Shown: one piece after another, positions 1-64,000 of the stretch | How positions within the stretch are numbered: position 1 is the stretch's first letter | Layout: every line of letters begins with the position of its first letter | Position numbers and translations under genes: made by a program | Notes under the pieces: model-generated | Database searches by the model: none | Seen by the model: the letters and a program-made list of their open reading frames with translations, nothing else | What the model was told of the DNA's origin: nothing | Assembly: GCF_000718015.1 (NCBI RefSeq) | Contig: NZ_JODY01000001.1 | Location: 372,001-436,000 of the forward strand | From: Streptomyces catenulae | Lineage (GTDB): Bacteria; Actinomycetota; Actinomycetes; Streptomycetales; Streptomycetaceae | Direction of reading: 5' to 3' | DNA: 64,000 bases

Positions 1-52
1 TCCGGGGCTGCCGGTCTGCTGAGCGCCGCCGGGCCGGGCGGGGCGTCGGGGG

Positions 53-1300
53 TCAGTCGCCCTTCTCGGGGGTCACCCGGTAGACGACGGTGGCGTGTGC
101 GGGCACCGTCACGGTGATCTCGTCGGTGGTGTGCCGGTCGGTGCGCTGCCACAGGTCCCGCAGCCGGTAGCGGGGTGCCGCGGGCAGTCCGGCGGCGGTC
201 GCGCCGGTGGTGATCCGCTGCTCGTGGTCGCTCTCGTTGAAGAGCGCCACCGCCCGGTCGCCGTTCGCCAACTCCTTGACCAGCGTCCACCGTCCGCCGT
301 CGCTGTCCAGCACGGTCGCCTGACGGCCCAGCGGGTCCTGGTCGAGCGCGATGACGTCCGTGTTGCGCAGGATGTCGTACGTCTGCGGGGAGGCGGTGCG
401 CAGATCGGTGCCGATGAGCAGCGGCGCGGCCATCATGGCCCAGAGGGTGAAATGGCTGCGGTACTCGGTGTCCGTCATTCCGCCGTTGCCGACCTCCAGC
501 ATGTCCGGGTCGTTCCAGTGTCCGGGACCGGCGTACGGGGCGAGCGGCAGATTCTTCTTCAGAATGTCCAGCATGCTCGCCCAGGTGTCGCCGATGTCCC
601 CGGTGGTCCGCCATGACTGCCCCAACTCCGCGGCCCATTCCCAGGGCGCGTTCTCGCCCCATTCGCAGATGCTGTACGTGATCGGGCGGCCGGTGGCGCG
701 CAGTGCGTCGCGCATGGCGGTGTAACGCTGCCGGGCGTCCACGCCTTGGTTGTTGCAGTTGTCGTACTTGAGGTAGTCCACGCCCCAGTCGGCGAACTGC
801 CGCGCGTCGGATCTCTCATGGCCCAGCGCCCCGGGAAATCCGATGTCGCTGCAGGTCCTGGTGCCCGCGCTGGTGTAGATACCGAACTTCAGCCCCTTGG
901 CGTGGACATAGTCGGCGACCGCTTTGATGCCGTGCGGAAAGCGGATCGGGTCGGGGACGAGTCTCCCTTGCGGATCGCGGGTGGGCATCGCCCAGCAGTC
1001 GTCGAGATTGACGTAGGTGTATCCGGCGTCCTTGAGTCCTTTGGCGAGGAAGAGATCGGCGATCTCCTTGACCATTTTCTCGTTGAATTCCGGTCCGCAG
1101 TGGGTGGAATTCCAGTTGTTGAAGCCCATCGGGGGAGTGGCGGCGGGACCGTCCGCCGCTTTTCCGGTGGCGGACGGAGCGGGAGCCCGGGCGGCGGACG
1201 GCGGGGCGGCTGCCGCGGTGACGCAGAGCAGCGCGGCGGACAGCGCACCGAGCGCGGCGTGCCGCCGCCGACCGACGGGGGAGCGCAGGAACTGGCGCAT
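53..1300 (-). CDS. Secreted GH27 alpha-galactosidase
   Basis: Glycoside hydrolase family 27 enzyme expected to release terminal alpha-galactose outside the cell. The 415-residue product starts at the ATG at 1300, chosen because GGAG lies 8 nt upstream and an Arg-rich Sec signal peptide (about residues 1-38) follows at once; the frame stays open 37 codons further upstream without such features. The catalytic barrel shows PPMGFNNWN (57-64), the nucleophile Asp180 in YLKYDNC, the probable acid/base Asp235 in TTGDIGDTW (aligns with the second catalytic Asp of human GLA) and GHWNDPDM (260-267). The C-terminal beta domain is complete. It is divergent from the kinase-Nudix gene across a 667-nt gap and looks monocistronic. 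Exact substrate (melibiose, galactomannan side chains) cannot be read from the sequence. Confidence 0.93.
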   Translation of the reverse strand: MRQFLRSPVGRRRHAALGALSAALLCVTAAAAPPSAARAPAPSATGKAADGPAATPPMGFNNWNSTHCGPEFNEKMVKEIADLFLAKGLKDAGYTYVNLDDCWAMPTRDPQGRLVPDPIRFPHGIKAVADYVHAKGLKFGIYTSAGTRTCSDIGFPGALGHERSDARQFADWGVDYLKYDNCNNQGVDARQRYTAMRDALRATGRPITYSICEWGENAPWEWAAELGQSWRTTGDIGDTWASMLDILKKNLPLAPYAGPGHWNDPDMLEVGNGGMTDTEYRSHFTLWAMMAAPLLIGTDLRTASPQTYDILRNTDVIALDQDPLGRQATVLDSDGGRWTLVKELANGDRAVALFNESDHEQRITTGATAAGLPAAPRYRLRDLWQRTDRHTTDEITVTVPAHATVVYRVTPEKGD

Positions 1301-1967
1301 GAACAGGTCTCCGTCCTCGGGGGATGGGTGGGGGTGACCGGTCGCACGTGTGAGGTGACGGTAGAGCCTGTTGAACTCTGTTGGAAGAGGGTCGCTGGGC
1401 GGTGCCGTCATTCCCGAACTGCCCAGTGGTCACCGGGACTTGGCGGAGGGGGAGAGTGTCCAGCTCTCTCGTCTCCCTCGACTCTGCGCGGTTGCGTTCG
1501 TTCATGTGGGATTCGCGGGGCGAGGTGGGAGCGGTCGCCGGGGCGGGCTGACGGCATCCTGTCGCGGCGGCGCGGCAGGGGCATCGGCGCGCCCCCGGAT
1601 TTCCTTCCGTGCCGCGCGACGAATGGGCCGCCCGGGAATGCCGTTCCGGGTGTTTCCGGTGCGACGGGCGGCTGTCATATGCGGATGTCAGGGTTCCCCG
1701 GGCCCGTGCGCGGGCAGGGGTTTCGGTCCGGGAGGCGCTGGGGAGCGCTTGGTTGCCGAGGGCTTCGCGGGGCGGGATACGAGGCGGTGTCCCCACCGTG
1801 GCGCATTGTGCGACCGGCGCGTGCACGGGGCCCGCGCGGCGCCCCGCCACCACGTCGCCGCCGCACGGTGCACCGTTCCCGGCTGTGCGCGCGGCCCGTG
1901 GATTCGAACGTTTTCCGTGGCAGGCTGGTGCGGGCAACTCACCTGGTTCCGGAGAAGAGGGGACACC
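1301..1967. other. Long divergent intergenic region
   Basis: 667 nt between the alpha-galactosidase and kinase-Nudix starts. Open frames cross it, but none has a ribosome site or recognisable product. About 70 nt upstream of the galactosidase start is a 6-bp direct repeat, CTGTTG at 1368-1373 and 1378-1383, exactly one helical turn apart, possibly a repressor site for the sugar enzyme. The kinase-Nudix start is preceded by GGAGAAGAGGGG. No tRNA or riboswitch was recognised. Confidence 0.4.
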
Positions 1968-3005
1968 GTGATCGTCTGGCTGAACGGCACGTTCGGTGCG
2001 GGCAAGACCACAGCGGCGCAGGAATTGCTCGACCTGCTTCCGGGGAGCACGCTCTACGACCCCGAACTCCTCGGTCAGGGCCTGCGGATGATGCTGCCCG
2101 CCAAGCGCCTGGAGGAAATCGACGACCTCCAGGACCTGCCCGCCTGGCGCCGGTTGGTCGTGGACACCGCGGCGGCGCTGCTGACCGAGGTCCCCGGCCC
2201 CTTGGTGACCCCGATGACGTTGTTGCGTCAGGAATACCGCGACGAAATCTTCGGCGCCCTCGCCGCCCGCCGCATTCCGGTCCGGCATTTTCTCCTGGAT
2301 GCGGAGGAAACGATCCTGCGGGCACGGATCGCGCACCGTGAGGAAACCGCCGCCGATGCGGCGAGCGCGGCGCAGGTCCGCCGCTGGGGTCTGGACGCCC
2401 TCACCTCGTACGCCGAGGCGCTGAGCTGGCTCAAGGACGACGCCTATGTGGTGGACACCGGGCGGCTGACACCCCGGCGCGCCGCGGAGGAGATAGCCGA
2501 GGCGGTGCGCTCCGGCACCGCCGACTGCGGCATCGTGCAGACCCCGGAGCCCACCGCCGAAACCCTCGCCGCCGGCGTCCTGCTCTTCGACGACGCCGAC
2601 CGCGTCCTCCTCGTCGACCCCACCTACAAACCGGGCTGGGAATTCCCCGGCGGCATCGTCGAGCACGGCGAACCGCCCACCCAGGCCGGACTCCGCGAGG
2701 TCGTGGAGGAGTTGGCGCTCCAACTGCCGCGCACCCCGCGCCTGCTGGTCCTGGACTGGGAGGCGCCCGAACCGCCCGGCTTCGGCGGGCTGCGGCTGCT
2801 CTTCGACGGCGGTCGGCTCACCGACGAGCAGACCCGCGCCCTGCGGCTGCCCGGCGCCGAACTGCGGGAGTGGCGCTTCGTCACCGAGTCCGAGGCGGAA
2901 CATCTGCTGCCGCCGGTCCGCTTCCGCCGGTTGCGCTGGGCGCTGCGGGCCCGCGAGCGCGGCTGCCCGATGCTCCTGGAACGGGGTGTCCCGGCGGGCG
3001 GATGA
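1968..3005 (+). CDS. TmrB-like P-loop kinase fused to Nudix hydrolase
   Basis: 345-residue two-domain protein. Residues 1-185 are a P-loop domain like the tunicamycin-resistance protein TmrB, with Walker A NGTFGAGKTT (6-15) and the family-like stretch PGPLVTPMT (76-83). Residues about 200-335 are a Nudix hydrolase with a near-canonical Nudix box at 229-251 (G-x5-E-x7-REVVEE, the usual late Gly being Ala). The GTG start at 1968 is fixed by GGAGAAGAGGGG just upstream and because Walker A then begins at residue 6, as in the shorter paralogue at 18989-19621. A small-molecule kinase or nucleotide-binding role combined with nucleoside-diphosphate-X cleavage is inferred; the substrate is unknown. 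It is followed by a strong convergent terminator. Confidence 0.85.
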   Translation: MIVWLNGTFGAGKTTAAQELLDLLPGSTLYDPELLGQGLRMMLPAKRLEEIDDLQDLPAWRRLVVDTAAALLTEVPGPLVTPMTLLRQEYRDEIFGALAARRIPVRHFLLDAEETILRARIAHREETAADAASAAQVRRWGLDALTSYAEALSWLKDDAYVVDTGRLTPRRAAEEIAEAVRSGTADCGIVQTPEPTAETLAAGVLLFDDADRVLLVDPTYKPGWEFPGGIVEHGEPPTQAGLREVVEELALQLPRTPRLLVLDWEAPEPPGFGGLRLLFDGGRLTDEQTRALRLPGAELREWRFVTESEAEHLLPPVRFRRLRWALRARERGCPMLLERGVPAGG

Positions 3006-3127
3006 GGACGGGCGGGGAACGGCCCGGACGGGGCGTGCGCGACCGGTGCGCGGCGGTGCGGTGCGCGCCGGTCCGGGAACCGCGGGAAGCTCCCGTCCGG
3101 TCCGGACGCGGGCTTCCGCCGCCGCAC

Positions 3128-3166
3128 CTCACCGGGCGTCCGCACCGCTCGCGGACGCCCGGTGAG
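3128..3166. terminator. Bidirectional hairpin terminator (16-bp stem)
   Basis: Perfect 16-bp inverted repeat (3128-3143 with 3151-3166, 7-nt loop) between the convergent kinase-Nudix and M20 genes. There is no T-tract, as is common for Streptomyces hairpin terminators. The symmetry allows it to serve both strands. Confidence 0.8.
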
Positions 3167-3186
3167 CCGCGCCGTCGCTCCGGTCG

Positions 3187-4548
3187 TCAGCTCCGCTCGG
3201 CCGCGTACCGCTGGAGGAACAGCGCCTCGGCGAGCGACAGCCGCTCCAGCTCCTCGGGCGAGACGCTCTCGTTGACCGCGTGGATCTGCGCGTCCGGCTC
3301 GCTCAGCCCGATCAGCAGGATCTCCGTCTCCGGGTAGAGCGACGCGAGGGTGTTGCAGAGCGGGATGGAGCCGCCCATCCCGGCGATCTGCATCTCCTCC
3401 CCGTCGTACGCCTCCCGCAGCGCCGCCGCCATCGACGCGTACGCCGGGCTGCCGGTGTCGGCGCGGAACGCCTGGCCCTGGCCGACGTGTTCGACGGCGA
3501 CCCGCGCGCCCCAGGGCGCGGCGTTCTCCAGGTGGGCGGTGAGCAGCCGGGTCGCCTCGGCGGCGTCGGTGCCCGGCGGCACCCGCAGGCTGACCAGCGC
3601 CCGGGCGCCCGCCTGGACGGACGGGGTGGCGCCGACGACCGGCGGGCAGTCGATGCCGAGGACGGTCGCGGCGGGCCGGGCCCAGAGCCGGTCGGCGATC
3701 GTGCCGCCGCCGATCAGCCCGACGCCGTCCAGCACCTTCGCGTCCTTGCGGAACTCCTCCTCCGGGTACTGCAGCCCCTCCCAGGCGGCGTCCGCGGCCA
3801 GCCCGTCCACCGTGGTGGAGCCGTCCTCGGCGCGGAGCGAGTCCAGGATGCGGATCAGCGCGGCCAGCGCGTCGGGCGCGGCGCCGCCGAACTGACCGGA
3901 GTGCAGATTTCCGGCCAGGGTGTCGACGGAGACCCGCACCAGCGTCATCCCGCGCAGCGTCGCGGTCGCCGTCGGCAGACCGACGCGGAAGTTCCCGGCG
4001 TCCCCGATGACGATGGTGTCGGCGGTCAGCAGCTCCGGGTGCGCCTCGGCGTACCGCTCCAGCCCGCCGGTGCCCTGCTCCTCCGAACCCTCCACGATGA
4101 CCTTGACGTTCACCGGCACCCCGCCGTGCTCCCGCAGCGCCCGCAGCGCCGTCAGGTGCAGGATGACGCCGCCCTTGCAGTCCGCCGCGCCGCGGCCGTA
4201 CCAGCGGCCGTCCCGCTCGGTCAGCGTGAACGGCGGGGAGTCCCAGGCGGCCTCGTCCAGCGGCGGCTGCACGTCGTAGTGGGCGTAGAGCAGCACCGTC
4301 GGCGCGCCCTCGGGGCCGGGCAGGAAGCCGTAGACCGACTGCGTACCGTCCGGGGTGTCCAGCAGCGCGACGTCCTGGAAGCCGTCGGCCCGCAGCGCCT
4401 CGACGATCCAGCCGGCCGCCGCCTCGCACTCGCTCCTGGGGAACTGCTCCGGATCCGCGACCGAACGGAAGGCCACCAGCTCGGCCAGTTCGGTGCGGGC
4501 GCGGGGCTGCAACGCAGCGACGGTACGGGCCAGCGGGCTGTCAGACAT
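3187..4548 (-). CDS. M20 family dipeptidase/deacylase
   Basis: Zinc metallopeptidase of family M20 (CNDP/dipeptidase type), 453 residues, cytoplasmic. Visible metal and catalytic residues are His90 and Asp92 (YAHYDVQ), bridging Asp123 (AADCKGG), catalytic Glu156 with Glu157 (EGSEEQG) and Asp183 (IGDAGNF); the dimerisation lid lies roughly at 205-320. The ATG at 4548 is preceded by AAGGAGCGTCC, an excellent ribosome site; the longer open frame is not needed. Divergent from the reductase at 4733. The usual role is hydrolysis of dipeptides or N-acyl amino acids; the exact substrate is not visible. Confidence 0.92.
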   Translation of the reverse strand: MSDSPLARTVAALQPRARTELAELVAFRSVADPEQFPRSECEAAAGWIVEALRADGFQDVALLDTPDGTQSVYGFLPGPEGAPTVLLYAHYDVQPPLDEAAWDSPPFTLTERDGRWYGRGAADCKGGVILHLTALRALREHGGVPVNVKVIVEGSEEQGTGGLERYAEAHPELLTADTIVIGDAGNFRVGLPTATATLRGMTLVRVSVDTLAGNLHSGQFGGAAPDALAALIRILDSLRAEDGSTTVDGLAADAAWEGLQYPEEEFRKDAKVLDGVGLIGGGTIADRLWARPAATVLGIDCPPVVGATPSVQAGARALVSLRVPPGTDAAEATRLLTAHLENAAPWGARVAVEHVGQGQAFRADTGSPAYASMAAALREAYDGEEMQIAGMGGSIPLCNTLASLYPETEILLIGLSEPDAQIHAVNESVSPEELERLSLAEALFLQRYAAERS

Positions 4549-4732
4549 GGACGCTCCTTGTGGGCGCGGTGAACTTCTCCGGACCTGCGGTCCGACCGGC
4601 GGGGTGCCGCGGGCGACCCGGAAGTACGGGGGTGAATCCCCCCGATCTTCCCACAGACGTTCGAGCGGAGCGCGGGCCCGTAGGATGCGGACGGTAGGCG
4701 CAGCAAGGATTCGAACGGGAGCAGAAACACCG
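4549..4732. promoter_or_regulatory. Divergent promoter region with two inverted repeats
   Basis: Contains CGGACC-tgc-GGTCCG at 4580-4594 and a GC hairpin (CGGGGG, tgaat loop, CCCCCCG) at 4627-4644. A -10-like TAGGAT lies at 4681-4686 for the rightward gene. The first palindrome sits in the 5' region of the dipeptidase gene and could be an operator. No experimental support. Confidence 0.4.
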
Positions 4733-5956
4733 GTGAGCAGCGAGCAGGCAGCCCAGGACAACGAGCAGGTGTGGGACGTCGTGGTGGTGGGCGCCGGTCC
4801 CGCGGGCGCCTCGGCGGCACACGCGGCGGCGTGCGCGGGGCGCCGGGTGCTGCTCCTGGAGAAGGCGGAACTGCCCCGCTACAAGACCTGCGGCGGCGGC
4901 ATCATCGGTCCCTCGCGGGACTCCCTGCCGCCCGGTTTCACCCTGCCGCTGCGCGACCGGGTGCACGCGGTGACCTTCTCGCTCAACGGCAAGCTGGCCC
5001 GCACCCGGCGCTCCAAGAGCATGCTGTTCGGGCTGATCAACCGCCCCGAGTTCGACGAGGGGCTGGTCAAGGCGGCCAAGGATGCGGGCGCCGAGATCCG
5101 TACCGGCGCCGCGGTCTCGCGGGTCGAGCAGCACGGCGCGGAGGTGCCGGACCGCCGGACGGTCGCGGTGGTGCTCACCGGCGGTGAGGTGATCCTCGCC
5201 CGCGCGGTGGTCGGCGCGGACGGCAGCGCGAGCCGGATAGGCGCGCACGTCGGCGTCAAGCTCGATCAGGTCGACCTCGGTCTGGAGGCGGAGATTCCGG
5301 TGCCGCCGACCGTCGCCGAGGACTGGAAGGGCCGCGTCCTCATCGACTGGGGTCCGCTGCCCGGCAGTTACGGCTGGGTCTTCCCCAAGGGCGACACCCT
5401 CACCGTCGGCGTGATCTCGGCCCGTGGCGAGGGCGCCGCGACCAAGCGGTATCTGGAGGACTTCATCGCCCGGCTCGGCCTCGCGGGCTTCGAACCGGAC
5501 GTCTCGTCCGGACATCTGACGCGCTGCCGCACCGACGACTCGCCGCTCTCCCGCGGCCGGGTGCTCGTCGCCGGGGACGCCGCGGGTCTGCTGGAGCCGT
5601 GGACGCGGGAGGGCATCTCCTTCGCGCTGCGCTCGGGCCGGTTGGCGGGGGAGTGGGCGGCCCGGGTCGCCGAGGCGCACGACGCCGTGGACGCCCGCCG
5701 TCAGGCCCTCAACTACGCCTTCGCCATCAAGGCGGGGCTCGGCGTCGAGATGAGCGTCGGCCGCCGGATGCACGGTGTCTTCGCGCGCCGCCCCGGACTC
5801 CTGCACGCCGTCCTCACCGGCTTCCGCCCCGCCTGGAACGCCTTCGCCGACATCACCCGCGGCACCACCACCCTCGGCGAACTGGTCCGCAGCCACCCGC
5901 TGGCCCGCCGCGCGCTGGACGCCATGGACCGGCGGCAGCAGGCCAGGGAGGGGTGA
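4733..5956 (+). CDS. Geranylgeranyl reductase family FAD oxidoreductase
   Basis: 407-residue flavoprotein of the geranylgeranyl-reductase/digeranylgeranylglycerophospholipid-reductase family, which saturates isoprenoid chains or oxidises related lipids. The N-terminal Rossmann motif VVGAGPAGASAAH is at about 18-30, followed by a KTCGGG segment; the second FAD motif GDAAGLLEPWTREGISFAL lies around residue 285. The GTG start at 4733 puts the Rossmann fold about 15 residues in, as usual; the ribosome site (GGGAGC) is moderate. In Streptomyces such genes often belong to menaquinone-linked neighbourhoods, but no partner gene is here to confirm it. Confidence 0.88.
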   Translation: MSSEQAAQDNEQVWDVVVVGAGPAGASAAHAAACAGRRVLLLEKAELPRYKTCGGGIIGPSRDSLPPGFTLPLRDRVHAVTFSLNGKLARTRRSKSMLFGLINRPEFDEGLVKAAKDAGAEIRTGAAVSRVEQHGAEVPDRRTVAVVLTGGEVILARAVVGADGSASRIGAHVGVKLDQVDLGLEAEIPVPPTVAEDWKGRVLIDWGPLPGSYGWVFPKGDTLTVGVISARGEGAATKRYLEDFIARLGLAGFEPDVSSGHLTRCRTDDSPLSRGRVLVAGDAAGLLEPWTREGISFALRSGRLAGEWAARVAEAHDAVDARRQALNYAFAIKAGLGVEMSVGRRMHGVFARRPGLLHAVLTGFRPAWNAFADITRGTTTLGELVRSHPLARRALDAMDRRQQAREG

Positions 5957-5971
5957 CCCCGGGGCGGGCGG

Positions 5972-5998
5972 AGGGCTGACCGGCCGCCGGTCAGCCCT
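5972..5998. terminator. Bidirectional hairpin terminator (12-bp stem)
   Basis: AGGGCTGACCGG at 5972-5983 pairs perfectly with 5987-5998 across a 3-nt loop. The hairpin lies between convergent genes and includes the stop codon of the methyltransferase. Confidence 0.7.
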
Positions 5999-6629
5999 GG
6001 CGCATCAGCAGATGGCCGCGGCGGAACCGTTCGCCCTCGCCCGGCTCCCGCAGCATCCGCCCCACCTCGGTGAACCCGGCCTTCCGGGCCAGCTCCGCGA
6101 GGTCGTCGATCGGCCACCGGTAGGCGGTCGTCACCTTGTGGTCGAACGGGGTGAGCGGCCCGTCCTCCGCCTCGAAGAAGCCGAGCAGCAGATGGCCGCC
6201 GGGCGCGATCACCCGCCGGAACTCCGCGAAGTACGCGGGCAGTTCCTCGGGCGGGGTGTGGATGACCGAGTACCAGGACACGACGGCGCGCAGGGTGTCG
6301 TCGGCGAGGTCCAGCGCGTCCATGGAGCCGACCTCGAACCGCAGGTCCGGGTAGGCCGCGCGGGCCAGGTCGATCATGGCCGGGGTCAGGTCGACACCGA
6401 AGGCGTCCAGCCCCAGGTCCCGCAGATGCGCGGTCAGATACCCGGGGCCGCAGCCCAGTTCGGCGACGGGCCCGGGACCGGCGGCCCGGACGAGTTCGGC
6501 GAACGCCGCGAGCACGGCGCGGTCCAGCGGAAAGTCGTCCAGCGCGTTACGGGTGAGGTCGGCGTAGAGGTCGGCGATGGCGGCGTAGGCGCTCGCCGTC
6601 GCTTCGAGGTGGGTGGAGGTCTCGGTCAC
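5991..6629 (-). CDS. Class I SAM-dependent methyltransferase
   Basis: 212-residue methyltransferase of the Methyltransf_11 type. SAM motif I VAELGCGPGYL is at 55-65, the acidic motif II GVDLTPAMI follows about 20 residues later, and VVSWYSVIHTPPEEL matches the post-motif region. The GTG start at 6629 begins the conserved N-terminal helix (THLEATASAYAAIADLYAD); the ribosome site is weak, so the start is less certain than the product. The substrate is unknown. It ends inside a shared terminator with the upstream reductase. Confidence 0.85.
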   Translation of the reverse strand: MTETSTHLEATASAYAAIADLYADLTRNALDDFPLDRAVLAAFAELVRAAGPGPVAELGCGPGYLTAHLRDLGLDAFGVDLTPAMIDLARAAYPDLRFEVGSMDALDLADDTLRAVVSWYSVIHTPPEELPAYFAEFRRVIAPGGHLLLGFFEAEDGPLTPFDHKVTTAYRWPIDDLAELARKAGFTEVGRMLREPGEGERFRRGHLLMRQG

Positions 6630-6821
6630 AAGCGAGAACCCTAGATCCTCGCCCCGCCCCGGGCCGCCGAACGGCCAACTCGGCCGCGGTGAGAGGTGTT
6701 TGCGGGACTCTTCCCGGACTGTCCGAGGTGTCACCCGGCCCGGTTCCGTGCCGGTGTCGGGGCGCCTGCCTGCTGGTCCTGCCCACGTTTCCGCCGTGCG
6801 CGTTCACCGGGCGGGGCGCGT

Positions 6822-7262
6822 TCACGACTCCGTGAGGCGGAAGACGGGGTGGCGCGGCGCCGCGATGCGCAGCTCCTCGTCCGAGGAGTCGGCGGTGATC
6901 TCCCCGAAGTACGCCTTCACCTCCCAGCCCCAGCGCCGCAGATAGGCCCGGAGCAGCTCCGGGGTCTCGCCCGGCGCCAGCTCCACGGCGGTGAACGCGC
7001 GGGTGCGGCGGCCGACCCGGAGCTGCCCGCCACCGGCCGCCCGCATGTTGCGCACCCAGTCGGACTCCCCGCGCGCCGAGACGAGATAGCGGGCGCCCTC
7101 GTACGTCATCGGGTTCACCGGGACCCGCCGCCAGGCGCCGCTTTTGCGCCCCCGGACGGAGAGGTCCGCCGCACCGGCGAGGCTGATGCCGTGGCGGGCC
7201 AGCCAGCCGACGGCGGCGTTGAAGCGGGCGGTCGTGCGGCCGGGCTTGAGGTAGCGGGACAT
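6822..7262 (-). CDS. Nitroreductase/F420-dependent (DUF385-type) protein
   Basis: 146-residue protein resembling the deazaflavin-dependent nitroreductase (Ddn-like, DUF385) split-barrel family. Typical features are the RGRKSGAWRRVPVNPM segment (about 40-56), the GESDWVRNMRAAGG segment and the C-terminal PVFRL. The start at 7262 has GGAGGG about 5 nt upstream. It is divergent from a TetR regulator at 7465, and a 15-bp inverted repeat containing two identical-type palindromes lies between them, so this gene is the most likely repression target. Cofactor F420H2 is inferred from the family, not seen. Confidence 0.82.
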   Translation of the reverse strand: MSRYLKPGRTTARFNAAVGWLARHGISLAGAADLSVRGRKSGAWRRVPVNPMTYEGARYLVSARGESDWVRNMRAAGGGQLRVGRRTRAFTAVELAPGETPELLRAYLRRWGWEVKAYFGEITADSSDEELRIAAPRHPVFRLTES

Positions 7263-7339
7263 CTGGCCCTCCGGGGCGCTCGTGGAGTGGTGCGGTACGG
7301 CGGTGGGTCCGCGGTGAGCAGGCGCGATCAGCAAAACGT

Positions 7340-7403
7340 GAGCACTGCTCTTGCTTGAGATCAGTGTGCATGAATGGTCCGCAGGAAGGCAAGAGCAGTG
7401 CTC
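7340..7403. promoter_or_regulatory. Paired palindromic operators between TetR gene and F420-type gene
   Basis: Two 11-bp palindromes GAGCA-S-TGCTC, at 7340-7350 (centre C) and 7393-7403 (centre G). They are themselves arms of a perfect 15-bp inverted repeat (7340-7354 and 7389-7403), 53 bp apart start to start. Their place between divergent genes, one of them tetR-like, fits a TetR operator pair covering both promoters. Confidence 0.65.
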
Positions 7404-7464
7404 TCGGTTTGGTTCACCGGTCGCCTTGTGGTGCGGTGATCCGAGGGATGGCAGACTCCTTGCC

Positions 7465-8238
7465 ATGACGGCGATCCGAGGGGCCAGGGAACGGGCCCGC
7501 AGCGAAATCACCGCGGCCATCAAGGACGAGGCCCGCGCGCAACTCGCGGCCGAAGGTGCCGCCAAGCTCTCCCTGCGCGCGGTGGCCCGCGCCCTGGGAA
7601 TGGCCTCCTCCGCGCTCTACCGCTACTTCCCCAGCCGCGACGACCTGCTCACCGCCCTGATCCTCGACGCCTACCACGCGATCGGCGCGGCGGCGGAGGC
7701 GGCGGATCCCGCCACGGGCGGAGCGGGCGCGAGCGGACCGGCCGAGTCCGGCGGGACGGGCGCGGCGGGCCGCCCGGAGACGCCCGGACACCTTGAGCGC
7801 TGGGTCGCCGTCTGCGGCGGGGTCCGCGCCTGGGCGCTGGCCCATCCGCACGAGTACGCCCTGCTCTACGGCACACCCGTCCCCGGCTACCACGCCCCGC
7901 AGACGACCACCGCACCCGCCGGACGGGTCGCCCGCGCCCTCATCGCCGTCGTCGGCGACGCCCACGCCGCCGGGGCGCTCCACGAGCCGCCGGGACCGCT
8001 GCCCGAGGAGGTCGCGGCCGATGTACGCGCCCTCATGACGGAGCTGGACATCGAGCTGCCCGCGCCCGTCATGGCTGTCCTGGTCGCGACCTGGGCCCAG
8101 CTCTTCGGCCTCATCAGCTTCGAGCTGTTCGGCCAGTTCCACCGGGTGGTGGAGGAGCGCGACGCCTTCTTCGCCCATACGACCCGACGGCTGGCGGAGG
8201 GCGTGGGGCTGACCGCGGAGCCGGGCGGCGCCGCCTGA
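7465..8238 (+). CDS. TetR/AcrR family regulator with WHG-type C-terminus
   Basis: 257-residue transcription factor. The N-terminal TetR helix-turn-helix spans about 15-60 (AAKLSLRAVARALGMASSALYRYF), and the C-terminal ligand domain with WALAHPHEYALLYGTPVPGY resembles the WHG (TetR_C_13-like) group. The ATG at 7465 begins about 10 residues before the first helix, as usual; a CAGACT -10-like element lies 7 nt upstream, so the mRNA may be leaderless. Divergent from the F420-type protein and probably represses it and itself through the GAGCANTGCTC palindromes. Ligand unknown. Confidence 0.88.
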   Translation: MTAIRGARERARSEITAAIKDEARAQLAAEGAAKLSLRAVARALGMASSALYRYFPSRDDLLTALILDAYHAIGAAAEAADPATGGAGASGPAESGGTGAAGRPETPGHLERWVAVCGGVRAWALAHPHEYALLYGTPVPGYHAPQTTTAPAGRVARALIAVVGDAHAAGALHEPPGPLPEEVAADVRALMTELDIELPAPVMAVLVATWAQLFGLISFELFGQFHRVVEERDAFFAHTTRRLAEGVGLTAEPGGAA

Positions 8239-8276
8239 GCCGACGGCCGTTCTCCCCGGGGCGGGCTACGCCGCGG

Positions 8277-8945
8277 TCAGCGCAGGGCGACCGCGGCGCC
8301 CGTCCGTTCGGTGGCGATCTTGACGGCGAAGACCGCCAGCGCGGTGCCCATCACATAGCGGTGCAGGCGCTGCCAGAGCGGGTGCCGGGCGAAGAATCCG
8401 GCGACCGATCCGGCCGTCACGATGAAGAACGCGTTGCCCGCGACCCCCACCGCGATCTGGACCAGCCCCAATATCAGCCCCTGCAGACCGACATGGCCGC
8501 GCTCCGGGTCGACGAACTGCGGCAGCAGCGAGATGTAGAGGATGGCCACCTTGGGGTTGAGCAGGCAGGTGAGGAAGCCCATCAGGAAGAGCTTTCGGGG
8601 CCTGTCCGGTGTCAACTCCTCGGTCGTGGCGGCGGATCGGCCGCCCGGCCGGACGGCCTTCCAGGCCAGCCAGAGCAGATAGCCCGCCCCGGTCAGCTTG
8701 ATCGCCAGGTAGATCTCCGGCACCAGCGCGAAAACGGTGGCGATACCGGCGGACACCGCCAGGAGATAGACCAGGAAGCCGAGGAAGACCCCGGCGAGCG
8801 AGATCAGTCCCGCCCGGCGGCCCTGGGCGATCGAGCGGGAGACCAGGTAGATCATGTTCGGCCCCGGCGTCAGCACCATGCCGAACTCCACCGCGGCGAT
8901 CCCCGCTATTGCTCCCAGCCCGATCACAGCACAACCCCCGTACAC
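8277..8945 (-). CDS. LysE/RhtB family amino-acid exporter
   Basis: 222-residue inner-membrane protein of the LysE family with about six membrane helices. The family signature FGMVLTPGPNMIYLVSRS (about 21-38) is intact, as is the FLMGFLTCLLNPKVAILY segment near 120-137. The GTG at 8945 is supported by GGAGG five nt upstream; a second in-frame GTG at 8927 is possible. Exports amino acids or amino-acid-like molecules; the substrate cannot be told. Convergent with the TetR gene, only 38 nt apart. Confidence 0.9.
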   Translation of the reverse strand: MYGGCAVIGLGAIAGIAAVEFGMVLTPGPNMIYLVSRSIAQGRRAGLISLAGVFLGFLVYLLAVSAGIATVFALVPEIYLAIKLTGAGYLLWLAWKAVRPGGRSAATTEELTPDRPRKLFLMGFLTCLLNPKVAILYISLLPQFVDPERGHVGLQGLILGLVQIAVGVAGNAFFIVTAGSVAGFFARHPLWQRLHRYVMGTALAVFAVKIATERTGAAVALR

Positions 8946-9086
8946 GCGTTCCTCCGGACGCCACGCAACCTAGCAGCCCGCGATCATGCGCCGATCCGTG
9001 TTCTCCTTCCGCCGCTCGCCGGGGAGACCGTGGGCAACGGGCCGCCGTGCTGCGCGCGAGGCGGCCGCCTCCCTCCCGGCTCCCCG

Positions 9087-9848
9087 TCAGATCCCGCCGC
9101 GCTCCTCCCAGAGCCGGACGAGGCTCTCGTCACCCTTGACCTTCAGGTCCTTCCAGGGGGCGCGGTTCCACAGGGCGAGGTAGAGCGCCTCGGCGGACCC
9201 CTCGACGCTCAGATCGGCCGATGCGGCCGCCTCCGTGTCGGTGCCCTCCCCGGCGGACCGCACGGTGCGCGGCGGCGCCTCGGACAGCTGGACCGTCCAC
9301 TCCGCATCGGCGGCGTCCGTCGCCCGCACCCGCAGCGTCTTCGGCTCCGTGGTGCGCACCCGGCTGCGCTTCTGGCTGTGGACCCCGGCCAGTATCTCGT
9401 CGATGCCGTCCGCGGCGAACGCACGCGGCAGCGGGGTGAGGGGGGCGCCCAGAGCCTGCTGCGCGTCGGCACGGTGGACGGCGGTCTCGTGCGCCTGCCG
9501 ACGGGCCCAGAAGGCGAGCGGCGACGGGGCGGGCAGGAACGTCCACGCGGTGAGGGATTCCGGCGCCTCGTGCAGCGCCACCACCAGGTGGTGATGGCCC
9601 TCGCGCAGCCACGGCACCAACTCCTCGTCGGTGAGGTCCGGCGCGGCTTCCGGCGTCGACGGCTGCTCCAGACCCTCGGTCACATACCGCGTGGCCCAGC
9701 GGTGTACCCGGCCCACGTGGAGGACCAGATCGCGCATCCGCCACTCCGGACACGCCGGAATCGGGGCCTCGGGTCCGGCCTCCTCCGCGGCGGCGGCCAG
9801 CAGCGCTCCGTCCAACCGCAGTGCTTCGACGAATTCGGTGATCTCCAT
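9087..9848 (-). CDS. Mycothiol-dependent maleylpyruvate isomerase family protein
   Basis: 253-residue protein of the MDMPI/DinB-like four-helix metal-binding family. The N-terminus has CPEWRMRDLVLHVGRVHRW (about 33-51) and a central block AHETAVHRADAQ gives the other metal-ligand histidines. A C-terminal MDMPI-C (SCP2-like) domain follows from about 160. Starts at the ATG at 9848. The family uses mycothiol, the actinobacterial thiol, but most members have unknown substrates. Divergent from the ROK repressor at 10152. Confidence 0.82.
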   Translation of the reverse strand: MEITEFVEALRLDGALLAAAAEEAGPEAPIPACPEWRMRDLVLHVGRVHRWATRYVTEGLEQPSTPEAAPDLTDEELVPWLREGHHHLVVALHEAPESLTAWTFLPAPSPLAFWARRQAHETAVHRADAQQALGAPLTPLPRAFAADGIDEILAGVHSQKRSRVRTTEPKTLRVRATDAADAEWTVQLSEAPPRTVRSAGEGTDTEAAASADLSVEGSAEALYLALWNRAPWKDLKVKGDESLVRLWEERGGI

Positions 9849-10151
9849 GGCCCCGAGTCTGCCAGTCACCACTGACAACGGAACCCGGCGCCCCCGCTCA
9901 CCCGCGGTGATCCCACCGCCTGTGACCGGCGCCGATGCCCGTTTCGGGACTCCCCGCCCGTCACCTGTCTTCCCCGCCCATATCCACATCTACGGCGCAG
10001 AGGCTCCCGGCGTGATCGGCCTTCTGGCGGCGGCGCGTTGGCCTACTTCGAGGGCCTCCGACCGGGGGCGGCGGGGGACCGCGCGCCTCGAATCCGGCAC
10101 GGGGGACCCACCGTGTTTTGTTCCGACGCGGTACAAAGCCAGAATGGAGGC
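9849..10151. other. Divergent intergenic region
   Basis: 303 nt between the MDMPI-type and ROK genes. A -10-like TACAAA at 10132-10137 faces the ROK gene; 6 nt after it lies ATGGAGGCGTGA, a three-codon ORF whose stop overlaps the ROK GTG start. Nothing else recognised. Confidence 0.35.
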
Positions 10152-11381
10152 GTGACCCAGACTCGGACAACCAGGCTGGAGCGGGGCCGTGCCTCCCTCG
10201 GACCCGCACTGGAGCTCGTACACACCGGACGCGCCCCCACCCGCGCGGTCCTCACCTCGGAACTCGGCGTGACCCGCGCGACTGCCGGAGCCGTCGCGGC
10301 GGAGCTGGAAGTCCTCGGCCTGATCACCGTCGACTCCCGGCCGACCGCCTCCGCCGGTTCCCAAGGGAGGCCGTCGCACCGCCTGTTCGTCAACGAGCGC
10401 GGCCCCGTGGTGCTCGCCGCGCAGATCCACGCCGACGGCTTCCGCGTCGCGCTGGTGGGACTCGGCGGGCGCATCGTGGCCACCACCACCGGCAGCGGCA
10501 CCATCTCCGCCGACCCGGCCCATGTCCTCGCCGAGGCGGTCGGCGCGGGCGCCGGACTGCTGCGCGAGACCGGCCGCCGCTGCCTGGGGGCGGGCCTCGC
10601 CGTGCCGTCCGCCGTCGCCGAACCGGACGGCGAGGCGCTGAACCCGCTCCACCTCGCCTGGCCCGCCGGTGCCCCCGTACGTGAGATCTTCCAGCGCGCG
10701 CTCGCCGATGCCGCGATCCCGGGCGTCACCGAGGCGATCGGGTTCAGCGGCAACGACGTCAACCTTATGGCCCTCGCCGAACACCGCCACGGCGCCGGAC
10801 GGGGCGCCCGGGATCTGCTCTGCGTCGCCTCCGGGCACCGGGGCGTCGGTGGCGCCCTGGTCCTCGACGGGCGCCTGCACAGCGGAAGTTCGGGCCTCGC
10901 CCTGGAGGTGGGCCACCTCACGGTGCACCCCGAGGGCGCGCCCTGCCACTGCGGCAGCCGGGGCTGTCTGGACGTCGAGGCCGACCCGCTGGCCTTCCTG
11001 AACGCGGCCGGACGCACCCCGGGCCCCGAGGGCTCACTGCTCCATCAGGCCGCCGACCTGCTGCGCACCGCGTACGGCGATCCGGCCGTACGCGCCGCCG
11101 CCGACCTCCTCATCGACCGCCTCGGGCTGGGCCTGGCCGGGCTGGTGAACATCCTCAACCCGGACCGCATCATCCTCGGCGGACTGCACCGCACGCTTCT
11201 GGAGACCGACCCGGAACGGCTCCGCGCCGTCGTCGCCGACCGCAGTCTGTGGGGCCGCAGCGGCGGCGTTCCGATCCTGCCCTGCGGCCTCGACCACAAC
11301 AGCCTCGTCGGCGCCGCGGAACTCGCCTGGCAGCCGGTGCTGGACGACCCGCTGGTCGTGCAGGAGGAGCGTCGGGCGTAG
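10152..11381 (+). CDS. ROK family transcriptional repressor
   Basis: 409-residue NagC/XylR-type ROK protein. A winged helix-turn-helix occupies about 15-85 (APTRAVLTSELGVTRATAGAV), followed by the ROK sugar-kinase-like fold: GFSGNDVN at about 197-204, GLALEVGHLTV (248-258) and the structural zinc motif CHCGSRGCLD with Cys265, Cys267 and Cys272. The GTG at 10152 has GGAGG 1 nt upstream, closer than usual; upstream sequence is otherwise non-coding in style. Presumably represses a sugar-use operon, but no sugar gene adjoins it and its target is not evident here. Confidence 0.9.
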   Translation: MTQTRTTRLERGRASLGPALELVHTGRAPTRAVLTSELGVTRATAGAVAAELEVLGLITVDSRPTASAGSQGRPSHRLFVNERGPVVLAAQIHADGFRVALVGLGGRIVATTTGSGTISADPAHVLAEAVGAGAGLLRETGRRCLGAGLAVPSAVAEPDGEALNPLHLAWPAGAPVREIFQRALADAAIPGVTEAIGFSGNDVNLMALAEHRHGAGRGARDLLCVASGHRGVGGALVLDGRLHSGSSGLALEVGHLTVHPEGAPCHCGSRGCLDVEADPLAFLNAAGRTPGPEGSLLHQAADLLRTAYGDPAVRAAADLLIDRLGLGLAGLVNILNPDRIILGGLHRTLLETDPERLRAVVADRSLWGRSGGVPILPCGLDHNSLVGAAELAWQPVLDDPLVVQEERRA

Positions 11382-11762
11382 GCGGATCCGTCACTCCCAC
11401 CGGTCCTGTGCGGAGCGCTGCCCGAAAAGCCCGCCGAGGCCGCCGCAACTCGCCGTGTGCGCAGGTGGGAGAGCCGGGAGGGCCGCCAACCACCCGCTCC
11501 GGAAGGCCGGTTGTCGGTGATCGATCGGCGGCGTTGTCAGTGGTGCCGGTTACGTTGTGTGACATGAAGAACGCGCGAACGAAGCAGGCGGCCGCATCGA
11601 GTCAGCCGCACAGGTCGGACCGGCCGGGCCACCTACCCCGGTCGAACGGCACAGGGGTGCGCCCGGGCGGTCACGGTCCCGCCGGGCCGTGCGGCGCGAC
11701 CCAGCCGCCACCCGGGAGCCCGGCGCCGCCGCTTCGCCGCCGTGCGCCCGTAGGCTGCCGCC
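11382..11762. other. Intergenic region before PPOX gene
   Basis: 381 nt after the ROK gene. An open frame crosses it but its composition is not protein-like. A -10-like TAGGCT at 11751-11756, six nt before the PPOX ATG, suggests a leaderless transcript. No structured RNA recognised. Confidence 0.35.
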
Positions 11763-12152
11763 ATGATTGCCGAAGCCGTGGCCCGCAGCCCTTACGTCAG
11801 CCTCGTCACGTACCGGCGCAGTGGCGCCCCGGTGGCGACCCCGGTGTGGGCCGTCGCCCAGGGGGACGAACTGCTGGTGTGGACGCGCAGCGACAGCGGA
11901 AAGGTCAAACGGCTGCGCCGCGACACCCGGGTGACGGTCACCCCGTGCGATGTACGGGGCAACCTCACCGAGGGTGCGGAGACCCTCGAAGGCACCGCCC
12001 GCCTCATGGCGGAACCCCAGGGGCTGGCCCGGGTGCGACGCGCGATGGCAGGCAAGTACGGACTGCGCTTCCGCATCCTCGACACCGGTGGCGCGCTGCT
12101 CCGCCGGGGCAAGCGGCCCCATGTGGGCATCGCCGTCACCTTCCCCCGCTGA
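11763..12152 (+). CDS. PPOX class F420/flavin-dependent protein
   Basis: 129-residue single-domain split-barrel protein of the pyridoxamine-phosphate-oxidase-like superfamily. It shows the N-terminal SPYVSLVTYRRSGAPVATPVW strand pair, LLVWTRSDSGKVKRLRRDTRVTV (cofactor phosphate contact region) and the TLEGTARLM strand typical of actinobacterial F420-binding members. Complete length for the family. The start has no clear Shine-Dalgarno but has TAGGCT six nt upstream, so leaderless initiation is likely. Reaction unknown; reduction of a small molecule is the family expectation. Confidence 0.8.
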   Translation: MIAEAVARSPYVSLVTYRRSGAPVATPVWAVAQGDELLVWTRSDSGKVKRLRRDTRVTVTPCDVRGNLTEGAETLEGTARLMAEPQGLARVRRAMAGKYGLRFRILDTGGALLRRGKRPHVGIAVTFPR

Positions 12153-12217
12153 GCCTCCGGGGCACCCAACCGCCGACCGCACTCCATGCCCCCACCCGGC
12201 CGCCCGCCGGACGACGC

Positions 12218-13192
12218 TCAGCCGTCGGCGGTCCGGCGCCCGCCGCCCTCCGAAGGCCATACGGCGGCGAATGCCCGGGCCGGATTGACAGTCAGCATCC
12301 GGGTCACCAACTCCGGGCCCAACACCTCTGCCAGCCAGTGGCGTTGGCGGCGCAGCAGATGCGGCATACCGGGCCCGCCGTTCACCGACCGGGCGGCGGC
12401 CGTGGTGGTGTCACCGCCCAGCAGGAGCTGCGCGCCGTGCCCCGCGTCGGCGAGCGCCCGGAGCGCGTCGGGCAGCCGCCAATCGGTGGCGTGATGCGCC
12501 CGCGAGGGCCCGTCGAAGGCCAGGAACGCGCCCGTCCGCGCGGCCCGGCGCAGCATGCCGGGGTCGGGAAAGCGGTTGAGGTGCCCCAGGATCACCCGCC
12601 GGGGCGGCACGCCGTGCTCGTCGCAGAGCAGCTCGACGACGTCCTCCGCAGCGGTGCCCGCCTCCAGGTGCACACCGACCACCGCCCCCGTCGCGTGGTG
12701 CGCCTCGGCCGCCGCGGCCATCGTCCACCGGGCGTGTGCGTCCACCCCGTGGAACCCACCGGCCACTTTGATCATCCCGGCGCGTACCCCGGTGTCCCCG
12801 ATGCCCTCGGTCAGCTCGGCCACGAACAGTCCCGCAGGATCCGTCCCCACCCGCGCCAACACCTCCGGCGCGTAGTGCACGGCCTGGTGCAGCCCCGTGG
12901 CGACCACCAGCCGTACCCCCGAATCCCGTGCGAGGCGGGGCAGTTCCTCGGCGCCGCGCCCCATGCCGTGCGGCGTCCACTGGATCACCGCGCCGCCACC
13001 CGCCGCCCGGAAGGCGGCGAGTTCGGCCGCCGCGGCCTCCGGATCGGTCAGCTCCTGACCCGGCAACCGCGGGCTGCGGAGGAAGAGATGATCATGCGCA
13101 TCGCACACCCCCAGGGCCTCGGGTGCGAGGTCGCCCTGCACCGTACGGACGGCGGCGCGGCCCGCTACCGCAGGGGTCGGCACCGTCACCAC
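12218..13192 (-). CDS. Phosphotriesterase/lactonase-like amidohydrolase
   Basis: 324-residue TIM-barrel hydrolase of the phosphotriesterase family. All metal ligands are visible: His33 and His35 (DAHDHLF), the bridging Lys142 expected to be carbamylated (MIKVAGG), His175 (GVHLEAG), His204 (ILGHLNR) and Asp261 (LGGDTT). Starts at GTG 13192 (7-nt overlap with the upstream DUF4865 gene) or GTG 13189 (4-nt overlap), indicating translational coupling. The third member of a TetR-DUF4865-phosphotriesterase operon. Lactonase, phosphotriesterase or other ester hydrolysis is possible. Confidence 0.88.
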   Translation of the reverse strand: MVTVPTPAVAGRAAVRTVQGDLAPEALGVCDAHDHLFLRSPRLPGQELTDPEAAAAELAAFRAAGGGAVIQWTPHGMGRGAEELPRLARDSGVRLVVATGLHQAVHYAPEVLARVGTDPAGLFVAELTEGIGDTGVRAGMIKVAGGFHGVDAHARWTMAAAAEAHHATGAVVGVHLEAGTAAEDVVELLCDEHGVPPRRVILGHLNRFPDPGMLRRAARTGAFLAFDGPSRAHHATDWRLPDALRALADAGHGAQLLLGGDTTTAAARSVNGGPGMPHLLRRQRHWLAEVLGPELVTRMLTVNPARAFAAVWPSEGGGRRTADG

Positions 13193-13770
13193 AGCCGCCC
13201 TTCGCCCAGCGCGCCGATATCCGGCGCGGAGAGATGCAGCACCTGGTAGCGGTCACCGGCGTCCTCGGGTGCCTCGCCCGTCCAGAGGGTGACGTGCACG
13301 ATCTCCCAGTCCGCGGGGGAGTACGCCATCGCCGTGGTGTGCACCCCGGAGGTCCGCGCCAACTGCTCGTGTCCGGCCGCCGCTTCGGCGAACGCCGTAC
13401 CCGGGTCGGCGCCCTCGGGCAGCCGGACGCTCCGCAGCGTGTAGGCGCGCGGCACGGTCCCCACTTCGGGTCCCGCCCGGTGGAAGAGCCCCTGCCAGTG
13501 CCGGACCGGCGGCCGCCCGAAGTCGCGGATCACGCCACGGAACCCGTCACCGGCCAGGAAGCGGTTCATCGCCCGTGGGTCCGCCCAGAGATAGAACGGC
13601 GCATACGCGTTCACCGGAGAGCCGTCGATGCCCCGCACGCGCATCCCGTACGCCTTGAGACCGAGCCCGTCGAAGTCGTCCAGCAGATGTCCCCGGGTGC
13701 GCACCCGGTTCCGGATGATCTCCATGTCGTAGTCGGCGGGAAGGGTGCGGGCGTACTGCATGGCGTACAT
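13186..13770 (-). CDS. DUF4865 family protein
   Basis: 194-residue protein I recognise as the DUF4865 family from its opening (MYAMQY, LPADYDMEIIRNRV), GHLLDDFDGLGLKAY and NAYAPFYLWADPRAMNRFL. The C-terminal stretch DWEIVHVTLWTGEAPED is consistent with a ferredoxin-like (monooxygenase/tautomerase-type) fold, but no catalytic residue is established. The start at 13770 has GGGAG upstream. It lies between its likely regulator (TetR, 33 nt upstream) and a coupled phosphotriesterase-like hydrolase. Function unknown. Confidence 0.85.
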   Translation of the reverse strand: MYAMQYARTLPADYDMEIIRNRVRTRGHLLDDFDGLGLKAYGMRVRGIDGSPVNAYAPFYLWADPRAMNRFLAGDGFRGVIRDFGRPPVRHWQGLFHRAGPEVGTVPRAYTLRSVRLPEGADPGTAFAEAAAGHEQLARTSGVHTTAMAYSPADWEIVHVTLWTGEAPEDAGDRYQVLHLSAPDIGALGEGRLW

Positions 13771-13803
13771 GACGGGCTCCCGGGACGGAGTGAGGTGCGG
13801 TTG

Positions 13804-14454
13804 TCAGCGGATGGACCGGTGCCCGGCGGGGCCCGTCGGGTAAGCCGTCGGGCCCGTGGTGACCTGCGCGGAGAGGAGGGCGAGCAGGCCCCGGACGGCG
13901 GCGTCGAAGGGCGCCGGGTCGTCCGCGGCGCGGGCCAGGACATAGCCGCCCTGGACGGTGGCGGCAACGGTCGCCGCGAGCGCCGCCGGGTCGGTCCCGG
14001 CGGCCAGCTCACCGGCGCGCACGCCCTCGGCGATCACCTCGGCGATCCGGGCGCGCAGCCGGTCGAAGAGGGCGTCCAGCGGGCGGCGCAACTCGGCGCT
14101 GCACGCCACATCACGGTCCTGCGTCATCCGGCCGATCGGACAGCCGCGCAGCACCTGCCGCTCGCGCAGCAGATAGGCGGCGACCTTGTCATAGGCCGTG
14201 CCAGGGCCCGAAAGGCATGCGTCGGCCGAGGCCCACAGCTCCTCGGCGCTCCGCTCGATGGCGGCCAGCGCCAGCGCGGCCTTGCCGTCGAAGTGGTGGT
14301 ACATGCTGCCCTGCCCGACACCGGCCCGCTCCAGGATGGCCTTCGGGCTGGTGCCCACGTAGCCGCGTTCCCACAGCAGTTCCTGGGTGCTGCGCACCAG
14401 CCGCTCGCGGGTGGGGACGGATCCACGGTCTCCGCCGCTGCCGGAATTCCTCAT
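13804..14454 (-). CDS. TetR/AcrR family regulator
   Basis: 216-residue TetR regulator. The helix-turn-helix is TSPKAILERAGVGQGSMYHHF (about 35-55), followed by CPIGRMTQDRDVACSAELRRPL in the ligand domain, typical of the YjdC/TetR_C group. No start has a good ribosome site: ATG 14454 is chosen, ATG 14469 would add five residues. An imperfect palindrome overlaps the upstream start, so autoregulation is likely. First gene of the operon with DUF4865 and the phosphotriesterase-like gene. Confidence 0.87.
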   Translation of the reverse strand: MRNSGSGGDRGSVPTRERLVRSTQELLWERGYVGTSPKAILERAGVGQGSMYHHFDGKAALALAAIERSAEELWASADACLSGPGTAYDKVAAYLLRERQVLRGCPIGRMTQDRDVACSAELRRPLDALFDRLRARIAEVIAEGVRAGELAAGTDPAALAATVAATVQGGYVLARAADDPAPFDAAVRGLLALLSAQVTTGPTAYPTGPAGHRSIR

Positions 14455-14463
14455 ACCGCGAAT

Positions 14464-14481
14464 GTACATACCAGTAGTTAC
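14464..14481. promoter_or_regulatory. Candidate TetR operator (GTACATAC-CA-GTAGTTAC)
   Basis: Two 8-bp arms match at 6 of 8 positions as an inverted repeat around a 2-bp centre, just upstream of the TetR start and in an AT-rich patch. The position fits autoregulation of the TetR-DUF4865-phosphotriesterase operon. Confidence 0.5.
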
Positions 14482-14612
14482 AGAAACAAGAATGGGAGTG
14501 GGGCGGGACAGGTGGCGAGGGCGGCGCAGAAGGCGCAGGCGGGCGGGACCCGCAGATCGGTCGGGGTCGCTTTCCGGCCTCCGCGGGGCGGGCCGCTCGG
14601 GCCGGAAAGCGT

Positions 14613-15119
14613 TCAGCCGACCCCTGCGCCCCGTATCCGGGCGTGTGGGTCGGCTGCGGTCCAGGTGTGTTCCAGTGGGGCGCCGGTCCAGGGAGGTGGA
14701 GCGGGCACCCGCTCCTGGGGCGCGAGGGTCAGCGCGGGCAGCGTGAACCACACGACCTTTCCGGCGCCGTCCGGGCGCACCCCCCAGCTCTCGCTGAGCG
14801 CGGCGATCAGGGCCAGACCACGCCCGCAGGTCTCCCAGGTACCGGCGGCCCGCAGCTGCGGCAGGCGCGGATCGTGATCGTGCACGGAGACCGTCAACTG
14901 GTCTATCAGCACGCAGAGCTGAACGGTGCACCGCTTGCTGGGGCGGGCGTGCCGGTGCACATTCGCGAGAAGTTCGGTGAGGCCGAGCGTGGCCGTGTCC
15001 ACCAGGGGATCGAGGCGCCAGTACCGCAGTTGGGCCGAGATGATGCGGCGCACCTGTCCGATGCGGGCCGGGAGGGCCTGGAGCTCCACCGTGCAGTGTC
15101 TGCTGGGCTGCCTGATCAC
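14613..15119 (-). CDS. RsbW-like ATP-binding (anti-sigma type) protein
   Basis: 168-residue protein of the GHKL/HATPase_c_2 family common in Streptomyces. The N-box is LTELLANVHRHA (about 45-56), the G1 region VHDHDPRLP is diverged from DxGxG, and G2 is TCGRGLALIAAL (about 90-101). A short Pro-rich tail follows. The GTG at 15119 has AGGGAG 8 nt upstream. Such proteins act as serine kinases or anti-sigma factors in partner switching; the cognate STAS partner is not adjacent (one lies at 61366-61821). The diverged G1 box leaves ATP binding open. Confidence 0.82.
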   Translation of the reverse strand: MIRQPSRHCTVELQALPARIGQVRRIISAQLRYWRLDPLVDTATLGLTELLANVHRHARPSKRCTVQLCVLIDQLTVSVHDHDPRLPQLRAAGTWETCGRGLALIAALSESWGVRPDGAGKVVWFTLPALTLAPQERVPAPPPWTGAPLEHTWTAADPHARIRGAGVG

Positions 15120-15485
15120 GACGCGACTCCCTGACGAGGCCGGGCGTCCCGCGGGGCGGGGCGAAGACCGAAACCGGCAACGCCCGCCGTACACCGCAGC
15201 GTCATCGCCGGTGAACCCTCAGTGATACACGTCCAGGGTCGGCCCGGAACGAGGCCCCCGCAACCGCAGCCCTGCCGCGCCGCCGCCCTCCGTACACGCC
15301 CCCGGCGCACGGAAAGCGCCGCGCGCCCCTTCCGGGGCGGTGTCCGCGGCCCCGTACGCGCCGCCACCGGCCGTCCCCCGAACGGCGCAGCGGCTGGACG
15401 CGGGCCCGGGTGTTCCTCGGGCGCGCGGGCCGGACGGCCCGGCCGGAGGCGGAGCCGTCAGGGGAGAACCGGTCGTCCGTGGAGC
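15120..15485. other. Intergenic region
   Basis: 366 nt between two leftward genes. Short open frames exist, but their composition is not protein-like and they lack ribosome sites. It presumably carries the promoter of the RsbW-like gene; no clear -35/-10 pair, tRNA or riboswitch was seen. Confidence 0.3.
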
Positions 15486-15773
15486 TCAGGTCCGCGGGGT
15501 GTGGGCCGCCTGTACCGCGTCGAGGAAGCGGTCGGGCGCACCCAGGGTCAGGGAGTAACGGTTGCCGTTCAGGCGGGCCAGGGCCCGGTCGCGGGCGGCG
15601 AACAGGGGCTTGTGCACCTGGACCGCCCGGAGTGGCGCACTGTCGATCTCCTTGCCGTAGCTCGTCAGCAACGCGAGCCTGCCGTCCCGGATCACGACCT
15701 GCCCCGCCCGGGTCAGGGACCGCAGCGATCGTTCGATGTGCACACCCGTCGCATTGAACTCGGGCTCGGCCAT
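15486..15773 (-). CDS. Small conserved hypothetical protein
   Basis: 95-residue soluble protein, no signal peptide or membrane segment. The ATG at 15773 is supported by GAGGAGG 8 nt upstream. The sequence has [28 protein letters not shown] followed by AVQVHKP and a helical C-terminus, suggesting a small beta-barrel plus helix. Codon use is normal for the window. I recall similar small proteins in Streptomyces but cannot name a function. Confidence 0.7.
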
Positions 15774-15955
15774 GCCCGCCACCTCCTCGCCATGGGCAGG
15801 TGCCCCTCACCGCCCCCTATGGGGGCAGTGTGCACGGCCTTCGCGCCGGGCACCAGTGCCTCCGGGGCCGGTCCGTGCGAACACCCGTCACCCAGGCTCT
15901 CCTTGGGGCCTCCCAAAGATGCGTTTATGCAGGTGAGAAGCGTGCGCGAGGTGGT

Positions 15956-15961
15956 TATAGT
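15956..15961 (+). promoter_or_regulatory. -10-like TATAGT upstream of cysteine-desulfhydrase-like gene
   Basis: TATAGT lies 52 nt before the GTG start, in a locally AT-rich patch. No good -35 is present at 17-18 nt. It would give a leader of about 45 nt with the GAGGAG ribosome site. Confidence 0.4.
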
Positions 15962-16013
15962 CGAAATCGGCCCGCCTCTCCGTACGGGCTCACAACCCTT
16001 GAGGAGCGCTCCG

Positions 16014-17189
16014 GTGAGCACCGCACAGCAGCCGCACACCCCGCACCGCGCCGGCGCCGACGGCGCACCGCAGGCGGCCGTCCACGCACCGACACCGACC
16101 GTCGACGTCGACCACACCGATCCGGACTACCGCGACTGGCTGAAGGAAGCCGTCCGCAAGGTCCAGGCGGACGCCAACCGCACCGCCGACACCCACCTGC
16201 TGCGCTTCCCGCTCCCCGAGGAGTGGGGCATCGACCTCTACCTCAAGGACGAGTCGACGCACCCCACCGGCAGCCTCAAGCACCGCCTCGCCCGCTCCCT
16301 CTTCCTCTACGGGCTGTGCAACGGCTGGGTCCGCCCCGGCAAGCCCGTCATCGAGGCGTCCAGCGGCTCCACGGCCGTCTCCGAGGCGTACTTCGCCTCG
16401 CTGATCGGGGTGCCGTTCATCGCGGTGATGCCGGCGACCACCAGCCGCGAGAAGACCCGGCTGATCGAATTCCACGGCGGCACCTGCCATCTCGTCCAGG
16501 ACCCGCGCACCGTCTACGACGTCTCCGCGCAGCTCGCGGCGGAGTCCGGCGGCCACTACATGGACCAGTTCACCTACGCCGAACGGGCGACGGACTGGCG
16601 CGGCAACAACAACATCGCCGAATCGATCTACGAGCAGCTACGCCTGGAGCGCTACCCCGAACCTGCCTGGATCGTCGCGACCGCGGGCACCGGCGGCACC
16701 TCCGCCACCATCGCCCGCTACGTCCACTACATGCAGTACGACACCCGCATCTGCGTCCCCGACCCGGAGAACTCCTGTTTCTTCGACGGCTGGCTCACCG
16801 GCGACGCCTCGGCGCACTGCGCGACCCCCTCCCGGATCGAGGGGGTCGGCCGCCCCCGGATGGAGCCGAGCTTCGTGCCCGGCGCGATCGACCGGATGAT
16901 GAAGGTCCCCGACGCCGCGAGCATGGCCGCCGTACGCGCCCTGGAGACGGCCATCGGCCGCAAGGCGGGCGGCTCGACCGGCACCGGTCTGTGGAGCGCC
17001 CTGAGGATCGTCGCCGAGATGCACGCCGCCGGACGGACCGGCTCCGTCGTCACCCTGCTGTGCGACCCGGGCGACCGCTACCTCGACAAGTACTACTCGG
17101 ACGACTGGCTCGCCGCCCAGGGCCTGGACATCGCACCGTACGCCCGCACGATCGACACCTTCCTGAGCACGGGCGTCTGGCCCGACTGA
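16014..17189 (+). CDS. Cds1-like PLP-dependent cysteine desulfhydrase/synthase
   Basis: 391-residue fold-type II PLP enzyme. PLP lysine is Lys89 in TGSLKHRLA; the substrate/phosphate loop is [13 protein letters not shown] (116-128); the PLP-phosphate loop is [12 protein letters not shown]. From memory the whole sequence closely follows the mycobacterial cysteine desulfhydrase Cds1 ([47 protein letters not shown]), which makes H2S, pyruvate and ammonia from cysteine. Annotation as a generic cysteine synthase-like protein is the safe alternative. GTG start with GAGGAG upstream. Monocistronic, convergent with the START-type gene. Confidence 0.88.
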
Positions 17190-17218
17190 GCGCGGACGGC
17201 CCGGTCCGCCCGGGGCGG

Positions 17219-17701
17219 TCAGCTGCCGTTCGCCGCCCGGGCGAGCCGCCGGTCGAGCGCCCGGGCCGACACCCGGAAGGCCCGGCCCAGACCCGGCCGC
17301 GCCAGCAGCAGGACGAGGCGCAGCGGCCCCGGTCCGTCGGCGGCGAACGTCCACCGCAGCCGGGTGCCGTCGCCGTCCGGGGCGAGCCGCCAGTCCTCCA
17401 GCAGGGCGCGGAGCCCCGGGGCGTTGGTGCGGTCCACGCGGTAGGTGTAGCGCGTCTCCGCCTCCGTGGCCAGCACCGTTTCCAGGAAGCGGGTGCCGCC
17501 CGTCAGCCGTACCTCCCGGCCCGCACCACCGTCCGTCGGTACCGCCTCCGCGACCCCGGTGAACCAGCGCGCCCACCCTTCGGCGTCCTCCGCCAGCGCC
17601 GCGTACACCGCCGAGGGTGGCGCACCGAGCCGGGCGGAGAAGGTCAGCCGCAGCGGCGCGGACCGGGCGAAGTCCAGTTCTACGGGGCGGAGCCGACGCA
17701 T
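17219..17701 (-). CDS. SRPBCC (START-like) domain protein
   Basis: 160-residue single START-like/polyketide-cyclase-type domain. The opening LRLTFSARLGAPPSAVYAAL, the GWARWFTGV strand-helix and the terminal TRLRWTFAADGPGPLR match the SRPBCC fold of ligand-binding proteins. The start at 17701 has GGGGGT about 9 nt upstream. No catalytic motif can be assigned. The 275 nt upstream hold three copies of an 11-bp word, possibly its operator. Confidence 0.8.
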   Translation of the reverse strand: MRRLRPVELDFARSAPLRLTFSARLGAPPSAVYAALAEDAEGWARWFTGVAEAVPTDGGAGREVRLTGGTRFLETVLATEAETRYTYRVDRTNAPGLRALLEDWRLAPDGDGTRLRWTFAADGPGPLRLVLLLARPGLGRAFRVSARALDRRLARAANGS

Positions 17702-17838
17702 GGAGCAACCCCCAACGGGTCGAGCGGTGTGACAGCGCGGACACCACGGGCCGCCCGCGAAGCCCGGCCCCCGGTGGACCGGCGTCGCGGATCCTAGGGG
17801 CCCCGGCCGCAGATGTCTGCGGTGTCGCGCCCGGAAAG

Positions 17839-17884
17839 CCGTACGTCCGTCCATGCCGTATGTCCGCCTGTGCCGGACGTACGG
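17839..17884. repeat. Three 11-bp repeats, two direct and one inverted
   Basis: CCGTACGTCCG (17839-17849), CCGTATGTCCG (17856-17866) and the exact inverse of the first, CGGACGTACGG (17874-17884), spaced 17 and 18 bp. A further inverted repeat AACTGGC/GCCAGTT lies at 17911-17935. The array could be a hairpin terminator for the DeoR gene or an operator upstream of the SRPBCC gene. Confidence 0.55.
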
Positions 17885-17976
17885 GTCAACTCCGCCTCTC
17901 GAAGGGCGTTAACTGGCCGATATCTGGCGCCAGTTGGCGTCCGTTACCCCGTGGCAGGTGTGCGGGAACCGGCCCA

Positions 17977-18828
17977 TCACTCTTCTCCCTCGGTGTCCTG
18001 CCACGGCTCGCCCGCGACCACCAGCTCCGGCGGCAGCTCCGCGAACCGCTCCCGTGCCTCAGGGGTGAGACCGGCATCGGTCACCACCACGTCGACCTGC
18101 TCCAGCGAGGCGAACGAACTCAGCGCCACCGTGCCCCACTTGGTGTGGTCGGCGACCACCACGACCCGCCGTGCCGAGCGCATGAAATGACGGTTGGTCT
18201 CCGCCTCCGCGAGGTTCGGCGTGGACAGCCCCGCCTCCACCGATATGCCGTGCACCCCGAGGAAGAGCAGATCGAAGTGGAGGGTGCGGATCGCGGCATC
18301 GGCGACCGGTCCGACCAAAGTGTCCGACGGGGTCCGCACCCCGCCCGTCAGGACCACCGTCGCCGCACCGGCGTGGGGCCCCGGGCCGCCGCTCGCCGAC
18401 GCCCGCTGCGCGGTGTAGAAGACATCGGCGACCCGCACGGAGTTGGTCACCACCGTCAGATCCGGCACGTCCACCAACTGCTGGGCCAGTGCATAGGCGG
18501 TGGTGCCACCGGCCAGGGCGATGGCGCTGCCCGGGGCGACCAGCTGCGCCGCCGCCAGCGCGATGTCCTCCTTGGCGCTCAGCTCCAGCGCCGACTTCGC
18601 CTCGAAACCCGGCTCGTGCGCACTGGGCTCGCCGACCGGGACCGCGCCGCCGTGCACCTTCTCCAGCATGCCCTGCCGGGCCAGCGCGTCCAGATCGCGG
18701 CGGACCGTCATGTCCGAGACGCTGAGTCTGCGGGTGAGTTCGTTGACCCGCGCGCCGCCGCGCCGCCTGACCTCTTCGAGGATCAGGGCCCGCCGCTGCT
18801 CGGCCAGCAGATTCTGGTTGTCACTCAC
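17977..18828 (-). CDS. DeoR/GlpR family transcriptional regulator
   Basis: 283-residue DeoR protein. The N-terminal helix-turn-helix (ARVNELTRRLSVSDMTVRRDL, about 26-46) is complete, and the sugar-phosphate-binding C-domain (DeoRC) has the conserved ALAGGTTAYALAQ and FLGVHGISVEAGLST segments. GTG start at 18828 with AAGGGA upstream. The middle has a Gly-Pro-rich insertion (about 143-151). Regulates an unidentified sugar operon; no sugar gene adjoins it. Stop lies before the triple 11-bp repeat. Confidence 0.9.
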   Translation of the reverse strand: MSDNQNLLAEQRRALILEEVRRRGGARVNELTRRLSVSDMTVRRDLDALARQGMLEKVHGGAVPVGEPSAHEPGFEAKSALELSAKEDIALAAAQLVAPGSAIALAGGTTAYALAQQLVDVPDLTVVTNSVRVADVFYTAQRASASGGPGPHAGAATVVLTGGVRTPSDTLVGPVADAAIRTLHFDLLFLGVHGISVEAGLSTPNLAEAETNRHFMRSARRVVVVADHTKWGTVALSSFASLEQVDVVVTDAGLTPEARERFAELPPELVVAGEPWQDTEGEE

Positions 18829-18988
18829 CCCGGCCCGTCCCTTCCGCCCAGCTCACCGGCGTGTCACCTGCGCTCCGCCGCCCGTTCCGATCGTTCTGCT
18901 CATCCTCGCACGAGCCACCGACAACGCCGTCGGACGCGCGCGCCACCTGCTCCCAGCGGGTGGGGGAGGGGCCGCGCGTCCGGTCCGT

Positions 18989-19621
18989 TCAGTACAGCCG
19001 GATGTGCCGCAGCCCCGTCCACACCCGGCGGAGCCCGCCCCGTACCGGGCCGTCGGTGTTCGGTGTGAGGGTCAGCCCCGCCGAGGCGGCGACGCGGTCG
19101 GCGACCTGCGGGACCGTGATCCGATCGGTCCAGAGGTGCTCGGCGAACTCCGGCCCCCGCAGCCGCTCCAGGCACAGGTCGAGCTTGCCCATCGCGAAGC
19201 TGTCCCGCCGCAGCTGCCCCTCCTTGACGACTTCGAGGCGCACGATCTGCCCCAGGCCCCGCTCCCGCAACCGCCGCACCACCGTCTCGCGCTCCGCCAG
19301 CAGCGCGAAGTGCCGTACGTCGTGGCCGCGTTCCCGCAACCGGCCGACCGTTTCGGCGAAGTACGCCGGTTCGATGACGGTCATCGGGGCGATCACCGGA
19401 CCGGGATGGCGGGAGAGCGCCAGGTCGAGGACCTCGTACACCCCCTGCCGCCAGGCCCGGAAGTCCTGGAAGTCGCCGCGGATGCCCCGCGGGGTCATCC
19501 GGTGCAGGCCGAACCCCACCTCTTCCGGATCGCAGACCACGCTGCCGGGCAGCCGCCGCCGGATCTCGAACGCCGTTTGTGTTTTGCCGCCCCCGAAAGG
19601 GCCGTTGAGCCACAGAAGCAT
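18989..19621 (-). CDS. TmrB-like P-loop protein (tunicamycin-resistance-type)
   Basis: 210-residue P-loop protein with Walker A NGPFGGGKTQ (6-15) and the family stretch GDFQDFRAWRQGVYEVLD and PGPVIAPMTV. It resembles Bacillus TmrB, which binds tunicamycin, and is a clear paralogue of the N-terminal half of the kinase-Nudix fusion at 1968-3005. Begins at the ATG at 19621, directly at the P-loop strand. Whether it gives tunicamycin resistance or phosphorylates a metabolite is not known. Confidence 0.82.
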   Translation of the reverse strand: MLLWLNGPFGGGKTQTAFEIRRRLPGSVVCDPEEVGFGLHRMTPRGIRGDFQDFRAWRQGVYEVLDLALSRHPGPVIAPMTVIEPAYFAETVGRLRERGHDVRHFALLAERETVVRRLRERGLGQIVRLEVVKEGQLRRDSFAMGKLDLCLERLRGPEFAEHLWTDRITVPQVADRVAASAGLTLTPNTDGPVRGGLRRVWTGLRHIRLY

Positions 19622-19894
19622 GGGTCGACCCTAGAGCGCCGCCCGCCGGAAAGCTCGGAGCGGACGGGTGGAACGGGCCGCTCCGCGGAGTGGCGGGGAG
19701 GTGTCGCGCGCGGCGTGGCAGGCGCGGGCGGCAGCCGGTCGGGAGGTACGGAATCGGGCCTCCCCGGGGCCACGGGGGTATTTATCGGACGAAGGGCACT
19801 CTTTCGGGAAGGGAGTGCAACTCCTCGGCGGGGAAAGGTGATCCTTGTGTGAGACCTGGCGCCGCCCGGCGCCGCTCGGACCACGGGGGACACA

Positions 19895-22336
19895 GTGGAG
19901 ACCGCGGACACGACACCGCACGCACAACCGCCACGCACACACGACACCACGGACACCACCGCCGACCGACCACCGCAACTCGCCCTGGAACTGTTGGTGC
20001 ACGGCGTCGGCGGCACCACACCACAGGCCATGCTCGGCGAGCCCCGCACCACCCTGATCACCGGCGACGACACCGCGGCCTGCTACCGCCGCAGTGAGGA
20101 CGCCGACGCGGAGCAGCACCCCGAGGACTACCGCGACGCCCCGGTGCGCGAGGCGTACTGCTGGTCCAACCTCACCTCCGGCAACGGCGCCCGCGCCCTC
20201 TGGCTCATCCTGCTGCCCTTCATGGTCGCCAACCTCGCCCACTGGATGCGCCCCGCGGGCCCGCCCCGCCACCCCGCCCACCGCGTCTACGACATCCTCG
20301 TCCGTGCCCTCGCCCTCAGCCTCACCGTCCTGCTGACGGCCGCCGCCTGCGAGATCGCCCTCGACCTCACCGCCTGGCAGTGCGCCGGAACGGCCTCCTG
20401 CGTCGCCGGCAGGTCCTGGATGGGCTTCGTCAGCCCCGCCCAGGGCGGCTGGTGGAGCCTGCCCGGCCGCCGACTGGTCCTCGCCGCCGCCCTGCCGCTC
20501 CTCGTCATCGCCCTCCTGACCTGGCTCTCCCACCGCACCTGGAGCGCCTACGAATCGGCGTCGCCGCCGCCCCGCCGCCCCGGCACCTCCCGCAACACCC
20601 CGCCCGACGAGCGCACCGCCCTCAGCCTCGACGGCTTCTGGTACGGCCGCCGCGTCGTGGCCCGGCTGCGCACCGCCCACACCACCGCGGGCGTGCTGAC
20701 CGTCGCCGCCGCCGTGCTCTGCGCCGTCCGCACCACCGACGCCCGGAGCGGCGCCGGATCCGTGTTCACCGTCACCGGTGACGTCCTCGCCGTCCTGCTC
20801 GCGGCACTCGCCGTGACCACCCTCGCCGTCGTCGGACGCACCGCCCGCAGCGAGGCGGTGCCCGACGACGACCGGGACCGCGCCGTCGTCCGCGCCCTGC
20901 CCTACGCCGCCCTCGGCGCCTTCGCCCTGACCGCCGGGTACGCCGCGTGGCAGCGCCCCATGACCACCACCTCGGGCGCGCTGCCCGGCGTCACCGGCTT
21001 CGGGATCCTCACCGTCCTCCAAGGCGCCCTGGTCCTCGCCCTGGTGCTCACCGCCCGGGTCCTGCACCGTGCCTCCCGCGGCGACGCCCGGGCCGCGCTC
21101 AAGGGCATGGGCGGCCCCGCCGTCGCCCTGCTCGCCTGCGCGGTCGGCGGCGTGCTGTCCGGGGGAGCGGCCCAGCGGTTCGCCGACTGGATCGACGGTG
21201 ACGCCACCCCGGGCGAGCCCGGAGCCGTCATGGCCGGGCCGCCGGTGCTGCTCTCCTGGCAGGCGTCGGTCATCCCCGTCCTGCTGCTCGTCGTGGTCGC
21301 CGTCGCCCTGCTCGCCGCGCTGCGGGTGCGCACCGTCAGCCGCCGCGTCGCCGCCGACGTCCCCGGTCTCTACGACGACCGGGAGAAGCCCGACGCCTGG
21401 CTCACCGGAAAGATCGCCGGAACCATCGCCCGCGCCGGACTCACCGACTCCGCGCCCGTCCTGGTCGCCGCCACCGCCGCCGTCACCCTCCTGCTGGGCG
21501 CCGGTGCCGTCCTCGGCGCCTGGTGCACCGGCCGCGCGCCCGGCCCCGCCACCGAAGGCGCCCCGCCCGCCGTGCACGCCGCCGCCGAGACCGCGTCCGC
21601 CCTCGGCTCCTGGCTGATGGGCGCCGGGGTGATACTCCTGCTCGCCACCGGACGGCGGGCCTACCGCGACCGCTCCGCCCGCCGCACCATCGGCATCCTC
21701 TGGGACGTCGGCACCTTCTGGCCGCGCGCCGCCCACCCCTTCGCGCCCCCCTGCTACGCCGAGCGTGCCGTCCCCGACCTCACGTGGCGGATGGCCACCT
21801 GGACCGAGCGGTTCGACGGACGGCTGGTGATCTCGGGCCACTCGCAGGGCAGCGTGCTCGCCGCGGCGGCCGTCTGGCAGCTCGACCTCGTCACCCGCAG
21901 CCGCGTCGCCCTGCTCACCTACGGATCACCGCTGGAGCGCCTCTACGGCCGCTGGTTCCCCGCCTTCTTCGGTCCGGCGTTCCTGACCGGTCTCCACCGC
22001 GAGATGGACGACTGGCGCAACCTCTGGCGCTTCACCGACCCCATCGGCGGCCCGATCCGCCTCACCACCGAGGAAGGACAGCGCATCGACGAGGGCCCGC
22101 TGCGCGACCCGCTCACCCTGGGCCGCTCCCTCCAGCACCCGCTGCCCGCCCAGATCCTCGGCCACGGCGACTACCAGGCCGATCCGGTCTTCGACCGGGT
22201 CCGCGGCGAACTCCTCGCCCGCCTCGGCACGGCCCTGCCGGGCCAGCGCGCCACGACGACGCCCGCCCCCGGAGCACCGGAGACGGGCGGCGATCCACGG
22301 ACGGCTCAGGGAAGTTCGGGGAGGTCCTCGGGGTAG
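19895..22336 (+). CDS. Large membrane protein with split alpha/beta-hydrolase motifs
   Basis: 813 residues. The N-terminus has LLVHGVGGTTP (33-43), typical of the first strand and oxyanion loop of an alpha/beta hydrolase. About ten hydrophobic helices then span roughly 100-590. The C-terminal soluble part has VISGHSQGSVLAAAA with a nucleophile-like Ser650 in GHSQG and later LLTYGSPLERLYGRWFP and ILGHGDYQ. This suggests a serine hydrolase whose fold is interrupted by a membrane domain. GTG start with GGGGGA upstream. The 3' end overlaps the convergent beta-helix/AAA gene by 31 nt. Function unknown; a lipid or ester substrate in the membrane is inferred. Confidence 0.8.
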   Translation: METADTTPHAQPPRTHDTTDTTADRPPQLALELLVHGVGGTTPQAMLGEPRTTLITGDDTAACYRRSEDADAEQHPEDYRDAPVREAYCWSNLTSGNGARALWLILLPFMVANLAHWMRPAGPPRHPAHRVYDILVRALALSLTVLLTAAACEIALDLTAWQCAGTASCVAGRSWMGFVSPAQGGWWSLPGRRLVLAAALPLLVIALLTWLSHRTWSAYESASPPPRRPGTSRNTPPDERTALSLDGFWYGRRVVARLRTAHTTAGVLTVAAAVLCAVRTTDARSGAGSVFTVTGDVLAVLLAALAVTTLAVVGRTARSEAVPDDDRDRAVVRALPYAALGAFALTAGYAAWQRPMTTTSGALPGVTGFGILTVLQGALVLALVLTARVLHRASRGDARAALKGMGGPAVALLACAVGGVLSGGAAQRFADWIDGDATPGEPGAVMAGPPVLLSWQASVIPVLLLVVVAVALLAALRVRTVSRRVAADVPGLYDDREKPDAWLTGKIAGTIARAGLTDSAPVLVAATAAVTLLLGAGAVLGAWCTGRAPGPATEGAPPAVHAAAETASALGSWLMGAGVILLLATGRRAYRDRSARRTIGILWDVGTFWPRAAHPFAPPCYAERAVPDLTWRMATWTERFDGRLVISGHSQGSVLAAAAVWQLDLVTRSRVALLTYGSPLERLYGRWFPAFFGPAFLTGLHREMDDWRNLWRFTDPIGGPIRLTTEEGQRIDEGPLRDPLTLGRSLQHPLPAQILGHGDYQADPVFDRVRGELLARLGTALPGQRATTTPAPGAPETGGDPRTAQGSSGRSSG

Positions 22337-24750
22337 AGCAGGGCGAGGTCGTCGGTGCTCGGGTCGGTGAGCTGCGCGACCCGGCCCGCGTGCCGCTCGA
22401 CCATCGCCTCGAAGGTCTGCCGCGCCGTGCGGCCGTTGCCGAACGAGGGGCCCTTCGGGAGCGCCGTGAAGTACTTCAGCAACGCCTCGTCGGACCCCTC
22501 GCCCAGCCGGTACTCGTGCTCCTCGCCCTGCTGCTCGACTATGCGCAGCAACTCCTCCGCGCCGTAGTCGCCGAAGGTGATGGTCCGCGAGAAGCGGGAC
22601 GCCACACCGGGGTTGACGGCGAGGAAGCGCGCCATCTCGACGGTGTAACCGGCGACGATCACCACCACGGCGTCCCGGTGGTCCTCCATCAGCTTCACCA
22701 GCGTGTCGATGGCCTCCCGGCCGAAGTCACGCCCCGAGTCCTCGGGCGAGAGGGCGTACGCCTCGTCGATGAAGAGCACCCCGCCGCGCGCCCGGTCGAA
22801 CGCCTCCTGGGTGCGGATCGCGGTCGAGCCGATGTGCTCGCCCACCAGGTCCACCCGCGACACCTCGACCAGATGCCCGCGCTCCAGCACCCCCAAGGAG
22901 GCCAGGATCTCGCCGTACAGCCGGGCGACGGTCGTCTTGCCCGTGCCGGGGGAGCCGGTGAACACCAGATGGCGGCGGGCGGAGGCGGCCTTCAGGCCCG
23001 CCTGCTGGCGCCTGCGCCCCACCTCGATCATGTTGATCAGGCTGCGGACCTCCCGTTTGACGCTCTCCAGCCCCACCAGGGTGTCGAGTTCGCCGAGCAC
23101 CTCCTCCGACGGCCGCCGCGGCGCCTCGGGCTCCGCCTCCGCGGGCGCCGCCTCCGGACGCGCGGTGGCCTGCGCCGGGACCCCGCCCAGCAACCCGGTG
23201 GTCGTCTGCGTCGCCTGCTGCACCGACGGTGCCGCCCCGGTGGACGGCGTGGGCGCCGCGGTCCGGCTCTCGTCGCTGGTGCAGTCCGTGACGGTCGGGC
23301 CGCCGGTGCCGTCGCCGGACGCCCCGTCGGCGAACTCGTAGCCCCCGCGGGCGCACCGCTCCGTACGGCAGCGGGTCAGCGTGGTGCGGCAGCCGTCGAT
23401 GATGTGGAAGCCGAAGCCGGAGCTGCCGGTCACCCGGCAGCCCTGGAAGGTGCCGCGGCCCTCGGCCGAGACGTAGAAGCCTGCCTCGGTGGGCGAGCCG
23501 ACCGTGCAGCCCTCGACGGTGGGGTCGGCGCCCTTGGTGACGATGACGCCGGTCTGCGCGCCCTCGATGACGCAGTTGGCGAGGGTGCCGCCGCTGCCGT
23601 GGTCGCGGAACCACGCACCCGTCGCCGCCTCGCGTATCCGGCAGTCGTCCAGCTGCACCGTCGCACCGTCGCTGACCGACACCGCGGTGTTGCGCACCTG
23701 CGACAGATCGCAGTCGACGACATCGGCGCGCGAACCGCGGTCGAGGACGAAGAGCGCGTCGGGCACATCGTGCACCCGGGTGGCGTCCAGCACCGCCGTC
23801 GCGCCGTCGCTCACCCACACCGCGGGGTAGTCGCCCGTGCTGTCGTGGATCTCGCACTGGTTGGCGTCCACCCGGGTGCCCGGGTCCCACACCGACAGGC
23901 CGTTCCGTCCGAAGTGCCGCACCGTGGAGCGGGTCAGGGTGAGGACCGAGCGGGAGCGGAGATCGACGGCGTTCTCCGGGATGTCGTGGATGTCGCAGTC
24001 GGCGAGGGTGAGCACCGCATCGGTGTCGAGGGTGACGCCGTCGGCCGAGGTGCGGTGGACGGTGCAGTCCGTCAGATGCCCGGTCGCGCGCGAGGCGACC
24101 TGCACGCCGGTGCCCTTGATCTCGTAGATCTCGCAGCCCACCGCCTCCAGGGCGCTGCCCTCGCCGTGCAGCGACAGACCGGCGCCGGAGGCGTGGTGGA
24201 CCCGGCAGTTCTCCAGCCGCGGATGGGCGCCGCCGCGGACCGCGACCCCCGCCTGCCCCGCGGCCACCACCTCGCACTCCTCGAAGACGCCGCCCGCGCC
24301 GTCCAGCACGCTGATGCCGACGCCCCCGGCGTTGTCGACCGTGCACCGCCGAACCGTCGGCCGCGCCCCGCCGCGCACCTCGACGCCCGCCGCCGAGCGG
24401 GTCACCACCCGCAGGCCCACCAACTCCGGCGCGCAGTCCTCCACCAGGACGGCGGGCGACGCCGAGTCCGTCGCCTCCAGGTGGAGATCGTGGACGGTCG
24501 CGGACGCCCGTACCGTCAGCGCGACGCCGTCGGCCGGGACGATCCGCACCGAGCCGCGCGCCCCGTCCGGGCCGCGGAGCGTCACCGCGCGCTGCAACAC
24601 CAGATTCTCGCGGTACGTCCCCGCCGGCACGGTCAGCACATCACCGTCCCCCGCGGCCTCCAGCGCTGCGGAGAGCGAGCTGTACTCGCCGGTGCGGCGT
24701 CGCCAGCGGGATGTTCCGGAGTGCGTCACCTGGACCGAGCCCTGTGCCAT
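22306..24750 (-). CDS. Parallel beta-helix repeat protein fused to CbxX/EccA-type AAA+ ATPase
   Basis: 814 residues. Residues about 15-510 form many right-handed beta-helix coils (pectate-lyase/NosD-like repeats such as GVEVRGGARPTVRRC and GVAVRGGAHPRLENC). A Pro/Ala-rich linker (about 510-570) joins a C-terminal AAA+ domain: Walker A GSPGTGKTT (599-607), Walker B VLFIDEAYAL (about 644), and arginine-rich sensor SRFSRTI, of the CbxX/CfqX group that includes type VII-secretion EccA. No signal peptide, so the beta-helix is cytoplasmic. ATG at 24750. A chaperone or remodelling scaffold is inferred; no type VII core gene is in the window. Confidence 0.85.
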   Translation of the reverse strand: MAQGSVQVTHSGTSRWRRRTGEYSSLSAALEAAGDGDVLTVPAGTYRENLVLQRAVTLRGPDGARGSVRIVPADGVALTVRASATVHDLHLEATDSASPAVLVEDCAPELVGLRVVTRSAAGVEVRGGARPTVRRCTVDNAGGVGISVLDGAGGVFEECEVVAAGQAGVAVRGGAHPRLENCRVHHASGAGLSLHGEGSALEAVGCEIYEIKGTGVQVASRATGHLTDCTVHRTSADGVTLDTDAVLTLADCDIHDIPENAVDLRSRSVLTLTRSTVRHFGRNGLSVWDPGTRVDANQCEIHDSTGDYPAVWVSDGATAVLDATRVHDVPDALFVLDRGSRADVVDCDLSQVRNTAVSVSDGATVQLDDCRIREAATGAWFRDHGSGGTLANCVIEGAQTGVIVTKGADPTVEGCTVGSPTEAGFYVSAEGRGTFQGCRVTGSSGFGFHIIDGCRTTLTRCRTERCARGGYEFADGASGDGTGGPTVTDCTSDESRTAAPTPSTGAAPSVQQATQTTTGLLGGVPAQATARPEAAPAEAEPEAPRRPSEEVLGELDTLVGLESVKREVRSLINMIEVGRRRQQAGLKAASARRHLVFTGSPGTGKTTVARLYGEILASLGVLERGHLVEVSRVDLVGEHIGSTAIRTQEAFDRARGGVLFIDEAYALSPEDSGRDFGREAIDTLVKLMEDHRDAVVVIVAGYTVEMARFLAVNPGVASRFSRTITFGDYGAEELLRIVEQQGEEHEYRLGEGSDEALLKYFTALPKGPSFGNGRTARQTFEAMVERHAGRVAQLTDPSTDDLALLYPEDLPELP

Positions 24751-24982
24751 GGTGCTGTCGTGCCCCCACCTCGTGCGGCTGTTGACGGCCCGGCAGGTTC
24801 CGTCCGCTGTTGTCCGCATACGGGTGCCCGGGCCCCAGCCGAGTGGCTGGCTGCACCACCGTAGCGCGCTCGGCGGGCGGTAGTTGACGAGGTCGGACAG
24901 CGTCGGCGGGACACGGGGACGCACGGACGCACGGGCCCGGCGCAGACGTCGCAGGTGTGCGCCGCGGGGCTCCGGAACGGGG

Positions 24983-25588
24983 TCAGTTACCGGCGTCCGC
25001 GCGGCCCCAGGTCTGCCCCGCGCGGGCCCACGCCTCGTCCCAGCGGCGGTAGCGGCGCACCATCAGCCGCCGCACCGCCAGCCGACGGGCGCCCTCGATC
25101 AGCCCGCCGACGCAGGCGGCGACGCCGAGCCCGGCCAGCGTCGCATGGGTGGCGGCGGTGGACTCGTCCATCGGGCGGGGGATGACCATGCCGCGGTCGT
25201 CGGTCCAGATCCGGAAGCGGTCGCCGGGCTCGACGGGGCGGGGCGCGCCGATCCGGCCGGTGCGGGGGCTGCCGTCCCACGCCGTCCACCGGGCGACGAC
25301 CCGCAGATGGGAGTCGCGCCGCGAGGACGTCTCCGGGTCCGGGTCCATCGGGGCGCGGGTGGCGAGACGGTCGACGGTGGCCCACACCAGATGGCGGTGG
25401 GCGGCCTGGGAGCGCACCGTCGCCAGCAGGGTGTCGTGCACCGCGCCGCCCGTCCGCAGGCCCGCCAACGGCGCTCCCAGCGCGATCAGCAGCACGGCGA
25501 GCACGGTCAGCAAGGACTCGACGTGGTCGGTACGGCGGCGCAGCGGGTTGCACCACCGTGCGCGCAGACCGGGTTTCACTGGCTTCAC
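24983..25588 (-). CDS. Rv1733c-like two-helix membrane protein
   Basis: 201 residues with two membrane segments (about 24-43 and 145-165) flanking an external domain with VGGRW-type strand pattern (RVVARWTAWDGSPRTGRI, DRFRIWTDDRGMVI). The layout NPLRR-TD-TM-domain-TM resembles the mycobacterial antigen Rv1733c and its many Streptomyces homologues. GTG at 25588 chosen because GGAGAGGGGG lies just upstream; an ATG at 25621 would add 11 residues across that site. Function unknown. Confidence 0.75.
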   Translation of the reverse strand: MKPVKPGLRARWCNPLRRRTDHVESLLTVLAVLLIALGAPLAGLRTGGAVHDTLLATVRSQAAHRHLVWATVDRLATRAPMDPDPETSSRRDSHLRVVARWTAWDGSPRTGRIGAPRPVEPGDRFRIWTDDRGMVIPRPMDESTAATHATLAGLGVAACVGGLIEGARRLAVRRLMVRRYRRWDEAWARAGQTWGRADAGN

Positions 25589-25796
25589 CGGGCCCCCTCT
25601 CCGACTCCTTGAATACCCCATCCGACGCCGCTCGTGCGCGGCTTCGGCCCACCACGACCGGCGTTCCGGCTCATCTCCGCGGCCCGGCCGGGCGCCGGAG
25701 GCCGTACGGCGCGCGGGCGCGCACCGTCCCGCGGCGTCCTGTGCCGAGCGCCCCGAGGCGGCCGTACGGCCTGTGCCGACGCCCGGTCCGGGGGCG

Positions 25797-26621
25797 TCAG
25801 CCGAGTATCTCGAAGGGGTCGCCGACGTGGATGGTGCCGGTGTTCCGCGGGATGAGGTTCTGGCCGAAGACCGGGCGCTCGGAGATGCGGTGGTGGCGCG
25901 CGAGGGTGCGCAGCGGCTCCTTGCCGCGCTCGGCGGTGTGCTGGTCGGTGGTGGTGACGACGCACCGGCTGCTGGGCTTGGCGACGTCGAAGACCACGGC
26001 GCCGATCCGCACGCTGCGCCAGGAGTCCTCGGCCCACGGGGTGGTGCCGTCGACGACCGCGTTGGGACGGAAGCGGTCCATCGGCAGCGGGCCCTCGTCG
26101 GGGTGATCGCCCTGGGCGATGAGGGAGTTGAGGGCGTCCAGGGACGCGGTGGTGGTGAGCAGCAGCGGATAGCCGTCGGCGAAGGAGACGGTGTCGCCCG
26201 GCCGGGAGTACTCCGGATCGACGGGGCGCCGCTTGCCGGGGGCGTCGAGGTGCACCAGCTCCACCGGCATCTCCAGATACCGGCTGAACCACGCGGCCGC
26301 GGCGGAGCCCGCCGGGACCGCCTCGACCTCGTCCCGCCAGATCCCGACCGTGATCGTCCGGTCGGGCTCCGGCACCTCGACGGTCAGCGGCTCCATCCCG
26401 GGCGCGGTGAGCCGCACGCCGCCGTCCGGCAGGCCCTCGGCGGCGGCCAGTGCCAGCTTGGGGTGCGGCCGCTGGGTCACCAGTCGGCGTCCGGCGTCGA
26501 CCAGCATCCAGCGGCGGTCCCCGGCGAGGCCCCACGGCTCGACGACCGCTTCGGCGGGACCGGCCCCCGCAAGTGACTTGACCGGGTACAGATGAATGTC
26601 ACGCAGCACTGGCTCGGGCAT
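25797..26621 (-). CDS. MOSC domain-containing protein
   Basis: 274 residues: MOSC_N beta-barrel (about 5-120, with LYPVKSLAGA and WGLAGDRRWMLVD) followed by the MOSC domain (about 130-274), including the conserved cysteine in SSRCVVTTTD, the expected molybdenum-cofactor ligand, and FGQNLI near the C-terminus. Similar to YcbX/mARC enzymes that reduce N-hydroxylated compounds. ATG at 26621. No redox partner is adjacent; a ferredoxin-like domain is absent. Confidence 0.88.
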   Translation of the reverse strand: MPEPVLRDIHLYPVKSLAGAGPAEAVVEPWGLAGDRRWMLVDAGRRLVTQRPHPKLALAAAEGLPDGGVRLTAPGMEPLTVEVPEPDRTITVGIWRDEVEAVPAGSAAAAWFSRYLEMPVELVHLDAPGKRRPVDPEYSRPGDTVSFADGYPLLLTTTASLDALNSLIAQGDHPDEGPLPMDRFRPNAVVDGTTPWAEDSWRSVRIGAVVFDVAKPSSRCVVTTTDQHTAERGKEPLRTLARHHRISERPVFGQNLIPRNTGTIHVGDPFEILG

Positions 26622-26687
26622 GTCCCCATCCTGCCAGCCACCACCGACAGCCGACCCGGGAGTCCGGTCCCGCACCCCCGCTCCGGG

Positions 26688-27134
26688 TCAGTAGCCCCGG
26701 GGCTGGTACGAGCGGCCGTACGGGTCGTCGTACGGGGCCGGGCCGCGCTGCGGGGCCGGGGCGACGGGGGCCGCCGGGCGCATCGCCTCGTAGCCGGTGC
26801 CCATGGGCGGGCGCGGCGGCTGCGGGGCGGCCGGATGGCTGCGGGTGACCGCCTGCTGCGGGATGTACGGCGCAGGCGTGTGCTGGAGCGGGGCGACCGG
26901 CGCGGCGGCACCGGGGTAACCCGCTCCGGGCGACGGATGCGACGGGGCGGCGGGCAGTGCCGCCGGGAGCGCCGGAAGGTACGACGAGCCGGTGTCGTAC
27001 GGTGCCGGGTTGACCCGGATCGGGGCGATCTGCGGCGTCCCGCGTTCGGCGACGAGACTGTCGTAGATGGGGGTGTCCGGGAAGGACGGCGAAGCGTAGT
27101 AGCCGCCGCCGTAGGTAGAGCGGGGGGAGGTCAT
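26688..27134 (-). CDS. DUF6643 family Pro/Tyr-rich protein
   Basis: 148-residue low-complexity protein recognisable as a Streptomyces-conserved family (DUF6643) by its opening SPRSTYGGGYY and DTPIYDSLVAERGTPQIAPIRV. The remainder is Pro/Ala/Tyr-rich and probably disordered. No signal peptide or membrane helix. ATG at 27134 with AGAGGT immediately upstream. Divergent from the TerD-type gene across a 286-nt AT-rich gap. Function unknown. Confidence 0.78.
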   Translation of the reverse strand: MTSPRSTYGGGYYASPSFPDTPIYDSLVAERGTPQIAPIRVNPAPYDTGSSYLPALPAALPAAPSHPSPGAGYPGAAAPVAPLQHTPAPYIPQQAVTRSHPAAPQPPRPPMGTGYEAMRPAAPVAPAPQRGPAPYDDPYGRSYQPRGY

Positions 27135-27242
27135 ACCTCTTAAGTTAAGCCCACGATGTGCCGATTGGGGAGCCTGGAATGCGGGTTGTTTCGCGGGGCG
27201 GTGGTGACCTCCTGCCCGTAATGGTGGCTAAATGGTGAAAAT

Positions 27243-27332
27243 CGGTCGAGATCGACCGTAGAAAATGCGTAAAGACCTCGCTTCTCGCAGGTGAACAGGG
27301 GACGTTCACACCTCGTTCCGGCCAAGTAGGTT
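27243..27332 (+). promoter_or_regulatory. Promoter and two palindromes before TerD-type gene
   Basis: TTCACA (27305-27310) and TAGGTT (27327-27332) with 16-bp spacing form a plausible housekeeping promoter. GTGAAC-N7-GTTCAC (27291-27309) overlaps the -35 box; a 16-bp palindrome CGGTCGA-GA-TCGACCG lies at 27243-27258. Transcription would begin close to an in-frame GTG at 27343, so leaderless initiation there is an alternative to the ATG at 27421. Confidence 0.55.
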
Positions 27333-27420
27333 GGGTACAGGCGTGACTGACGGGGCGACCGGCGGGACGGAAGTGTTCCGTGAGGTCGGTGGGGTGCGGG
27401 AAAGCGAGAAGGGTGCCGAG

Positions 27421-28770
27421 ATGGCGATGCTCAAGGGCGGGAACGTTCCGGTGACGGCGGGGGCCGTACGGATCGAGCTGGGGTGGCGGGCCGCGCCGGG
27501 GGTGCCGGGCGTCGACGCCTCCGCCCTGCTCCTCTCCTCCGGACGGGTGCGCGACGACGGCGACTTCGTCTTCTACAACCAACCGGTCCACGCCTCCGGC
27601 GCCGTCCGGTACGAGGGCGGGAACGGCTCCGGCGACGCGCGGACCGACACCCTCGCCGTCGACCTCGCGGCCGTCGACGGCGCGGTGGACACCGTGGTGC
27701 TCGCCGCCTCCGCCGACGGCGGCACCTTCGGACAGGTGCCCGGCCTGTACATCCGGGTGCTGGACGCCGCGGGCGGCGCCGAGCTGGCCCGCTTCGACAG
27801 CGCCGACGCCACCGCCGAGACCGCCTTCGTCCTCGGCGAGCTCTACCGCCGCCAGGGCGGATGGAAGTTCCGCGCCGTGGGACAGGGGTACGCCACCGGC
27901 CTCGCGGGCCTCGCCACCGACTTCGGCATCAGCGTCGAGGCGGAGCCTGCGCAGCCGGTCGCCCCGGCGCCCCCGGTGGCGCCTCCCGCCGCCCCCGCGG
28001 GCCCCGCATACGGAGCTGCCCCGGGCGGCCCGTACCCGGGAGCGGCGCCCGCGCCCGTGGGCCCGCCCCCGCCCGTGCCTCCCGCGGCCCCCGCTCCCGT
28101 CAGCCTCACCAAGGTCACGCTGACCAAGGAGACGCCGTCCGTCTCGCTCACCAAGCAGGGCGGCACCGGCGGGGCGATGCGGGTCAACCTCAACTGGACC
28201 GGCGCCGGGGCCGCCAAGCGGTTCGGCAAGAAGCTCGGACGCAAGGCCATGGAGGCGCTCGGCGCACGCGGCGCGATGCTGCCACCCGGCGGCGACCTCG
28301 ACCTCGATCTGTGCGCCCTCTACGAACTCACCGACGGCAGCGCCGGGGTGGTCCACCCGCTCGGCAACAGCTTCGGCGCGCTGCACGCCCCGCCCTACAT
28401 CCAGCTCGACGGCGACGACCGCACCGGCGCCGTCGCGACCGGCGAGAACCTCACCGTCAACCTCGACCACCAGGACCGCATCCGCCGCATCCTGCTCTTC
28501 GTCACCGTCTACGCCGGTGCCCGCAGCTTCGAGGGGCTGACCGCCTCCGTCACCCTCCAGCCGCAGCATGGCGCGCCCGTCGAGTTCACCCTCGACGCCT
28601 GCACGGTGCCCTCGACGGTCTGCGCCCTCGCCCTGATCACCAACACCGGCGGTGAACTCGTCGTCCGGCGCGAGGCCCGCTACCTCGTCCCGGAGCCCGG
28701 CGTCAGCCCGCAGCGCACCGTCGACCACGCCTACGGCTGGGGCCTGAAGTGGTCGCCCGCCACGAAGTGA
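27421..28770 (+). CDS. TerD domain protein with two TerD-like modules
   Basis: 449 residues. An N-terminal TerD-type module ([18 protein letters not shown] to about 180, with [14 protein letters not shown]) is joined by a long Pro/Ala linker (about 180-235) to a second module ([41 protein letters not shown]). The [11 protein letters not shown] and DLDLDL acidic clusters are TerD-type calcium-site residues. The family is tied to tellurite and stress responses and in Streptomyces to differentiation; the partner Ter genes are absent. ATG 27421 has AAGGG 8 nt upstream; GTG 27343 would add 26 residues. Confidence 0.87.
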
Positions 28771-28785
28771 CCGGCGGCGCGGCCC

Positions 28786-29934
28786 TCACGGCGCGCCGTA
28801 CGTCCGGCCCTTCCACGCCGCCCCGCGGCCCCGGTGGTGGCGCAGCGCCGAGTCCACCGTCATCAGCAGGTACAGCAGCGCGGTGAACGGCAGCAGCGGC
28901 GCCGTCCACCACGGCTGGCGGTAGTACCGCACCATCGGCAGGAACGTCCCGCACATCACCGCCCACGCCGCGCCGCCGCACCCCGCCGCCACGGCGCCGC
29001 CCGTCACCGCTCCCGCCAGCAGCACGGCGGGCGGCGCCAGATACACCAGCGCCAGCCCCAGCACCGTCCCGAGCAGCAGCGACGGCCGGTGGCGCAGCTG
29101 GGCGTAGGCGCTGCGGGCGACCATCTGCCACAGCTCGGCCAGTCGCGGGTACGGCCGCACGCTGTCCACCCGCTCCGCCAGCCCCAGCCAGATCCGCCCG
29201 CCGGACCGCTTGACCGCCCGGGCCAGCGACACGTCGTCGATCACCGCGCCCCGGATCGACTCCGGGACGCCCGCCCGTTCCGCGGCGTCCGCCCGTAGCA
29301 GCACACAGCCACCGGCCGCCGCCGCGGTCCGCGCGCCCGGCCGGTTCACCCACCGGAACGGGTAGAGCTGCGCGAAGAAGTACACGAACGCCGGGACGAT
29401 CAGCCGCTCCCAGGGCGTGGCCACCCGCAGCCGGGCCATCTGCGACACCAGATCCAGCCGCGCCGACCGTGCCGCCGCCACCAACTCCCGCAGACTGTCC
29501 GGCTCATGGGCGATGTCGGCGTCCGTCAGCAGCAGATACTCCGCGTCCGTCCGCTCCCGGGCCAGCGCGATGCCGTGGCGTACCGCCCAGAGCTTGCCGG
29601 TCCAGCCGGGCTCCATCGGGCCGGGGGAGACGACGGTCAGCGGCAGTCCGCCCCGCTCGGCGGCGAGCGCGCGGGCCAGCGTGCCGGTGCCGTCCGTGCT
29701 GCCGTCGTCGACGAGGAAGATCTCGGCCCGGCCCGGATACTTCTGCGCCAGCAGCGACGGCAGGCTCTCCGGCAGCACCCCGGCCTCGTCCCGGGCGGGC
29801 ACCACCACGGCCACCGGCGGCCACCGCTCCGGCTCCGTACGGGCAGGCAGCCGGACGTCCGTACGCCAGAAGAAGCCCTGCCCCAGCAGCAGCCACACCC
29901 ACGCCGCCAACGATGCGGCACCGATCCACTCCAT
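28786..29934 (-). CDS. HpnB-like membrane glycosyltransferase (GT2)
   Basis: 382-residue family-2 glycosyltransferase. An N-terminal membrane helix (WIGAASLAAWVWLLLGQGF) precedes the GT-A domain with VVVPARDEA, VDDGSTDGT (about 75-83), the metal-binding LTDADIAHEP, and GAVIDDVSLARAVKR; two or three C-terminal membrane helices follow. The overall arrangement matches the hopene-associated HpnB family. ATG 29934 chosen because GGGAG lies 3 nt upstream; a GTG 9 nt earlier is possible. No other hopanoid genes are here, so the lipid acceptor is uncertain. Confidence 0.85.
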   Translation of the reverse strand: MEWIGAASLAAWVWLLLGQGFFWRTDVRLPARTEPERWPPVAVVVPARDEAGVLPESLPSLLAQKYPGRAEIFLVDDGSTDGTGTLARALAAERGGLPLTVVSPGPMEPGWTGKLWAVRHGIALARERTDAEYLLLTDADIAHEPDSLRELVAAARSARLDLVSQMARLRVATPWERLIVPAFVYFFAQLYPFRWVNRPGARTAAAAGGCVLLRADAAERAGVPESIRGAVIDDVSLARAVKRSGGRIWLGLAERVDSVRPYPRLAELWQMVARSAYAQLRHRPSLLLGTVLGLALVYLAPPAVLLAGAVTGGAVAAGCGGAAWAVMCGTFLPMVRYYRQPWWTAPLLPFTALLYLLMTVDSALRHHRGRGAAWKGRTYGAP

Positions 29935-30036
29935 CGCTCCCACGGGCCGCAGTCTGCCGCACGGCGGGCCCGGTGGCGGGGTGTTCCGGGCGCCCGGCGG
30001 GGCGGCGGCGCGCCCGTCCGGAGCGCCCGGTGCGGT

Positions 30037-30066
30037 ATGACAAGTCGGGCACCCGACGAGTAGGGT
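30037..30066 (+). promoter_or_regulatory. Promoter with palindrome in its spacer
   Basis: ATGACA (30037-30042) and TAGGGT (30061-30066) are spaced 18 bp. The spacer holds the perfect palindrome GTCGGG-CA-CCCGAC (30044-30057), an ideal repressor position. The GTG of the racemase-like gene begins 6 nt after the -10, so the transcript is probably leaderless. Confidence 0.65.
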
Positions 30067-30072
30067 GCCCGG

Positions 30073-30870
30073 GTGAAGATCGCGCTGATGGACTCCGGTA
30101 CCGGCCTGCTTCCCGCGGCCGCCGCGGTGCGCCGGCTCCGGCCGGACGCCGATCTCGTCCTCTCCACCGACCCCGACGGCATGCCCTGGGGTCCGCGCAC
30201 CCCCGACGACATCGTGGCGCACGCGCTGGCCTGCGCCCGCGCCGCCGCCGCACACCGTCCGGACGCGCTGATCGTCGCCTGCAACACCGCCACCGTGAGC
30301 GCCCTCCCCGCGCTCCGCGCCGAGCTGGAGCCCGGCATCCCGGTCATCGGCACCGTCCCGGCGGTCAAGCCCGCCGCGCTCTCCGGCGGCCCGGTCGCCA
30401 TCTGGGCGACCCCGGCCACCACCGGCAGTCCGTATCAGCGCGGGCTGATCGAGCGGTTCGCCGCGGACGTGGACGTCACCGCCGTGCCCTGCCCCGGTCT
30501 CGCCGACGCCGTCGAGGCGGCCGACGAGCGGGCCGTCGCCGCCGCGGTCGCGACCGCCGCCGCCCGCACCCCGCACGGCGTCCGCGCCGTCGTCCTCGGC
30601 TGCACCCACTACGAGCTGGTCGCCGACGCCATCCGCGGCGCCCTCCAGCAGCCCGGCGCGCCCGCCCTCGCGCTGTACGGGTCGGCCGACGCGGTCGCCG
30701 CCCAGGCGCTGCGGCGGATCGGCGCCGCGCCCGCGCCGGACGCCGCGCCGACCGGCACCCTGCACATGATCGAGAGCGGCCGCCCCGGCGCGCTGCCGTC
30801 CTTCGCCCTGGCGTACGCCGAGGGCAGGCTGCTGGCCCCCGGAGCCGCCGCCCCGGCCGGACGCCGCTGA
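30073..30870 (+). CDS. Aspartate/glutamate racemase family protein
   Basis: 265 residues. The two catalytic cysteines of glutamate racemase are both present (VACNTATV near residue 75 and LGCTHYE near 178), with MDSGTGLL at 7-14 in place of the usual FDSGVGGL. Cofactor-independent racemisation of Asp or Glu (D-Glu for peptidoglycan) is the family reaction, but the diverged N-terminus suggests a paralogue rather than the housekeeping MurI. Leaderless GTG start expected from TAGGGT 6 nt upstream. Confidence 0.8.
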   Translation: MKIALMDSGTGLLPAAAAVRRLRPDADLVLSTDPDGMPWGPRTPDDIVAHALACARAAAAHRPDALIVACNTATVSALPALRAELEPGIPVIGTVPAVKPAALSGGPVAIWATPATTGSPYQRGLIERFAADVDVTAVPCPGLADAVEAADERAVAAAVATAAARTPHGVRAVVLGCTHYELVADAIRGALQQPGAPALALYGSADAVAAQALRRIGAAPAPDAAPTGTLHMIESGRPGALPSFALAYAEGRLLAPGAAAPAGRR

Positions 30871-30960
30871 CCGCACCGGAGCGCGGGCCCGTCCCCGGGA
30901 CCCGCTGACGTGGCGGGCGACACGCTGCCCGCGGCCGGGAAGGCGCGTACGCTGCGTGGC

Positions 30961-31566
30961 ATGAGGGACCACCCCCACGACGGGGCAGCCGCCCCCGACG
31001 CGCACCCCCACCCCTCCGGCTCCGGCGACGACGCCCATCTCTCCGGCGCGCACCCGCAGATCCCCGAGGTGTGGCACGGCAGCGCCACCAACCGCGTCCA
31101 GTGGCTGCTGGCCGCGATCGGTGTGGCCTGTCTGGCGCTCGGTGTCCAGCTGGCCGTCGACAGCCGGTGGACCTCCTCGGTGGTGCCGCTGGTGATGGCG
31201 GTGGTCGGCTGTGTCGCGGCCGGTCTGCTGGTGCTCTTCGGCACGCTCGCCTTCGTCCATGTCGACGTCCGGGTCGACCGGGAGTCCATGGAGGTGCGCT
31301 GCGGGCACATCGGGGTGCCGCGCCGCCGTATCCCGCTCTCCGGGGTCGTCGGCGTCGAGACGGCGCCCTGGGTCACTCCGCGCCACTGGGGCGGCTGGGG
31401 CTACCGCTGGCGTCCCGAGCAGGGCATGGCCATCGTGGTCCGGCGCGGTGAGGCGGTGGTCCTCACCCTCCGCGACGGCCGGACCTTCACGGTCACCGTC
31501 GACGACGCCGAGGGCGCGGCCCGCTGCATCCGCAGCCGCATCCCGGCCCCCACGGCAGCCTCCTAG
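30961..31566 (+). CDS. Two-helix membrane protein with PH-like domain
   Basis: 201 residues. His/Asp-rich N-terminus (about 1-37, many HP/DAH repeats), two membrane helices (about 48-66 and 76-96) and a C-terminal beta domain (VDVRVDRESMEVRCGH to LTLRDGRTFTVTVDDAE) of bacterial PH-like character. ATG 30961 has TACGCT 7 nt upstream and no strong Shine-Dalgarno, consistent with leaderless initiation. Conserved-hypothetical type in Streptomyces; function unknown. Confidence 0.72.
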   Translation: MRDHPHDGAAAPDAHPHPSGSGDDAHLSGAHPQIPEVWHGSATNRVQWLLAAIGVACLALGVQLAVDSRWTSSVVPLVMAVVGCVAAGLLVLFGTLAFVHVDVRVDRESMEVRCGHIGVPRRRIPLSGVVGVETAPWVTPRHWGGWGYRWRPEQGMAIVVRRGEAVVLTLRDGRTFTVTVDDAEGAARCIRSRIPAPTAAS

Positions 31567-31597
31567 GAGCGGCCGCCCGTTCCTCTACAGTGCAGAC

Positions 31598-32089
31598 ATG
31601 GCAACCCCCGACTTCATCCGTGACCTGCGAGCCACCATCGGACATCGGCTGCTGTGGCTGCCCGGGGTGACCGCCGTGGTCTTCGACGACGACGGCCGGG
31701 TGCTGCTGGGCCGCCGGGCGGACACCGGCAACTGGTCGGTGATCGGCGGCATCGCCGAGCCCGGTGAGCAGCCGGCGGCGGTCGCGGTCCGCGAGGTCTT
31801 CGAGGAGACGGCGGTCCGTGTCGTCCCCGAACGCGTCGTCCTCGTCGAGGCGCTGCCCTCGCTGACCTACCCGAACGGCGACATCTGCCAGTTCATGGAC
31901 ACCACGCTGCGCTGCCGTGCGGTCGGCGGCGAGGCGCGTGTCAACGACGACGAATCGCTGGACGTGGCGTGGTTCGCCCTGGACGCCCTGCCGGACCTGG
32001 AGGAGTTCGCCCTGACCCGGATCCGCCGCGCGGCGGAGGAGGGCGAGGCGTGGTTCGAGGGACGGGGCGAGGTACCGGCGCTGTCGTAG
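31598..32089 (+). CDS. Nudix hydrolase
   Basis: 163-residue Nudix enzyme with a Nudix box GIAEPGEQPAAVAVREVFEE at about 51-70, the following Thr-Ala replacing the usual x-Gly. Upstream VTAVVFDDDGRVLLGRR and NWSVIGG are typical. TACAGT is six nt before the ATG and no ribosome site is present, so the mRNA is probably leaderless. Cleaves a nucleoside diphosphate linked to X; substrate unknown. Confidence 0.87.
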   Translation: MATPDFIRDLRATIGHRLLWLPGVTAVVFDDDGRVLLGRRADTGNWSVIGGIAEPGEQPAAVAVREVFEETAVRVVPERVVLVEALPSLTYPNGDICQFMDTTLRCRAVGGEARVNDDESLDVAWFALDALPDLEEFALTRIRRAAEEGEAWFEGRGEVPALS

Positions 32090-32529
32090 GACGCGCCGCC
32101 CGCGGCGCCTCCCGAGGCGTGGCCAGGGCAGCGCCCGGAACCGTGCGAGGGGGCGGCCCTCGGCCGTGAGACTGCCGAGCGCCGTGCCCTCGTAGGCGAT
32201 CCGGCGGGGCGTACAACTCGGGGGCCCGGCCGTGCGGTTCGCATGGCCCGGTCGCGCGGCGGGCGTCGGCTGATGCTGCCCGTCCGCCGTCCTCCTGTCC
32301 TCCCCGTTGACCTCGATGAACCGGCGCCTGGCGGGGGCGACCCGCGCGGTTCGTGAAGCCGGAGCACGATCACTCTTCAGAAGGCGGGCATCCGGCTGCC
32401 GGGGCGGTCGTGGCCCGCACCCTGCCACCCTGGTCACCTGGGCGGCGGCCCGCCCCCCTCACACCCTGATCTGTCCGGGACAGAGCCGTCTGCGGAATCA
32501 ACGAATTGCGAAAATAAGCAATTCCTTAC
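32090..32529. other. Intergenic region with AT-rich inverted repeat
   Basis: 440 nt without a convincing gene. The outstanding element is GAATTGC-N8-GCAATTC at 32503-32524, an AT-rich 7-bp inverted repeat in a GC-rich background, just upstream of the small ORF that leads into the SulP gene. It could be an operator or a weak hairpin. No tRNA recognised. Confidence 0.5.
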
Positions 32530-32724
32530 ATGCTGTGTCCCGTCGTGCCCGTAGGTAGCCGCGGGCACGACGCCCAACGAGTGCCCCGTCCGTGCGGGGC
32601 AAAGCGAGCGAGGGTGGCTGTGCTGGTGCCGCTGTGTCAGGCCGAGGCGGAGTTCTTCCGGATGCCGGTCGGGGGGAGTGGCCTCCCGGCCGGGCCACGG
32701 GAAGCGGGGGTCGTCGCACCGTGA
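32530..32724 (+). CDS. Possible small ORF coupled to SulP gene
   Basis: 64-codon ORF whose TGA overlaps the SulP GTG (GTGA). The C-terminal half reads protein-like (ARVAVLVPLCQAEAEFFRMPV), but third-position GC is near 78 percent, lower than in surrounding genes, and no ribosome site precedes the ATG. It spans two GC hairpins. It may be a translated leader or just an open frame. Confidence 0.25.
   Translation: MLCPVVPVGSRGHDAQRVPRPCGAKRARVAVLVPLCQAEAEFFRMPVGGSGLPAGPREAGVVAP
32541..32600 (+). other. Tandem GC hairpins upstream of SulP
   Basis: CGTCGTGCCCG (32541-32551) pairs perfectly with 32562-32572 (11-bp stem, 10-nt loop), and GCCCCG (32583-32588) with 32595-32600. The two stems lie 120-180 nt before the SulP start and may form a structured 5' leader or an attenuator. 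They do not match a riboswitch class I know. Confidence 0.5.
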
Positions 32725-34466
32725 GGACATCACTGCCGTCCCGGGCATGGGGCCGGGTCCGCGGGCTGCTGCCCGACCGCGCCGATCTGGTGGCGATGGG
32801 CCGTACGCCGCGCCGCGATCTGCTCGCCGGACTGACCGTCGCCGTCGTCGCGCTCCCGCTGGCGCTGGGCTTCGGCGTCTCCTCGGGGCTCGGCGCCGAG
32901 GCGGGGCTGGCGACCGCGGTGGTCGCGGGCGCCCTGGCGGCGATCTTCGGCGGCTCCCGCCTCCAGGTGTCCGGGCCGACCGGCGCCATGACCGTCGTCC
33001 TCGTCCCGATCGTGGCGCGGTACGGGCCCGGCGGGGTGCTCACCGTCGGACTGCTCGCCGGGGTGCTGCTGATCGCGCTCGCCGTGGCACGGGCCGGGCG
33101 CTTCCTGCAGTACGTGCCCGCGCCCGTGGTGGAGGGCTTCACGCTCGGCATCGCCTGTGTGATCGCCCTCCAACAGGTGCCCAACGCGCTGGGGGTCGCC
33201 AAGCCGGAGGGGGACAAGGTCCTGGCCGTGACGTGGCGGGCGGTCGAGGAGTTCGTCCGGCAGCCGCACTGGACGGCCGTCGGCCTCGCGCTCGCCGTCG
33301 TCGTCCTCATGCTGGCCGGGGCCCGTAGATGGCCCGGCGTCCCTTTCTCGATCGTCGCGGTGGTCGTCGCGACCCTCGCCGCGCAGCTCCTCCCTCTGGA
33401 CGTCGCGCCGATCGGCGACCTCCCCGCGGGGCTGCCCGCCCCGTCCCTCGCCTTCCTCGATCCGGCCGCGCTCGGTTCGCTGCTCGCGCCCGCGGTGGCG
33501 GTGGCCGCCCTCGCCGCGCTGGAGTCGCTGCTGTCGGCGTCCGTCGCCGACGGGATGACGGTCGGACGGCGGCACGACCCGGACCGGGAACTGTTCGGGC
33601 AGGGCCTGGCGAACCTCGCGGCGCCGCTGTTCGGCGGCGTCCCGGCGACCGGCGCCATCGCCCGTACCGCCGTCAACGTCCGTACCGGCGGACGCTCCCG
33701 CCTCGCCGCCCTCACCCACGCCGTGGTGCTCGCGGTGATCGTCTTCGCCGCCGCGCCGCTGGTCTCCCGGATCCCGCTGGCCGCGCTCGCGGGCGTACTG
33801 CTGGCGACGGCGGTCCGCATGGTCGAGGTCGGATCGCTGCGGGCGATGGCACGCGCGACCCGTTCCGACGCCGTCGTCCTGGTGGTGACCGCCGTCGCGA
33901 CGCTCGCCCTGGACCTGGTGTACGCGGTCGTCATCGGTCTGGTGGTGGCGGGCGCGCTGGCGCTGCGCGCGGTGGCCCGGCAGTCCCGGATGGAACGGGT
34001 CTCCGCCGCCGCGCAACTGCCCGGCGAGGACCGCGCGGAGAGCCATGAACCGCTCGCCGGACACCTCGCCGTCTACCGGCTGGACGGCCCGCTCTTCTTC
34101 GCCGGTGCGCACCGCCTCCTGCTGGAGCTGTCCGAGGTCGCCGACGCCCGCGTGGTCGTCCTGCGGATGTCGCGGGTGACGACGATGGACGCCACGGGCG
34201 CGCTGGTCCTCAAGGACGCCGTGGCGGGGCTCGACCGGCGCGGTATCGCCGTCCTGACCGCGGGCCTGCGCCCCGGCCAGCGCCAGGTGCTCCACTCCGT
34301 GGGCGCGTCGGAGCTGCTGCGGGAGGGGCGCGCGTACGCCACCGCTCCCGAGGCCGTCGCCGGTGCCCGCGCCCATCTGGAGCGCACCGGTGTGCTCCCG
34401 GGGCCCGCCGCCCCCGTCCCCCCGGACGCACCCGCCCTCGCGACCCCCGAGGAGGCCGCCCGATGA
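32721..34466 (+). CDS. SulP family anion transporter with STAS domain
   Basis: 581 residues, about 10-12 membrane helices followed by a C-terminal STAS domain (about 425-550). Typical signatures are RRDLLAGLTVAVVALPLALGFG (about 25-46), the QVSGPTGAMTVVL loop and, in STAS, VVLRMSRVTTMDATGALVL. The family carries sulfate, bicarbonate or other anions; no carbonic anhydrase is attached or adjacent, so bicarbonate is only one option. GTG 32721 (GGGGG about 10 nt upstream) overlaps the small upstream ORF. The stop overlaps the next ATG (ATGA), so it is co-translated with the PPOX-like gene. Confidence 0.88.
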   Translation: MRTSLPSRAWGRVRGLLPDRADLVAMGRTPRRDLLAGLTVAVVALPLALGFGVSSGLGAEAGLATAVVAGALAAIFGGSRLQVSGPTGAMTVVLVPIVARYGPGGVLTVGLLAGVLLIALAVARAGRFLQYVPAPVVEGFTLGIACVIALQQVPNALGVAKPEGDKVLAVTWRAVEEFVRQPHWTAVGLALAVVVLMLAGARRWPGVPFSIVAVVVATLAAQLLPLDVAPIGDLPAGLPAPSLAFLDPAALGSLLAPAVAVAALAALESLLSASVADGMTVGRRHDPDRELFGQGLANLAAPLFGGVPATGAIARTAVNVRTGGRSRLAALTHAVVLAVIVFAAAPLVSRIPLAALAGVLLATAVRMVEVGSLRAMARATRSDAVVLVVTAVATLALDLVYAVVIGLVVAGALALRAVARQSRMERVSAAAQLPGEDRAESHEPLAGHLAVYRLDGPLFFAGAHRLLLELSEVADARVVVLRMSRVTTMDATGALVLKDAVAGLDRRGIAVLTAGLRPGQRQVLHSVGASELLREGRAYATAPEAVAGARAHLERTGVLPGPAAPVPPDAPALATPEEAAR

Positions 34467-34873
34467 CGACGGGGCCCACCGCCGACCGCCGGATGCACGG
34501 CATCTCCGGCGAGGAGGCCGTGTACCTGCTGCAGGGCGCCACGCAGGGACGGCTGATGTACGGACAGCGGGAGGAGATCGCCGTCCGCGTCGCCGCACAC
34601 ATCCAGGAGTACGGACGGCTCATCGTCCGGGCGCCGGTCCCGGCCGCCGTCCTCGCCGGGCGCACCACCGTCACGTACCACGTCGACCAGGTGAACCCGC
34701 GGACCGGCACCGGCTGGACGGTCACCGCCACCGGCGTCGCCGAGGCCGTCCTCGACAGCGACGAGGCCGCCCACTACCGGCGCACCCTCCCGGGCTGGTC
34801 CCACGGCCCGCACGACACCCTGCTGCGCCTCCACCCGCAGCAGGTGAGCGGCTACCGCCTGGCCCGGATATAG
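34463..34873 (+). CDS. Pyridoxamine-phosphate-oxidase-like split-barrel protein
   Basis: 136 residues, flavin-binding split-barrel type (nitroimidazole-resistance NimA-like): EAVYLLQGATQGRLMY at about 18-33, TVTYHVDQVNPRTGTGWTV and TATGVAEAV. The usual central strand pair is partly replaced by AHIQEYGRLIVRA. Starts by ATGA overlap with SulP and has GGAGG 8 nt upstream. Physiological link to the anion transporter is unclear. A flavin or F420 may bind; no direct evidence. Confidence 0.72.
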   Translation: MTTGPTADRRMHGISGEEAVYLLQGATQGRLMYGQREEIAVRVAAHIQEYGRLIVRAPVPAAVLAGRTTVTYHVDQVNPRTGTGWTVTATGVAEAVLDSDEAAHYRRTLPGWSHGPHDTLLRLHPQQVSGYRLARI

Positions 34874-34874
34874 T
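34869..34874 (+). promoter_or_regulatory. -10 TATAGT before zinc-ribbon gene
   Basis: A near-consensus TATAGT overlaps the stop codon of the PPOX-like gene and lies 8 nt before the YjdM-like ATG, which has no ribosome site. It suggests a separate, leaderless or nearly leaderless transcript. Confidence 0.55.
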
Positions 34875-34882
34875 CATCTACT

Positions 34883-35242
34883 ATGACTGAGAATCTCCCT
34901 CCTTGCCCCAAGTGTTCCTGCGAGTACACCTACGAGATGAACGCCTTGGTGGTGTGCCCGGAGTGCGGCCACGAGTGGGTCCCCGCCGACGGCGGTACGG
35001 AGGACGGGGAGGGCGCCGGTGAGCGGGTCGTCAAGGACGCCGTCGGCAATGTGCTGCGGGACGGCGACTCCGTGGTCGTCGTCAAGGCGCTGAAGGTCAA
35101 GGGAAGCCCGTCGGGGATCAAGGCCGGTACCAAGGTCCGCAACATCCGGCTGGTCGACGGCGTCGCCGGTCACGACATCGACTGCAAGATCGACGGATTC
35201 GGCGCGATGCAGCTGAAGTCGAGCGTGGTGAAGAAGGCCTGA
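34883..35242 (+). CDS. YjdM/PhnA-type zinc-ribbon protein
   Basis: 119 residues: an N-terminal zinc ribbon with two CxxC knuckles ([11 protein letters not shown], about 8-18; CPECGHEW, about 25-32) and a C-terminal SH3-like PhnA domain ([27 protein letters not shown]). The family is often called alkylphosphonate-uptake PhnA but is not proven to act in phosphonate metabolism. Complete length. Probably leaderless from the TATAGT promoter. Confidence 0.88.
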
Positions 35243-35453
35243 CCGGCCGGAGGGCGACTCTCTCCGGGGCGCCCGTTCCGCTTCTTCCGCTGTGTGAGGT
35301 GCTCGCGAACGATGGCGCCGATCTGCCGAGGAAGTCCGGGGGAGAAGAGTGAGTGCCCCATTCCCGGGATCGCCTGGAACGCGGAGTGCGGTATCTCCGC
35401 GGCGAGGGTGTTCTTCCGCGGAGGGATTTCCGCGACCGCTCGGAGTGTCCGGT

Positions 35454-36281
35454 TCACCCCCAGAACTCCCGCAGGGCGGCGTTGACCGCGGCGGGCTCCT
35501 GGGTGTGCGGGTAGTACCCGGGTACCCGTAGGAGGTGGGCGCCGAGGGAGGTCGTGAGGGACTCCGCCACGGCCATGAGGGGGAGCCCCACGTGCTCGCG
35601 GTATGCGGCGGGTGCGTCCTCCCAGGTTCCGCAGATCACCAGAAGCGGCAGTTCGGCGGCCCGGAGCGCCTCCAGCGGGATCTCCGCCTCCCAGACGGGC
35701 CGCTCCCGCATGGACGTGGCCACGGCGCGCAGCCGACGCGCCGTGGGCTCGGGCACGGCCATCCCCAACCCCTCGGTGGACGCCCGCAGATACTGCTCCG
35801 GCGTGATGTCGTCCGGGATGCCGGGGGCGCCGTCGCGCACCCGGTCGAGGAGACCGGCGACGACGGGGTGGTCCGCGGCGGCGGTGAAGGCGGAGGGCTG
35901 GACGAGGGCGAGGGAGCGGACGAGGTCGGGGCGGCGCGCGGCGGCGATGAGCGCGGCGACGGCGCCGTTCCCGTGCCCCACCAGGTGGGCGCCGCCGCTG
36001 CCCGTGGCGGAGGTCTCGTCGTCCAGAATCTCCACGACGTCCTCGGCGTCCACGTCGAAGTCGCTCCGCGCGGTGTCCGGGCTGTCGCCGTACCCCCGGC
36101 GGTCCATCAGGAGCAGCCGTCGGCTGTCCGCGAGCGGCCGCTGCCCGGCGAACCCGTACGCGGGGTCGCTGCCCCAGGTGAAGATGTTGTGGACGAAGAG
36201 CGCGGGGGCGGCGGCCACCGGGGGCCGGTCTTCTCGGGTCCGGTCGCGGTCATCCCACACGGTCACGTGTACGGCCGTCAT
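35454..36281 (-). CDS. Alpha/beta-hydrolase-fold protein lacking the nucleophile serine
   Basis: 275 residues with the alpha/beta-hydrolase pattern: FVHNIFTWGSDPAYGF near the oxyanion region, LMDRRGYGDSPD, a nucleophile elbow reading HLVGHGNGAVAAL instead of GHSxG, an acid-like Asp in ICGTWEDAP and His in YYPHTQEP. The DNA codes Gly (GGG) where serine belongs, so ordinary serine-hydrolase chemistry is unlikely; a binding, decarboxylase-like or cofactor-free role, or decay, is possible. ATG 36281 with AGAGGAC upstream. No operon partner. Confidence 0.82.
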   Translation of the reverse strand: MTAVHVTVWDDRDRTREDRPPVAAAPALFVHNIFTWGSDPAYGFAGQRPLADSRRLLLMDRRGYGDSPDTARSDFDVDAEDVVEILDDETSATGSGGAHLVGHGNGAVAALIAAARRPDLVRSLALVQPSAFTAAADHPVVAGLLDRVRDGAPGIPDDITPEQYLRASTEGLGMAVPEPTARRLRAVATSMRERPVWEAEIPLEALRAAELPLLVICGTWEDAPAAYREHVGLPLMAVAESLTTSLGAHLLRVPGYYPHTQEPAAVNAALREFWG

Positions 36282-36475
36282 GGCTCGTCCTCTCGAAACT
36301 GAAGGGTGTCAACTCCCATGAGAACAGGTCGCGTTCGGTGGTAAGCCCGGTGCCTCGCCGGAGGCGGGACGCTCCCGGTGCGGTGTGCGGGGCGGGGAAC
36401 CTCTCCGGCGATCGGCGGGCGGAGCCGGTGCGTGAGCCTCGATCGCGGCTGCCCGGTACGTGGAACGGGGACCTC

Positions 36476-37048
36476 TCAGTCCTCGCACCCGTCGATGTCG
36501 TCGTCGCATCCGTCCACATCGCCGGGGGCGACCGCGCTGAGACGCCAGGAGATGAGCCCCATGCCGTGCTCGTCGGGGGCGATATGAGCCTTGAAGGGCT
36601 TGCCCGCGGGGAGGTCGAACCGGTCCGCCTCAAGGTCCCCGCACTCCACCCCGTAGGGCTGCTCCTCCTCACCCCGGGACAGGGTCAGCGTGAGCTCCGC
36701 GACGCCGTCCGTGTCGCAGGTGATCTCGAACCGGTACGGCTGCTTGCCGCTCGCCGGGAAGGACTTGTCCAGTCCCGAGCCGAGGTACGCGGTGCCGGAG
36801 TCGACGGGTTCCGGTTCCGTGCCGTCGTCGGCGGCGGCATCCAGCGCACGCTCCGCACGCCGCGACGCGTCGTCCGGCTCCCAGGGGCGGGTGTCCCCGG
36901 CGGACGCGGACGGTCTCGACGTCCGTGACGAGGCATCGGCGCGTTCCGACGGCTCGTTTCCGCCGCCCCCGTGCCGCCCCTCCGCGCAGCCGGACATCAG
37001 GACGGCCAGAGCGGCGACGGACAGCGGAAGTGCGTGACGTATGCGCAT
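36476..37048 (-). CDS. Secreted lipoprotein
   Basis: 190 residues with a type II signal peptide (MRIRH, hydrophobic core) and lipobox LMSGC at 18-22. Then a Ser/Asp/Arg-rich linker (about 25-75) and a beta-rich globular domain with two or more cysteines (FEITCDTDGVAELTLTLSRG, GVECGDLEADRFDLPAG) and an Asp-rich C-terminus (GDVDGCDDDIDGCED). TAGGGT lies six nt before the ATG. Function unknown; the acidic tail may bind cations. Confidence 0.78.
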   Translation of the reverse strand: MRIRHALPLSVAALAVLMSGCAEGRHGGGGNEPSERADASSRTSRPSASAGDTRPWEPDDASRRAERALDAAADDGTEPEPVDSGTAYLGSGLDKSFPASGKQPYRFEITCDTDGVAELTLTLSRGEEEQPYGVECGDLEADRFDLPAGKPFKAHIAPDEHGMGLISWRLSAVAPGDVDGCDDDIDGCED

Positions 37049-37114
37049 GTAACGACCCTATGTGCCGCGTTCCGTGAGGTCGGGCGCGTGATCCGCACCG
37101 GGCAGCTGCTGCGG

Positions 37115-37155
37115 TGTACGACCCGGAACGGGATGTCTGTACGACCCGGAACGGG
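37115..37155. repeat. 18-bp direct repeat in lipoprotein upstream region
   Basis: TGTACGACCCGGAACGGG occurs exactly at 37115-37132 and 37138-37155 (23-bp period, 5-bp spacer). It lies upstream of the lipoprotein start and downstream of the flavin-reductase stop. It is either a recent tandem duplication or a paired protein-binding site. Confidence 0.7.
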
Positions 37156-37222
37156 GCGTCGGCCTCACCCTGCCGCGCGAACAGGGCCCGGCCGCCGCCG
37201 ATTTCGGCCAGGCCGCCTGGTC

Positions 37223-37918
37223 TCAGCGGGGCGCCAGGTCGGCGAGTGCGGGATCTGCGGCAGGCCCCGTGGAGGTGCGGGGTGTCCGGGTCCGGTAGGA
37301 GTGGCCGAGTTCCGGGCCGAGGCCGAAGTAGTGGCGGAAGTTGTAGATGAGGGGGCTCCAGGCGGCGGGGTCGATGTGGTCGGTGCCCGGGACGACGATG
37401 CGGGAGTCGGCGTGCACCTTGCGCACGACTGCCTCGACGAGGACGAAGTCCCCGGAGACATCCGGCTGCACCCGCTCGGCACGGGCCTCCAACTGGATCG
37501 GGCATCCGGCGACGCGAGGCGGCCGGACCAGATGGGAGGGTTCGCCGGTCAGGCCCGCCGCGGCGAACTTGTCCGGCTCGAAGCGGCAGCCCTGGGGCTT
37601 GCCGGCGGGCACCGGATTCCGGCCGGTCAGTGGCGCCAGCCGCTCCACGGCCGGCCACTGGGCGGGGGCCGGAAGACTGATGACCAGATCGGGGCGGCTG
37701 CCGAGGTTGTACGCGGTCTGCCCTTCACGGCCCAGTCCGATCACCACCGTCTGCCCGAGGGCCCATGCGGACGACATCGGGGCAAGGTTGAACGAACCGT
37801 CCTGATTCTCTGTCGACAGGAGTACCACCGGCGTCCCGAAGTACAGGACGCTCGGCTCGATCTCCAGATGGGTGGGGGCTGTCTGCGCGGGCGGGGTGCG
37901 GGGAGGTGCTGTGTTCAT
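37223..37918 (-). CDS. Flavin reductase/DIM6-type split-barrel protein
   Basis: 231 residues, flavin-reductase-like FMN-binding split barrel: VLYFGTPVVLLSTENQDGSFNLAPMSSAW (about 24-52), LGLGREGQTAYNL and LVRPPRVAGCPIQLEARAE are typical strands. FMN binding is inferred. ATG at 37918 has a weak ribosome site. Divergent from an ArsR-like regulator by about 56 nt, the classic layout of a regulator and its target. Confidence 0.82.
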   Translation of the reverse strand: MNTAPPRTPPAQTAPTHLEIEPSVLYFGTPVVLLSTENQDGSFNLAPMSSAWALGQTVVIGLGREGQTAYNLGSRPDLVISLPAPAQWPAVERLAPLTGRNPVPAGKPQGCRFEPDKFAAAGLTGEPSHLVRPPRVAGCPIQLEARAERVQPDVSGDFVLVEAVVRKVHADSRIVVPGTDHIDPAAWSPLIYNFRHYFGLGPELGHSYRTRTPRTSTGPAADPALADLAPR

Positions 37919-37974
37919 GGTGAGCAGTCTCGGGGCCGGTTGTTTCGGCCGGGACCGAAGCGTCACCGGGGACA

Positions 37975-38703
37975 ATGGACCGTATGGACATGCAGCGCGC
38001 ACAGGTGGCCGGTCCCGACCTGGCCACCGTGGCGAAGCTTCTGGCCGATGGCACGCGGGCGGGTTTCTGTCTGGCCCTGCTCGACGGCCGGGCGTGGACG
38101 GCGACGGAATTGGCACGTCATATGGGTGTGGCGCCCTCGACCGCGACCGAGCACCTGCATGCGCTCGTCCGCGGACGCCTGCTGGCCGAGGAACGGCAGG
38201 GCCGCCACCGCTACGTGCGGCTGGCCGGTCCGCAGGTGGCCGAGCTGATCGAGAGCCTCGCCGCGATGGCACCCGGGCGCGCCCCGGCGCCCCGTTCCCT
38301 GTCGGCGGCCGGTCGCCGACAGGCCCTCGCCCACGCCCGTACCTGCTACGACCACCTCGCCGGGACCGTCGGGGTCGCCGTCACCGATGCGATGCTCGAC
38401 CGAGGTCTGCTGGACCTGGAGCGTGGACTCGGGCTCACCGGCGCCGGAGCGACCTGGCTCGAAGATCTCGGCATCACGGTCCCGACCGGCACCCGCCGAC
38501 CGTCGGTACGGTCGTGTCTGGACTGGACCGAACGCCGCCCCCACCTGGCCGGAGCCGTCGGTGCCGCCCTGTGCCGTCACGCGTTCGACACCGGCTGGAT
38601 CACTCCCGTCGGCACCACGCGTGCCGTCGTGGTCACCCCCCTCGGTCGGCAGGCGCTCCGCCGCCATCTCGGCATGTCCGACCAACTCCTTTCACGGAAG
38701 TGA
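37975..38703 (+). CDS. ArsR-like winged-helix regulator
   Basis: 242 residues with a clear N-terminal winged helix (LATVAKLLADGTRAGFCLALLDGRAWTATELARHMGVAPSTATEHLHALVRGRLLAEERQGRHRYVRL, about 16-82) and a C-terminal domain of about 150 residues common to Streptomyces members of this type. No CxC metal motif, so probably not an arsenic or metal sensor. Start may be ATG 37975, 37984 or 37990; GACAAT at 37971 looks like a -10 for a leaderless message at 37984. Probably regulates the divergent flavin-reductase-like gene. Confidence 0.83.
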   Translation: MDRMDMQRAQVAGPDLATVAKLLADGTRAGFCLALLDGRAWTATELARHMGVAPSTATEHLHALVRGRLLAEERQGRHRYVRLAGPQVAELIESLAAMAPGRAPAPRSLSAAGRRQALAHARTCYDHLAGTVGVAVTDAMLDRGLLDLERGLGLTGAGATWLEDLGITVPTGTRRPSVRSCLDWTERRPHLAGAVGAALCRHAFDTGWITPVGTTRAVVVTPLGRQALRRHLGMSDQLLSRK

Positions 38704-38744
38704 GGAGGGCGCTCTCCCCGCCGTACGCCGGGAAGTGATGAGGT

Positions 38745-39599
38745 ATGCGCTCCCACGGATGGCACCTCACCCACGACATCGACGAACACCTCGGCCGCGC
38801 GGGGGACTTCCTGCGCTCCCGTCCCGCCCCGCACACCATGGCGTTGACGGTGATGGAGCGGCTGCGGAGGGACGGGCCGGATGCGGGTGGCGCCGGAGCC
38901 GTGTTCGGGCGGTTGGAGCGGGCGGGCGGGGTCCGCGCCGCCTGGTTCCGGCTCCCGGGGCGCGGGCTGAGTCCTACCGCCCTCACCCCGGAGGACGCCG
39001 ATGGCCTCGCCACCCACCTGGCCGGTCTCGGGTACGCCCTCCCGTATGTCAGCGCCGACCACCGCACCGCCGCCGCGTTCGCCGATGCCTGGCGGCGGCA
39101 CACCGGTGCGGCGCCGACGCTCCGCCAGCGGCTCCACCTCTACCGGCTCGGTGCGCTCACCCCGCCGGAGCCGTGTCCGGAGGGGCGGGGGCGGCTCCTG
39201 GGGGCGGCGGATCATGACGCGCTCCTGCGCTGGTGTGACGGGTTCGTCACCGCCGTCGGTGAGACCCCGGCCATCGACGCCGGGTCCTGGGCCGCCTCGC
39301 GCTTCGCCGACAAGCGCTTCACCTTCTGGGAGACGCCGGACGGCACCCCGGTCTCGTTGGCGGGGCATACGGCGTCGGTCGGCGGCATGGTCCGGGTGGA
39401 TCCCGTCTACACCCCCGCCCACCTGCGGGGACGCGGCTACGCGGGCGCCGTCACGGCCGAGGTGAGCCGCGCCGCGCTGGCCGCGGGTGCCACGGATGTC
39501 GTCCTCTTCACGGACCCGGCGAACGCCACCAGCAACGCCCTCTACCGGCGTCTCGGCTACGTCCGGGTCACCGATTTCGCCGTGTACGACTTCGCGTAG
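38745..39599 (+). CDS. GNAT family N-acetyltransferase
   Basis: 284 residues. The C-terminal half is a GNAT domain: VRVDPVYTPAHLRGRGYAGAVTAEVSRAAL (acetyl-CoA pyrophosphate loop RGRGYA, about 224-229) and LFTDPANATSNALYRRLGYVRV. The N-terminal half is a helical, GNAT-like pseudo-domain. ATG 38745 with GAGGT upstream. Acetyl acceptor unknown. Lies just before the LexA box of dnaE2 but is not part of that operon. Confidence 0.87.
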   Translation: MRSHGWHLTHDIDEHLGRAGDFLRSRPAPHTMALTVMERLRRDGPDAGGAGAVFGRLERAGGVRAAWFRLPGRGLSPTALTPEDADGLATHLAGLGYALPYVSADHRTAAAFADAWRRHTGAAPTLRQRLHLYRLGALTPPEPCPEGRGRLLGAADHDALLRWCDGFVTAVGETPAIDAGSWAASRFADKRFTFWETPDGTPVSLAGHTASVGGMVRVDPVYTPAHLRGRGYAGAVTAEVSRAALAAGATDVVLFTDPANATSNALYRRLGYVRVTDFAVYDFA

Positions 39600-39672
39600 G
39601 GGTGGCAGGGGAGGAGCGGCGGGCGGCACGTTCTGGTCACTCTCCGTTGTCAGCTACTGGCGAAACTGTTAC

Positions 39673-39688
39673 TCGAACGAGCGTGCGA
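39673..39688. promoter_or_regulatory. LexA box (SOS operator) upstream of dnaE2
   Basis: TCGAAC-gagc-GTGCGA matches the actinobacterial LexA site TCGAAC-N4-GTTCGA at 11 of 12 arm positions. A -10-like TAGAGT follows at 39698-39703, so LexA would block the -35 region. It supports DNA-damage induction of dnaE2 and the co-directional imuB-like gene. Confidence 0.8.
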
Positions 39689-39772
39689 ACATTGGGTTAG
39701 AGTGGTTCCACGGCCGGATGCCGTGGAGGTCGCAGAGACACAGAGGGGGGTTATGGGAGCCAGGAGGTGTGT

Positions 39773-42700
39773 ATGTCGTTCACGCATCTCCATGTGGCGA
39801 GTGGCTACTCGCTGCGTTACGGGGCCAGTCATCCGCACGCCCTGGCCGAGCGGGCCGCCGAGCGGGGGCTCGACGCGCTGGCGCTGACCGACCGGGACTC
39901 CCTCGCGGGCGCGGTGCGCTTCGCGAAGGCGTGCGCGCGGGCCGGTGTCCGGCCGCTGTTCGGTACCGACCTCGCGGTGCCCGGTATCCCGGCGCCCGGG
40001 GACGGCCCGGCCGGACGGCGGCGGACCCCCGTCAAGGGCGGCACCTTCGTGACGGAGGCACCGTCCCGCGCCGTCTTCCTGGCCCGCAGCGCGCGCGGCT
40101 GGGCCGAACTGTGCCGTCTGGTGTCGGCATCGGCGGCCTCCGGCACCGGGCTGACCTGGGAGGACCTGGACCGCCCCGACGGTGAGGTGATCGTCCTCCT
40201 CGGGGCCGGTTCCGAGGTGGGACAGGCGCTGGCCGCCGGGCGCCCCGACCGGGCCGTCGCCCTGCTCGCCCCCTGGCGCGAGCGGTTCGGCGAGGCGCTG
40301 CGGCTGGAGGTGGCGTGCCACGGACGGTCCGGTACGGGGCCCGGATCGCTGCGCCTCGCCGCCCGGCTGGCGGGCTTCGCCGCCGAGCAACAGGTCACGG
40401 CCGTACTGAGCAACGCCGTGCGCTACGCCGACCCCGGTCAGGGCGAGGTCGCCGACATCCTGGACTCCGCCCGGTTGCTGGTGCCGGTCGACACCCGGGA
40501 CGCGGCCCGGCTGGACGGCGGGCAGCGGTGGCTGAAGGACGCCGGGGAGATGGAGCGGACCGCCGCCCGGATCGCCGAGGCGGCGGGCGGCCGGGCAGCG
40601 GACGCGCGGCGGCTGCTGGCGGCGACGGAGGAGACCGCGGCGGTCTGCGCGGTCGACCCCGGCGAGGCGTTCGGCCTGGGGCGGCTCAACCTTCCCGAAC
40701 CCGAACTCGTCGGCGCCTCCCGCGAGGTGGCCGACCGTACCCTCGCCGACCGGTGCGCGGCGGGCATGCTGAGCCGCGGCTACCACCGGGAGGCGCCGCG
40801 GTGGGACCGGCTGGAGGACGAGCTGCGGATCATCGCCGGGCACGGCTTCGCCGGATACTTCCTGACCGTCGCCGAGGTGGCGGCGCAGGCCCGGCGCCTC
40901 GGCGTCCGGGTCGCCGCCCGCGGCTCGGGCGTCGGCTCGCTCGTCACCCATCTCCTGGGCATCAGCCCGGTCGACCCGGTGGCCCACGGCCTGCTGATGG
41001 AGCGCTTCCTGTCCGCCCGGCGCTCCGCGCTGCCCGACATCGACCTGGACGTGGAGTCGGCCCGCCGCCTGGACGTCTACCAGGCGGTCCGCGAGCGATT
41101 CGGCGCCGACCGGGTGGCGACGCTCGCGGTCTACAAGACCTACCGGGCGCGCGGCGCGATCGAGGACGTGGCGCGCGCCCGGGGCATGGCCCCCGACGAG
41201 GCGGCCCGCCTCGCCAAGGCGTTCCCGCACATCCGGGCGAAGGACGTCCGGGCCGCCCTCGCCGAACTGCCGGAGCTGCGCGAGGTCGCCGCCGAGGACC
41301 ACGGCCGGTTGTGGGAGCTGGTGGAGGCGCTGGACGGACTGCCGCACGAGGCGGCCATGCACCCGTGCGGCCTGCTGGTCTCCAACGCCGGACTGCTGCA
41401 CCGCACCCCGGTCGCCCCGACCACCGTGGAGAACATCGCCATGTCCCAGTTCGACAAGGAGGACATCGAGGACACCGGCCATCCGAAGATCGACGTCATC
41501 GGCGTCCGGATGCAGTCGGCGCTCGCCCACGCGGTGGCCGAGATCGAACGGGTCACCGGCGAACACCTCGACCTCGACGACCCCGCACAGGTGCCGCCGG
41601 ACGACCCGGCCACGTACGACCTGATCACCTCCGGGGACACCCTGGGCACCTTCCAGCTGGAGAGCCCCGGCCAGCGCGAACTGGTGCGGAACCTGCGGCC
41701 GCGTTCGTTCGGCGATCTGGCGCTGGACATCAGCCTGTTCCGGCCCGGGCCGGTGGCCGCCGACATGGTGACGCCGCTGATCGAGGCCCGCGACCGGCGC
41801 GGACGGATCCGCTGTCCGCACCCGGACCTGGAGCCGATCCTCCGGGAGACCGAGGGGCAGGTCGTCTACCACGAACAGGTCATCGCGATCATGGCGACGA
41901 TGACCGGTTGCGACCGCGGCATGGCCGACGAGGCGCGCCGCGCCCTGTCCGTCCCCGAGCGGCAGGGCCGGGTCCGGGCCTGGTTCGCCGACCGGGCCCG
42001 CGGGCGCGGCTATCCGGTCCGGGCCGTGCGGGAGGTGTGGGACGTCCTGGAGGGGTTCGGCAGCTTCGGTTTCGCCAAGGCGCACGCCGCGGCCTTCGCG
42101 CAGCCCGCCTACCAGTCGAGCTGGCTCAAGGCCCACCGGATGGCGGCCCTCCTCGCCGGGCTGCTCACCCACGACCCGGGGATGTACCACAAGCGCGTCC
42201 TCGCCGCGGACGCCCGGCGGCACGGGGTGCCGCTGCTGCTGCCCGACATCAACGTCTCCCGGGCCGCACACACGATCGAACTGGTGTCCGGTAAATGGGG
42301 GGTGCGGATCGGACTTTCGCAGGTCCGCGGCATCACCGAGGCGGAGAGCGACCGCATCACCTCCGGACAGCCCTACGCCTCCCTGGAGGACTTCTGGCAG
42401 CGCGCCCGCCCCAGCCGCCCACTGGCCGAACGGCTGGCACAGGTCGGGGCGATGGACACCTTCGGCCCGCGCCGCGAACTCCTGCTGAAGATCGCCGAGC
42501 TGCACCGCTCCGGCCGCGGCCACAGCGCCGCCGCGGGCCAACTCCCCATGGAGAGCGGCGACACCGGCCCCGACCCGGACGGCACCGCACCCCCGGCCAC
42601 CGGCCTCATGGCCATGGACGGCTCCGAGCAGCTCGCCGCGGAGCTGGACGTGCTCGGTATGGACGTCTCCCGCCATGTGCTGGCGGAACACCGCTCCCTG

Positions 42701-43264
42701 CTGGCCGACATCGGGGCCACCCCCGCCGCGGCGCTGCCCCGGCTGCGGCACGGCGCCACCGTGCTGGTCGCCGGGGTCAAGGTCGCCACCCAGACCCCGC
42801 CGATCCGCTCGGGCCGCCGCGTCATCTTCGCCACCCTCGACGACCCCACCGGCCTGTCCGACCTGGCGTTCTTCGAGGACAGCCAGGCCCGCTGCGCCCA
42901 TACGGTCTTCCACAGCGGCCTGTTGCTGGTCCGCGGCACGCTGACCCGCCGCCCCCCGCGCGCCTTCGGCATCACCGGCACGGCCGCCTGGGACCTGGCC
43001 GAACTGATCGACCTGTACCGCAGCGGCGGCCCGGTCGCCGTCGCGGACCGGCTCGCCCTTCCCCGAGCCGCCGGGGCGGGGGAGACCCCGCTCACGCCCG
43101 CCGCGCGCCGGGCCGGACCGCGCCGCACCCTCGTCCAGCCGACCGGCGACACCCTCCACCCCTGGGCCGACCTGCGGCCGCCGGGCACCCCGGCCGCCCG
43201 CACCCCGCTCACGGCCCTCGACGGAAGGACCTTCCACCATGCGAGTCCCGGCAGCGCGGGGTGA
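39773..43264 (+). CDS. dnaE2: Error-prone DNA polymerase III alpha subunit DnaE2
   Basis: 1163 residues. N-terminal PHP domain (HLHVASGYSLRYGASHPHALAERA, about 4-27, plus ALTDRDSLAGAV), catalytic palm with PDIDLDVE giving Asp424 and Asp426, and the third catalytic Asp574 in KIDVIG, beta-clamp and OB region (about 960-1060). It is DnaE2-type, used for mutagenic lesion bypass with ImuB after DNA damage. ATG 39773 has AGGAGG upstream; a GTG two codons earlier is also in frame. The LexA box at 39673 and the imuB-like gene 6 nt downstream support the assignment. An imuA-prime gene is absent. Confidence 0.93.
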   Translation: MSFTHLHVASGYSLRYGASHPHALAERAAERGLDALALTDRDSLAGAVRFAKACARAGVRPLFGTDLAVPGIPAPGDGPAGRRRTPVKGGTFVTEAPSRAVFLARSARGWAELCRLVSASAASGTGLTWEDLDRPDGEVIVLLGAGSEVGQALAAGRPDRAVALLAPWRERFGEALRLEVACHGRSGTGPGSLRLAARLAGFAAEQQVTAVLSNAVRYADPGQGEVADILDSARLLVPVDTRDAARLDGGQRWLKDAGEMERTAARIAEAAGGRAADARRLLAATEETAAVCAVDPGEAFGLGRLNLPEPELVGASREVADRTLADRCAAGMLSRGYHREAPRWDRLEDELRIIAGHGFAGYFLTVAEVAAQARRLGVRVAARGSGVGSLVTHLLGISPVDPVAHGLLMERFLSARRSALPDIDLDVESARRLDVYQAVRERFGADRVATLAVYKTYRARGAIEDVARARGMAPDEAARLAKAFPHIRAKDVRAALAELPELREVAAEDHGRLWELVEALDGLPHEAAMHPCGLLVSNAGLLHRTPVAPTTVENIAMSQFDKEDIEDTGHPKIDVIGVRMQSALAHAVAEIERVTGEHLDLDDPAQVPPDDPATYDLITSGDTLGTFQLESPGQRELVRNLRPRSFGDLALDISLFRPGPVAADMVTPLIEARDRRGRIRCPHPDLEPILRETEGQVVYHEQVIAIMATMTGCDRGMADEARRALSVPERQGRVRAWFADRARGRGYPVRAVREVWDVLEGFGSFGFAKAHAAAFAQPAYQSSWLKAHRMAALLAGLLTHDPGMYHKRVLAADARRHGVPLLLPDINVSRAAHTIELVSGKWGVRIGLSQVRGITEAESDRITSGQPYASLEDFWQRARPSRPLAERLAQVGAMDTFGPRRELLLKIAELHRSGRGHSAAAGQLPMESGDTGPDPDGTAPPATGLMAMDGSEQLAAELDVLGMDVSRHVLAEHRSLLADIGATPAAALPRLRHGATVLVAGVKVATQTPPIRSGRRVIFATLDDPTGLSDLAFFEDSQARCAHTVFHSGLLLVRGTLTRRPPRAFGITGTAAWDLAELIDLYRSGGPVAVADRLALPRAAGAGETPLTPAARRAGPRRTLVQPTGDTLHPWADLRPPGTPAARTPLTALDGRTFHHASPGSAG

Positions 43265-43270
43265 CCGACG

Positions 43271-44260
43271 ATGATCCTCTACCTGCACTTCGGGAACCTG
43301 CCGCCCACCGGCGACCGGGCCGAGGCCGCGTACCGGCAACTCATCGACCTGCTCGGCGCGTTCACCCCGGTGGTTCAGGCGCTGCCGCCCGATGCGGCGC
43401 TCGCCGATGTGTCCGGGAGCGTGCGGTACTTCGACCGCGACGCCGCCGGGCTCGCGGCGCTGATCCGGATGCGGGCCGCCGCCGTCCTCGACGCCGACAC
43501 GACGATCGGCATCGGCCCCAGCCCGCTCCTCGCCCAACTCGTCGCCCACCGCGGCGCCCCCGGCGCGATCCGCACCCTCCCCGACGACCCGCGGGCCGTC
43601 ACCGCCTTCCTCACCGGTCTGCCCGCCGCCGCGCTCCCGGGCGTCGGCCCGGCGACCGCGCGCACCCTGGCCTCCTACGGCCTCACCACCGCCGACCGGA
43701 TCGCCGCCACCCCGCTGCTCACCCTCCAGCGCATCCTGGGGACGGCGGCCGGACGCCGACTCCACCGGCGCGCACACGGCATCGACCCCACCCCCGTCCG
43801 CCCCGGCGCCCCGCCGCCGGTCTTCGCCGCCGAGCACCGCTTCCCGTACGACGAACTCGACCCCGACCGGCAGCGCGGTGCCCTGACCCATCTCAGCGAA
43901 CGCCTCGGCACCCGGCTCCGCGACGCGCACCGGGCCTGCCGCACGCTGACCCTGACCGTCCAGTACGCCGACCGCTCCACCACCACCCGCGGTCGCACCC
44001 TGCCCGAACCCACCGCGCACAGCCCGCAACTCCGCGCGGCGGCCCATGCGCTGCACCGGAGCCTGGGGCTGCAGCGCGCCCGGGTCCGCCGCCTCACGCT
44101 CCGCGCCGAGGAGCTGTGCGAGGCGGACGCGGTCTCCCGGCAGCTGACCTTCGGCCCCGACGACGACAGGGCCCGCCGTATCGAGGCCGCCGCCGACCGG
44201 GCCCGGGCCCGCTTCGGCCCGAGCGTGGTACGCCCCGCCAGTACGGCCGGGATGCCGTGA
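43271..44260 (+). CDS. ImuB-like catalytically inactive Y-family polymerase protein
   Basis: 329 residues, Y-family fold. The N-terminus MILYLHFG replaces the catalytic DxDxFFA, and ADVSGSVRYF (45-54) replaces the SxDExF region, so both metal-binding acids are lost. The helix-hairpin-helix (LPGVGPATARTLASYGL) and little-finger region remain, with a clamp-binding candidate QLTFG at 291-295. This fits ImuB, the non-catalytic bridge between DnaE2 and the clamp. It is shorter than typical ImuB. Starts 7 nt after dnaE2, so the two are one operon. Confidence 0.82.
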   Translation: MILYLHFGNLPPTGDRAEAAYRQLIDLLGAFTPVVQALPPDAALADVSGSVRYFDRDAAGLAALIRMRAAAVLDADTTIGIGPSPLLAQLVAHRGAPGAIRTLPDDPRAVTAFLTGLPAAALPGVGPATARTLASYGLTTADRIAATPLLTLQRILGTAAGRRLHRRAHGIDPTPVRPGAPPPVFAAEHRFPYDELDPDRQRGALTHLSERLGTRLRDAHRACRTLTLTVQYADRSTTTRGRTLPEPTAHSPQLRAAAHALHRSLGLQRARVRRLTLRAEELCEADAVSRQLTFGPDDDRARRIEAAADRARARFGPSVVRPASTAGMP

Positions 44261-44317
44261 GAGGGGGCGCCGTGAGACCCCGGACGGTGGGAACGGCGTC
44301 CTGGTCAACGCACCCCG

Positions 44318-44335
44318 TGTGACACCTCCGTCACA
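44318..44335. promoter_or_regulatory. TGTGAC-N6-GTCACA palindrome upstream of GH43 gene
   Basis: Perfect 6-bp arms around a 6-bp centre in the 328-nt gap between the imuB-like and GH43 genes (44261-44588). It resembles, but does not equal, a CRP site (TGTGA-N8-TCACA here). A TTGACG -35-like box follows further on. Otherwise the gap shows no gene. Confidence 0.5.
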
Positions 44336-44588
44336 GGATGGGCCCCTCTGTACCGGGACAACCACGGTGCCCGGCGGGGCCGTTGACGCCTCCCGGGCCC
44401 CTCGGGAAGCTGACAGCGCGTCCTTCCCCCGCGGTCCGGCCCGCCCGGGACACGGGGGAAGGGCGCGAAGACGTCAGGGCCCCGTTCCGCAGCCTCCCGT
44501 TCGCCCCGCCCTGACCCGACGTCGCCCGTTCACCGGCGTCCCGGCCGGTCGTGCGAGGTCGCAGCGGAGGCATACCAGGAAAGAGCCC

Positions 44589-45701
44589 ATGAAACTCTTC
44601 CGCAGCTCCGCCGGTGTCGGCGCCATGGCGCTGGCAGGCGCCCTCGCCCTCTCCGCCACCTCGCCCGACACCGCCCGCGCCGCCCCGCCCGCGAAGACGC
44701 GGGTGGCGGCGGACAAGGTCACGCCGCAGGGGCGGACGACCTTACGCGGGGCGGACCCCAGCGTGCTGAGGGTCGGCGGCACCTATATCGCCGTCAAGGC
44801 GGCGGCCGGTGGCATCGTCGTACGGCAGGCCCCGTCCCCGGACGGTCTGGCCTCGGCCCCCGCCAAGAAGATCTGGTCGAACCCGAACGGTCTGCAGGAC
44901 GTCTGGGCCCCGGAGATCGTGCGGGACAACGGCCGCTACTACGTCTACTTCACGGGCGGCCGCAGCTCCGCCCACCGGATGTACGTCATCAGCTCCACCC
45001 GCCCGGACGGCGGCTACACCGCCGAGAAGAAGCTGGCCCTGCCGGACGACCGGTGGGCCATCGACGGGACGCTCTTCACCTTCGGGGGGAAGCGCTGGTT
45101 CGTCTGGTCGGGCTGGTCGGGCGGCAGCGCCAACGAACAGAACCTCTATCTGGCCCGGATGAGCGACCCGGCCACCCCGACCGGGAAGCGGTACCTCATC
45201 TCGCAGCCCCGCGAGAAGTGGGAACGGAAGAAGGGCAACCCCTACGTCAACGAGGCACCGGAGGCGATCAAGGACCCCAACGGGCAACTGCACATCGTCT
45301 ACTCCGCCAACGGCAGCTGGACCGATCAGTACTGCCTGGGCGAGCTGCGGCTCAAGAAGGGCGGCGACCCGACGAAGATCTGGGACTGGTACAAGTCCAA
45401 CGGCTGCCTCTTCGGCTCGCACCGCGACACGATGATGCCCGGCTGGGACCCGACGCTGCACGTCGACGGCCCAGGCCACCACACGTTCGCCCTGCTCGAC
45501 GGGGACATCAACACGAGCCCGCCGGGCGGCAAGAGGTTCCCCATGATGTTCCACGCGGTCGCCAAGGGAACGCCGTACAAGTGGGCCAACCGCTACTGGT
45601 ACACCGGCTCGTTCGTCTGGTGGGGCAACACCACCTACCGGCGCGCCCACGTCCCCGGACCGACCAGCGACAAGGGGTACAGCCTCAAGTTCTTCGAGTG
45701 A
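44589..45701 (+). CDS. Secreted GH43 glycoside hydrolase
   Basis: 370 residues with a Sec signal peptide (MKLFRSSAGV; cleavage near ARA-AP, about 31). Five-bladed propeller of family 43: catalytic base candidate Asp56 (RGADPSVLRVGG), VWAPEIVRDNGRYYVYF, the pKa-modulating Asp in RWAIDGTLFTFGGK and a general-acid Glu in NEAPEAIKDPNGQLHIVYS. Expected substrates are arabinan or arabinoxylan side chains. ATG 44589 has AGGAAAGAG just upstream; the frame stays open upstream without other support. Ends at a strong terminator. Confidence 0.88.
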   Translation: MKLFRSSAGVGAMALAGALALSATSPDTARAAPPAKTRVAADKVTPQGRTTLRGADPSVLRVGGTYIAVKAAAGGIVVRQAPSPDGLASAPAKKIWSNPNGLQDVWAPEIVRDNGRYYVYFTGGRSSAHRMYVISSTRPDGGYTAEKKLALPDDRWAIDGTLFTFGGKRWFVWSGWSGGSANEQNLYLARMSDPATPTGKRYLISQPREKWERKKGNPYVNEAPEAIKDPNGQLHIVYSANGSWTDQYCLGELRLKKGGDPTKIWDWYKSNGCLFGSHRDTMMPGWDPTLHVDGPGHHTFALLDGDINTSPPGGKRFPMMFHAVAKGTPYKWANRYWYTGSFVWWGNTTYRRAHVPGPTSDKGYSLKFFE

Positions 45702-45723
45702 GCGGCCACGGTCGCCACGCCCC

Positions 45724-45764
45724 GTCCGCCCGCCGTCCCGGCCACCCCGGGACGGCGGGCGGAC
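45724..45764. terminator. 18-bp-stem hairpin terminator
   Basis: Perfect 18-bp inverted repeat (45724-45741 with 45747-45764, 5-nt loop) 22 nt after the GH43 stop. It separates that gene from the M-box transcript that begins about 140 nt later. Confidence 0.85.
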
Positions 45765-45890
45765 CGCTTCCCGAGCCCCCGGCCGTACGCCACGGAGGGC
45801 CCGGCGGCGGTGCGCGGAGCGTTTCCGTGCTCCTGCCCACGATGCGGTCAAGAGTCGGCAATCGGCGGCGATATCGGGGGCCGAGCGGAA

Positions 45891-45896
45891 TAGAGT
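45891..45896 (+). promoter_or_regulatory. -10-like TAGAGT for the M-box transcript
   Basis: TAGAGT lies about 18 nt before the first paired base of the M-box aptamer; transcription would start near 45903. No clear -35 is seen. The spacing to the aptamer is right for a riboswitch leader. Confidence 0.5.
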
Positions 45897-45913
45897 GATA
45901 AGCGTTTGAAGGG

Positions 45914-46080
45914 CACCTCGTTCGGTGAGGCGTCTGCACGGACACAGGCCACTGACCCGACGACGTCGAGAGACGCCCAGGTTCAGGACACCTCTCCCCG
46001 GCCCAAGGGGTGAGGCCAAGTGGCTTCCCGCTCGCGTGGGATCACGCCGTGCAGTGCCAAAGCTCTGACGAGTCGGGGTG
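45914..46080 (+). ncRNA. M-box (ykoK) magnesium riboswitch aptamer
   Basis: Primary sequence aligns by eye with the Bacillus ykoK M-box over its conserved core: TTCGGTGAGGC near the start, GGACACAGGCCACTG, GTCGAGAGACGCC in the middle and GTGCAGTGCCAAAGCTCTGACGAG near the end. The outer helix forms between CTCGT (45917-45921) and ACGAG (46068-46072). This RNA class binds Mg2+ and turns genes off when Mg2+ is plentiful. It lies 300 nt upstream of an NRAMP-related transporter, a gene type known to be under M-box control in Clostridium. The expression platform is not a simple U-tract terminator. Confidence 0.85.
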
Positions 46081-46168
46081 AACCGGCCGCCCCGTGCGGG
46101 CCGGTCCGCTCCCTTGCCGTGTCGATGCCGACGTCACCCGGCGTCCCGACCGGAAGGAGGCGAGAGAC

Positions 46169-46246
46169 ATGACCAGCAGCGGCAGTGATCCGGGCCACCA
46201 TCGGCCCCGCACCCGCCTGTCCTCGCATTCTTCCGGCACGCGGTAA
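46169..46246 (+). CDS. 25-residue leader peptide between M-box and NRAMP gene
   Basis: ATG at 46169 with AAGGAGG 8 nt upstream, among the best ribosome sites in the window. The product MTSSGSDPGHH-RPRTRLSSHSSGTR carries two prolines and four arginines, no membrane or signal segment. Its stop lies 4 nt before CCTCCCG, which can pair with the NRAMP Shine-Dalgarno. Its place and Pro/Arg composition recall the Salmonella MgtL leader. It could be an untranslated coincidence, but the ribosome site argues for translation. Confidence 0.5.
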   Translation: MTSSGSDPGHHRPRTRLSSHSSGTR

Positions 46247-46250
46247 CCCT

Positions 46251-46378
46251 CCTCCCGCGCGGCCCGGCCGCGTCCCCGCCCTCCGCACCGCGCCACGGCG
46301 CCCGCGGCGGGCCGCGCCGCCGTGCGCGCGGAGGGCTGCCACGCGCCCCCTACCTCCCCGCACCCGGGGAACGGGAGG
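46251..46378 (+). promoter_or_regulatory. Possible translational switch: anti-SD, GC hairpin and SD
   Basis: CCTCCCG at 46251-46257 is the exact complement of CGGGAGG at 46372-46378, the NRAMP ribosome site, 5 nt before its ATG. Between them sits a stable hairpin (GCCCTCCGC 46278-46286 with GCGGAGGGC 46328-46336, inner CACGGCG 46294-46300 with CGCCGTG 46318-46324). Closing the outer pairing would hide the start; a ribosome at the leader stop codon would cover CCTCCCG and open it. Confidence 0.45.
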
Positions 46379-46382
46379 CACC

Positions 46383-48026
46383 ATGACCACCGGCACGACC
46401 GGACCCACCGCGGCGACACCGCCGACCGCGGTCCTCGACGACGCCCACACCGGCGACATCCGCGGCGCACTGGGCACCATCGCCCACGGCGACACCGCAC
46501 CCCGCACCGGACTCCCCGCGAAGCTCAAGACCCTGCTGGCCGTCGTCGGCCCGGGGCTGATCGTGATGGTCGGCGACAACGACGCCGGAGCCTTCGCCAC
46601 CTACGGACAGGCGGGCCAGAACTACGGCACCCACCTGCTGTGGACCCTCCTGCTGCTCGTCCCCGTCCTGTATGTGAACCAGGAGATGGTGCTCCGCCTC
46701 GGCGCGGTCACCGGCGTCGGGCACGCCCGGCTGATCCTGGAACGGTTCGGGACGTTCTGGGGCGCGTTCTCCGTCATCGATCTCTTCCTGCTCAACGCGC
46801 TCACCCTGGTCACGGAGTTCATCGGCGTCACCCTCGCCGCCGGATACCTGGGACTGCCGAAGGCCGCCGCCGTGCCGCTCGCGGCCCTCACCATCGTCGC
46901 CTCGGCCTTCACCGGCTCCTTCCGGCGGTTCGAGCGCATCGCCGTCACCCTGTGCGCCGCCTCGCTGCTGCTCGTACCGGTCTACGTCATGGTCCACCCG
47001 CCCGCCGCACAGATGGCCCGCGGCTTCCTCGTCCCCGAACTGCCCGGCGGCAGCGGCACGCTCTCCACCGCCCTGCTCCTGATCATCGGCATCGTCGGCA
47101 CGACGGTCGCCCCCTGGCAGCTCTTCTTCCAGCAGTCGTACGTCATCGACAAGCGGATCACCCCGCGGTTCCTGCGGTACGAGAAGGCCGATCTGTGGCT
47201 CGGCATCGTGATCGTGGTCATCGGCGCCGCGGCGATGATGGGCTTCACCGCCGCCGCGTTCGCCGGTACCCACGGCGTCGGCGCCTTCACCGACGCCTCC
47301 GGCATCGCCGCCGGACTGGCGCACCGGGCGGGCCGGACCGCCGGTGCGCTGTTCGCCGTCGCCCTCCTCGACGCCTCCGTCATCGGCGCGTTCGCGGTGT
47401 CGCTCTCCACCGCCTACGCGATCGGCGACGTCCTCGGGATGAACCACTCACTGCACCGCGGGGTCGGCCGGGCCAAGGGCTTCTACGCCGTCCACGCGGG
47501 CCTGGTGGCGGCCGCCGCGGCGATCGTGCTGATCCCCGGCTCACCGCTGGGGCTGCTGACCGAGGGCGTCCAGACCCTGGCCGGGGTGCTGCTCCCCTCC
47601 GCCACCGTCTTCCTGCTGCTGCTCTGCAACGACCGGCAGGTCCTCGGCCCCTGGGTGAACGGCGCCCGGACCAACGCCTTCACCGCCACCGTGATCGGCG
47701 TCCTGGTCACCCTGTCGGTGATCCTCACCGCCGCGGTGCTCTTCCCCGGCCTCACCGCCGCCACGATCGGGTGGCTCACAGCCGGATGCGCGGCGGCCGG
47801 ACTGGCGGGCGCCGGGTACGCCGCCGTCCGCCGCCGCTCGGGCCCCGCGCGGGCGCCGGTGGACCGGACCGGCCGGGAGCGGTGGCGGATGCCGCCCCTG
47901 GCGAGCCTGGAGCGGCCGGCACTGTCCACCGCCCGCAGGCTCGGCATGGGCGCCCTGCGCGGCTATCTGCTGGTCGCGATGGTGCTCAGCGTCATCAAGA
48001 TCGTCGAGGTGGCGCTCGGCCACTGA
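46383..48026 (+). CDS. NRAMP-related divalent metal (probably Mg2+) transporter
   Basis: 547 residues, about 11-12 membrane helices of the NRAMP fold. The helix-1 metal motif DPGN is replaced by GDNDAGAFATY (about 60-70), and the helix-6 MPH region by GTTVAPWQLFF, so it is not a standard Mn/Fe NRAMP. Similar changes mark the NRAMP-related Mg2+ transporters (NRMT). With an M-box upstream, Mg2+ import under Mg2+ starvation is the best inference. ATG 46383 with GGGAGG 4 nt upstream. Homologous frame extends upstream only as non-coding leader. Confidence 0.85.
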   Translation: MTTGTTGPTAATPPTAVLDDAHTGDIRGALGTIAHGDTAPRTGLPAKLKTLLAVVGPGLIVMVGDNDAGAFATYGQAGQNYGTHLLWTLLLLVPVLYVNQEMVLRLGAVTGVGHARLILERFGTFWGAFSVIDLFLLNALTLVTEFIGVTLAAGYLGLPKAAAVPLAALTIVASAFTGSFRRFERIAVTLCAASLLLVPVYVMVHPPAAQMARGFLVPELPGGSGTLSTALLLIIGIVGTTVAPWQLFFQQSYVIDKRITPRFLRYEKADLWLGIVIVVIGAAAMMGFTAAAFAGTHGVGAFTDASGIAAGLAHRAGRTAGALFAVALLDASVIGAFAVSLSTAYAIGDVLGMNHSLHRGVGRAKGFYAVHAGLVAAAAAIVLIPGSPLGLLTEGVQTLAGVLLPSATVFLLLLCNDRQVLGPWVNGARTNAFTATVIGVLVTLSVILTAAVLFPGLTAATIGWLTAGCAAAGLAGAGYAAVRRRSGPARAPVDRTGRERWRMPPLASLERPALSTARRLGMGALRGYLLVAMVLSVIKIVEVALGH

Positions 48027-48090
48027 ACCCGCCGGACGCCGGGGGCGGGCGCCACCAGGCCGCCCGCCCGTACGGAAGGAGGCGCACCGT

Positions 48091-48246
48091 GCCGAGGAAT
48101 CTGCCCGTCCGCACACCTACGACGGGGCCGTCGTACGCACCGCGTTCGCCCCGGTGGCGCCGGAGCCGATCGTCCCGGACGAGGTCCGCGCGGCCCTGAC
48201 GCGGTGGTTGGGCCCGGCCGACCGGCGGGCGGCCCGCCCGGTGTGA
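48091..48246 (+). pseudogene. Small ORF with apparent frameshift at its start
   Basis: After a strong ribosome site (GGAAGGAGG) and GTG at 48089, the GTG frame gives an unlikely Arg/Ser-rich 36-mer. The next frame, joined one base earlier, reads AEESARPHTYDGAVVRTAF, APVAPEPIVPDEVRAALTRWLGPADRRAARPV and ends at TGA 48246, with very high third-position GC typical of real genes here. A single missing base right after the start codon (GTG-GCC read as GTG-CC) would explain it. Either a sequencing error, a true frameshift or a non-coding coincidence. It would lie 60 nt after the NRAMP gene. Confidence 0.45.
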
Positions 48247-48379
48247 GGCGGCCGGGGCCCGCTCCGGGGGCCGCGGTGGTCACGGGTGCGGGGCCCCGCA
48301 CCGTGCGGGATCGTGGCAGGGGAAACGGCGGTCCCGCGGTACGGACGCGGGCCACGGAGGAGGACGCAGGAGGATCGAC

Positions 48380-49069
48380 ATGGCGAAACTGCTCTTCGTG
48401 CTGACCGGATCTCCCTACTGGACCCTCAAGGACGGCACCCGGCACGCCACCGGCTACTGGGCCGAGGAGTTCGCGGCCCCGTACAAGGCGTTCACGGACG
48501 CCGGTCACCGGATCGAGGTCGCCACCCCCGGCGGGGTGGTGCCCACCGTCGACATGATGAGCCTCCGCCCCGACACGGCGGGTGGCGCGCAGACCGCGCT
48601 GGAGCTGGAGCGCATCATCCGTGCCGCGGAGGAGCTGCGGCGCCCGCTCCGGCTCTCCGAGATCCGGCCGGAGGAGTACGACGCCGTCTACCTCCCCGGC
48701 GGCCACGGCCCCATGGAGGACCTGTGGTGCGACGCCGACGCGGGGCGGCTGCTGACCGCGGCGCTCGCCTCGGGCCGTCCGCTCGCGGTGGTCTGCCACG
48801 CCCCCGCCGCGCTGCTGGCCACCCGGGTGCGGGGCGTCTCCCCGTTCGCCGGGTACAAGGTCACGGCCTTCACCAACGACGAGGAGTACGCCGTCGGACT
48901 GGCCCCGAGGGCCCGCTGGCTGCTGGAGGACGAGCTGAAGGAGCTGGGGGTGGAGTTCGAGCGCGGGGAGATGTGGAAGCCATACACGGTGGTCGACCGC
49001 ACCCTCTACACCGGGCAGAACCCGGCCTCCGCCGGTGCCCTGGCGCAGCGGCTGCTCAAGGTGGTCTAG
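48380..49069 (+). CDS. DJ-1/PfpI (Hsp31-like) family protein
   Basis: 229 residues of the class I glutamine-amidotransferase-like superfamily. The nucleophile cysteine is in AVVCHAPAALL (about 136-146), with a Glu in TGYWAEEFAAPY near residue 30, and YLPGGHGPMEDL around 113-124. Family members act as glyoxalase III, deglycase or chaperone. ATG 48380 with AGGAGG upstream. Stop convergent with the lipoprotein gene. Confidence 0.88.
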   Translation: MAKLLFVLTGSPYWTLKDGTRHATGYWAEEFAAPYKAFTDAGHRIEVATPGGVVPTVDMMSLRPDTAGGAQTALELERIIRAAEELRRPLRLSEIRPEEYDAVYLPGGHGPMEDLWCDADAGRLLTAALASGRPLAVVCHAPAALLATRVRGVSPFAGYKVTAFTNDEEYAVGLAPRARWLLEDELKELGVEFERGEMWKPYTVVDRTLYTGQNPASAGALAQRLLKVV

Positions 49070-49094
49070 CCGGGCAGCCCCCGCGGGCCCCGTC

Positions 49095-49655
49095 TCACAG
49101 CTCCTCGGTCGACGGGTCGTCCACCGGTGTGCTGGAGTCGTCCGGCACCGGCGGGAGGTGGGACTCGTCGGGGGAGTCGGAGGGGGCGCCCGGTTCGTCG
49201 GACGGGGAGCCGGGCGCGTCCGAGGGCGGGCCGTCGGGTTCCTCGGTGTGCATCTCCAGCCGGTCCTTGCGGCAGCTGCTGACCCAGGTGCCGGTCGGGC
49301 CGCCCTCGTAGCGGCAGAGCCAGCCGTGGACCGCGAGGGAGCCGGAGGTGCCGCCGCCGTCCTGCGGGGCGCGGTGGAAGAAATCGGCCATCACGTCGTG
49401 GGCCTCACCGCAGCCCACCGTGCCGTCGGCGCCGGGGTCCGCGTAGAGCGCCACATCGTGCGCGGTGCCGAGCGCATCGCGGATCTGGCCGCACTCCACC
49501 GGCTGCCCGGGCACGGTCGGCGCGCTGCCGGACGGTGCCGGTGTGCGGCCGGGGGCGCGGGAGGAGGCAGCGGTGTCGGCGGACCGCTCGCCGCCGGAGC
49601 ACGCCGTGGCGGCGAGGGCGAGCAGCACGGTCGGCACGGCGAGCAGTCGGCGCAT
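49095..49655 (-). CDS. Secreted lipoprotein, Pro/Ser/Asp-rich tail
   Basis: 186 residues. Signal peptide MRRLLAVPTVLLALA and lipobox ATAC at about 16-19, Ser/Pro linker, then a globular domain with four or five cysteines (VECGQIRDALG, VGCGEAHDVMADFFHRA, HGWLCRYEGG, SSCRKDRLE) and a C-terminal DEPGAPSDSPDES-type Pro/Ser/Asp-rich tail. The start at 49655 has AGGGGG about 8 nt upstream. Function unknown; cell-surface anchored. Confidence 0.78.
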   Translation of the reverse strand: MRRLLAVPTVLLALAATACSGGERSADTAASSRAPGRTPAPSGSAPTVPGQPVECGQIRDALGTAHDVALYADPGADGTVGCGEAHDVMADFFHRAPQDGGGTSGSLAVHGWLCRYEGGPTGTWVSSCRKDRLEMHTEEPDGPPSDAPGSPSDEPGAPSDSPDESHLPPVPDDSSTPVDDPSTEEL

Positions 49656-49836
49656 GGTCGGACCCCCTGGTGTCGGTGGCGCTGCATCTTCGGACGGTAG
49701 GAGCCCGGGAGCGGTACGGCGATCCGGGGCGGCCGACCGGGTGAGCGCCCCGGGGCCGGACGGGGCGGCGCGGGCGGGCTCCCGGGGGCGGCGCGAACCC
49801 TTCGGGGCCCGTCGGCCCGGCCCGTAAGGTGCCGAC

Positions 49837-50631
49837 ATGACCATGATGGGAACACCCGGACAGGTATCCCTCGAACTCGGCGGCCGGACGGCGCTGGTCA
49901 CCGGCGCCGCCGGTGGCATCGGCCGCGCCTGCACACTGCGGCTGGCCGCCGCCGGTGCGACCGTACGCGCCGTCGACCGCGACGAGGCGGGGCTGACCCG
50001 CCTCCTCGACACCCTCCCCGACGGCCTGCCCGGCGCCGTCGAACCCCGCACCCTCGATCTGACCGACCTCGACGCGGCCGAGCGGGCCGCCGCCGGGTGC
50101 GACGTCCTCGTCAACAACGCGGGCATCCAACTCGTCCGCCCCATCGAGGAGTTCCCGCCCGAGACGTTCCACGACGTGCTGACGATCATGCTGGAGGCGC
50201 CGTTCCGGCTGATCCGCGGCGCGCTGCCGCACATGTACGGCGCCGGGTGGGGCCGCATCGTCAACCTCTCCTCCGTCCACGGGCTGCGCGCCTCGCCGTA
50301 CAAGTCCGCCTACGTGGCGGCCAAGCACGGTCTGGAGGGTCTGTCGAAGACCGCGGCGCTGGAGGGCGCCCCGCACGGCGTCACCTCCAACTGCATCAAC
50401 CCCGGCTATGTCCGCACCCCGCTGGTCGAGGGGCAGATCGCCGATCAGGCCGAGGCGCACGGCATCCCCGAGGAGCGGGTGCTCAAGGAGGTACTGCTGG
50501 TGCGGTCCGCGATGAAACGCCTGGTGGAACCGGCCGAGGTCGCCGAGATGGTGGCGTACCTCTGCTCGCCGGGGGCGGCGTTCCTCACCGGCGCGTCGCT
50601 GTCGCTGGACGGCGGCTGGACGGCCCACTGA
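49837..50631 (+). CDS. 3-hydroxybutyrate dehydrogenase-type SDR
   Basis: 264-residue short-chain dehydrogenase. TGAAGGIG cofactor loop at about 22-29, NNAG in the middle, catalytic Ser/Tyr/Lys in NLSSVHGLRASPYKSAYVAAKHG (YVAAK), and the C-terminal substrate-lid RSAMKRLVEPAEVAEMV that resembles bacterial D-3-hydroxybutyrate dehydrogenase. Expected reaction: 3-hydroxybutyrate to acetoacetate with NAD. TAAGGT six nt before the ATG suggests a leaderless message. Convergent with an MHS transporter. Confidence 0.86.
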   Translation: MTMMGTPGQVSLELGGRTALVTGAAGGIGRACTLRLAAAGATVRAVDRDEAGLTRLLDTLPDGLPGAVEPRTLDLTDLDAAERAAAGCDVLVNNAGIQLVRPIEEFPPETFHDVLTIMLEAPFRLIRGALPHMYGAGWGRIVNLSSVHGLRASPYKSAYVAAKHGLEGLSKTAALEGAPHGVTSNCINPGYVRTPLVEGQIADQAEAHGIPEERVLKEVLLVRSAMKRLVEPAEVAEMVAYLCSPGAAFLTGASLSLDGGWTAH

Positions 50632-50663
50632 GCACGGCGGTCCGGAAGCCGCCGTCCGCGCCC

Positions 50664-50697
50664 GTGCCCCGCTCCCCGTCACCGGAGGGCGGGGCAC
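50664..50697. terminator. Bidirectional hairpin between convergent genes
   Basis: GTGCCCCGC (50664-50672) pairs with 50689-50697 (9 bp, 16-nt loop). A smaller hairpin ACGGCGG/CCGCCGT lies at 50634-50655. Together they separate the dehydrogenase and the MHS transporter. Confidence 0.6.
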
Positions 50698-50707
50698 CAC
50701 CGTGCGG

Positions 50708-52285
50708 TCAGCGGGCCCAGGGGTGGCGCAGCCGGATCCACAGGTCCCGGGCGCGGCGCCCGGCCTGGGTGCGGCTGCGGGCGACGAGTTGGCGCGCCTG
50801 CTCCGAGGTCTCCACCATCGGGCCGGAGCCGCGCAGCGGCTTGCCCGCCGTCTCGTGCAGGAAGAACGTCGCCACCAGACCGATCAGCCCCGCCACCATC
50901 AGGTAGTACGCCGGGACCATGGTGTCGCCGGTCGCCTGGACGAGGGCGGAGGCGAACAGCGGCGTCGTCCCGCCGAAGAGCGACACGGAGATGTTGAAGG
51001 CGATCGACAGCGCGCCGTACCGCAGCCGGGTCGGGAACAGCGCGGGCAGTGTGGCGGCCGAGGTCCCGGCGAAGCAGACCAGCAGCAGGCCCAGGATCAG
51101 ACAGCCGAAGGCGGGCAGCAGGATGCCCCCGGCGCGGATCAGCAGCACCGCGGGCGCCGCCAGCAGGATCAGCGCGATGCTGCCCGCCATGAACACCGGT
51201 CGCCGCCCCCAGCGGTCCGAGGTGCGGCCCACGGTGGTGATCGTCAGCACCACCACGATCATCGTGCCGAGCACCAGCAGCTGGGCGGTGAGGGCGTCCT
51301 GATGGAGCGTCTCGCTCATGAAGGTCGGCAGGTACGACGTGACCATGTAGTTGGTGACGTTGTAGAGCAGCACCAGCCCCATGCAGATGAGGACCGCCTG
51401 CCAGTGGCGGGTGAAGATCTCCTTCAACCGGCCGTGGCCGGACTGCCGGGCCACCTCGACGGGGTCGTCGCCGCCCTCGCTGCGGATCTTCTCCGCCTCC
51501 TCGCGCGCCGCCTCCGCCTCCCGCTCGAACGCCGGTGTCTCCTCCAGGTGCAGCCGCATGTAGAGCCCGATCAGCCCCAGCGGCCCGGCCAGTATGAACG
51601 GCAGCCGCCAGCCCCAGTCCGTCATCCCGTCGTCACCGAGGACCGCGGTGAGGACGGTGACCAGCCCGGAGCCGAGCGAGTAGCCGACGAAGGTGCCGAA
51701 GTCGAGCCAGCTGCCGAGGAATCCGCGCCGCTTGTCGGGCGCGTACTCGGCGATGTACGTCGTGGCGCCCGCGTACTCGCCGCCCGTCGAGAACCCCTGG
51801 ACGAGGCGGCAGACCAGCAGCAGGAGCGGCGCGGCGAAGCCGATGGCCGCGTAGGTGGGCAGGAGCCCCACCGCGAAGGTGCTGATCGCCATCATGATCA
51901 TGGTCGCGGCGAGGACGCGTTTCCGGCCGATGCGGTCGCCGAGCGGCCCGAAGACCAGTCCGCCCAGCGGCCGGACGAGGAAGGCGGCGGCGAAGGTGGC
52001 GAACGCGGAGACGACCTGGGCGCCGGGGGAGCTGGCGGGGAAGAAGACCTTGCCCAACGTCCCGGCCAGATAGGCGTAGACGCCGAAGTCGAACCACTCC
52101 ATCGTGTTGCCGAGCGCGGCGGCGGAGACCGCGCGGCGGACCTGGGGGCGGTCGGCGACGGTGACGTCCGCGGCGCTCAGGGCGTGCTTGCGGCGGCGCA
52201 GCAGGATGCGGAGCAGGCGGTCGTTGACGGCGTTGCCGCGGGCGGCGCCCCGTCGCGGCTGCGGTGTGCGGCGTCCAGGGGCCAT
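50708..52285 (-). CDS. MHS-type MFS transporter
   Basis: 525 residues with 12 membrane helices of the metabolite:H+ symporter group (ProP/ShiA/KgtP-like). Typical motifs are NTMEWFDFGVYAYLAGTLGKVFF (helix 1), LVRPLGGLVFGPLGDRIGRKRVL (helices 2-3 loop) and LVQGFSTGGEYAGATTYIAEYAP. The substrate could be an organic acid such as proline, alpha-ketoglutarate or a hydroxy acid; the neighbouring hydroxybutyrate dehydrogenase is convergent and not in the operon. ATG 52285; long basic N-terminus of about 45 residues. Confidence 0.88.
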   Translation of the reverse strand: MAPGRRTPQPRRGAARGNAVNDRLLRILLRRRKHALSAADVTVADRPQVRRAVSAAALGNTMEWFDFGVYAYLAGTLGKVFFPASSPGAQVVSAFATFAAAFLVRPLGGLVFGPLGDRIGRKRVLAATMIMMAISTFAVGLLPTYAAIGFAAPLLLLVCRLVQGFSTGGEYAGATTYIAEYAPDKRRGFLGSWLDFGTFVGYSLGSGLVTVLTAVLGDDGMTDWGWRLPFILAGPLGLIGLYMRLHLEETPAFEREAEAAREEAEKIRSEGGDDPVEVARQSGHGRLKEIFTRHWQAVLICMGLVLLYNVTNYMVTSYLPTFMSETLHQDALTAQLLVLGTMIVVVLTITTVGRTSDRWGRRPVFMAGSIALILLAAPAVLLIRAGGILLPAFGCLILGLLLVCFAGTSAATLPALFPTRLRYGALSIAFNISVSLFGGTTPLFASALVQATGDTMVPAYYLMVAGLIGLVATFFLHETAGKPLRGSGPMVETSEQARQLVARSRTQAGRRARDLWIRLRHPWAR

Positions 52286-52414
52286 GTCACCCGGTCCATG
52301 ACGGTGTCGAGAGGATCATTAGGACGGATTATTGCCCGCAATGTCCTATTCGGTGGTGGCTCCATCGGCCCAGCGTGTCGTCCACCGGGGTGGCGGTCGC
52401 CGTGGGTACGGGAA

Positions 52415-52444
52415 CCGGCCGCCACCCACGGGGGTGGCGGCCGG
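52415..52444. terminator. 13-bp-stem terminator
   Basis: CCGGCCGCCACCC (52415-52427) pairs perfectly with 52432-52444 around a 4-nt loop (ACGG). It lies just after the small secreted gene and before the MHS transporter promoter region. No T-tract. Confidence 0.8.
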
Positions 52445-52481
52445 TGTCGTGCCGGTCCCGCTCAGCGGGCGGTGGACCGGA

Positions 52482-52718
52482 TTACTTCCACTCGTCCAGC
52501 CACTTCAGGCTGCCGCCCTGGCAGCCCTCGCCGAAGACCGGGTTACCGGCGATGATGGCGGCGCCGAGGCCGCAGGCGCCGAATGTGGCGTCGCCGCTGG
52601 AGTGGGTGGAGTGGTCGTCGTGGTGGTCCTTGTCGCCACCGGCCATGGCGGAACCGGCGCCGCCCAGGACGATGGCGGCGGCGAGGGCGGTGGCGGAGAG
52701 GACGGCGCGCATGCGCAT
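52482..52718 (-). CDS. Small secreted His/Asp-rich protein
   Basis: 78 residues. Signal peptide MRMRAVLSATALAAAIVLGGAGSAMA (cleavage after about 26), then GGDKDHHDDHSTHSSGDATF and a C-terminal region with two cysteines (FGACGLGAAIIAGNPVFGEGCQGG) that may form a disulfide. The His/Asp cluster is metal-chelating in character. Start 52718 has AGGAG 6 nt upstream. Not a chaplin (no NVG/VGN repeat pattern). Function unknown. Confidence 0.75.
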   Translation of the reverse strand: MRMRAVLSATALAAAIVLGGAGSAMAGGDKDHHDDHSTHSSGDATFGACGLGAAIIAGNPVFGEGCQGGSLKWLDEWK

Positions 52719-52835
52719 GAAGACTCCTGAGGGTGCGGGGATGCGATCGCTTCACTGATCACCCCGGCCCACCTCCCGTGAAACGTGCGCGCACCTTCTG
52801 CTCGGCCGATCGCGTGACCGATTCCCCCGGCGAGG

Positions 52836-54374
52836 TCAGCGCCCCGCCGCGGCCTCCTCGGCGGCCGCCCGCAGCCGCTTCTTGTCGGGCTTGCCCGCGT
52901 CGGTGAGCGGCAGCGCGTCCAGGAAGGTGATGCGGGCCGGTTCGTACATCGCGCCGCGGGTGTCCCGGACCAGGGTGCGCAGCTGCGCCTCGTCGACGTC
53001 GGCGCCGGGCGCGAGCACGACGGCGGCGTGCACCCGCTCCATCCGGTCGCTGTCGCGGACGCCGAAGACGGCGCTCTGGCGGACCTGCGGATGGGTGTTG
53101 AGCAGGTCCTCCAGCTCGGTGGTGTACACATGGCCGCCGACCACGACGATCATGTCCTTGATGCGGTCGACGATGGTGACGTAGCCGTCGGCGTCGAGGA
53201 AGCCGATGTCGCCGGTGCGCACCCAGCCGTCCCGCATGACCTCGGCGGTCAGCTCCGGCTGCTTCCAGTACCCCTTCATGGTCATGTCGGAGCGCGCGCA
53301 CAGCTCGCCGGTCTCGCCGACCGGGAGGTCGTTCCCGGCCTCGTCGCGGACGGCGACCTCGACGCCGGGGATGATCTTTCCGGCCGAGCGGAGCCGGTCC
53401 GGGCGCGCCGGGTCGTGGTCCGCGGGGGTGAGGACGCTGACGCCGCCGGCCTCGTTCTGGCCGTAGACCTGCATCAGCACCGGGCCGAACCGCTCGACCG
53501 CGTCCACGAGGCGGGCGGGCGACGCCTGGCAGCCGCCGTACGTGAGGAAGCGCAGGCTGCTGACGTCGGTGGTCGCCGCGGCCGGGTGGTCGATCAGCTC
53601 GTAGAGCAGCGGCGGCAGGACGAAGAGGTGGGTGATCCGCTCGCGCTCGACGGTGGCGAGGACCTCGGCCGGGTCGAAGTCGTCGTGCAGGACGACGGTG
53701 CCGCCGTGGTGCAGCACACCGTCGGCCAGCAGGCCCGCGGCGTGCGCGAGGGTGGTGCAGACGAGCTGGCGGGGCGCCTCGACGTCGAACATCCCGCCGC
53801 GGTCCCAGCGGCCCTGGTCGAAGGTGCTGCAGATGCCCTTGGGGTGGCCGGTGGTGCCGCCGGTGTGGCGGATGAGGCAGATGTCGTCGGGGCGGGCCTC
53901 GCTCGCCACCGGCTCGGCGCTCTGCGTGGCGGCCAGCTCCAGCAGATCGCTGCCGGTCTTGGCGGGGCCGAGCATCAGCACGTCCGGGCCGGGCGCCAAC
54001 TCGACCAGCTCGGCGGCGCGTTCGGCCTGCCGCGGGTCGACGATCAGCGCCCGGGTCTCCACATCGCGCACGATGGCCGCCTGCGCGGAGACGGAGAGCT
54101 TGTTGTAGAGGTGGTTGATACGGCAACCGAGCAGGCCGACGGCGTAGCGCGCGGCGATGACCTCGGGGAGGTTGCCGCTGAGCAGGGTGACCGTGTCGCC
54201 GCGGGTGATGCCCCGGGCGCGCAGGGCGCGGGCGAGGCGGTGGACGAGGTCGCGCAGCTCGCCGCCGGTGATCCGGCGGCCCTGGTGGATCAGTATCTCG
54301 CGGTCCGGGTGGGCCGCGAGGATGTCGAGGTTCTCCTCCACGTGCGAACGGAAGGGCGGGGCGGCTGCGGGCAT
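52836..54374 (-). CDS. Fatty-acyl-CoA/AMP ligase (ANL superfamily)
   Basis: 512 residues. Adenylate-forming motifs: P-loop HTGGTTGHPKG (about 170-180), YGQNEAGG, TGDIGFLDADGY (A7), RIKDMIVVVGGHVY (A8) and the C-terminal catalytic lysine in DAGKPDKKRL (A10). Activates a carboxylic acid as acyl-AMP, then CoA thioester; the acid is not readable. ATG 54374 has AGGAGG upstream. The upstream 21-bp palindrome likely controls it. Divergent from the PP2C gene. Confidence 0.9.
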   Translation of the reverse strand: MPAAAPPFRSHVEENLDILAAHPDREILIHQGRRITGGELRDLVHRLARALRARGITRGDTVTLLSGNLPEVIAARYAVGLLGCRINHLYNKLSVSAQAAIVRDVETRALIVDPRQAERAAELVELAPGPDVLMLGPAKTGSDLLELAATQSAEPVASEARPDDICLIRHTGGTTGHPKGICSTFDQGRWDRGGMFDVEAPRQLVCTTLAHAAGLLADGVLHHGGTVVLHDDFDPAEVLATVERERITHLFVLPPLLYELIDHPAAATTDVSSLRFLTYGGCQASPARLVDAVERFGPVLMQVYGQNEAGGVSVLTPADHDPARPDRLRSAGKIIPGVEVAVRDEAGNDLPVGETGELCARSDMTMKGYWKQPELTAEVMRDGWVRTGDIGFLDADGYVTIVDRIKDMIVVVGGHVYTTELEDLLNTHPQVRQSAVFGVRDSDRMERVHAAVVLAPGADVDEAQLRTLVRDTRGAMYEPARITFLDALPLTDAGKPDKKRLRAAAEEAAAGR

Positions 54375-54432
54375 GGGGGGATCCTCCTGGAACCGGCGAC
54401 GGATGCGCGGAAAGGGCGGTGTAAAGAAAGAA

Positions 54433-54453
54433 TTAGTTGCTAGAGGCAACTAA
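54433..54453. promoter_or_regulatory. TTAGTTGC-N5-GCAACTAA palindromic operator
   Basis: Perfect 8-bp arms, 5-bp centre, AT-rich. It resembles MarR-type sites (TAGTTGCC-like). A TTGCCT -35-like element for the ligase gene overlaps it on the minus strand. It also lies 10 nt before a potential GTG start of the PP2C gene. The gap 54375-54700 otherwise shows no gene. No MarR gene is adjacent. Confidence 0.65.
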
Positions 54454-54700
54454 AAGGAGCGTAGTGGCTCGCGAATCCCACCTCCAATCGGAGGGGCGGG
54501 ATTCGGACGTCTGCGGCCACCACCCCGCACCGACCCCGAAAGCCCACGCCACAGCGGTGCGGCGGGGCCCCGGAACCCCGCCGCACCGCCCGGCCATGGC
54601 CGACTCGGCGCCCGCGAGGGATGATGGTGCGCAGCGCAGCACGGCGGAAAACGGACGGTGCCCCGGGGCGCCGCCCGCTACCGGCGGAAGGAGAGCCCGG

Positions 54701-56791
54701 ATGGGGGCGACCGACCCGTTCCCCGGCGATGTGGGCCCCGCCGGGGCCGCACAGGGGGACGCGGGCGGCCTGCTCGACGCACTGGGCGTGGCGGCGGTGG
54801 TCCTCGACGCGCGTGGCCGGATCACGCTGTGGAGCCCCCAGGCCGAGGCACTCTTCGGCTGGAGCGCCGCCGAGGCGCTGGGCCGCCTCGCCGCACCGCT
54901 GCTGGTCCCGCCCGAGCAGACCGACCTCGTCCTCCAGCTCTTCGGCCGGGTCATCGCCGACGGCACCACCTGGGCCGGGTCCTTCCCGGTCCGCCACAAG
55001 GACGGCACCACCCGCCTCGTCGAGTTCCGCAACATGCGCCTCACCGACGCCGAGGGCCGCGTCTACGCCCTCGGCATGGCCTGCGACAGCCAACTGCTGC
55101 GCCGCACCGAACGCGACCTCGCGCTCTCCGTCCGCCTCGTCGCCCAGTCCCCGATCGGCCTCGCCGTCCTCGACACCGACCTGCGGTACGTCATGGTCAA
55201 CCCGGCGCTGGAACGTCTCAACGGCCAGCCCGCGGGCGCCCAGCTCGGGCTGCGCCCCGACGCCTGTCTGCGCTTCCTCGACACCGACATGCTGATGACC
55301 AGCATGCGCAAGGTCCTCGCCACCGGCACCCCCCGCCTCGACCAGGTCACCGTCGGCAGCCCGCCCGACGACCCCGGCACCGAACACGCCTGGTCGGTCT
55401 CCCACTACCGGCTGGAGGGCCCCGGCGGTCAGGTGCTCGGCGTGGCCTCCTCGGTGCTGGACGTCACCGACCACCACCGCGCCGCCACCGAGGCGGCCCG
55501 CGCCCGCCGCCGCCTCGCCGTCATCGCCGACGCCTCCGCCACCGTCGGCACCACCCTCGACGTCGACCGCACCGCCCGCGAACTCGCCGACGTCGTCGTC
55601 CCGGAGCTGGCCGACCTCGCCGCCGTCGACGTCCTCGACACCGTCCTGGAGGGCCGCCGCCCGCTCCCGCCCGTCCCCGACGGCCCGGTGCGCTTCCGCG
55701 CGCTCGCCGTCGCCAGCGCCCGCCCCACCGAGGCCGAGCGGGCGCTCGACCCGGCCGGACAACTCGCCTCCTACGACGCCGAACGCGTCATCACCCGGTG
55801 CGTCACCACCGGCCGCCCGGTCCTCCTCGCCCGGGTGCGCCCCGCCGACCTGCCGCGGATCGCCGCCGACGAGGACGGCGCCGAGGCCCTGGCGCGCGCC
55901 GGGCTCCGCTCCTACCTCGGCGTCCCGCTGATCGCCCGCGGCGATGTGCTCGGCGCCGTCTCGCTCTACCGGGTCCGCAACGACGCCCCGTTCGACGAGG
56001 ACGACGTGGTCCTCGCCGTCGAACTCGCCGCCCGCGCCGCCGTCTGCATCGACAACGCCCGCTCGTACCAGAGCGAACGCCGCACCGCGCTCGCCCTCCA
56101 GCGCCATCTGATGAGCGAGGCGCCCGCCCAGCCCACCGGGATGGCCATCGCCCACCGCTACCAGCCGGCCCGCGCCGCCGGGGAGGTCGGCGGCGACTGG
56201 TTCGACGCCCTCGCGGTCGCCGGTGACAAGACCGCGCTCGTCGTCGGCGACGTCATGGGCAGCGGCATCAACGCGGCGGCCACCATGGGACAGTTGCGCA
56301 CCACCACCCGCGCCCTCGCCGACCTCGACCTGGAGCCCGCCGAGGTGCTGCGCCACCTCGACCACGCCGCCGCCGGACTCGACCCCGCCTTCGCCACCTG
56401 CGTCTACGCCGTCTACGACCCGCACGCCGGGGAGTGCAGGCTGGCGAGCGCCGGACATCTGCCGCCCGTCGTCGTCCGCCCCGGACCGCGCCCCGTCCTC
56501 GTCGACCTGCCGACCGGCGCACCGCTCGGCGTCGGCGGCGTCCCCTTCGAGCAGACCGTCGTCCCGCTCCACCCCGGCGACCGGCTGGTGCTCTACACCG
56601 ACGGGCTGGTGGAGACCCGCGACACCGCGATCGACCGCCGCCTCGACTGCCTCGTCGACCTGCTCGCCGAGCCCCACGACGACCTGGAGGAGCTCTGTGA
56701 CCATCTGCTGGCCGCGCTCCGCCATCCGCACGACCACGACGACGTCGCCCTGCTCATCGCGCACGCCACCGGCCTGACCCCGCGCACCTGA
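54701..56791 (+). CDS. PAS-PAS-GAF-PP2C (SpoIIE/RsbU-type) phosphatase
   Basis: 696 residues from ATG 54701 (AAGGAG 8 nt upstream). Order: PAS domain 1 (about 25-120), PAS domain 2 (about 130-250), GAF domain (about 265-440), SpoIIE-type PP2C domain (about 455-690) with GEVGGDWFDAL, VVGDVMGSG and HDDVALLI, the metal-binding acids of the family. Serine/threonine phosphatase of partner-switching pathways that dephosphorylates STAS antagonists. An alternative GTG at 54464 with AAGGAG would add 79 residues and overlap the operator region. A candidate STAS target lies at 61366. Confidence 0.9.
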   Translation: MGATDPFPGDVGPAGAAQGDAGGLLDALGVAAVVLDARGRITLWSPQAEALFGWSAAEALGRLAAPLLVPPEQTDLVLQLFGRVIADGTTWAGSFPVRHKDGTTRLVEFRNMRLTDAEGRVYALGMACDSQLLRRTERDLALSVRLVAQSPIGLAVLDTDLRYVMVNPALERLNGQPAGAQLGLRPDACLRFLDTDMLMTSMRKVLATGTPRLDQVTVGSPPDDPGTEHAWSVSHYRLEGPGGQVLGVASSVLDVTDHHRAATEAARARRRLAVIADASATVGTTLDVDRTARELADVVVPELADLAAVDVLDTVLEGRRPLPPVPDGPVRFRALAVASARPTEAERALDPAGQLASYDAERVITRCVTTGRPVLLARVRPADLPRIAADEDGAEALARAGLRSYLGVPLIARGDVLGAVSLYRVRNDAPFDEDDVVLAVELAARAAVCIDNARSYQSERRTALALQRHLMSEAPAQPTGMAIAHRYQPARAAGEVGGDWFDALAVAGDKTALVVGDVMGSGINAAATMGQLRTTTRALADLDLEPAEVLRHLDHAAAGLDPAFATCVYAVYDPHAGECRLASAGHLPPVVVRPGPRPVLVDLPTGAPLGVGGVPFEQTVVPLHPGDRLVLYTDGLVETRDTAIDRRLDCLVDLLAEPHDDLEELCDHLLAALRHPHDHDDVALLIAHATGLTPRT

Positions 56792-56815
56792 CCGCCCGGT
56801 GCGCGGGGCGCGCCG

Positions 56816-57676
56816 CTACTTCACCGCCCCCAGGGACAGCCCCTGCACCAGCTTGTCCTGGGCGGCGAACCCGGCCGCCAGCACCGGCAGCGAGATCACC
56901 GTGGCCGCCGCGCAGACCTTGGCGAGGAAGAGGCCCTGGCTGGTGACGAAGCCGGTCAGGAACACCGGCGAGGTGCCCGCCACGACTCCGGTCAGCACCC
57001 GGGCGAAGAGCAGTTCGTTCCAGCTGAAGATGAAGGAGATCAGCGCGGTGGCGGCGATACCGGGCATCGCCACCGGGCCGACGATCCGCAGCAGCGTGGT
57101 GGTGAGCCCCGCACCGTCCAGCGACGCCGCCTCCAACATCTCGACCGGCACCTCCGCGAGGAAGGACCGCATCATCCACACCGCGATCGGCAGATTCATC
57201 GAGGTGTAGAGGAGGACCAGCAGCCAGATGTTGTCCAGCATCCCGGTGTTCTGCGCGACGAGATAGACCGGCAGCAGACCGGCCACCAGCGGCAGCATCT
57301 TCGTCGACAGGAAGAAGAACAGCACATCGCTCCACTTGCGCACCGGCCGGATCGACAGCGCGTACGCCGCCGGGACCGCGAGCACCAGCACCAGCAGGGT
57401 GGACAGGACCGAGGCGGTCAGCGAGTTGACCAGCGGCGGCCAGGGGCTGAGCCCGCCGCCGCCCGCGCCGAAGAATTCGCGGTAGCCGTGGAGCGTCAGC
57501 GGGGCGGTGAGCGACGGCGGATTGGTCGCCGCGTCCTGCTCGCCGTGCAGGGACGTCAGCACCATCCAGGCGACCGGCAGGAAGAACGCGAGGCCCGCGA
57601 GCCAGGCCACCAGCCCCAGCAGGCCGTTGGTGCGGCGGCGGCGCCGCAGGGAGACGGGTGCGGTGGTCGAGGTCAT
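56816..57676 (-). CDS. Sugar ABC transporter permease (MalG-type)
   Basis: 286 residues, six membrane helices. The EAA loop EAASLDGAGLTTTLLRIVGPVAMPG (about 192-216) contacts the ATPase. Start overlaps the stop of the upstream permease by 4 nt (ATGA), so they are translationally coupled. Last gene of the DeoR-binding-protein-permease-permease operon. No ATPase gene is present; Streptomyces uses the shared MsiK ATPase for such systems. Confidence 0.9.
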   Translation of the reverse strand: MTSTTAPVSLRRRRRTNGLLGLVAWLAGLAFFLPVAWMVLTSLHGEQDAATNPPSLTAPLTLHGYREFFGAGGGGLSPWPPLVNSLTASVLSTLLVLVLAVPAAYALSIRPVRKWSDVLFFFLSTKMLPLVAGLLPVYLVAQNTGMLDNIWLLVLLYTSMNLPIAVWMMRSFLAEVPVEMLEAASLDGAGLTTTLLRIVGPVAMPGIAATALISFIFSWNELLFARVLTGVVAGTSPVFLTGFVTSQGLFLAKVCAAATVISLPVLAAGFAAQDKLVQGLSLGAVK

Positions 57677-58644
57677 CGGGTGATCTCCTCGCGGAGCAGG
57701 GACGACACGGTACGCAGCGCGAAGGTCGCCACCAGCAGCGAACAGAGCACGACCACCACCCCCTGCGCCGACGCCCGCCCGTAGTCATGGGCCTGGTAGA
57801 AGGTCTGGTAGAGGGTGTACGGCAGATTGGCGGTGCCCAGACCGCCCGAGGTGATGGTGAACACCGCGTCGAAGTTCTGCACCACGTACACCGTGCCCAG
57901 CAGCGCCGCCAGCTCCAGATAGCGGCGCAGATGCGGCAGCGTCAGATACCGGAAGATCGCGAACGCCCCGGCGCCGTCCATCCGCGCCGCCTCGATCGCG
58001 TCCGCCGGACGCGACTGCAGCCCGGCCAGCAGGATCAGCATCATGAACGGCGTCCACTGCCAGATCAGCGCCGCCTCGACGGCGGCCAGCGGCGAGGACG
58101 TCATCCAGTCCGGCTGCGGCGCGCCGTCGCTGCCGAACAGCCGCCACACCGCGGTCAGCACGCCGTTGAACAGCCCGTACGACGCGTTGTACAGCGCGTG
58201 CTTCCACAGCAGCGCGGCGGCCACCGGCACCACCAGGAACGGTGTGATCAGCAGCGTGCGCACCAGGCCCCGGCCGAAGAACTTCCGGTCCAGCAACAGT
58301 GCGAGCCCCAGCCCCAGCACCAGGCTGACCAGGACCACCACCACCGTCAGCAGCACCGTCGTGATCACCGAGGCGCGCAGCGCCGGATCGGTGAAGACCG
58401 CGGCGTAGTTGTCGAGGGCGGCGAAGCCGCGGCGGTCCGGGGCGAGCGCGTTCCAGCGGGTGAAGGAGAGCACCACCGTGGCCACGAACGGCAGCTGGGT
58501 CACGATGATCAGGAACACCAGCGCGGGCAGCAGCGGCGCCCGCCGCGCCCACTCCTTCGCCCGCCGGGCGGCCGGTCCCCGGACGGGCGCCGCACCCGCG
58601 GACGCGGGCTCGCTCCGCACGGTCTCAGCGGTCGGTGTAGGCAT
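57673..58644 (-). CDS. Sugar ABC transporter permease (MalF-type)
   Basis: 323 residues. Six membrane helices, long cytoplasmic N-terminus (about 1-35) and the EAA loop EAARMDGAGAFAIFRYLTLPHLR (about 220-242). ATG 58644 has AGGAGG 7 nt upstream and lies inside the end of the binding-protein gene (20-nt overlap). Typical of carbohydrate-uptake family 1 systems. Confidence 0.9.
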   Translation of the reverse strand: MPTPTAETVRSEPASAGAAPVRGPAARRAKEWARRAPLLPALVFLIIVTQLPFVATVVLSFTRWNALAPDRRGFAALDNYAAVFTDPALRASVITTVLLTVVVVLVSLVLGLGLALLLDRKFFGRGLVRTLLITPFLVVPVAAALLWKHALYNASYGLFNGVLTAVWRLFGSDGAPQPDWMTSSPLAAVEAALIWQWTPFMMLILLAGLQSRPADAIEAARMDGAGAFAIFRYLTLPHLRRYLELAALLGTVYVVQNFDAVFTITSGGLGTANLPYTLYQTFYQAHDYGRASAQGVVVVLCSLLVATFALRTVSSLLREEITR

Positions 58645-59995
58645 CGGACACCTCCTGGGCGAGCCGGCGGCTCTCGGCGAGGGCCGCGGCCACGCTCTGC
58701 TTGCCCGCGATGGCCGCACTGATCTCCTGGGACACCTTCGTGCCCAGGTCGGAGAACTCGGGTATGCCGACGAACTGGATACCGGGCGCCGGACGCGGCT
58801 GCACCCCCGGATCGTCGGGCCGCGCGGTGCGGATCGCCTCCTCCGTCGCGGCGGCGAAGGCACCGGACTCCTTGCGGTACTCCGGATCGCGGTAGAGCGA
58901 GGCGCGTTTGCCGCCCGGTGCCCGCGACCAGCCCAACTCCTTGCCGACCAACCGCTCGTAGCCCTTGCCGGACGCCCATGAGACGAACTTCCAGGCGGCG
59001 TCCTGATGACGGCTCGCCCGCTGCACGCCCCAGGCCCAGGTGTAGAGCCACCCCGCACTCTTCGTCCGCTCGACCGGCGCCGGTACGTAGCCGACCTTCC
59101 CGGCGACCTTGGAGCCGTCGCTCTCCAGCGACCCGGCGCCCGCCGTCGCGTCGTACCACATGGCGACCTTGCCCTGCTGCATGTCGTTGAGGCACTCGGT
59201 GTACCCCGCCTGCGGGGCGCCCGCCTCGCCGTGCCCGCGGAGCAGATCGACGTAGAACTTGGTGGCCCGGGTGAACTCGGGGGAGTCGACGCGGGGTTTC
59301 CAGTCCTTGTCGAACCAGGTGCCGCCGAAGGTGTTGACGACGGTGGTCAGCGGTGCGGCCAGCTGACCCCAACCGGGCTGACCGCGCAGACAGATGCCCT
59401 TCATACCCTTACGGGCGCCGTCCAGCTTCGCGGCCAGTGTGGCGACCTGACGCCACGTCGGGTGCGCGGGCATGGTCAGCCCGGCCTCCTTGAGGACGTC
59501 CTTGCGGTACATCAGGAACGACGACTCGCCGTAGAACGGCTCCGCGTAGATCTTCCCGTCCGCCGCGGTCAGCGAGGAGCGGACCGGCGCCAGGATGTCC
59601 CGCTGGTCGAACTCCGGGTCCTGCGCGGCGCGTTCGCCCAGCGGCGTCAGCCAGCCGTTGCGGGCGTAGATCGGCGTCTCGTAGTTGCTCAGGCTCGCGA
59701 CGTCGTACTGTCCGGCCTGGCTGGAGAAGTCCTGGCTCATCTTGTCGCGCAGATCGTCCTCCGGCAGCAGCGTGAAGTGCACCTTGATGCCGGTCCGCGC
59801 GGTGAAGTGCCGGGCGGTCAGCCGCTGGAGGTCCACCATCTGCGGGTTGTTGACCATCAGGACGTTGATCGTGTCGCGGCCGTCGTTGCCGGTGTCTCCG
59901 GCGCCGCGGTAGCAACCGGCGCAGGTCAGCGCCAGTGCCAGGGCGGCCGACGCCGCCGTGCGGGCCCGGCGGATCCCGGGGGAACGTGCTCTCAC
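58625..59995 (-). CDS. Extracellular sugar-binding lipoprotein
   Basis: 456 residues. Lipobox LTCAGC near 23-28 after an Arg-rich start, then the two-lobed binding fold with INVLMVNNPQMVDL, TGIKVHFTLLPEDDLRDKM, SYETPIYARNG-type segments and PGIQFVGIPEFSDLGTKVS. Substrate is a carbohydrate or polyol, unspecified. GTG 59995 has AAAGGT 8 nt upstream, giving a proper signal peptide; an ATG 20 codons upstream is less likely. First structural gene after the deoR-like regulator. Confidence 0.88.
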   Translation of the reverse strand: MRARSPGIRRARTAASAALALALTCAGCYRGAGDTGNDGRDTINVLMVNNPQMVDLQRLTARHFTARTGIKVHFTLLPEDDLRDKMSQDFSSQAGQYDVASLSNYETPIYARNGWLTPLGERAAQDPEFDQRDILAPVRSSLTAADGKIYAEPFYGESSFLMYRKDVLKEAGLTMPAHPTWRQVATLAAKLDGARKGMKGICLRGQPGWGQLAAPLTTVVNTFGGTWFDKDWKPRVDSPEFTRATKFYVDLLRGHGEAGAPQAGYTECLNDMQQGKVAMWYDATAGAGSLESDGSKVAGKVGYVPAPVERTKSAGWLYTWAWGVQRASRHQDAAWKFVSWASGKGYERLVGKELGWSRAPGGKRASLYRDPEYRKESGAFAAATEEAIRTARPDDPGVQPRPAPGIQFVGIPEFSDLGTKVSQEISAAIAGKQSVAAALAESRRLAQEVSDAYTDR

Positions 59996-60121
59996 GGCTC
60001 GTACCTTTCTGGACGTGTCCGGGCCGCCGCGCCGGGGGGACGCGGCGGCCCGCACGGGGCGAGGGGCGGCCGACGGGCCGCGGCGACGGACGGAGACCGC
60101 GGACGGCGCGGCCCGCCCGGG

Positions 60122-60883
60122 TCAGACCCGGAGCACCTGGGGCCCCAGGAGGGAGTAGCGGTGGGCCTCCGGCGCGGAGAGCCCGGCGTCGGTGACGACG
60201 GTGTGCACGTCCCCGATCGCGGCGAACCGGCAGAAGCTGCTCGCCCCGAACTTGCTGTGCACCCCCACCAGCACCCGCCGCCGCGAGGACCGCACGGCCT
60301 GCTCCTTGACCTCGGCGACCGCCGGGTCCGGCGTGGTCAGACCGTGCTCACGGGAGATGCCGTTGGCGCCGAGGAACGCCAGATCGATGACGAAGCGGGC
60401 GAGCATGTCCCGCGCCCACGAGCCGACGGTCGCCTGCGTCCCGCCGCGGACCCGGCCACCGGCGAGCAGCACCGTCGCGGACTCGTTGGCCGACACCAGC
60501 GAGGCGGTGCGCAGCGACGGGGTGATCACGGTCAGCGGCCGGTCGGCCGGGAGCAGCCCGGCGACCAGCTCCGGGGTGTACCCCTCGTCGACGAAGACCG
60601 TCTCCGCCTCGCCGAGCAGCTGCGCCGCGGCCGCCGCGATCCGCCGCTTCTCGGGCACCTGCTGGGTCTCCCGGCGCGCCAGCGTCGTCTCGAACCCCGC
60701 GCTCTCGACCGGGTAGGCGGCCCCGTGGGTCCGCCGCACCAGCCCGCGCCGCTCCAGCTCGCTCAGGTCCCGCCGTACGGTCTCCCGGGCGACGGCGAAC
60801 TCCTCGGCGGCGTCGGCGACCTCCACCCGGCCGCGCTGCCGGGCGAGCACGAGGATCCGGTGCTGGCGTTCCTCGGCCCTCAT
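60122..60883 (-). CDS. DeoR/GlpR family regulator of the sugar ABC operon
   Basis: 253 residues. N-terminal helix-turn-helix (GRVEVADAAEEFAVARETVRRDLSELERRG, about 18-47), C-terminal DeoRC sugar-phosphate-sensing domain with VFVDEGYTPELVAGLL and FLGANGISREHGLTT. ATG 60883 has AGGAG upstream. It precedes the binding-protein and permease genes on the same strand (126-nt gap) and is flanked upstream by two matching operators, so it most likely represses its own operon. Confidence 0.9.
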   Translation of the reverse strand: MRAEERQHRILVLARQRGRVEVADAAEEFAVARETVRRDLSELERRGLVRRTHGAAYPVESAGFETTLARRETQQVPEKRRIAAAAAQLLGEAETVFVDEGYTPELVAGLLPADRPLTVITPSLRTASLVSANESATVLLAGGRVRGGTQATVGSWARDMLARFVIDLAFLGANGISREHGLTTPDPAVAEVKEQAVRSSRRRVLVGVHSKFGASSFCRFAAIGDVHTVVTDAGLSAPEAHRYSLLGPQVLRV

Positions 60884-60959
60884 GGCTCACTCCTGCGCTG
60901 TACGTCGGCCCGCCGGGCCCGGATCAGGGGACGCGCGCCGATCCGTTCGGTCATGGACC

Positions 60960-61049
60960 TGCCCGTTTCTGCCCGCCCGAGGTTTATAGCAACCGATCCG
61001 GGGCGTTCCGCTGCCCGCAGGAAGAGAAAAGTTGCCCGCTTCTGCCCGC
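60960..61049. promoter_or_regulatory. Two DeoR-type operators 73 bp apart
   Basis: TGCCCGTTTCTGCCCGC (60960-60976) and TGCCCGCTTCTGCCCGC (61033-61049) differ at one of 17 positions; each is itself a direct repeat of TGCCCG. Start-to-start distance 73 bp is 7 helical turns, allowing looping. On the minus strand a -10 TATAAA (60983-60988) lies between them; the first site covers the transcription start of the regulator-ABC operon. A spare TGCCCGC lies at 61012-61018. Confidence 0.75.
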
Positions 61050-61365
61050 GCTTTTTCGCTCCGTGGCGGTTCGGCGGGCCGTCCGCCGCCCGTTTGACCG
61101 CTCCCGACGGTCCGCGGGCATCTGCGGGCGCACCGACCCCGGCGAATTCCGGCCGGACCGGCTGACCGAATCGCTCCCGAATGACCGTAAAAGATCATCG
61201 AAGACCCTGGATGATCACTCGTGTGAGGGGTTCGGGACGGTCCCTGAGCGGCGGCGCAGCACCCACCCGCACCCCCGCACCCCGGCCCGCCCGCCGGGGC
61301 ACGCCCCGAGCGCACCGGCAGCCGCGGCGGCGGGGCCGGAAGCCGGGCCGCTTACGCTGGACGGC
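61050..61365. other. Intergenic region before STAS gene
   Basis: 316 nt after the operator pair. It contains GATCATC-N10-GATGATC (61193-61216), an inverted repeat, and a TACGCT -10-like box seven nt before the STAS ATG. No other gene was found; an upstream open frame is not gene-like. Confidence 0.35.
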
Positions 61366-61821
61366 ATGAGTGCGGATATGCGATCGCTGGCGGTCACGGC
61401 ACTCGTCCAGGCGGACGAGTGCGCGGTGCTGCGTGTCACGGGGGAGCTGGACCTCCGCACCGAGCAGGCATTTCTCGCCGAGGCCCGGTCCGTCGTCTCG
61501 GCCGGACACCGCTTCCTGGTGCTCGATCTGACCGCCCTGCGGTTCTGCGACTCCCGCGGCCTGAGCTGCCTGCTCGCCCTGGAATGGCTCTGCCGCCGCC
61601 TGGAGGGCCGCCTCCTCCTCGCCTCCCTGGGCGTCCGCATGCTGCGCCTCCTGGTCGGCACCCAGTCCCTCGGCGTCTTCTCCTGCTACCCCACCGTCGG
61701 CCACGCCCTGGCCGCCGTCCCCCACGCCAGCCGCCCCGTCTGGCCCCCGGAGCCGGAGGAGCCGCAGGGCACCGAGGACCCGGACCGCGAAGCGCCTGCC
61801 GGGGGCCCGTCGCCGACCTGA
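61366..61821 (+). CDS. STAS domain anti-sigma factor antagonist
   Basis: 151 residues. STAS core: CAVLRVTGELDLRTEQAF (about 20-37), VLDLTALRFCDSRGLSCLLAL (about 56-76) with the phosphorylatable serine of DSRG, and a C-terminal Pro/Glu-rich tail (about 125-151). It would bind an RsbW-like kinase when unphosphorylated. Leaderless start inferred from TACGCT 7 nt upstream. The window also holds an RsbW-like ATPase (14613-15119) and a PP2C phosphatase (54701-56791), but pairing is not shown. Confidence 0.86.
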   Translation: MSADMRSLAVTALVQADECAVLRVTGELDLRTEQAFLAEARSVVSAGHRFLVLDLTALRFCDSRGLSCLLALEWLCRRLEGRLLLASLGVRMLRLLVGTQSLGVFSCYPTVGHALAAVPHASRPVWPPEPEEPQGTEDPDREAPAGGPSPT

Positions 61822-61904
61822 GCGCGGGCCCGTCCCACGGCCCCCTGCCGCGTCATGTCCGATTGATACGCTGCGCCCGGCCGCAACGGGGAGAGGGGCA
61901 TCAG

Positions 61905-62648
61905 GTGCCGGGTGCTGAGGTGGCGCAGGCGCGTCGTGGACGGTCGTCGCTCCGCCAGGAGGTGGCCGACGAGATCAAGCGCCATATGCTCGCCCACCGG
62001 ATGCGCCCCGGCGATCTCCTGCCCACCGAGTCCGAGCTGTGCGCCACCCTCGGCGCCAGCCGCTCCAGCGTCCGCGAGGCGGTCAAGTCCCTCGCCGCGC
62101 TCGACATCGTCGAGGTCCGCCACGGCCACGGCACCTACGTCGGCGGGCTCGGCCTGTCGGCGCTCGCCGAGAGCGTCACCTTCCGCGGGCTGCTCAGCCC
62201 CGACGACGACTTCCGCGCCTACGCCGACCTCGTCGACGTCCGGGAACTCTTCGAACGCGGCAACGCCGACGGCATCGTCGCCGCCCTGACCCCCGCCCAC
62301 CTCGACGCGCTGGACGACCTGGTCACCGAGATGGCCCGGCACCCCGCGGGCGGCGAGGGCTTCACCGCCGCCGACCGCGCCTTCCACACCCTCCTCGTCG
62401 AACCCCTCGGCAACGACCTGATCAGCCAGCTCACCCAGGCGTTCTGGGACAGTTACGCGACCGTCGGCCCGCACCTCGACCTCGTCACCCCCGGCGACGA
62501 ACGCCAGACCCTCGCCGCCCACCACCGCGCCGTCGTCGACGCCGCCCGCTCCGGCGACGCCAGCGCCTTCGCGGCGGCGATCGGGGCGCACTACGCACCG
62601 GTGCGCGGACGGGTGGCCGCGGCCCGCGGAGCCACGGGACGGCCGTAG
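61905..62648 (+). CDS. FadR-subfamily GntR regulator
   Basis: 247 residues. Winged helix of GntR type (LRQEVADEIKRHMLAHRMRPGDLLPTESELCATLGASRSSVREAVKSLAALDIVEVRHGHGTYVG) and an all-helical FCD domain with metal-ligand-type His in AFHTLLVEPLGN and AAHHRAVVDAARSGD. GTG 61905 with GGGGAGAGGGG upstream. Its 3' end overlaps the convergent LysR gene by 58 nt. Likely senses an organic acid. Confidence 0.88.
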   Translation: MPGAEVAQARRGRSSLRQEVADEIKRHMLAHRMRPGDLLPTESELCATLGASRSSVREAVKSLAALDIVEVRHGHGTYVGGLGLSALAESVTFRGLLSPDDDFRAYADLVDVRELFERGNADGIVAALTPAHLDALDDLVTEMARHPAGGEGFTAADRAFHTLLVEPLGNDLISQLTQAFWDSYATVGPHLDLVTPGDERQTLAAHHRAVVDAARSGDASAFAAAIGAHYAPVRGRVAAARGATGRP

Positions 62649-63619
62649 CCGCCGGACGGATCCGCCGCCCGGTCCGCCTCCGGCCCGCCCGTACGCCCGT
62701 CGGCACCGGCCCCCGGCCCCGCCGCCCCCTCGCCCAACGCCTCGATCAGCGCGGCGACCGGGGGCCGCCGCCGGGCCACCGCGTCCACCGCCACCACGAG
62801 ATGCCGCTCCAGCGGATCCTCCAGCGAGGCCACGGTGACGCCCTCCGACCGCAGCCGCAGCATCAGATCCGTCACCGGCGCCACACCCAGCCCCGCCGCG
62901 ACCATCGCCAGTGACGTCGCGGTGTCGGTGACCTCGTGCGCCACCCGCGGCTCGAACCCGGCGCGGCGGCACGCGGTGCGCACCGCCCGCCCGTAGTACG
63001 ACGCGGGCGCCGGGAGGATCCACGCCAGCTCCGCCGCCCCGGCCAGCCGCAGCGAGCCGCGCGCCGCCTCCCGGGGCGGGCACCCGGCCGGGACCGCCAG
63101 CGCGAACCGCTCGGTCCGCAGCCGCACCAGCGCCACCTTGCCGTCCCGCGGCAGCGGCGCGTCCGGATAGTCGAGCCCCAGCGCCAGATCCACCCGGCCC
63201 GCACAGACCTCCGCATACGCCTGGTCCACGTCCACCTCGCGGCTCACCACCCGCACCGCCGGATGACGGGCACGCAGCCGGTGCAGGGCCGGCGGGAGCA
63301 GGACCGCCGCCGCGCTGCCGAAGACGCCCAGCACCAGCCGCCCGGCGACCTCGCCCCGGCCGCGTTCCAGCGCCGCCAACGCCGCCGCCTGCGCCGCGAG
63401 AATCCGCTCGGCGTGCACCGCGAGGGTGCGCCCCGCGTCGGTCAGCTCCACCCGGCGGCCCGCCCGCCGCACCAGCTCCGCGCCGGTGGCCCGCTCCAGC
63501 GCGGCGATGTGCTGCGACACCGCGCCCGGCGTGTACCCCAGCGCCGCGGCTGCCGCGGTCATCGTGGCGCCCCCGGCCAGTTCCAGGAGCGTTCTGAGCT
63601 GCGGGCCCGGAAGTTCCAT
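62591..63619 (-). CDS. LysR family transcriptional regulator
   Basis: 342 residues. N-terminal winged helix (LRTLLELAGGATMTAAAAALGYTPGAVSQHIAALERATGAELVRR, about 8-52) and a LysR substrate-binding domain (RLVLGVFGSAAAVLLPPAL onwards). The C-terminal 45 residues are Gly/Pro/Ala-rich and extend into the overlap with the GntR gene. ATG 63619. Divergent from the FAD gene at 63877; a palindrome at 63719-63737 is its likely operator. Confidence 0.9.
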   Translation of the reverse strand: MELPGPQLRTLLELAGGATMTAAAAALGYTPGAVSQHIAALERATGAELVRRAGRRVELTDAGRTLAVHAERILAAQAAALAALERGRGEVAGRLVLGVFGSAAAVLLPPALHRLRARHPAVRVVSREVDVDQAYAEVCAGRVDLALGLDYPDAPLPRDGKVALVRLRTERFALAVPAGCPPREAARGSLRLAGAAELAWILPAPASYYGRAVRTACRRAGFEPRVAHEVTDTATSLAMVAAGLGVAPVTDLMLRLRSEGVTVASLEDPLERHLVVAVDAVARRRPPVAALIEALGEGAAGPGAGADGRTGGPEADRAADPSGGYGRPVAPRAAATRPRTGA

Positions 63620-63718
63620 GGCGTCAATCTACGGGCGCGCGGTCCGCCGGGGGAGGGGGCCGCGGACGCCGTCGCCGCGCGCCGTCCACCGGGAATCCGC
63701 AGGACCCCTGAAAGATCA

Positions 63719-63737
63719 CATGGAGCAACTCTCCATG
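63719..63737. promoter_or_regulatory. LysR-type palindrome CATGGAG-N5-CTCCATG
   Basis: Perfect 7-bp arms with a 5-bp centre between the LysR gene (start 63619) and the FAD gene (start 63877), the usual place for a LysR-type regulatory site. It satisfies the loose T-N11-A rule. Confidence 0.6.
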
Positions 63738-63876
63738 GACGTCCGGTCGCCGGGGCCCCACCATCGAGGCACCCAAAGGCGCGCCGCGACGCCGCCCCGG
63801 GCCCGCCGGGCGGCGCCACCCGGCGGCGCACCGACCCCGCACCCACCCAGGTACCGGACGACGGGAAGGCGAACCG

Positions 63877-64000
63877 ATGGCTCCCACCGCAGACCGGACC
63901 GGCGGTCAGACCCCGGACCGGGCGCACCGGCCGGGCACCGCCCCCACCCCGGCCGACCTCCCCGACCTCCCCGACCACGCCGACGTCGTCATCGTCGGCG
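63877..64000 (+). CDS. FAD/NAD(P)-dependent oxidoreductase, 5' part only
   Basis: 41 codons are visible before the window ends. A Pro/Thr-rich leader (about 1-35) is followed by HADVVIVG, the beginning of a Rossmann GxGxxG nucleotide fold. GGAAGG lies 8 nt upstream of the ATG. A flavin-dependent oxidoreductase is likely, but the class cannot be decided. Probable target of the divergent LysR regulator. Confidence 0.6.
   Translation, partial: MAPTADRTGGQTPDRAHRPGTAPTPADLPDLPDHADVVIVG

Follow-up and report, generated by a model that had tools for sequence, protein, structure and literature searches.

In the leader of an NRAMP-related transporter gene of Streptomyces catenulae, the 298 nucleotides between an M-box riboswitch aptamer and the transporter start codon hold a second element: a short upstream open reading frame (uORF) that is conserved among relatives and recurs both with and without an M-box. 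This uORF is the more interesting part of the locus. The pairing of an M-box with an NRAMP-related Mg2+ transporter is the right reading but one of an already known kind, because M-box control of Nramp-related genes has been in print since 2014 (PMC4072509, in its accessible text). We lean modestly towards the view that the whole is a composite Mg2+ leader, in which the M-box would gate translation of the uORF and the uORF would in turn decide expression of an NRMT-like importer. The features of the locus are listed below in coordinates of the window, by which we mean the whole 64-kb stretch of DNA that was analysed.

45910..46084, + strand: M-box (ykoK leader) Mg2+ riboswitch aptamer, full length (RF00380, 127.7 bits, E 2.7e-28)
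46082..46105, + strand: short hairpin ACCGGCC/GGCCGGT directly 3′ of the aptamer (from the sequence; unscored)
46109..46118, + strand: anti-Shine-Dalgarno-like CTCCCTTGCC, which could mask the uORF ribosome site
46152..46160, + strand: strong Shine-Dalgarno GGAAGGAGG of the uORF (from the sequence)
46169..46246, + strand: uORF of 25 codons, MTSSGSDPGHHRPRTRLSSHSSGTR, conserved among relatives
46184..46207, + strand: conserved uORF core AGTGATCCGGGCCACCATCGGCCC with GGGCC/GGCCC hairpin (codon counts; modest covariation)
46235..46259, + strand: 5′ arm of the stop stem, comprising the last uORF codons, the stop codon and the pyrimidines after it (covariation; fold of the window)
46330..46347, + strand: GGAGGGCTGCCACGCGCC, 3′ arm of the stop stem, some 35 nt 5′ of the NRMT start (covariation; fold)
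46353..46378, + strand: hairpin region containing the transporter Shine-Dalgarno GGGAGG at 46373-46378 (fold)
46383..48026, + strand: NRAMP-related (NRMT-like) transporter, 547 aa (Pfam Nramp, E 1.1e-77; EleNRMT 7qia, 168.7 bits)

The M-box and the predicted transporter

A covariance search with cmscan aligns RF00380 over model positions 1-169 at 127.7 bits, against a gathering threshold of 44 bits. This bears out the M-box proposed in a preliminary description of this DNA, whose core letters GAGACGCC and CAAAGCTCT and outer CTCGT/ACGAG helix are all present, and whose coordinates are correct to within a few bases. The aptamer is the window's sole Rfam match at gathering thresholds, and no second M-box was found in the S. 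catenulae genome. As a picture of the locus, that description stands for the M-box and the transporter and falls short in having overlooked the long leader with its conserved uORF. Read by eye, the hairpin that follows the aptamer occupies the same place with different letters in several relatives. No intrinsic-terminator-like site was found in 45700-46400. Streptomyces promoters frequently depart from the sigma-70 consensus, and the region 5′ of the M-box contains no sigma-70-type promoter by that consensus.

The transporter ORF was proposed to be NRAMP-related, and its match to Pfam Nramp (PF01566) agrees, while its scores with the NCBIfam NRAMP models all lie under the cut-offs (given in brackets): MntH 93.7 bits (430), nramp 51.9 (272.5) and Nramp_1 45.4 (50). 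Among solved structures the nearest is EleNRMT, a Mg2+ transporter, and the other 20 distinct solved chains among the matches listed reach at most 67.2 bits. The altered metal-site motifs noted earlier, GDNDAGAF and APWQ, are found from residue 64 and, as GTTVAPWQ, from residue 239, and alignment with the solved structures shows both NRAMP histidines after the helix-6 methionine to be substituted (W245 and Q250). The S. catenulae genome contains no second match of this protein.

As given in the accessible part of PMC8806188, the NRMT consensus is DxxG in helix 1 and TxxA/T in helix 6, the NRAMP counterparts being DxxN and A/CxxM. Helix 6 reads TxxA in 80 of 81 sequences, the window's included, in keeping with the NRMT consensus. 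Helix 1 reads DxxA (DAGA in the window) in 80 of 81, the reading of L046 having broken off; the NRAMP asparagine is lost as in NRMTs, but the glycine has become alanine. Because DxxA replaces DxxG, the transporter is, by its sequence, NRMT-like rather than a settled member of the NRMT clade. It is probably a Mg2+ importer: the EleNRMT match, the replaced histidines and the sister targets of the M-box all support the original proposal of an M-box-controlled, NRAMP-related Mg2+ transporter. That it is instead a Mn2+ or Fe2+ NRAMP drifted under M-box control is very improbable. EleNRMT does carry Mn2+ as well as Mg2+, though not Ca2+ (accessible part of PMC8806188), manganese-type M-box loci are mentioned in the available text of a mycobacterial study (PMC12810186), and the mycobacteria-like M-box locus L254 encodes a similar NRMT-like protein; but the binding-site letters and histidines are unlike those of NRAMP, and Mg2+ genes make up the majority of the family's remaining M-box targets.

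A conserved reading frame behind the aptamer

Of 111 M-box places in the window's family, 91 carry the uORF core SPG[HR]xRP behind the aptamer by a strict rule, and 20 lack it. These places omit G120:C55, both places on G078:C32, G197:C52, G022:C194 and G141:C84; G141:C361:11906 has no sequence in the stretches used, and the window's own place is counted apart. They come from a sample of 200 genomes whose family, Streptomycetaceae, we infer from contigs common to named loci (for example G035:C30 and L014), and some of these genomes are identical to the named loci L002-L081. The uORF stands after the aptamer before 58 of 63 NRMT genes, 17 of 20 MgtE, 8 of 8 CorA and 3 of 3 MgtC genes, plus others, with downstream gene classes assigned by text motifs and one Pfam check each for MgtE, CorA and MgtC. 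The uORF-element model R1, which has the window among its 60 sequences, scores the window's uORF at 75.6 bits.

Of the 118 unique segments in which a start is present, 117 have the core in frame with a Shine-Dalgarno-preceded start, in-frame indels giving start-to-core distances of 9, 12, 15, 18, 21, 27 and 36 nt; for this count the core was located by its nucleotides, and the search rule demanded a Shine-Dalgarno and not a frame. After merging of identical uORFs (124 to 112), the serine before proline is encoded by AGT in 106 of 112, although AGT makes up 1.0% of the serine codons in the transporter genes at these loci. The unique segments are related by descent, and such counts are not numbers of independent events. 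The hairpin in the core shows modest covariation, with 92.3% of cells paired against 90.9% in shuffles and 6 two-sided changes against 1.4, and the codon-level constraint at the core might come from RNA structure alone. It is nonetheless improbable that a protein or other ligand recognises the core as structured RNA, with the reading frame incidental: the strong nucleotide conservation and the hairpin speak for such a site, but start-core spacing that is a multiple of three in all segments but one argues against it. That frame test sets back an RNA-only reading of the uORF; a peptide-only reading is set back in turn by the core codon counts and by codon changes that follow pairing.

Position 2 of the uORF is Asp or Glu in 106 of 112 unique copies and Thr in the window, where proline stands at position 8; the position of this proline moves with the in-frame indels. 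These residues raise the question as to whether the uORF is a Mg2+ sensor of the mgtL/mgtQ type, mgtL being the Mg2+ leader peptide of E. coli. Here an acidic, proline-bearing N-terminus would cause ribosomes to drop off at low Mg2+, so that the RNA refolds and the transporter is switched on. The prevalence of an acidic second residue recalls Salmonella mgtQ, in which Asp2 and Glu5 promote mgtB translation (PMC8092293, in the portion available). Several M-box-free proteobacterial NRMT loci also have leader ORFs, among them MDPYPSS, MDPWPSI and MPDPEPGP, that we take to be mgtL-like in style. We nevertheless hold this sensor to be somewhat unlikely, since a single acidic residue with scattered prolines is weaker than the known motif, the GA of codon 2 may be kept for its nucleotides, no acidic residue stands at position 2 in the window's copy, and conservation of the core is mostly at the nucleotide level.

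The element without an M-box and the folding of the leader

The R1 element is present in at least 88 of the 200 family genomes, compared with 79 for the M-box. At 31 of 40 M-box-free R1 places it precedes Mg2+ genes (CorA 18, MgtE 6, MgtC 4, NRMT 3), and at the other nine the downstream gene belongs to no known Mg2+ class or was not read. The 40 places (L201-L240) were hand-picked among the matches listed, the criterion being the lack of an M-box hit; R1 places left out include G062:C110, G054:C58, G046:C70, G042:C183, G131:C921, G090:C1 and G176. An Rfam search at E up to 0.1 found no M-box in the 38 of the 40 that were scanned; the other two, L239 and L240, with E ∼1e-4, probably match by chance. 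L079 also lay outside the RNA-family scan, and L204, one of the three M-box-free NRMT places, ends at a contig edge beyond which an M-box may be out of sight. Because the R1 element precedes CorA, MgtE, MgtC and NRMT genes without an Rfam M-box, the uORF element would appear from the sequences to be a separable second module, independent of the M-box in part of the loci, and these leaders allow the uORF to be studied apart from the riboswitch. Short M-box-like letters are seen upstream at L202, L203, L205, L210 and L217. Elsewhere, at L006, L007 and L045, the M-box seems by eye to have decayed while the uORF is retained, and these loci constitute natural experiments.

Where an M-box is present, a link between it and the uORF is provided by the anti-Shine-Dalgarno motif, whose enrichment in M-box leaders we count as such: of 116 M-box leaders, 81 contain it where shuffling predicts 10.1, and 35 do not by the motif used; of 44 M-box-free leaders, 9 contain it where shuffling predicts 2.2.

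The end of the uORF is buried in a long stem that includes its stop codon. Across 57 NRMT leaders, the set covered by the controlled test, 88.5% of stop-stem cells are paired against 85.1% in shuffles, and two-sided changes occur in 40 cells against 12.0 (sd 2.8); none of 500 shuffles reaches the observed value of either measure, slid versions of the stem are only 38-52% paired, and the stem also appears in the window's own fold. A C-G pair has become U-A in 10 of the 57 leaders, turning a Thr codon into Met. An uncontrolled consensus fold of 16 CorA leaders would pair the end of the uORF into a stem as well, with two-sided changes in 12 of 29 pairs, but an alignment of 18 CorA leaders is loose; the MgtE and MgtC sets, of four leaders each, are too few for folding.

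The changes in the stop stem, by which the C-terminal residues of the uORF track RNA pairing, would also be expected if the uORF were a mere relay, its M-box-controlled translation coupling to the gene or shielding it from Rho, with peptide and codons carrying no signal. The anti-Shine-Dalgarno that accompanies the M-box fits this explanation, as does the parallel in M. tuberculosis (PMC12810186, available text). We consider it unlikely all the same, because the element also occurs ahead of CorA, MgtE and MgtC genes that have no M-box, where there is nothing to relay, and conservation of the core exceeds what a relay needs.

Under the composite leader that we favour, the aptamer would sense Mg2+, and the linker anti-Shine-Dalgarno would set access to the uORF start, closing it when Mg2+ is plentiful. 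Passage of ribosomes through a slow, structured start of the uORF, with its rare AGU codons, SPG[HR]xRP sequence and hairpin, would matter, and translation up to the buried stop codon would decide expression of the downstream transporter, through translational coupling, exclusion of Rho from the untranslated leader, or both. The NRMT-like Mg2+ importer would be made when Mg2+ is scarce. That a ribosome halted at the end of the uORF simply frees the transporter ribosome-binding site was considered and is unsupported by the folding energies, because the mean change in opening energy with a ribosome parked there is just -0.26 kcal/mol over 69 leaders (more than 1 kcal/mol lower in 24, higher in 15); in the window, opening this site costs about 8.5 kcal/mol.

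A bolder interpretation, to which we give somewhat less than an even chance, is that the uORF element belongs to the actinobacterial Mg2+ regulon at large and is itself a sensor of Mg2+ or of ribosome state, either solo or stacked behind an M-box, with the mycobacterial Rv1805A being one branch of it that acts as a leader and not as a functional protein. If so, the element alone works before CorA, MgtE, MgtC and NRMT genes, and many loci hold two Mg2+ sensors in series.

Relation to known Mg2+ leaders

The locus shares with NrmT and NRMT, as presented in the accessible parts of PMC4072509 and PMC8806188, an M-box 5′ of an Nramp-family gene, the helix-6 TxxA, and replacement of the NRAMP-site residues Asn, Met and both His. 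It differs in that the actinobacterial and proteobacterial subclade seen here has DxxA and not DxxG, and in the conserved uORF of its leader. The 2014 study, in its available portion, places M-box-Nramp-related loci chiefly in Clostridia and Deltaproteobacteria, and the words Streptomyces and Actinobacteria are absent from its main text as available (PMC4072509).

With mgtL and mgtQ (for mgtQ, PMC8092293 in part) the locus has in common a short ORF 5′ of a Mg2+ transporter, RNA stems that overlap the ORF, and an acidic residue 2 in most uORF copies (Thr in the window's); the uORF described here differs in having another sequence, a rare-codon core and, in many loci, a riboswitch ahead of it.

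The nearest parallel for the uORF lies in the mycobacteria. According to the accessible text of PMC12810186, the M-box of M. tuberculosis pe20/rv1535 controls uORF2 (Rv1805A) through a translational platform and Rho, and the Rv1805A peptide is termed mycobacteria-specific; we found no description of the uORF outside mycobacteria in the open-access literature searched. R1 matches immediately 3′ of the aptamer in 16 of 29 class-wide M-box loci, 13 of them in the mycobacteria-like genus g20, and two mycobacteria-like copies, MSSSDSPGRSPN (L248) and MSSSGSPDGYPG (L251), are similar in sequence and lie behind an M-box with their own Shine-Dalgarno. Both have proline at position 7, the position given for uORF2 in the Figure 7 legend of PMC12810186, against position 8 in the window. 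An anti-Shine-Dalgarno and a small conserved uORF with its own Shine-Dalgarno between aptamer and gene are common to the M. tuberculosis leader, as that source presents it, and to ours. They differ in that the uORF here precedes NRMT, MgtE, CorA and MgtC genes and also occurs M-box-free, and in the covarying stop stem that ends it in NRMT leaders. One leader element, able to stand without an M-box, joins four unrelated actinobacterial Mg2+ gene families, and the mycobacterial uORF2, so far unexplained, gains relatives outside the mycobacteria.

An NRMT-like transporter gene behind an M-box and a short reading frame

The locus comprises three features:

45910-46084: M-box aptamer, an RF00380 match spanning the whole model (127.7 bits, E 2.7e-28)
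46169-46246, + strand: uORF of 25 codons, start at 46169, preceded by GGAAGGAGG
46383-48026, + strand: NRMT-like transporter gene of the Nramp family, ATG at 46383, 547 aa

The preliminary description had paired an M-box with an NRAMP-related transporter of altered metal motif, and this pairing is correct as given, although of a kind already known, with M-box control of Nramp-related genes published in 2014 (PMC4072509). RF00380 has a single match in this genome, and the transporter as query finds no second match there. The best solved relative is the Mg2+/Mn2+ transporter EleNRMT (7qia; 168.7 bits, next chain 67.2), and at the metal site NDAGA and TTVAPWQ of the window align with NDAGG and TTIAPWM. 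By the consensus of PMC8806188, NRAMPs carry DxxN-A/CxxM and NRMTs carry DxxG-TxxA/T. DxxA and TxxA each occur in 80 of the 81 sequences of our transporter set, and because the site reads DxxA-TxxA instead of DxxG-TxxA/T we assign the protein, on its sequence, to a putative NRMT-like subclade in which alanine replaces glycine.

No intrinsic-terminator-like site was found in the 298 nt between the aptamer end and the transporter start codon. The uORF within this stretch makes the locus a variant with two stacked modules, one of which is a self-standing leader element of Mg2+ genes.

Conservation and distribution of the uORF

An ORF whose core reads SPG[HR]xRP or nearly so occupies the equivalent position in M-box leaders of NRMT genes, in the M-box-free NRMT loci L006, L007, L015, L021, L028, L029, L035, L045 and L063, and in most M-box leaders of the window's bacterial family. 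With the core located from nucleotides alone and the start picked by a Shine-Dalgarno (SD) rule, 118 of 124 unique core-bearing segments have an SD-preceded start, in frame with the core in 117 of the 118 at spacings of 9 to 36 nt, all multiples of three; the sole exception lies 31 nt from the core. Six segments have no rule-based start, four of them having one by eye (other spacing or TTG), while in the other two the core itself is probably not real. The core is absent from 57 of 192 segments, 48 of these being NRMT loci outside the close relatives. Since the starts keep frame in steps of three, the reading frame is under selection, and the core nucleotides likewise: the serine that precedes Pro-Gly is encoded by AGT in 106 of 112 unique uORFs, whereas AGT makes up 1.0% of serine codons in the transporter genes at the same loci, and the two core prolines use CCG (108 of 112) and CCC (110 of 112). 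Covariation of a GGGCC/GGCCC core hairpin is modest, with 6 two-sided cells against 1.4 shuffled (1 of 500 shuffles equally high); counted by pairs changed on both sides, the hairpin does no better than the shuffles.

RF00380 was found in 79 of the 200 family genomes and in 35 of the 79 scanned NRMT loci (80 fetched, L079 omitted). The sequence downstream of the M-box was readable at 111 places; 91 of them have a core uORF by the strict rule and 20 lack it. Downstream genes, classed by text motifs (opposite-strand control 0/111), are NRMT (63), MgtE (20), CorA (8), MgtC (3), glyoxalase-like (2), P-type ATPase (1), two small-protein kinds (9) and other or unread (5). Pfam, run on nine examples, returned MgtE_N, MgtC, CorA, E1-E2 ATPase, glyoxalase, an MgtC C-terminal domain and a transcriptional regulator; two small proteins matched no family. 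Small uncharacterized proteins (MRIELTWP..., ...YLLDxxD...) follow M-boxes at L083, L088, L113 and L135, where the leader ORF is another one, of MSPWSSPEPDPGHAHPSPL kind, and at L118, L122, L137, L154 and L190; at L187 and L191 M-box and uORF precede a glyoxalase-like (VOC) protein gene. Two loci carry close M-box pairs, tandem or divergent: L014 (1697-1873 and 2523-2696) and L016 (1494-1671, minus strand, and 2507-2682).

The element also occurs without an M-box. R1, a covariance model built from 60 sequences including the window's own, matches in 88 of 200 family genomes. A hand-picked set of 40 R1 places without an RF00380 match in the family scan was read (one, L204, ends at a contig edge). 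A Mg2+ gene follows 31 of the 40 (CorA 18, MgtE 6, MgtC 4, NRMT 3), a small membrane protein three, and other or unread genes six; Rfam at a lax threshold found no M-box at any of the 38 places scanned (all of the 40 but L239 and L240). By eye, L006 and L007 retain an apparent M-box 3' remnant and L045 a 5' remnant, which reads as loss of the aptamer with retention of the uORF. The small membrane protein at L235, L237 and L238 (MTTSRPYPRPAEAAVLL...) is of unassigned function, and at L238 the element is weak, with no rule-based uORF. Read by eye, the M-box-free NRMT loci L006, L015, L021, L029 and L063 share palindromes close to the promoter (TTGCGCAA type or TTGCG...CGCAA type), and L029 and L063 have an apparent divergent ArsR-type regulator.

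Expression platform and proposed mechanism

An anti-SD-like linker motif is present in 81 of the 116 M-box leaders, where 10.1 would be expected, as against 9 of 44 M-box-free leaders, where 2.2 would be; five of these nine keep M-box-like letters upstream. This pattern is what one would expect if the M-box acted on translation of the uORF; a platform of that sort has been shown for the mycobacterial M-box (PMC12810186).

In NRMT leaders, a stretch some 35 nt upstream of the transporter start forms a stem with the final codons of the uORF and its stop codon. Across 57 leaders 88.5% of cells of this stop stem are paired (38-52% in slid versions), with 40 two-sided changes against 12.0 shuffled (0 of 500 shuffles as high); pair-type counts alone are weaker (42/500). 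The window's sequence itself folds into the stem, and a comparable one is possible in CorA leaders.

On the established ground of the aptamer, the gene family, a conserved frame-kept uORF, the NRMT-leader stop stem and use before several Mg2+ genes, we propose that high Mg2+ would fold the M-box and hide the uORF SD, whereas at low Mg2+ the SD would be accessible, and translation of the uORF up to its buried stop codon would lead to synthesis of the transporter. Folding energies do not support a simple mechanism whereby the transporter ribosome-binding site is released by a ribosome positioned at the uORF stop codon, so several couplings remain candidates: termination-reinitiation, Rho or other refolding. 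A mere relay does not explain the fixed core codons. Leader-peptide sensing by the uORF, as described for mgtQ (PMC8092293), is possible by analogy: residue 2 is acidic (Asp or Glu) in 106 of 112 unique uORFs, but it is Thr in the window's uORF.

Comparison with proteobacterial and mycobacterial leaders

Short acidic/proline-start leader ORFs (MDPYPSS, MDPWPSI, MDPSSSRP, MPDPEPGP, MNDSDSCP, MPDSDSYP) precede NRMT at the M-box-free proteobacterial loci L039, L041, L046, L047, L050, L057, L069 and L071, and resemble mgtL-type leader peptides. In the Burkholderiales loci L042, L046, L057, L068, L069, L070 and L071, a further conserved ORF, 45-49 aa long (type MNFGLLLSQLPHV...) and with its own ribosome site, lies between leader and NRMT, some 237-288 nt before the NRMT start.

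With strict filters R1 matches in six of 394 class genomes: three that belong to the genus of the window (one match weak), G460 (weak, without visible meaning), and G365 and G512, both directly behind an M-box at loci whose genes, read by eye, resemble the mycobacterial rv1535/ileS kind (PMC12810186). Unfiltered, on 29 class-wide M-box loci, 16 matches lie right behind the aptamer (E up to 0.055), 13 of them in one genus (g20), presumably mycobacteria from gene order and PE/PPE-like proteins; the matches listed include eight more that are weaker or lie at other positions, and some loci lack a match altogether. One mycobacteria-like M-box locus (L254) codes for an NRMT-like protein, so the M-box loci treated as manganese-type in PMC12810186 may be Mg2+ importers. 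That paper describes as mycobacteria-specific the peptide of uORF2 (Rv1805A), the small ORF behind the Mycobacterium tuberculosis pe20/rv1535 M-box; the R1 matches behind mycobacteria-like aptamers suggest that it is a single branch of an element more widely spread in actinobacteria.
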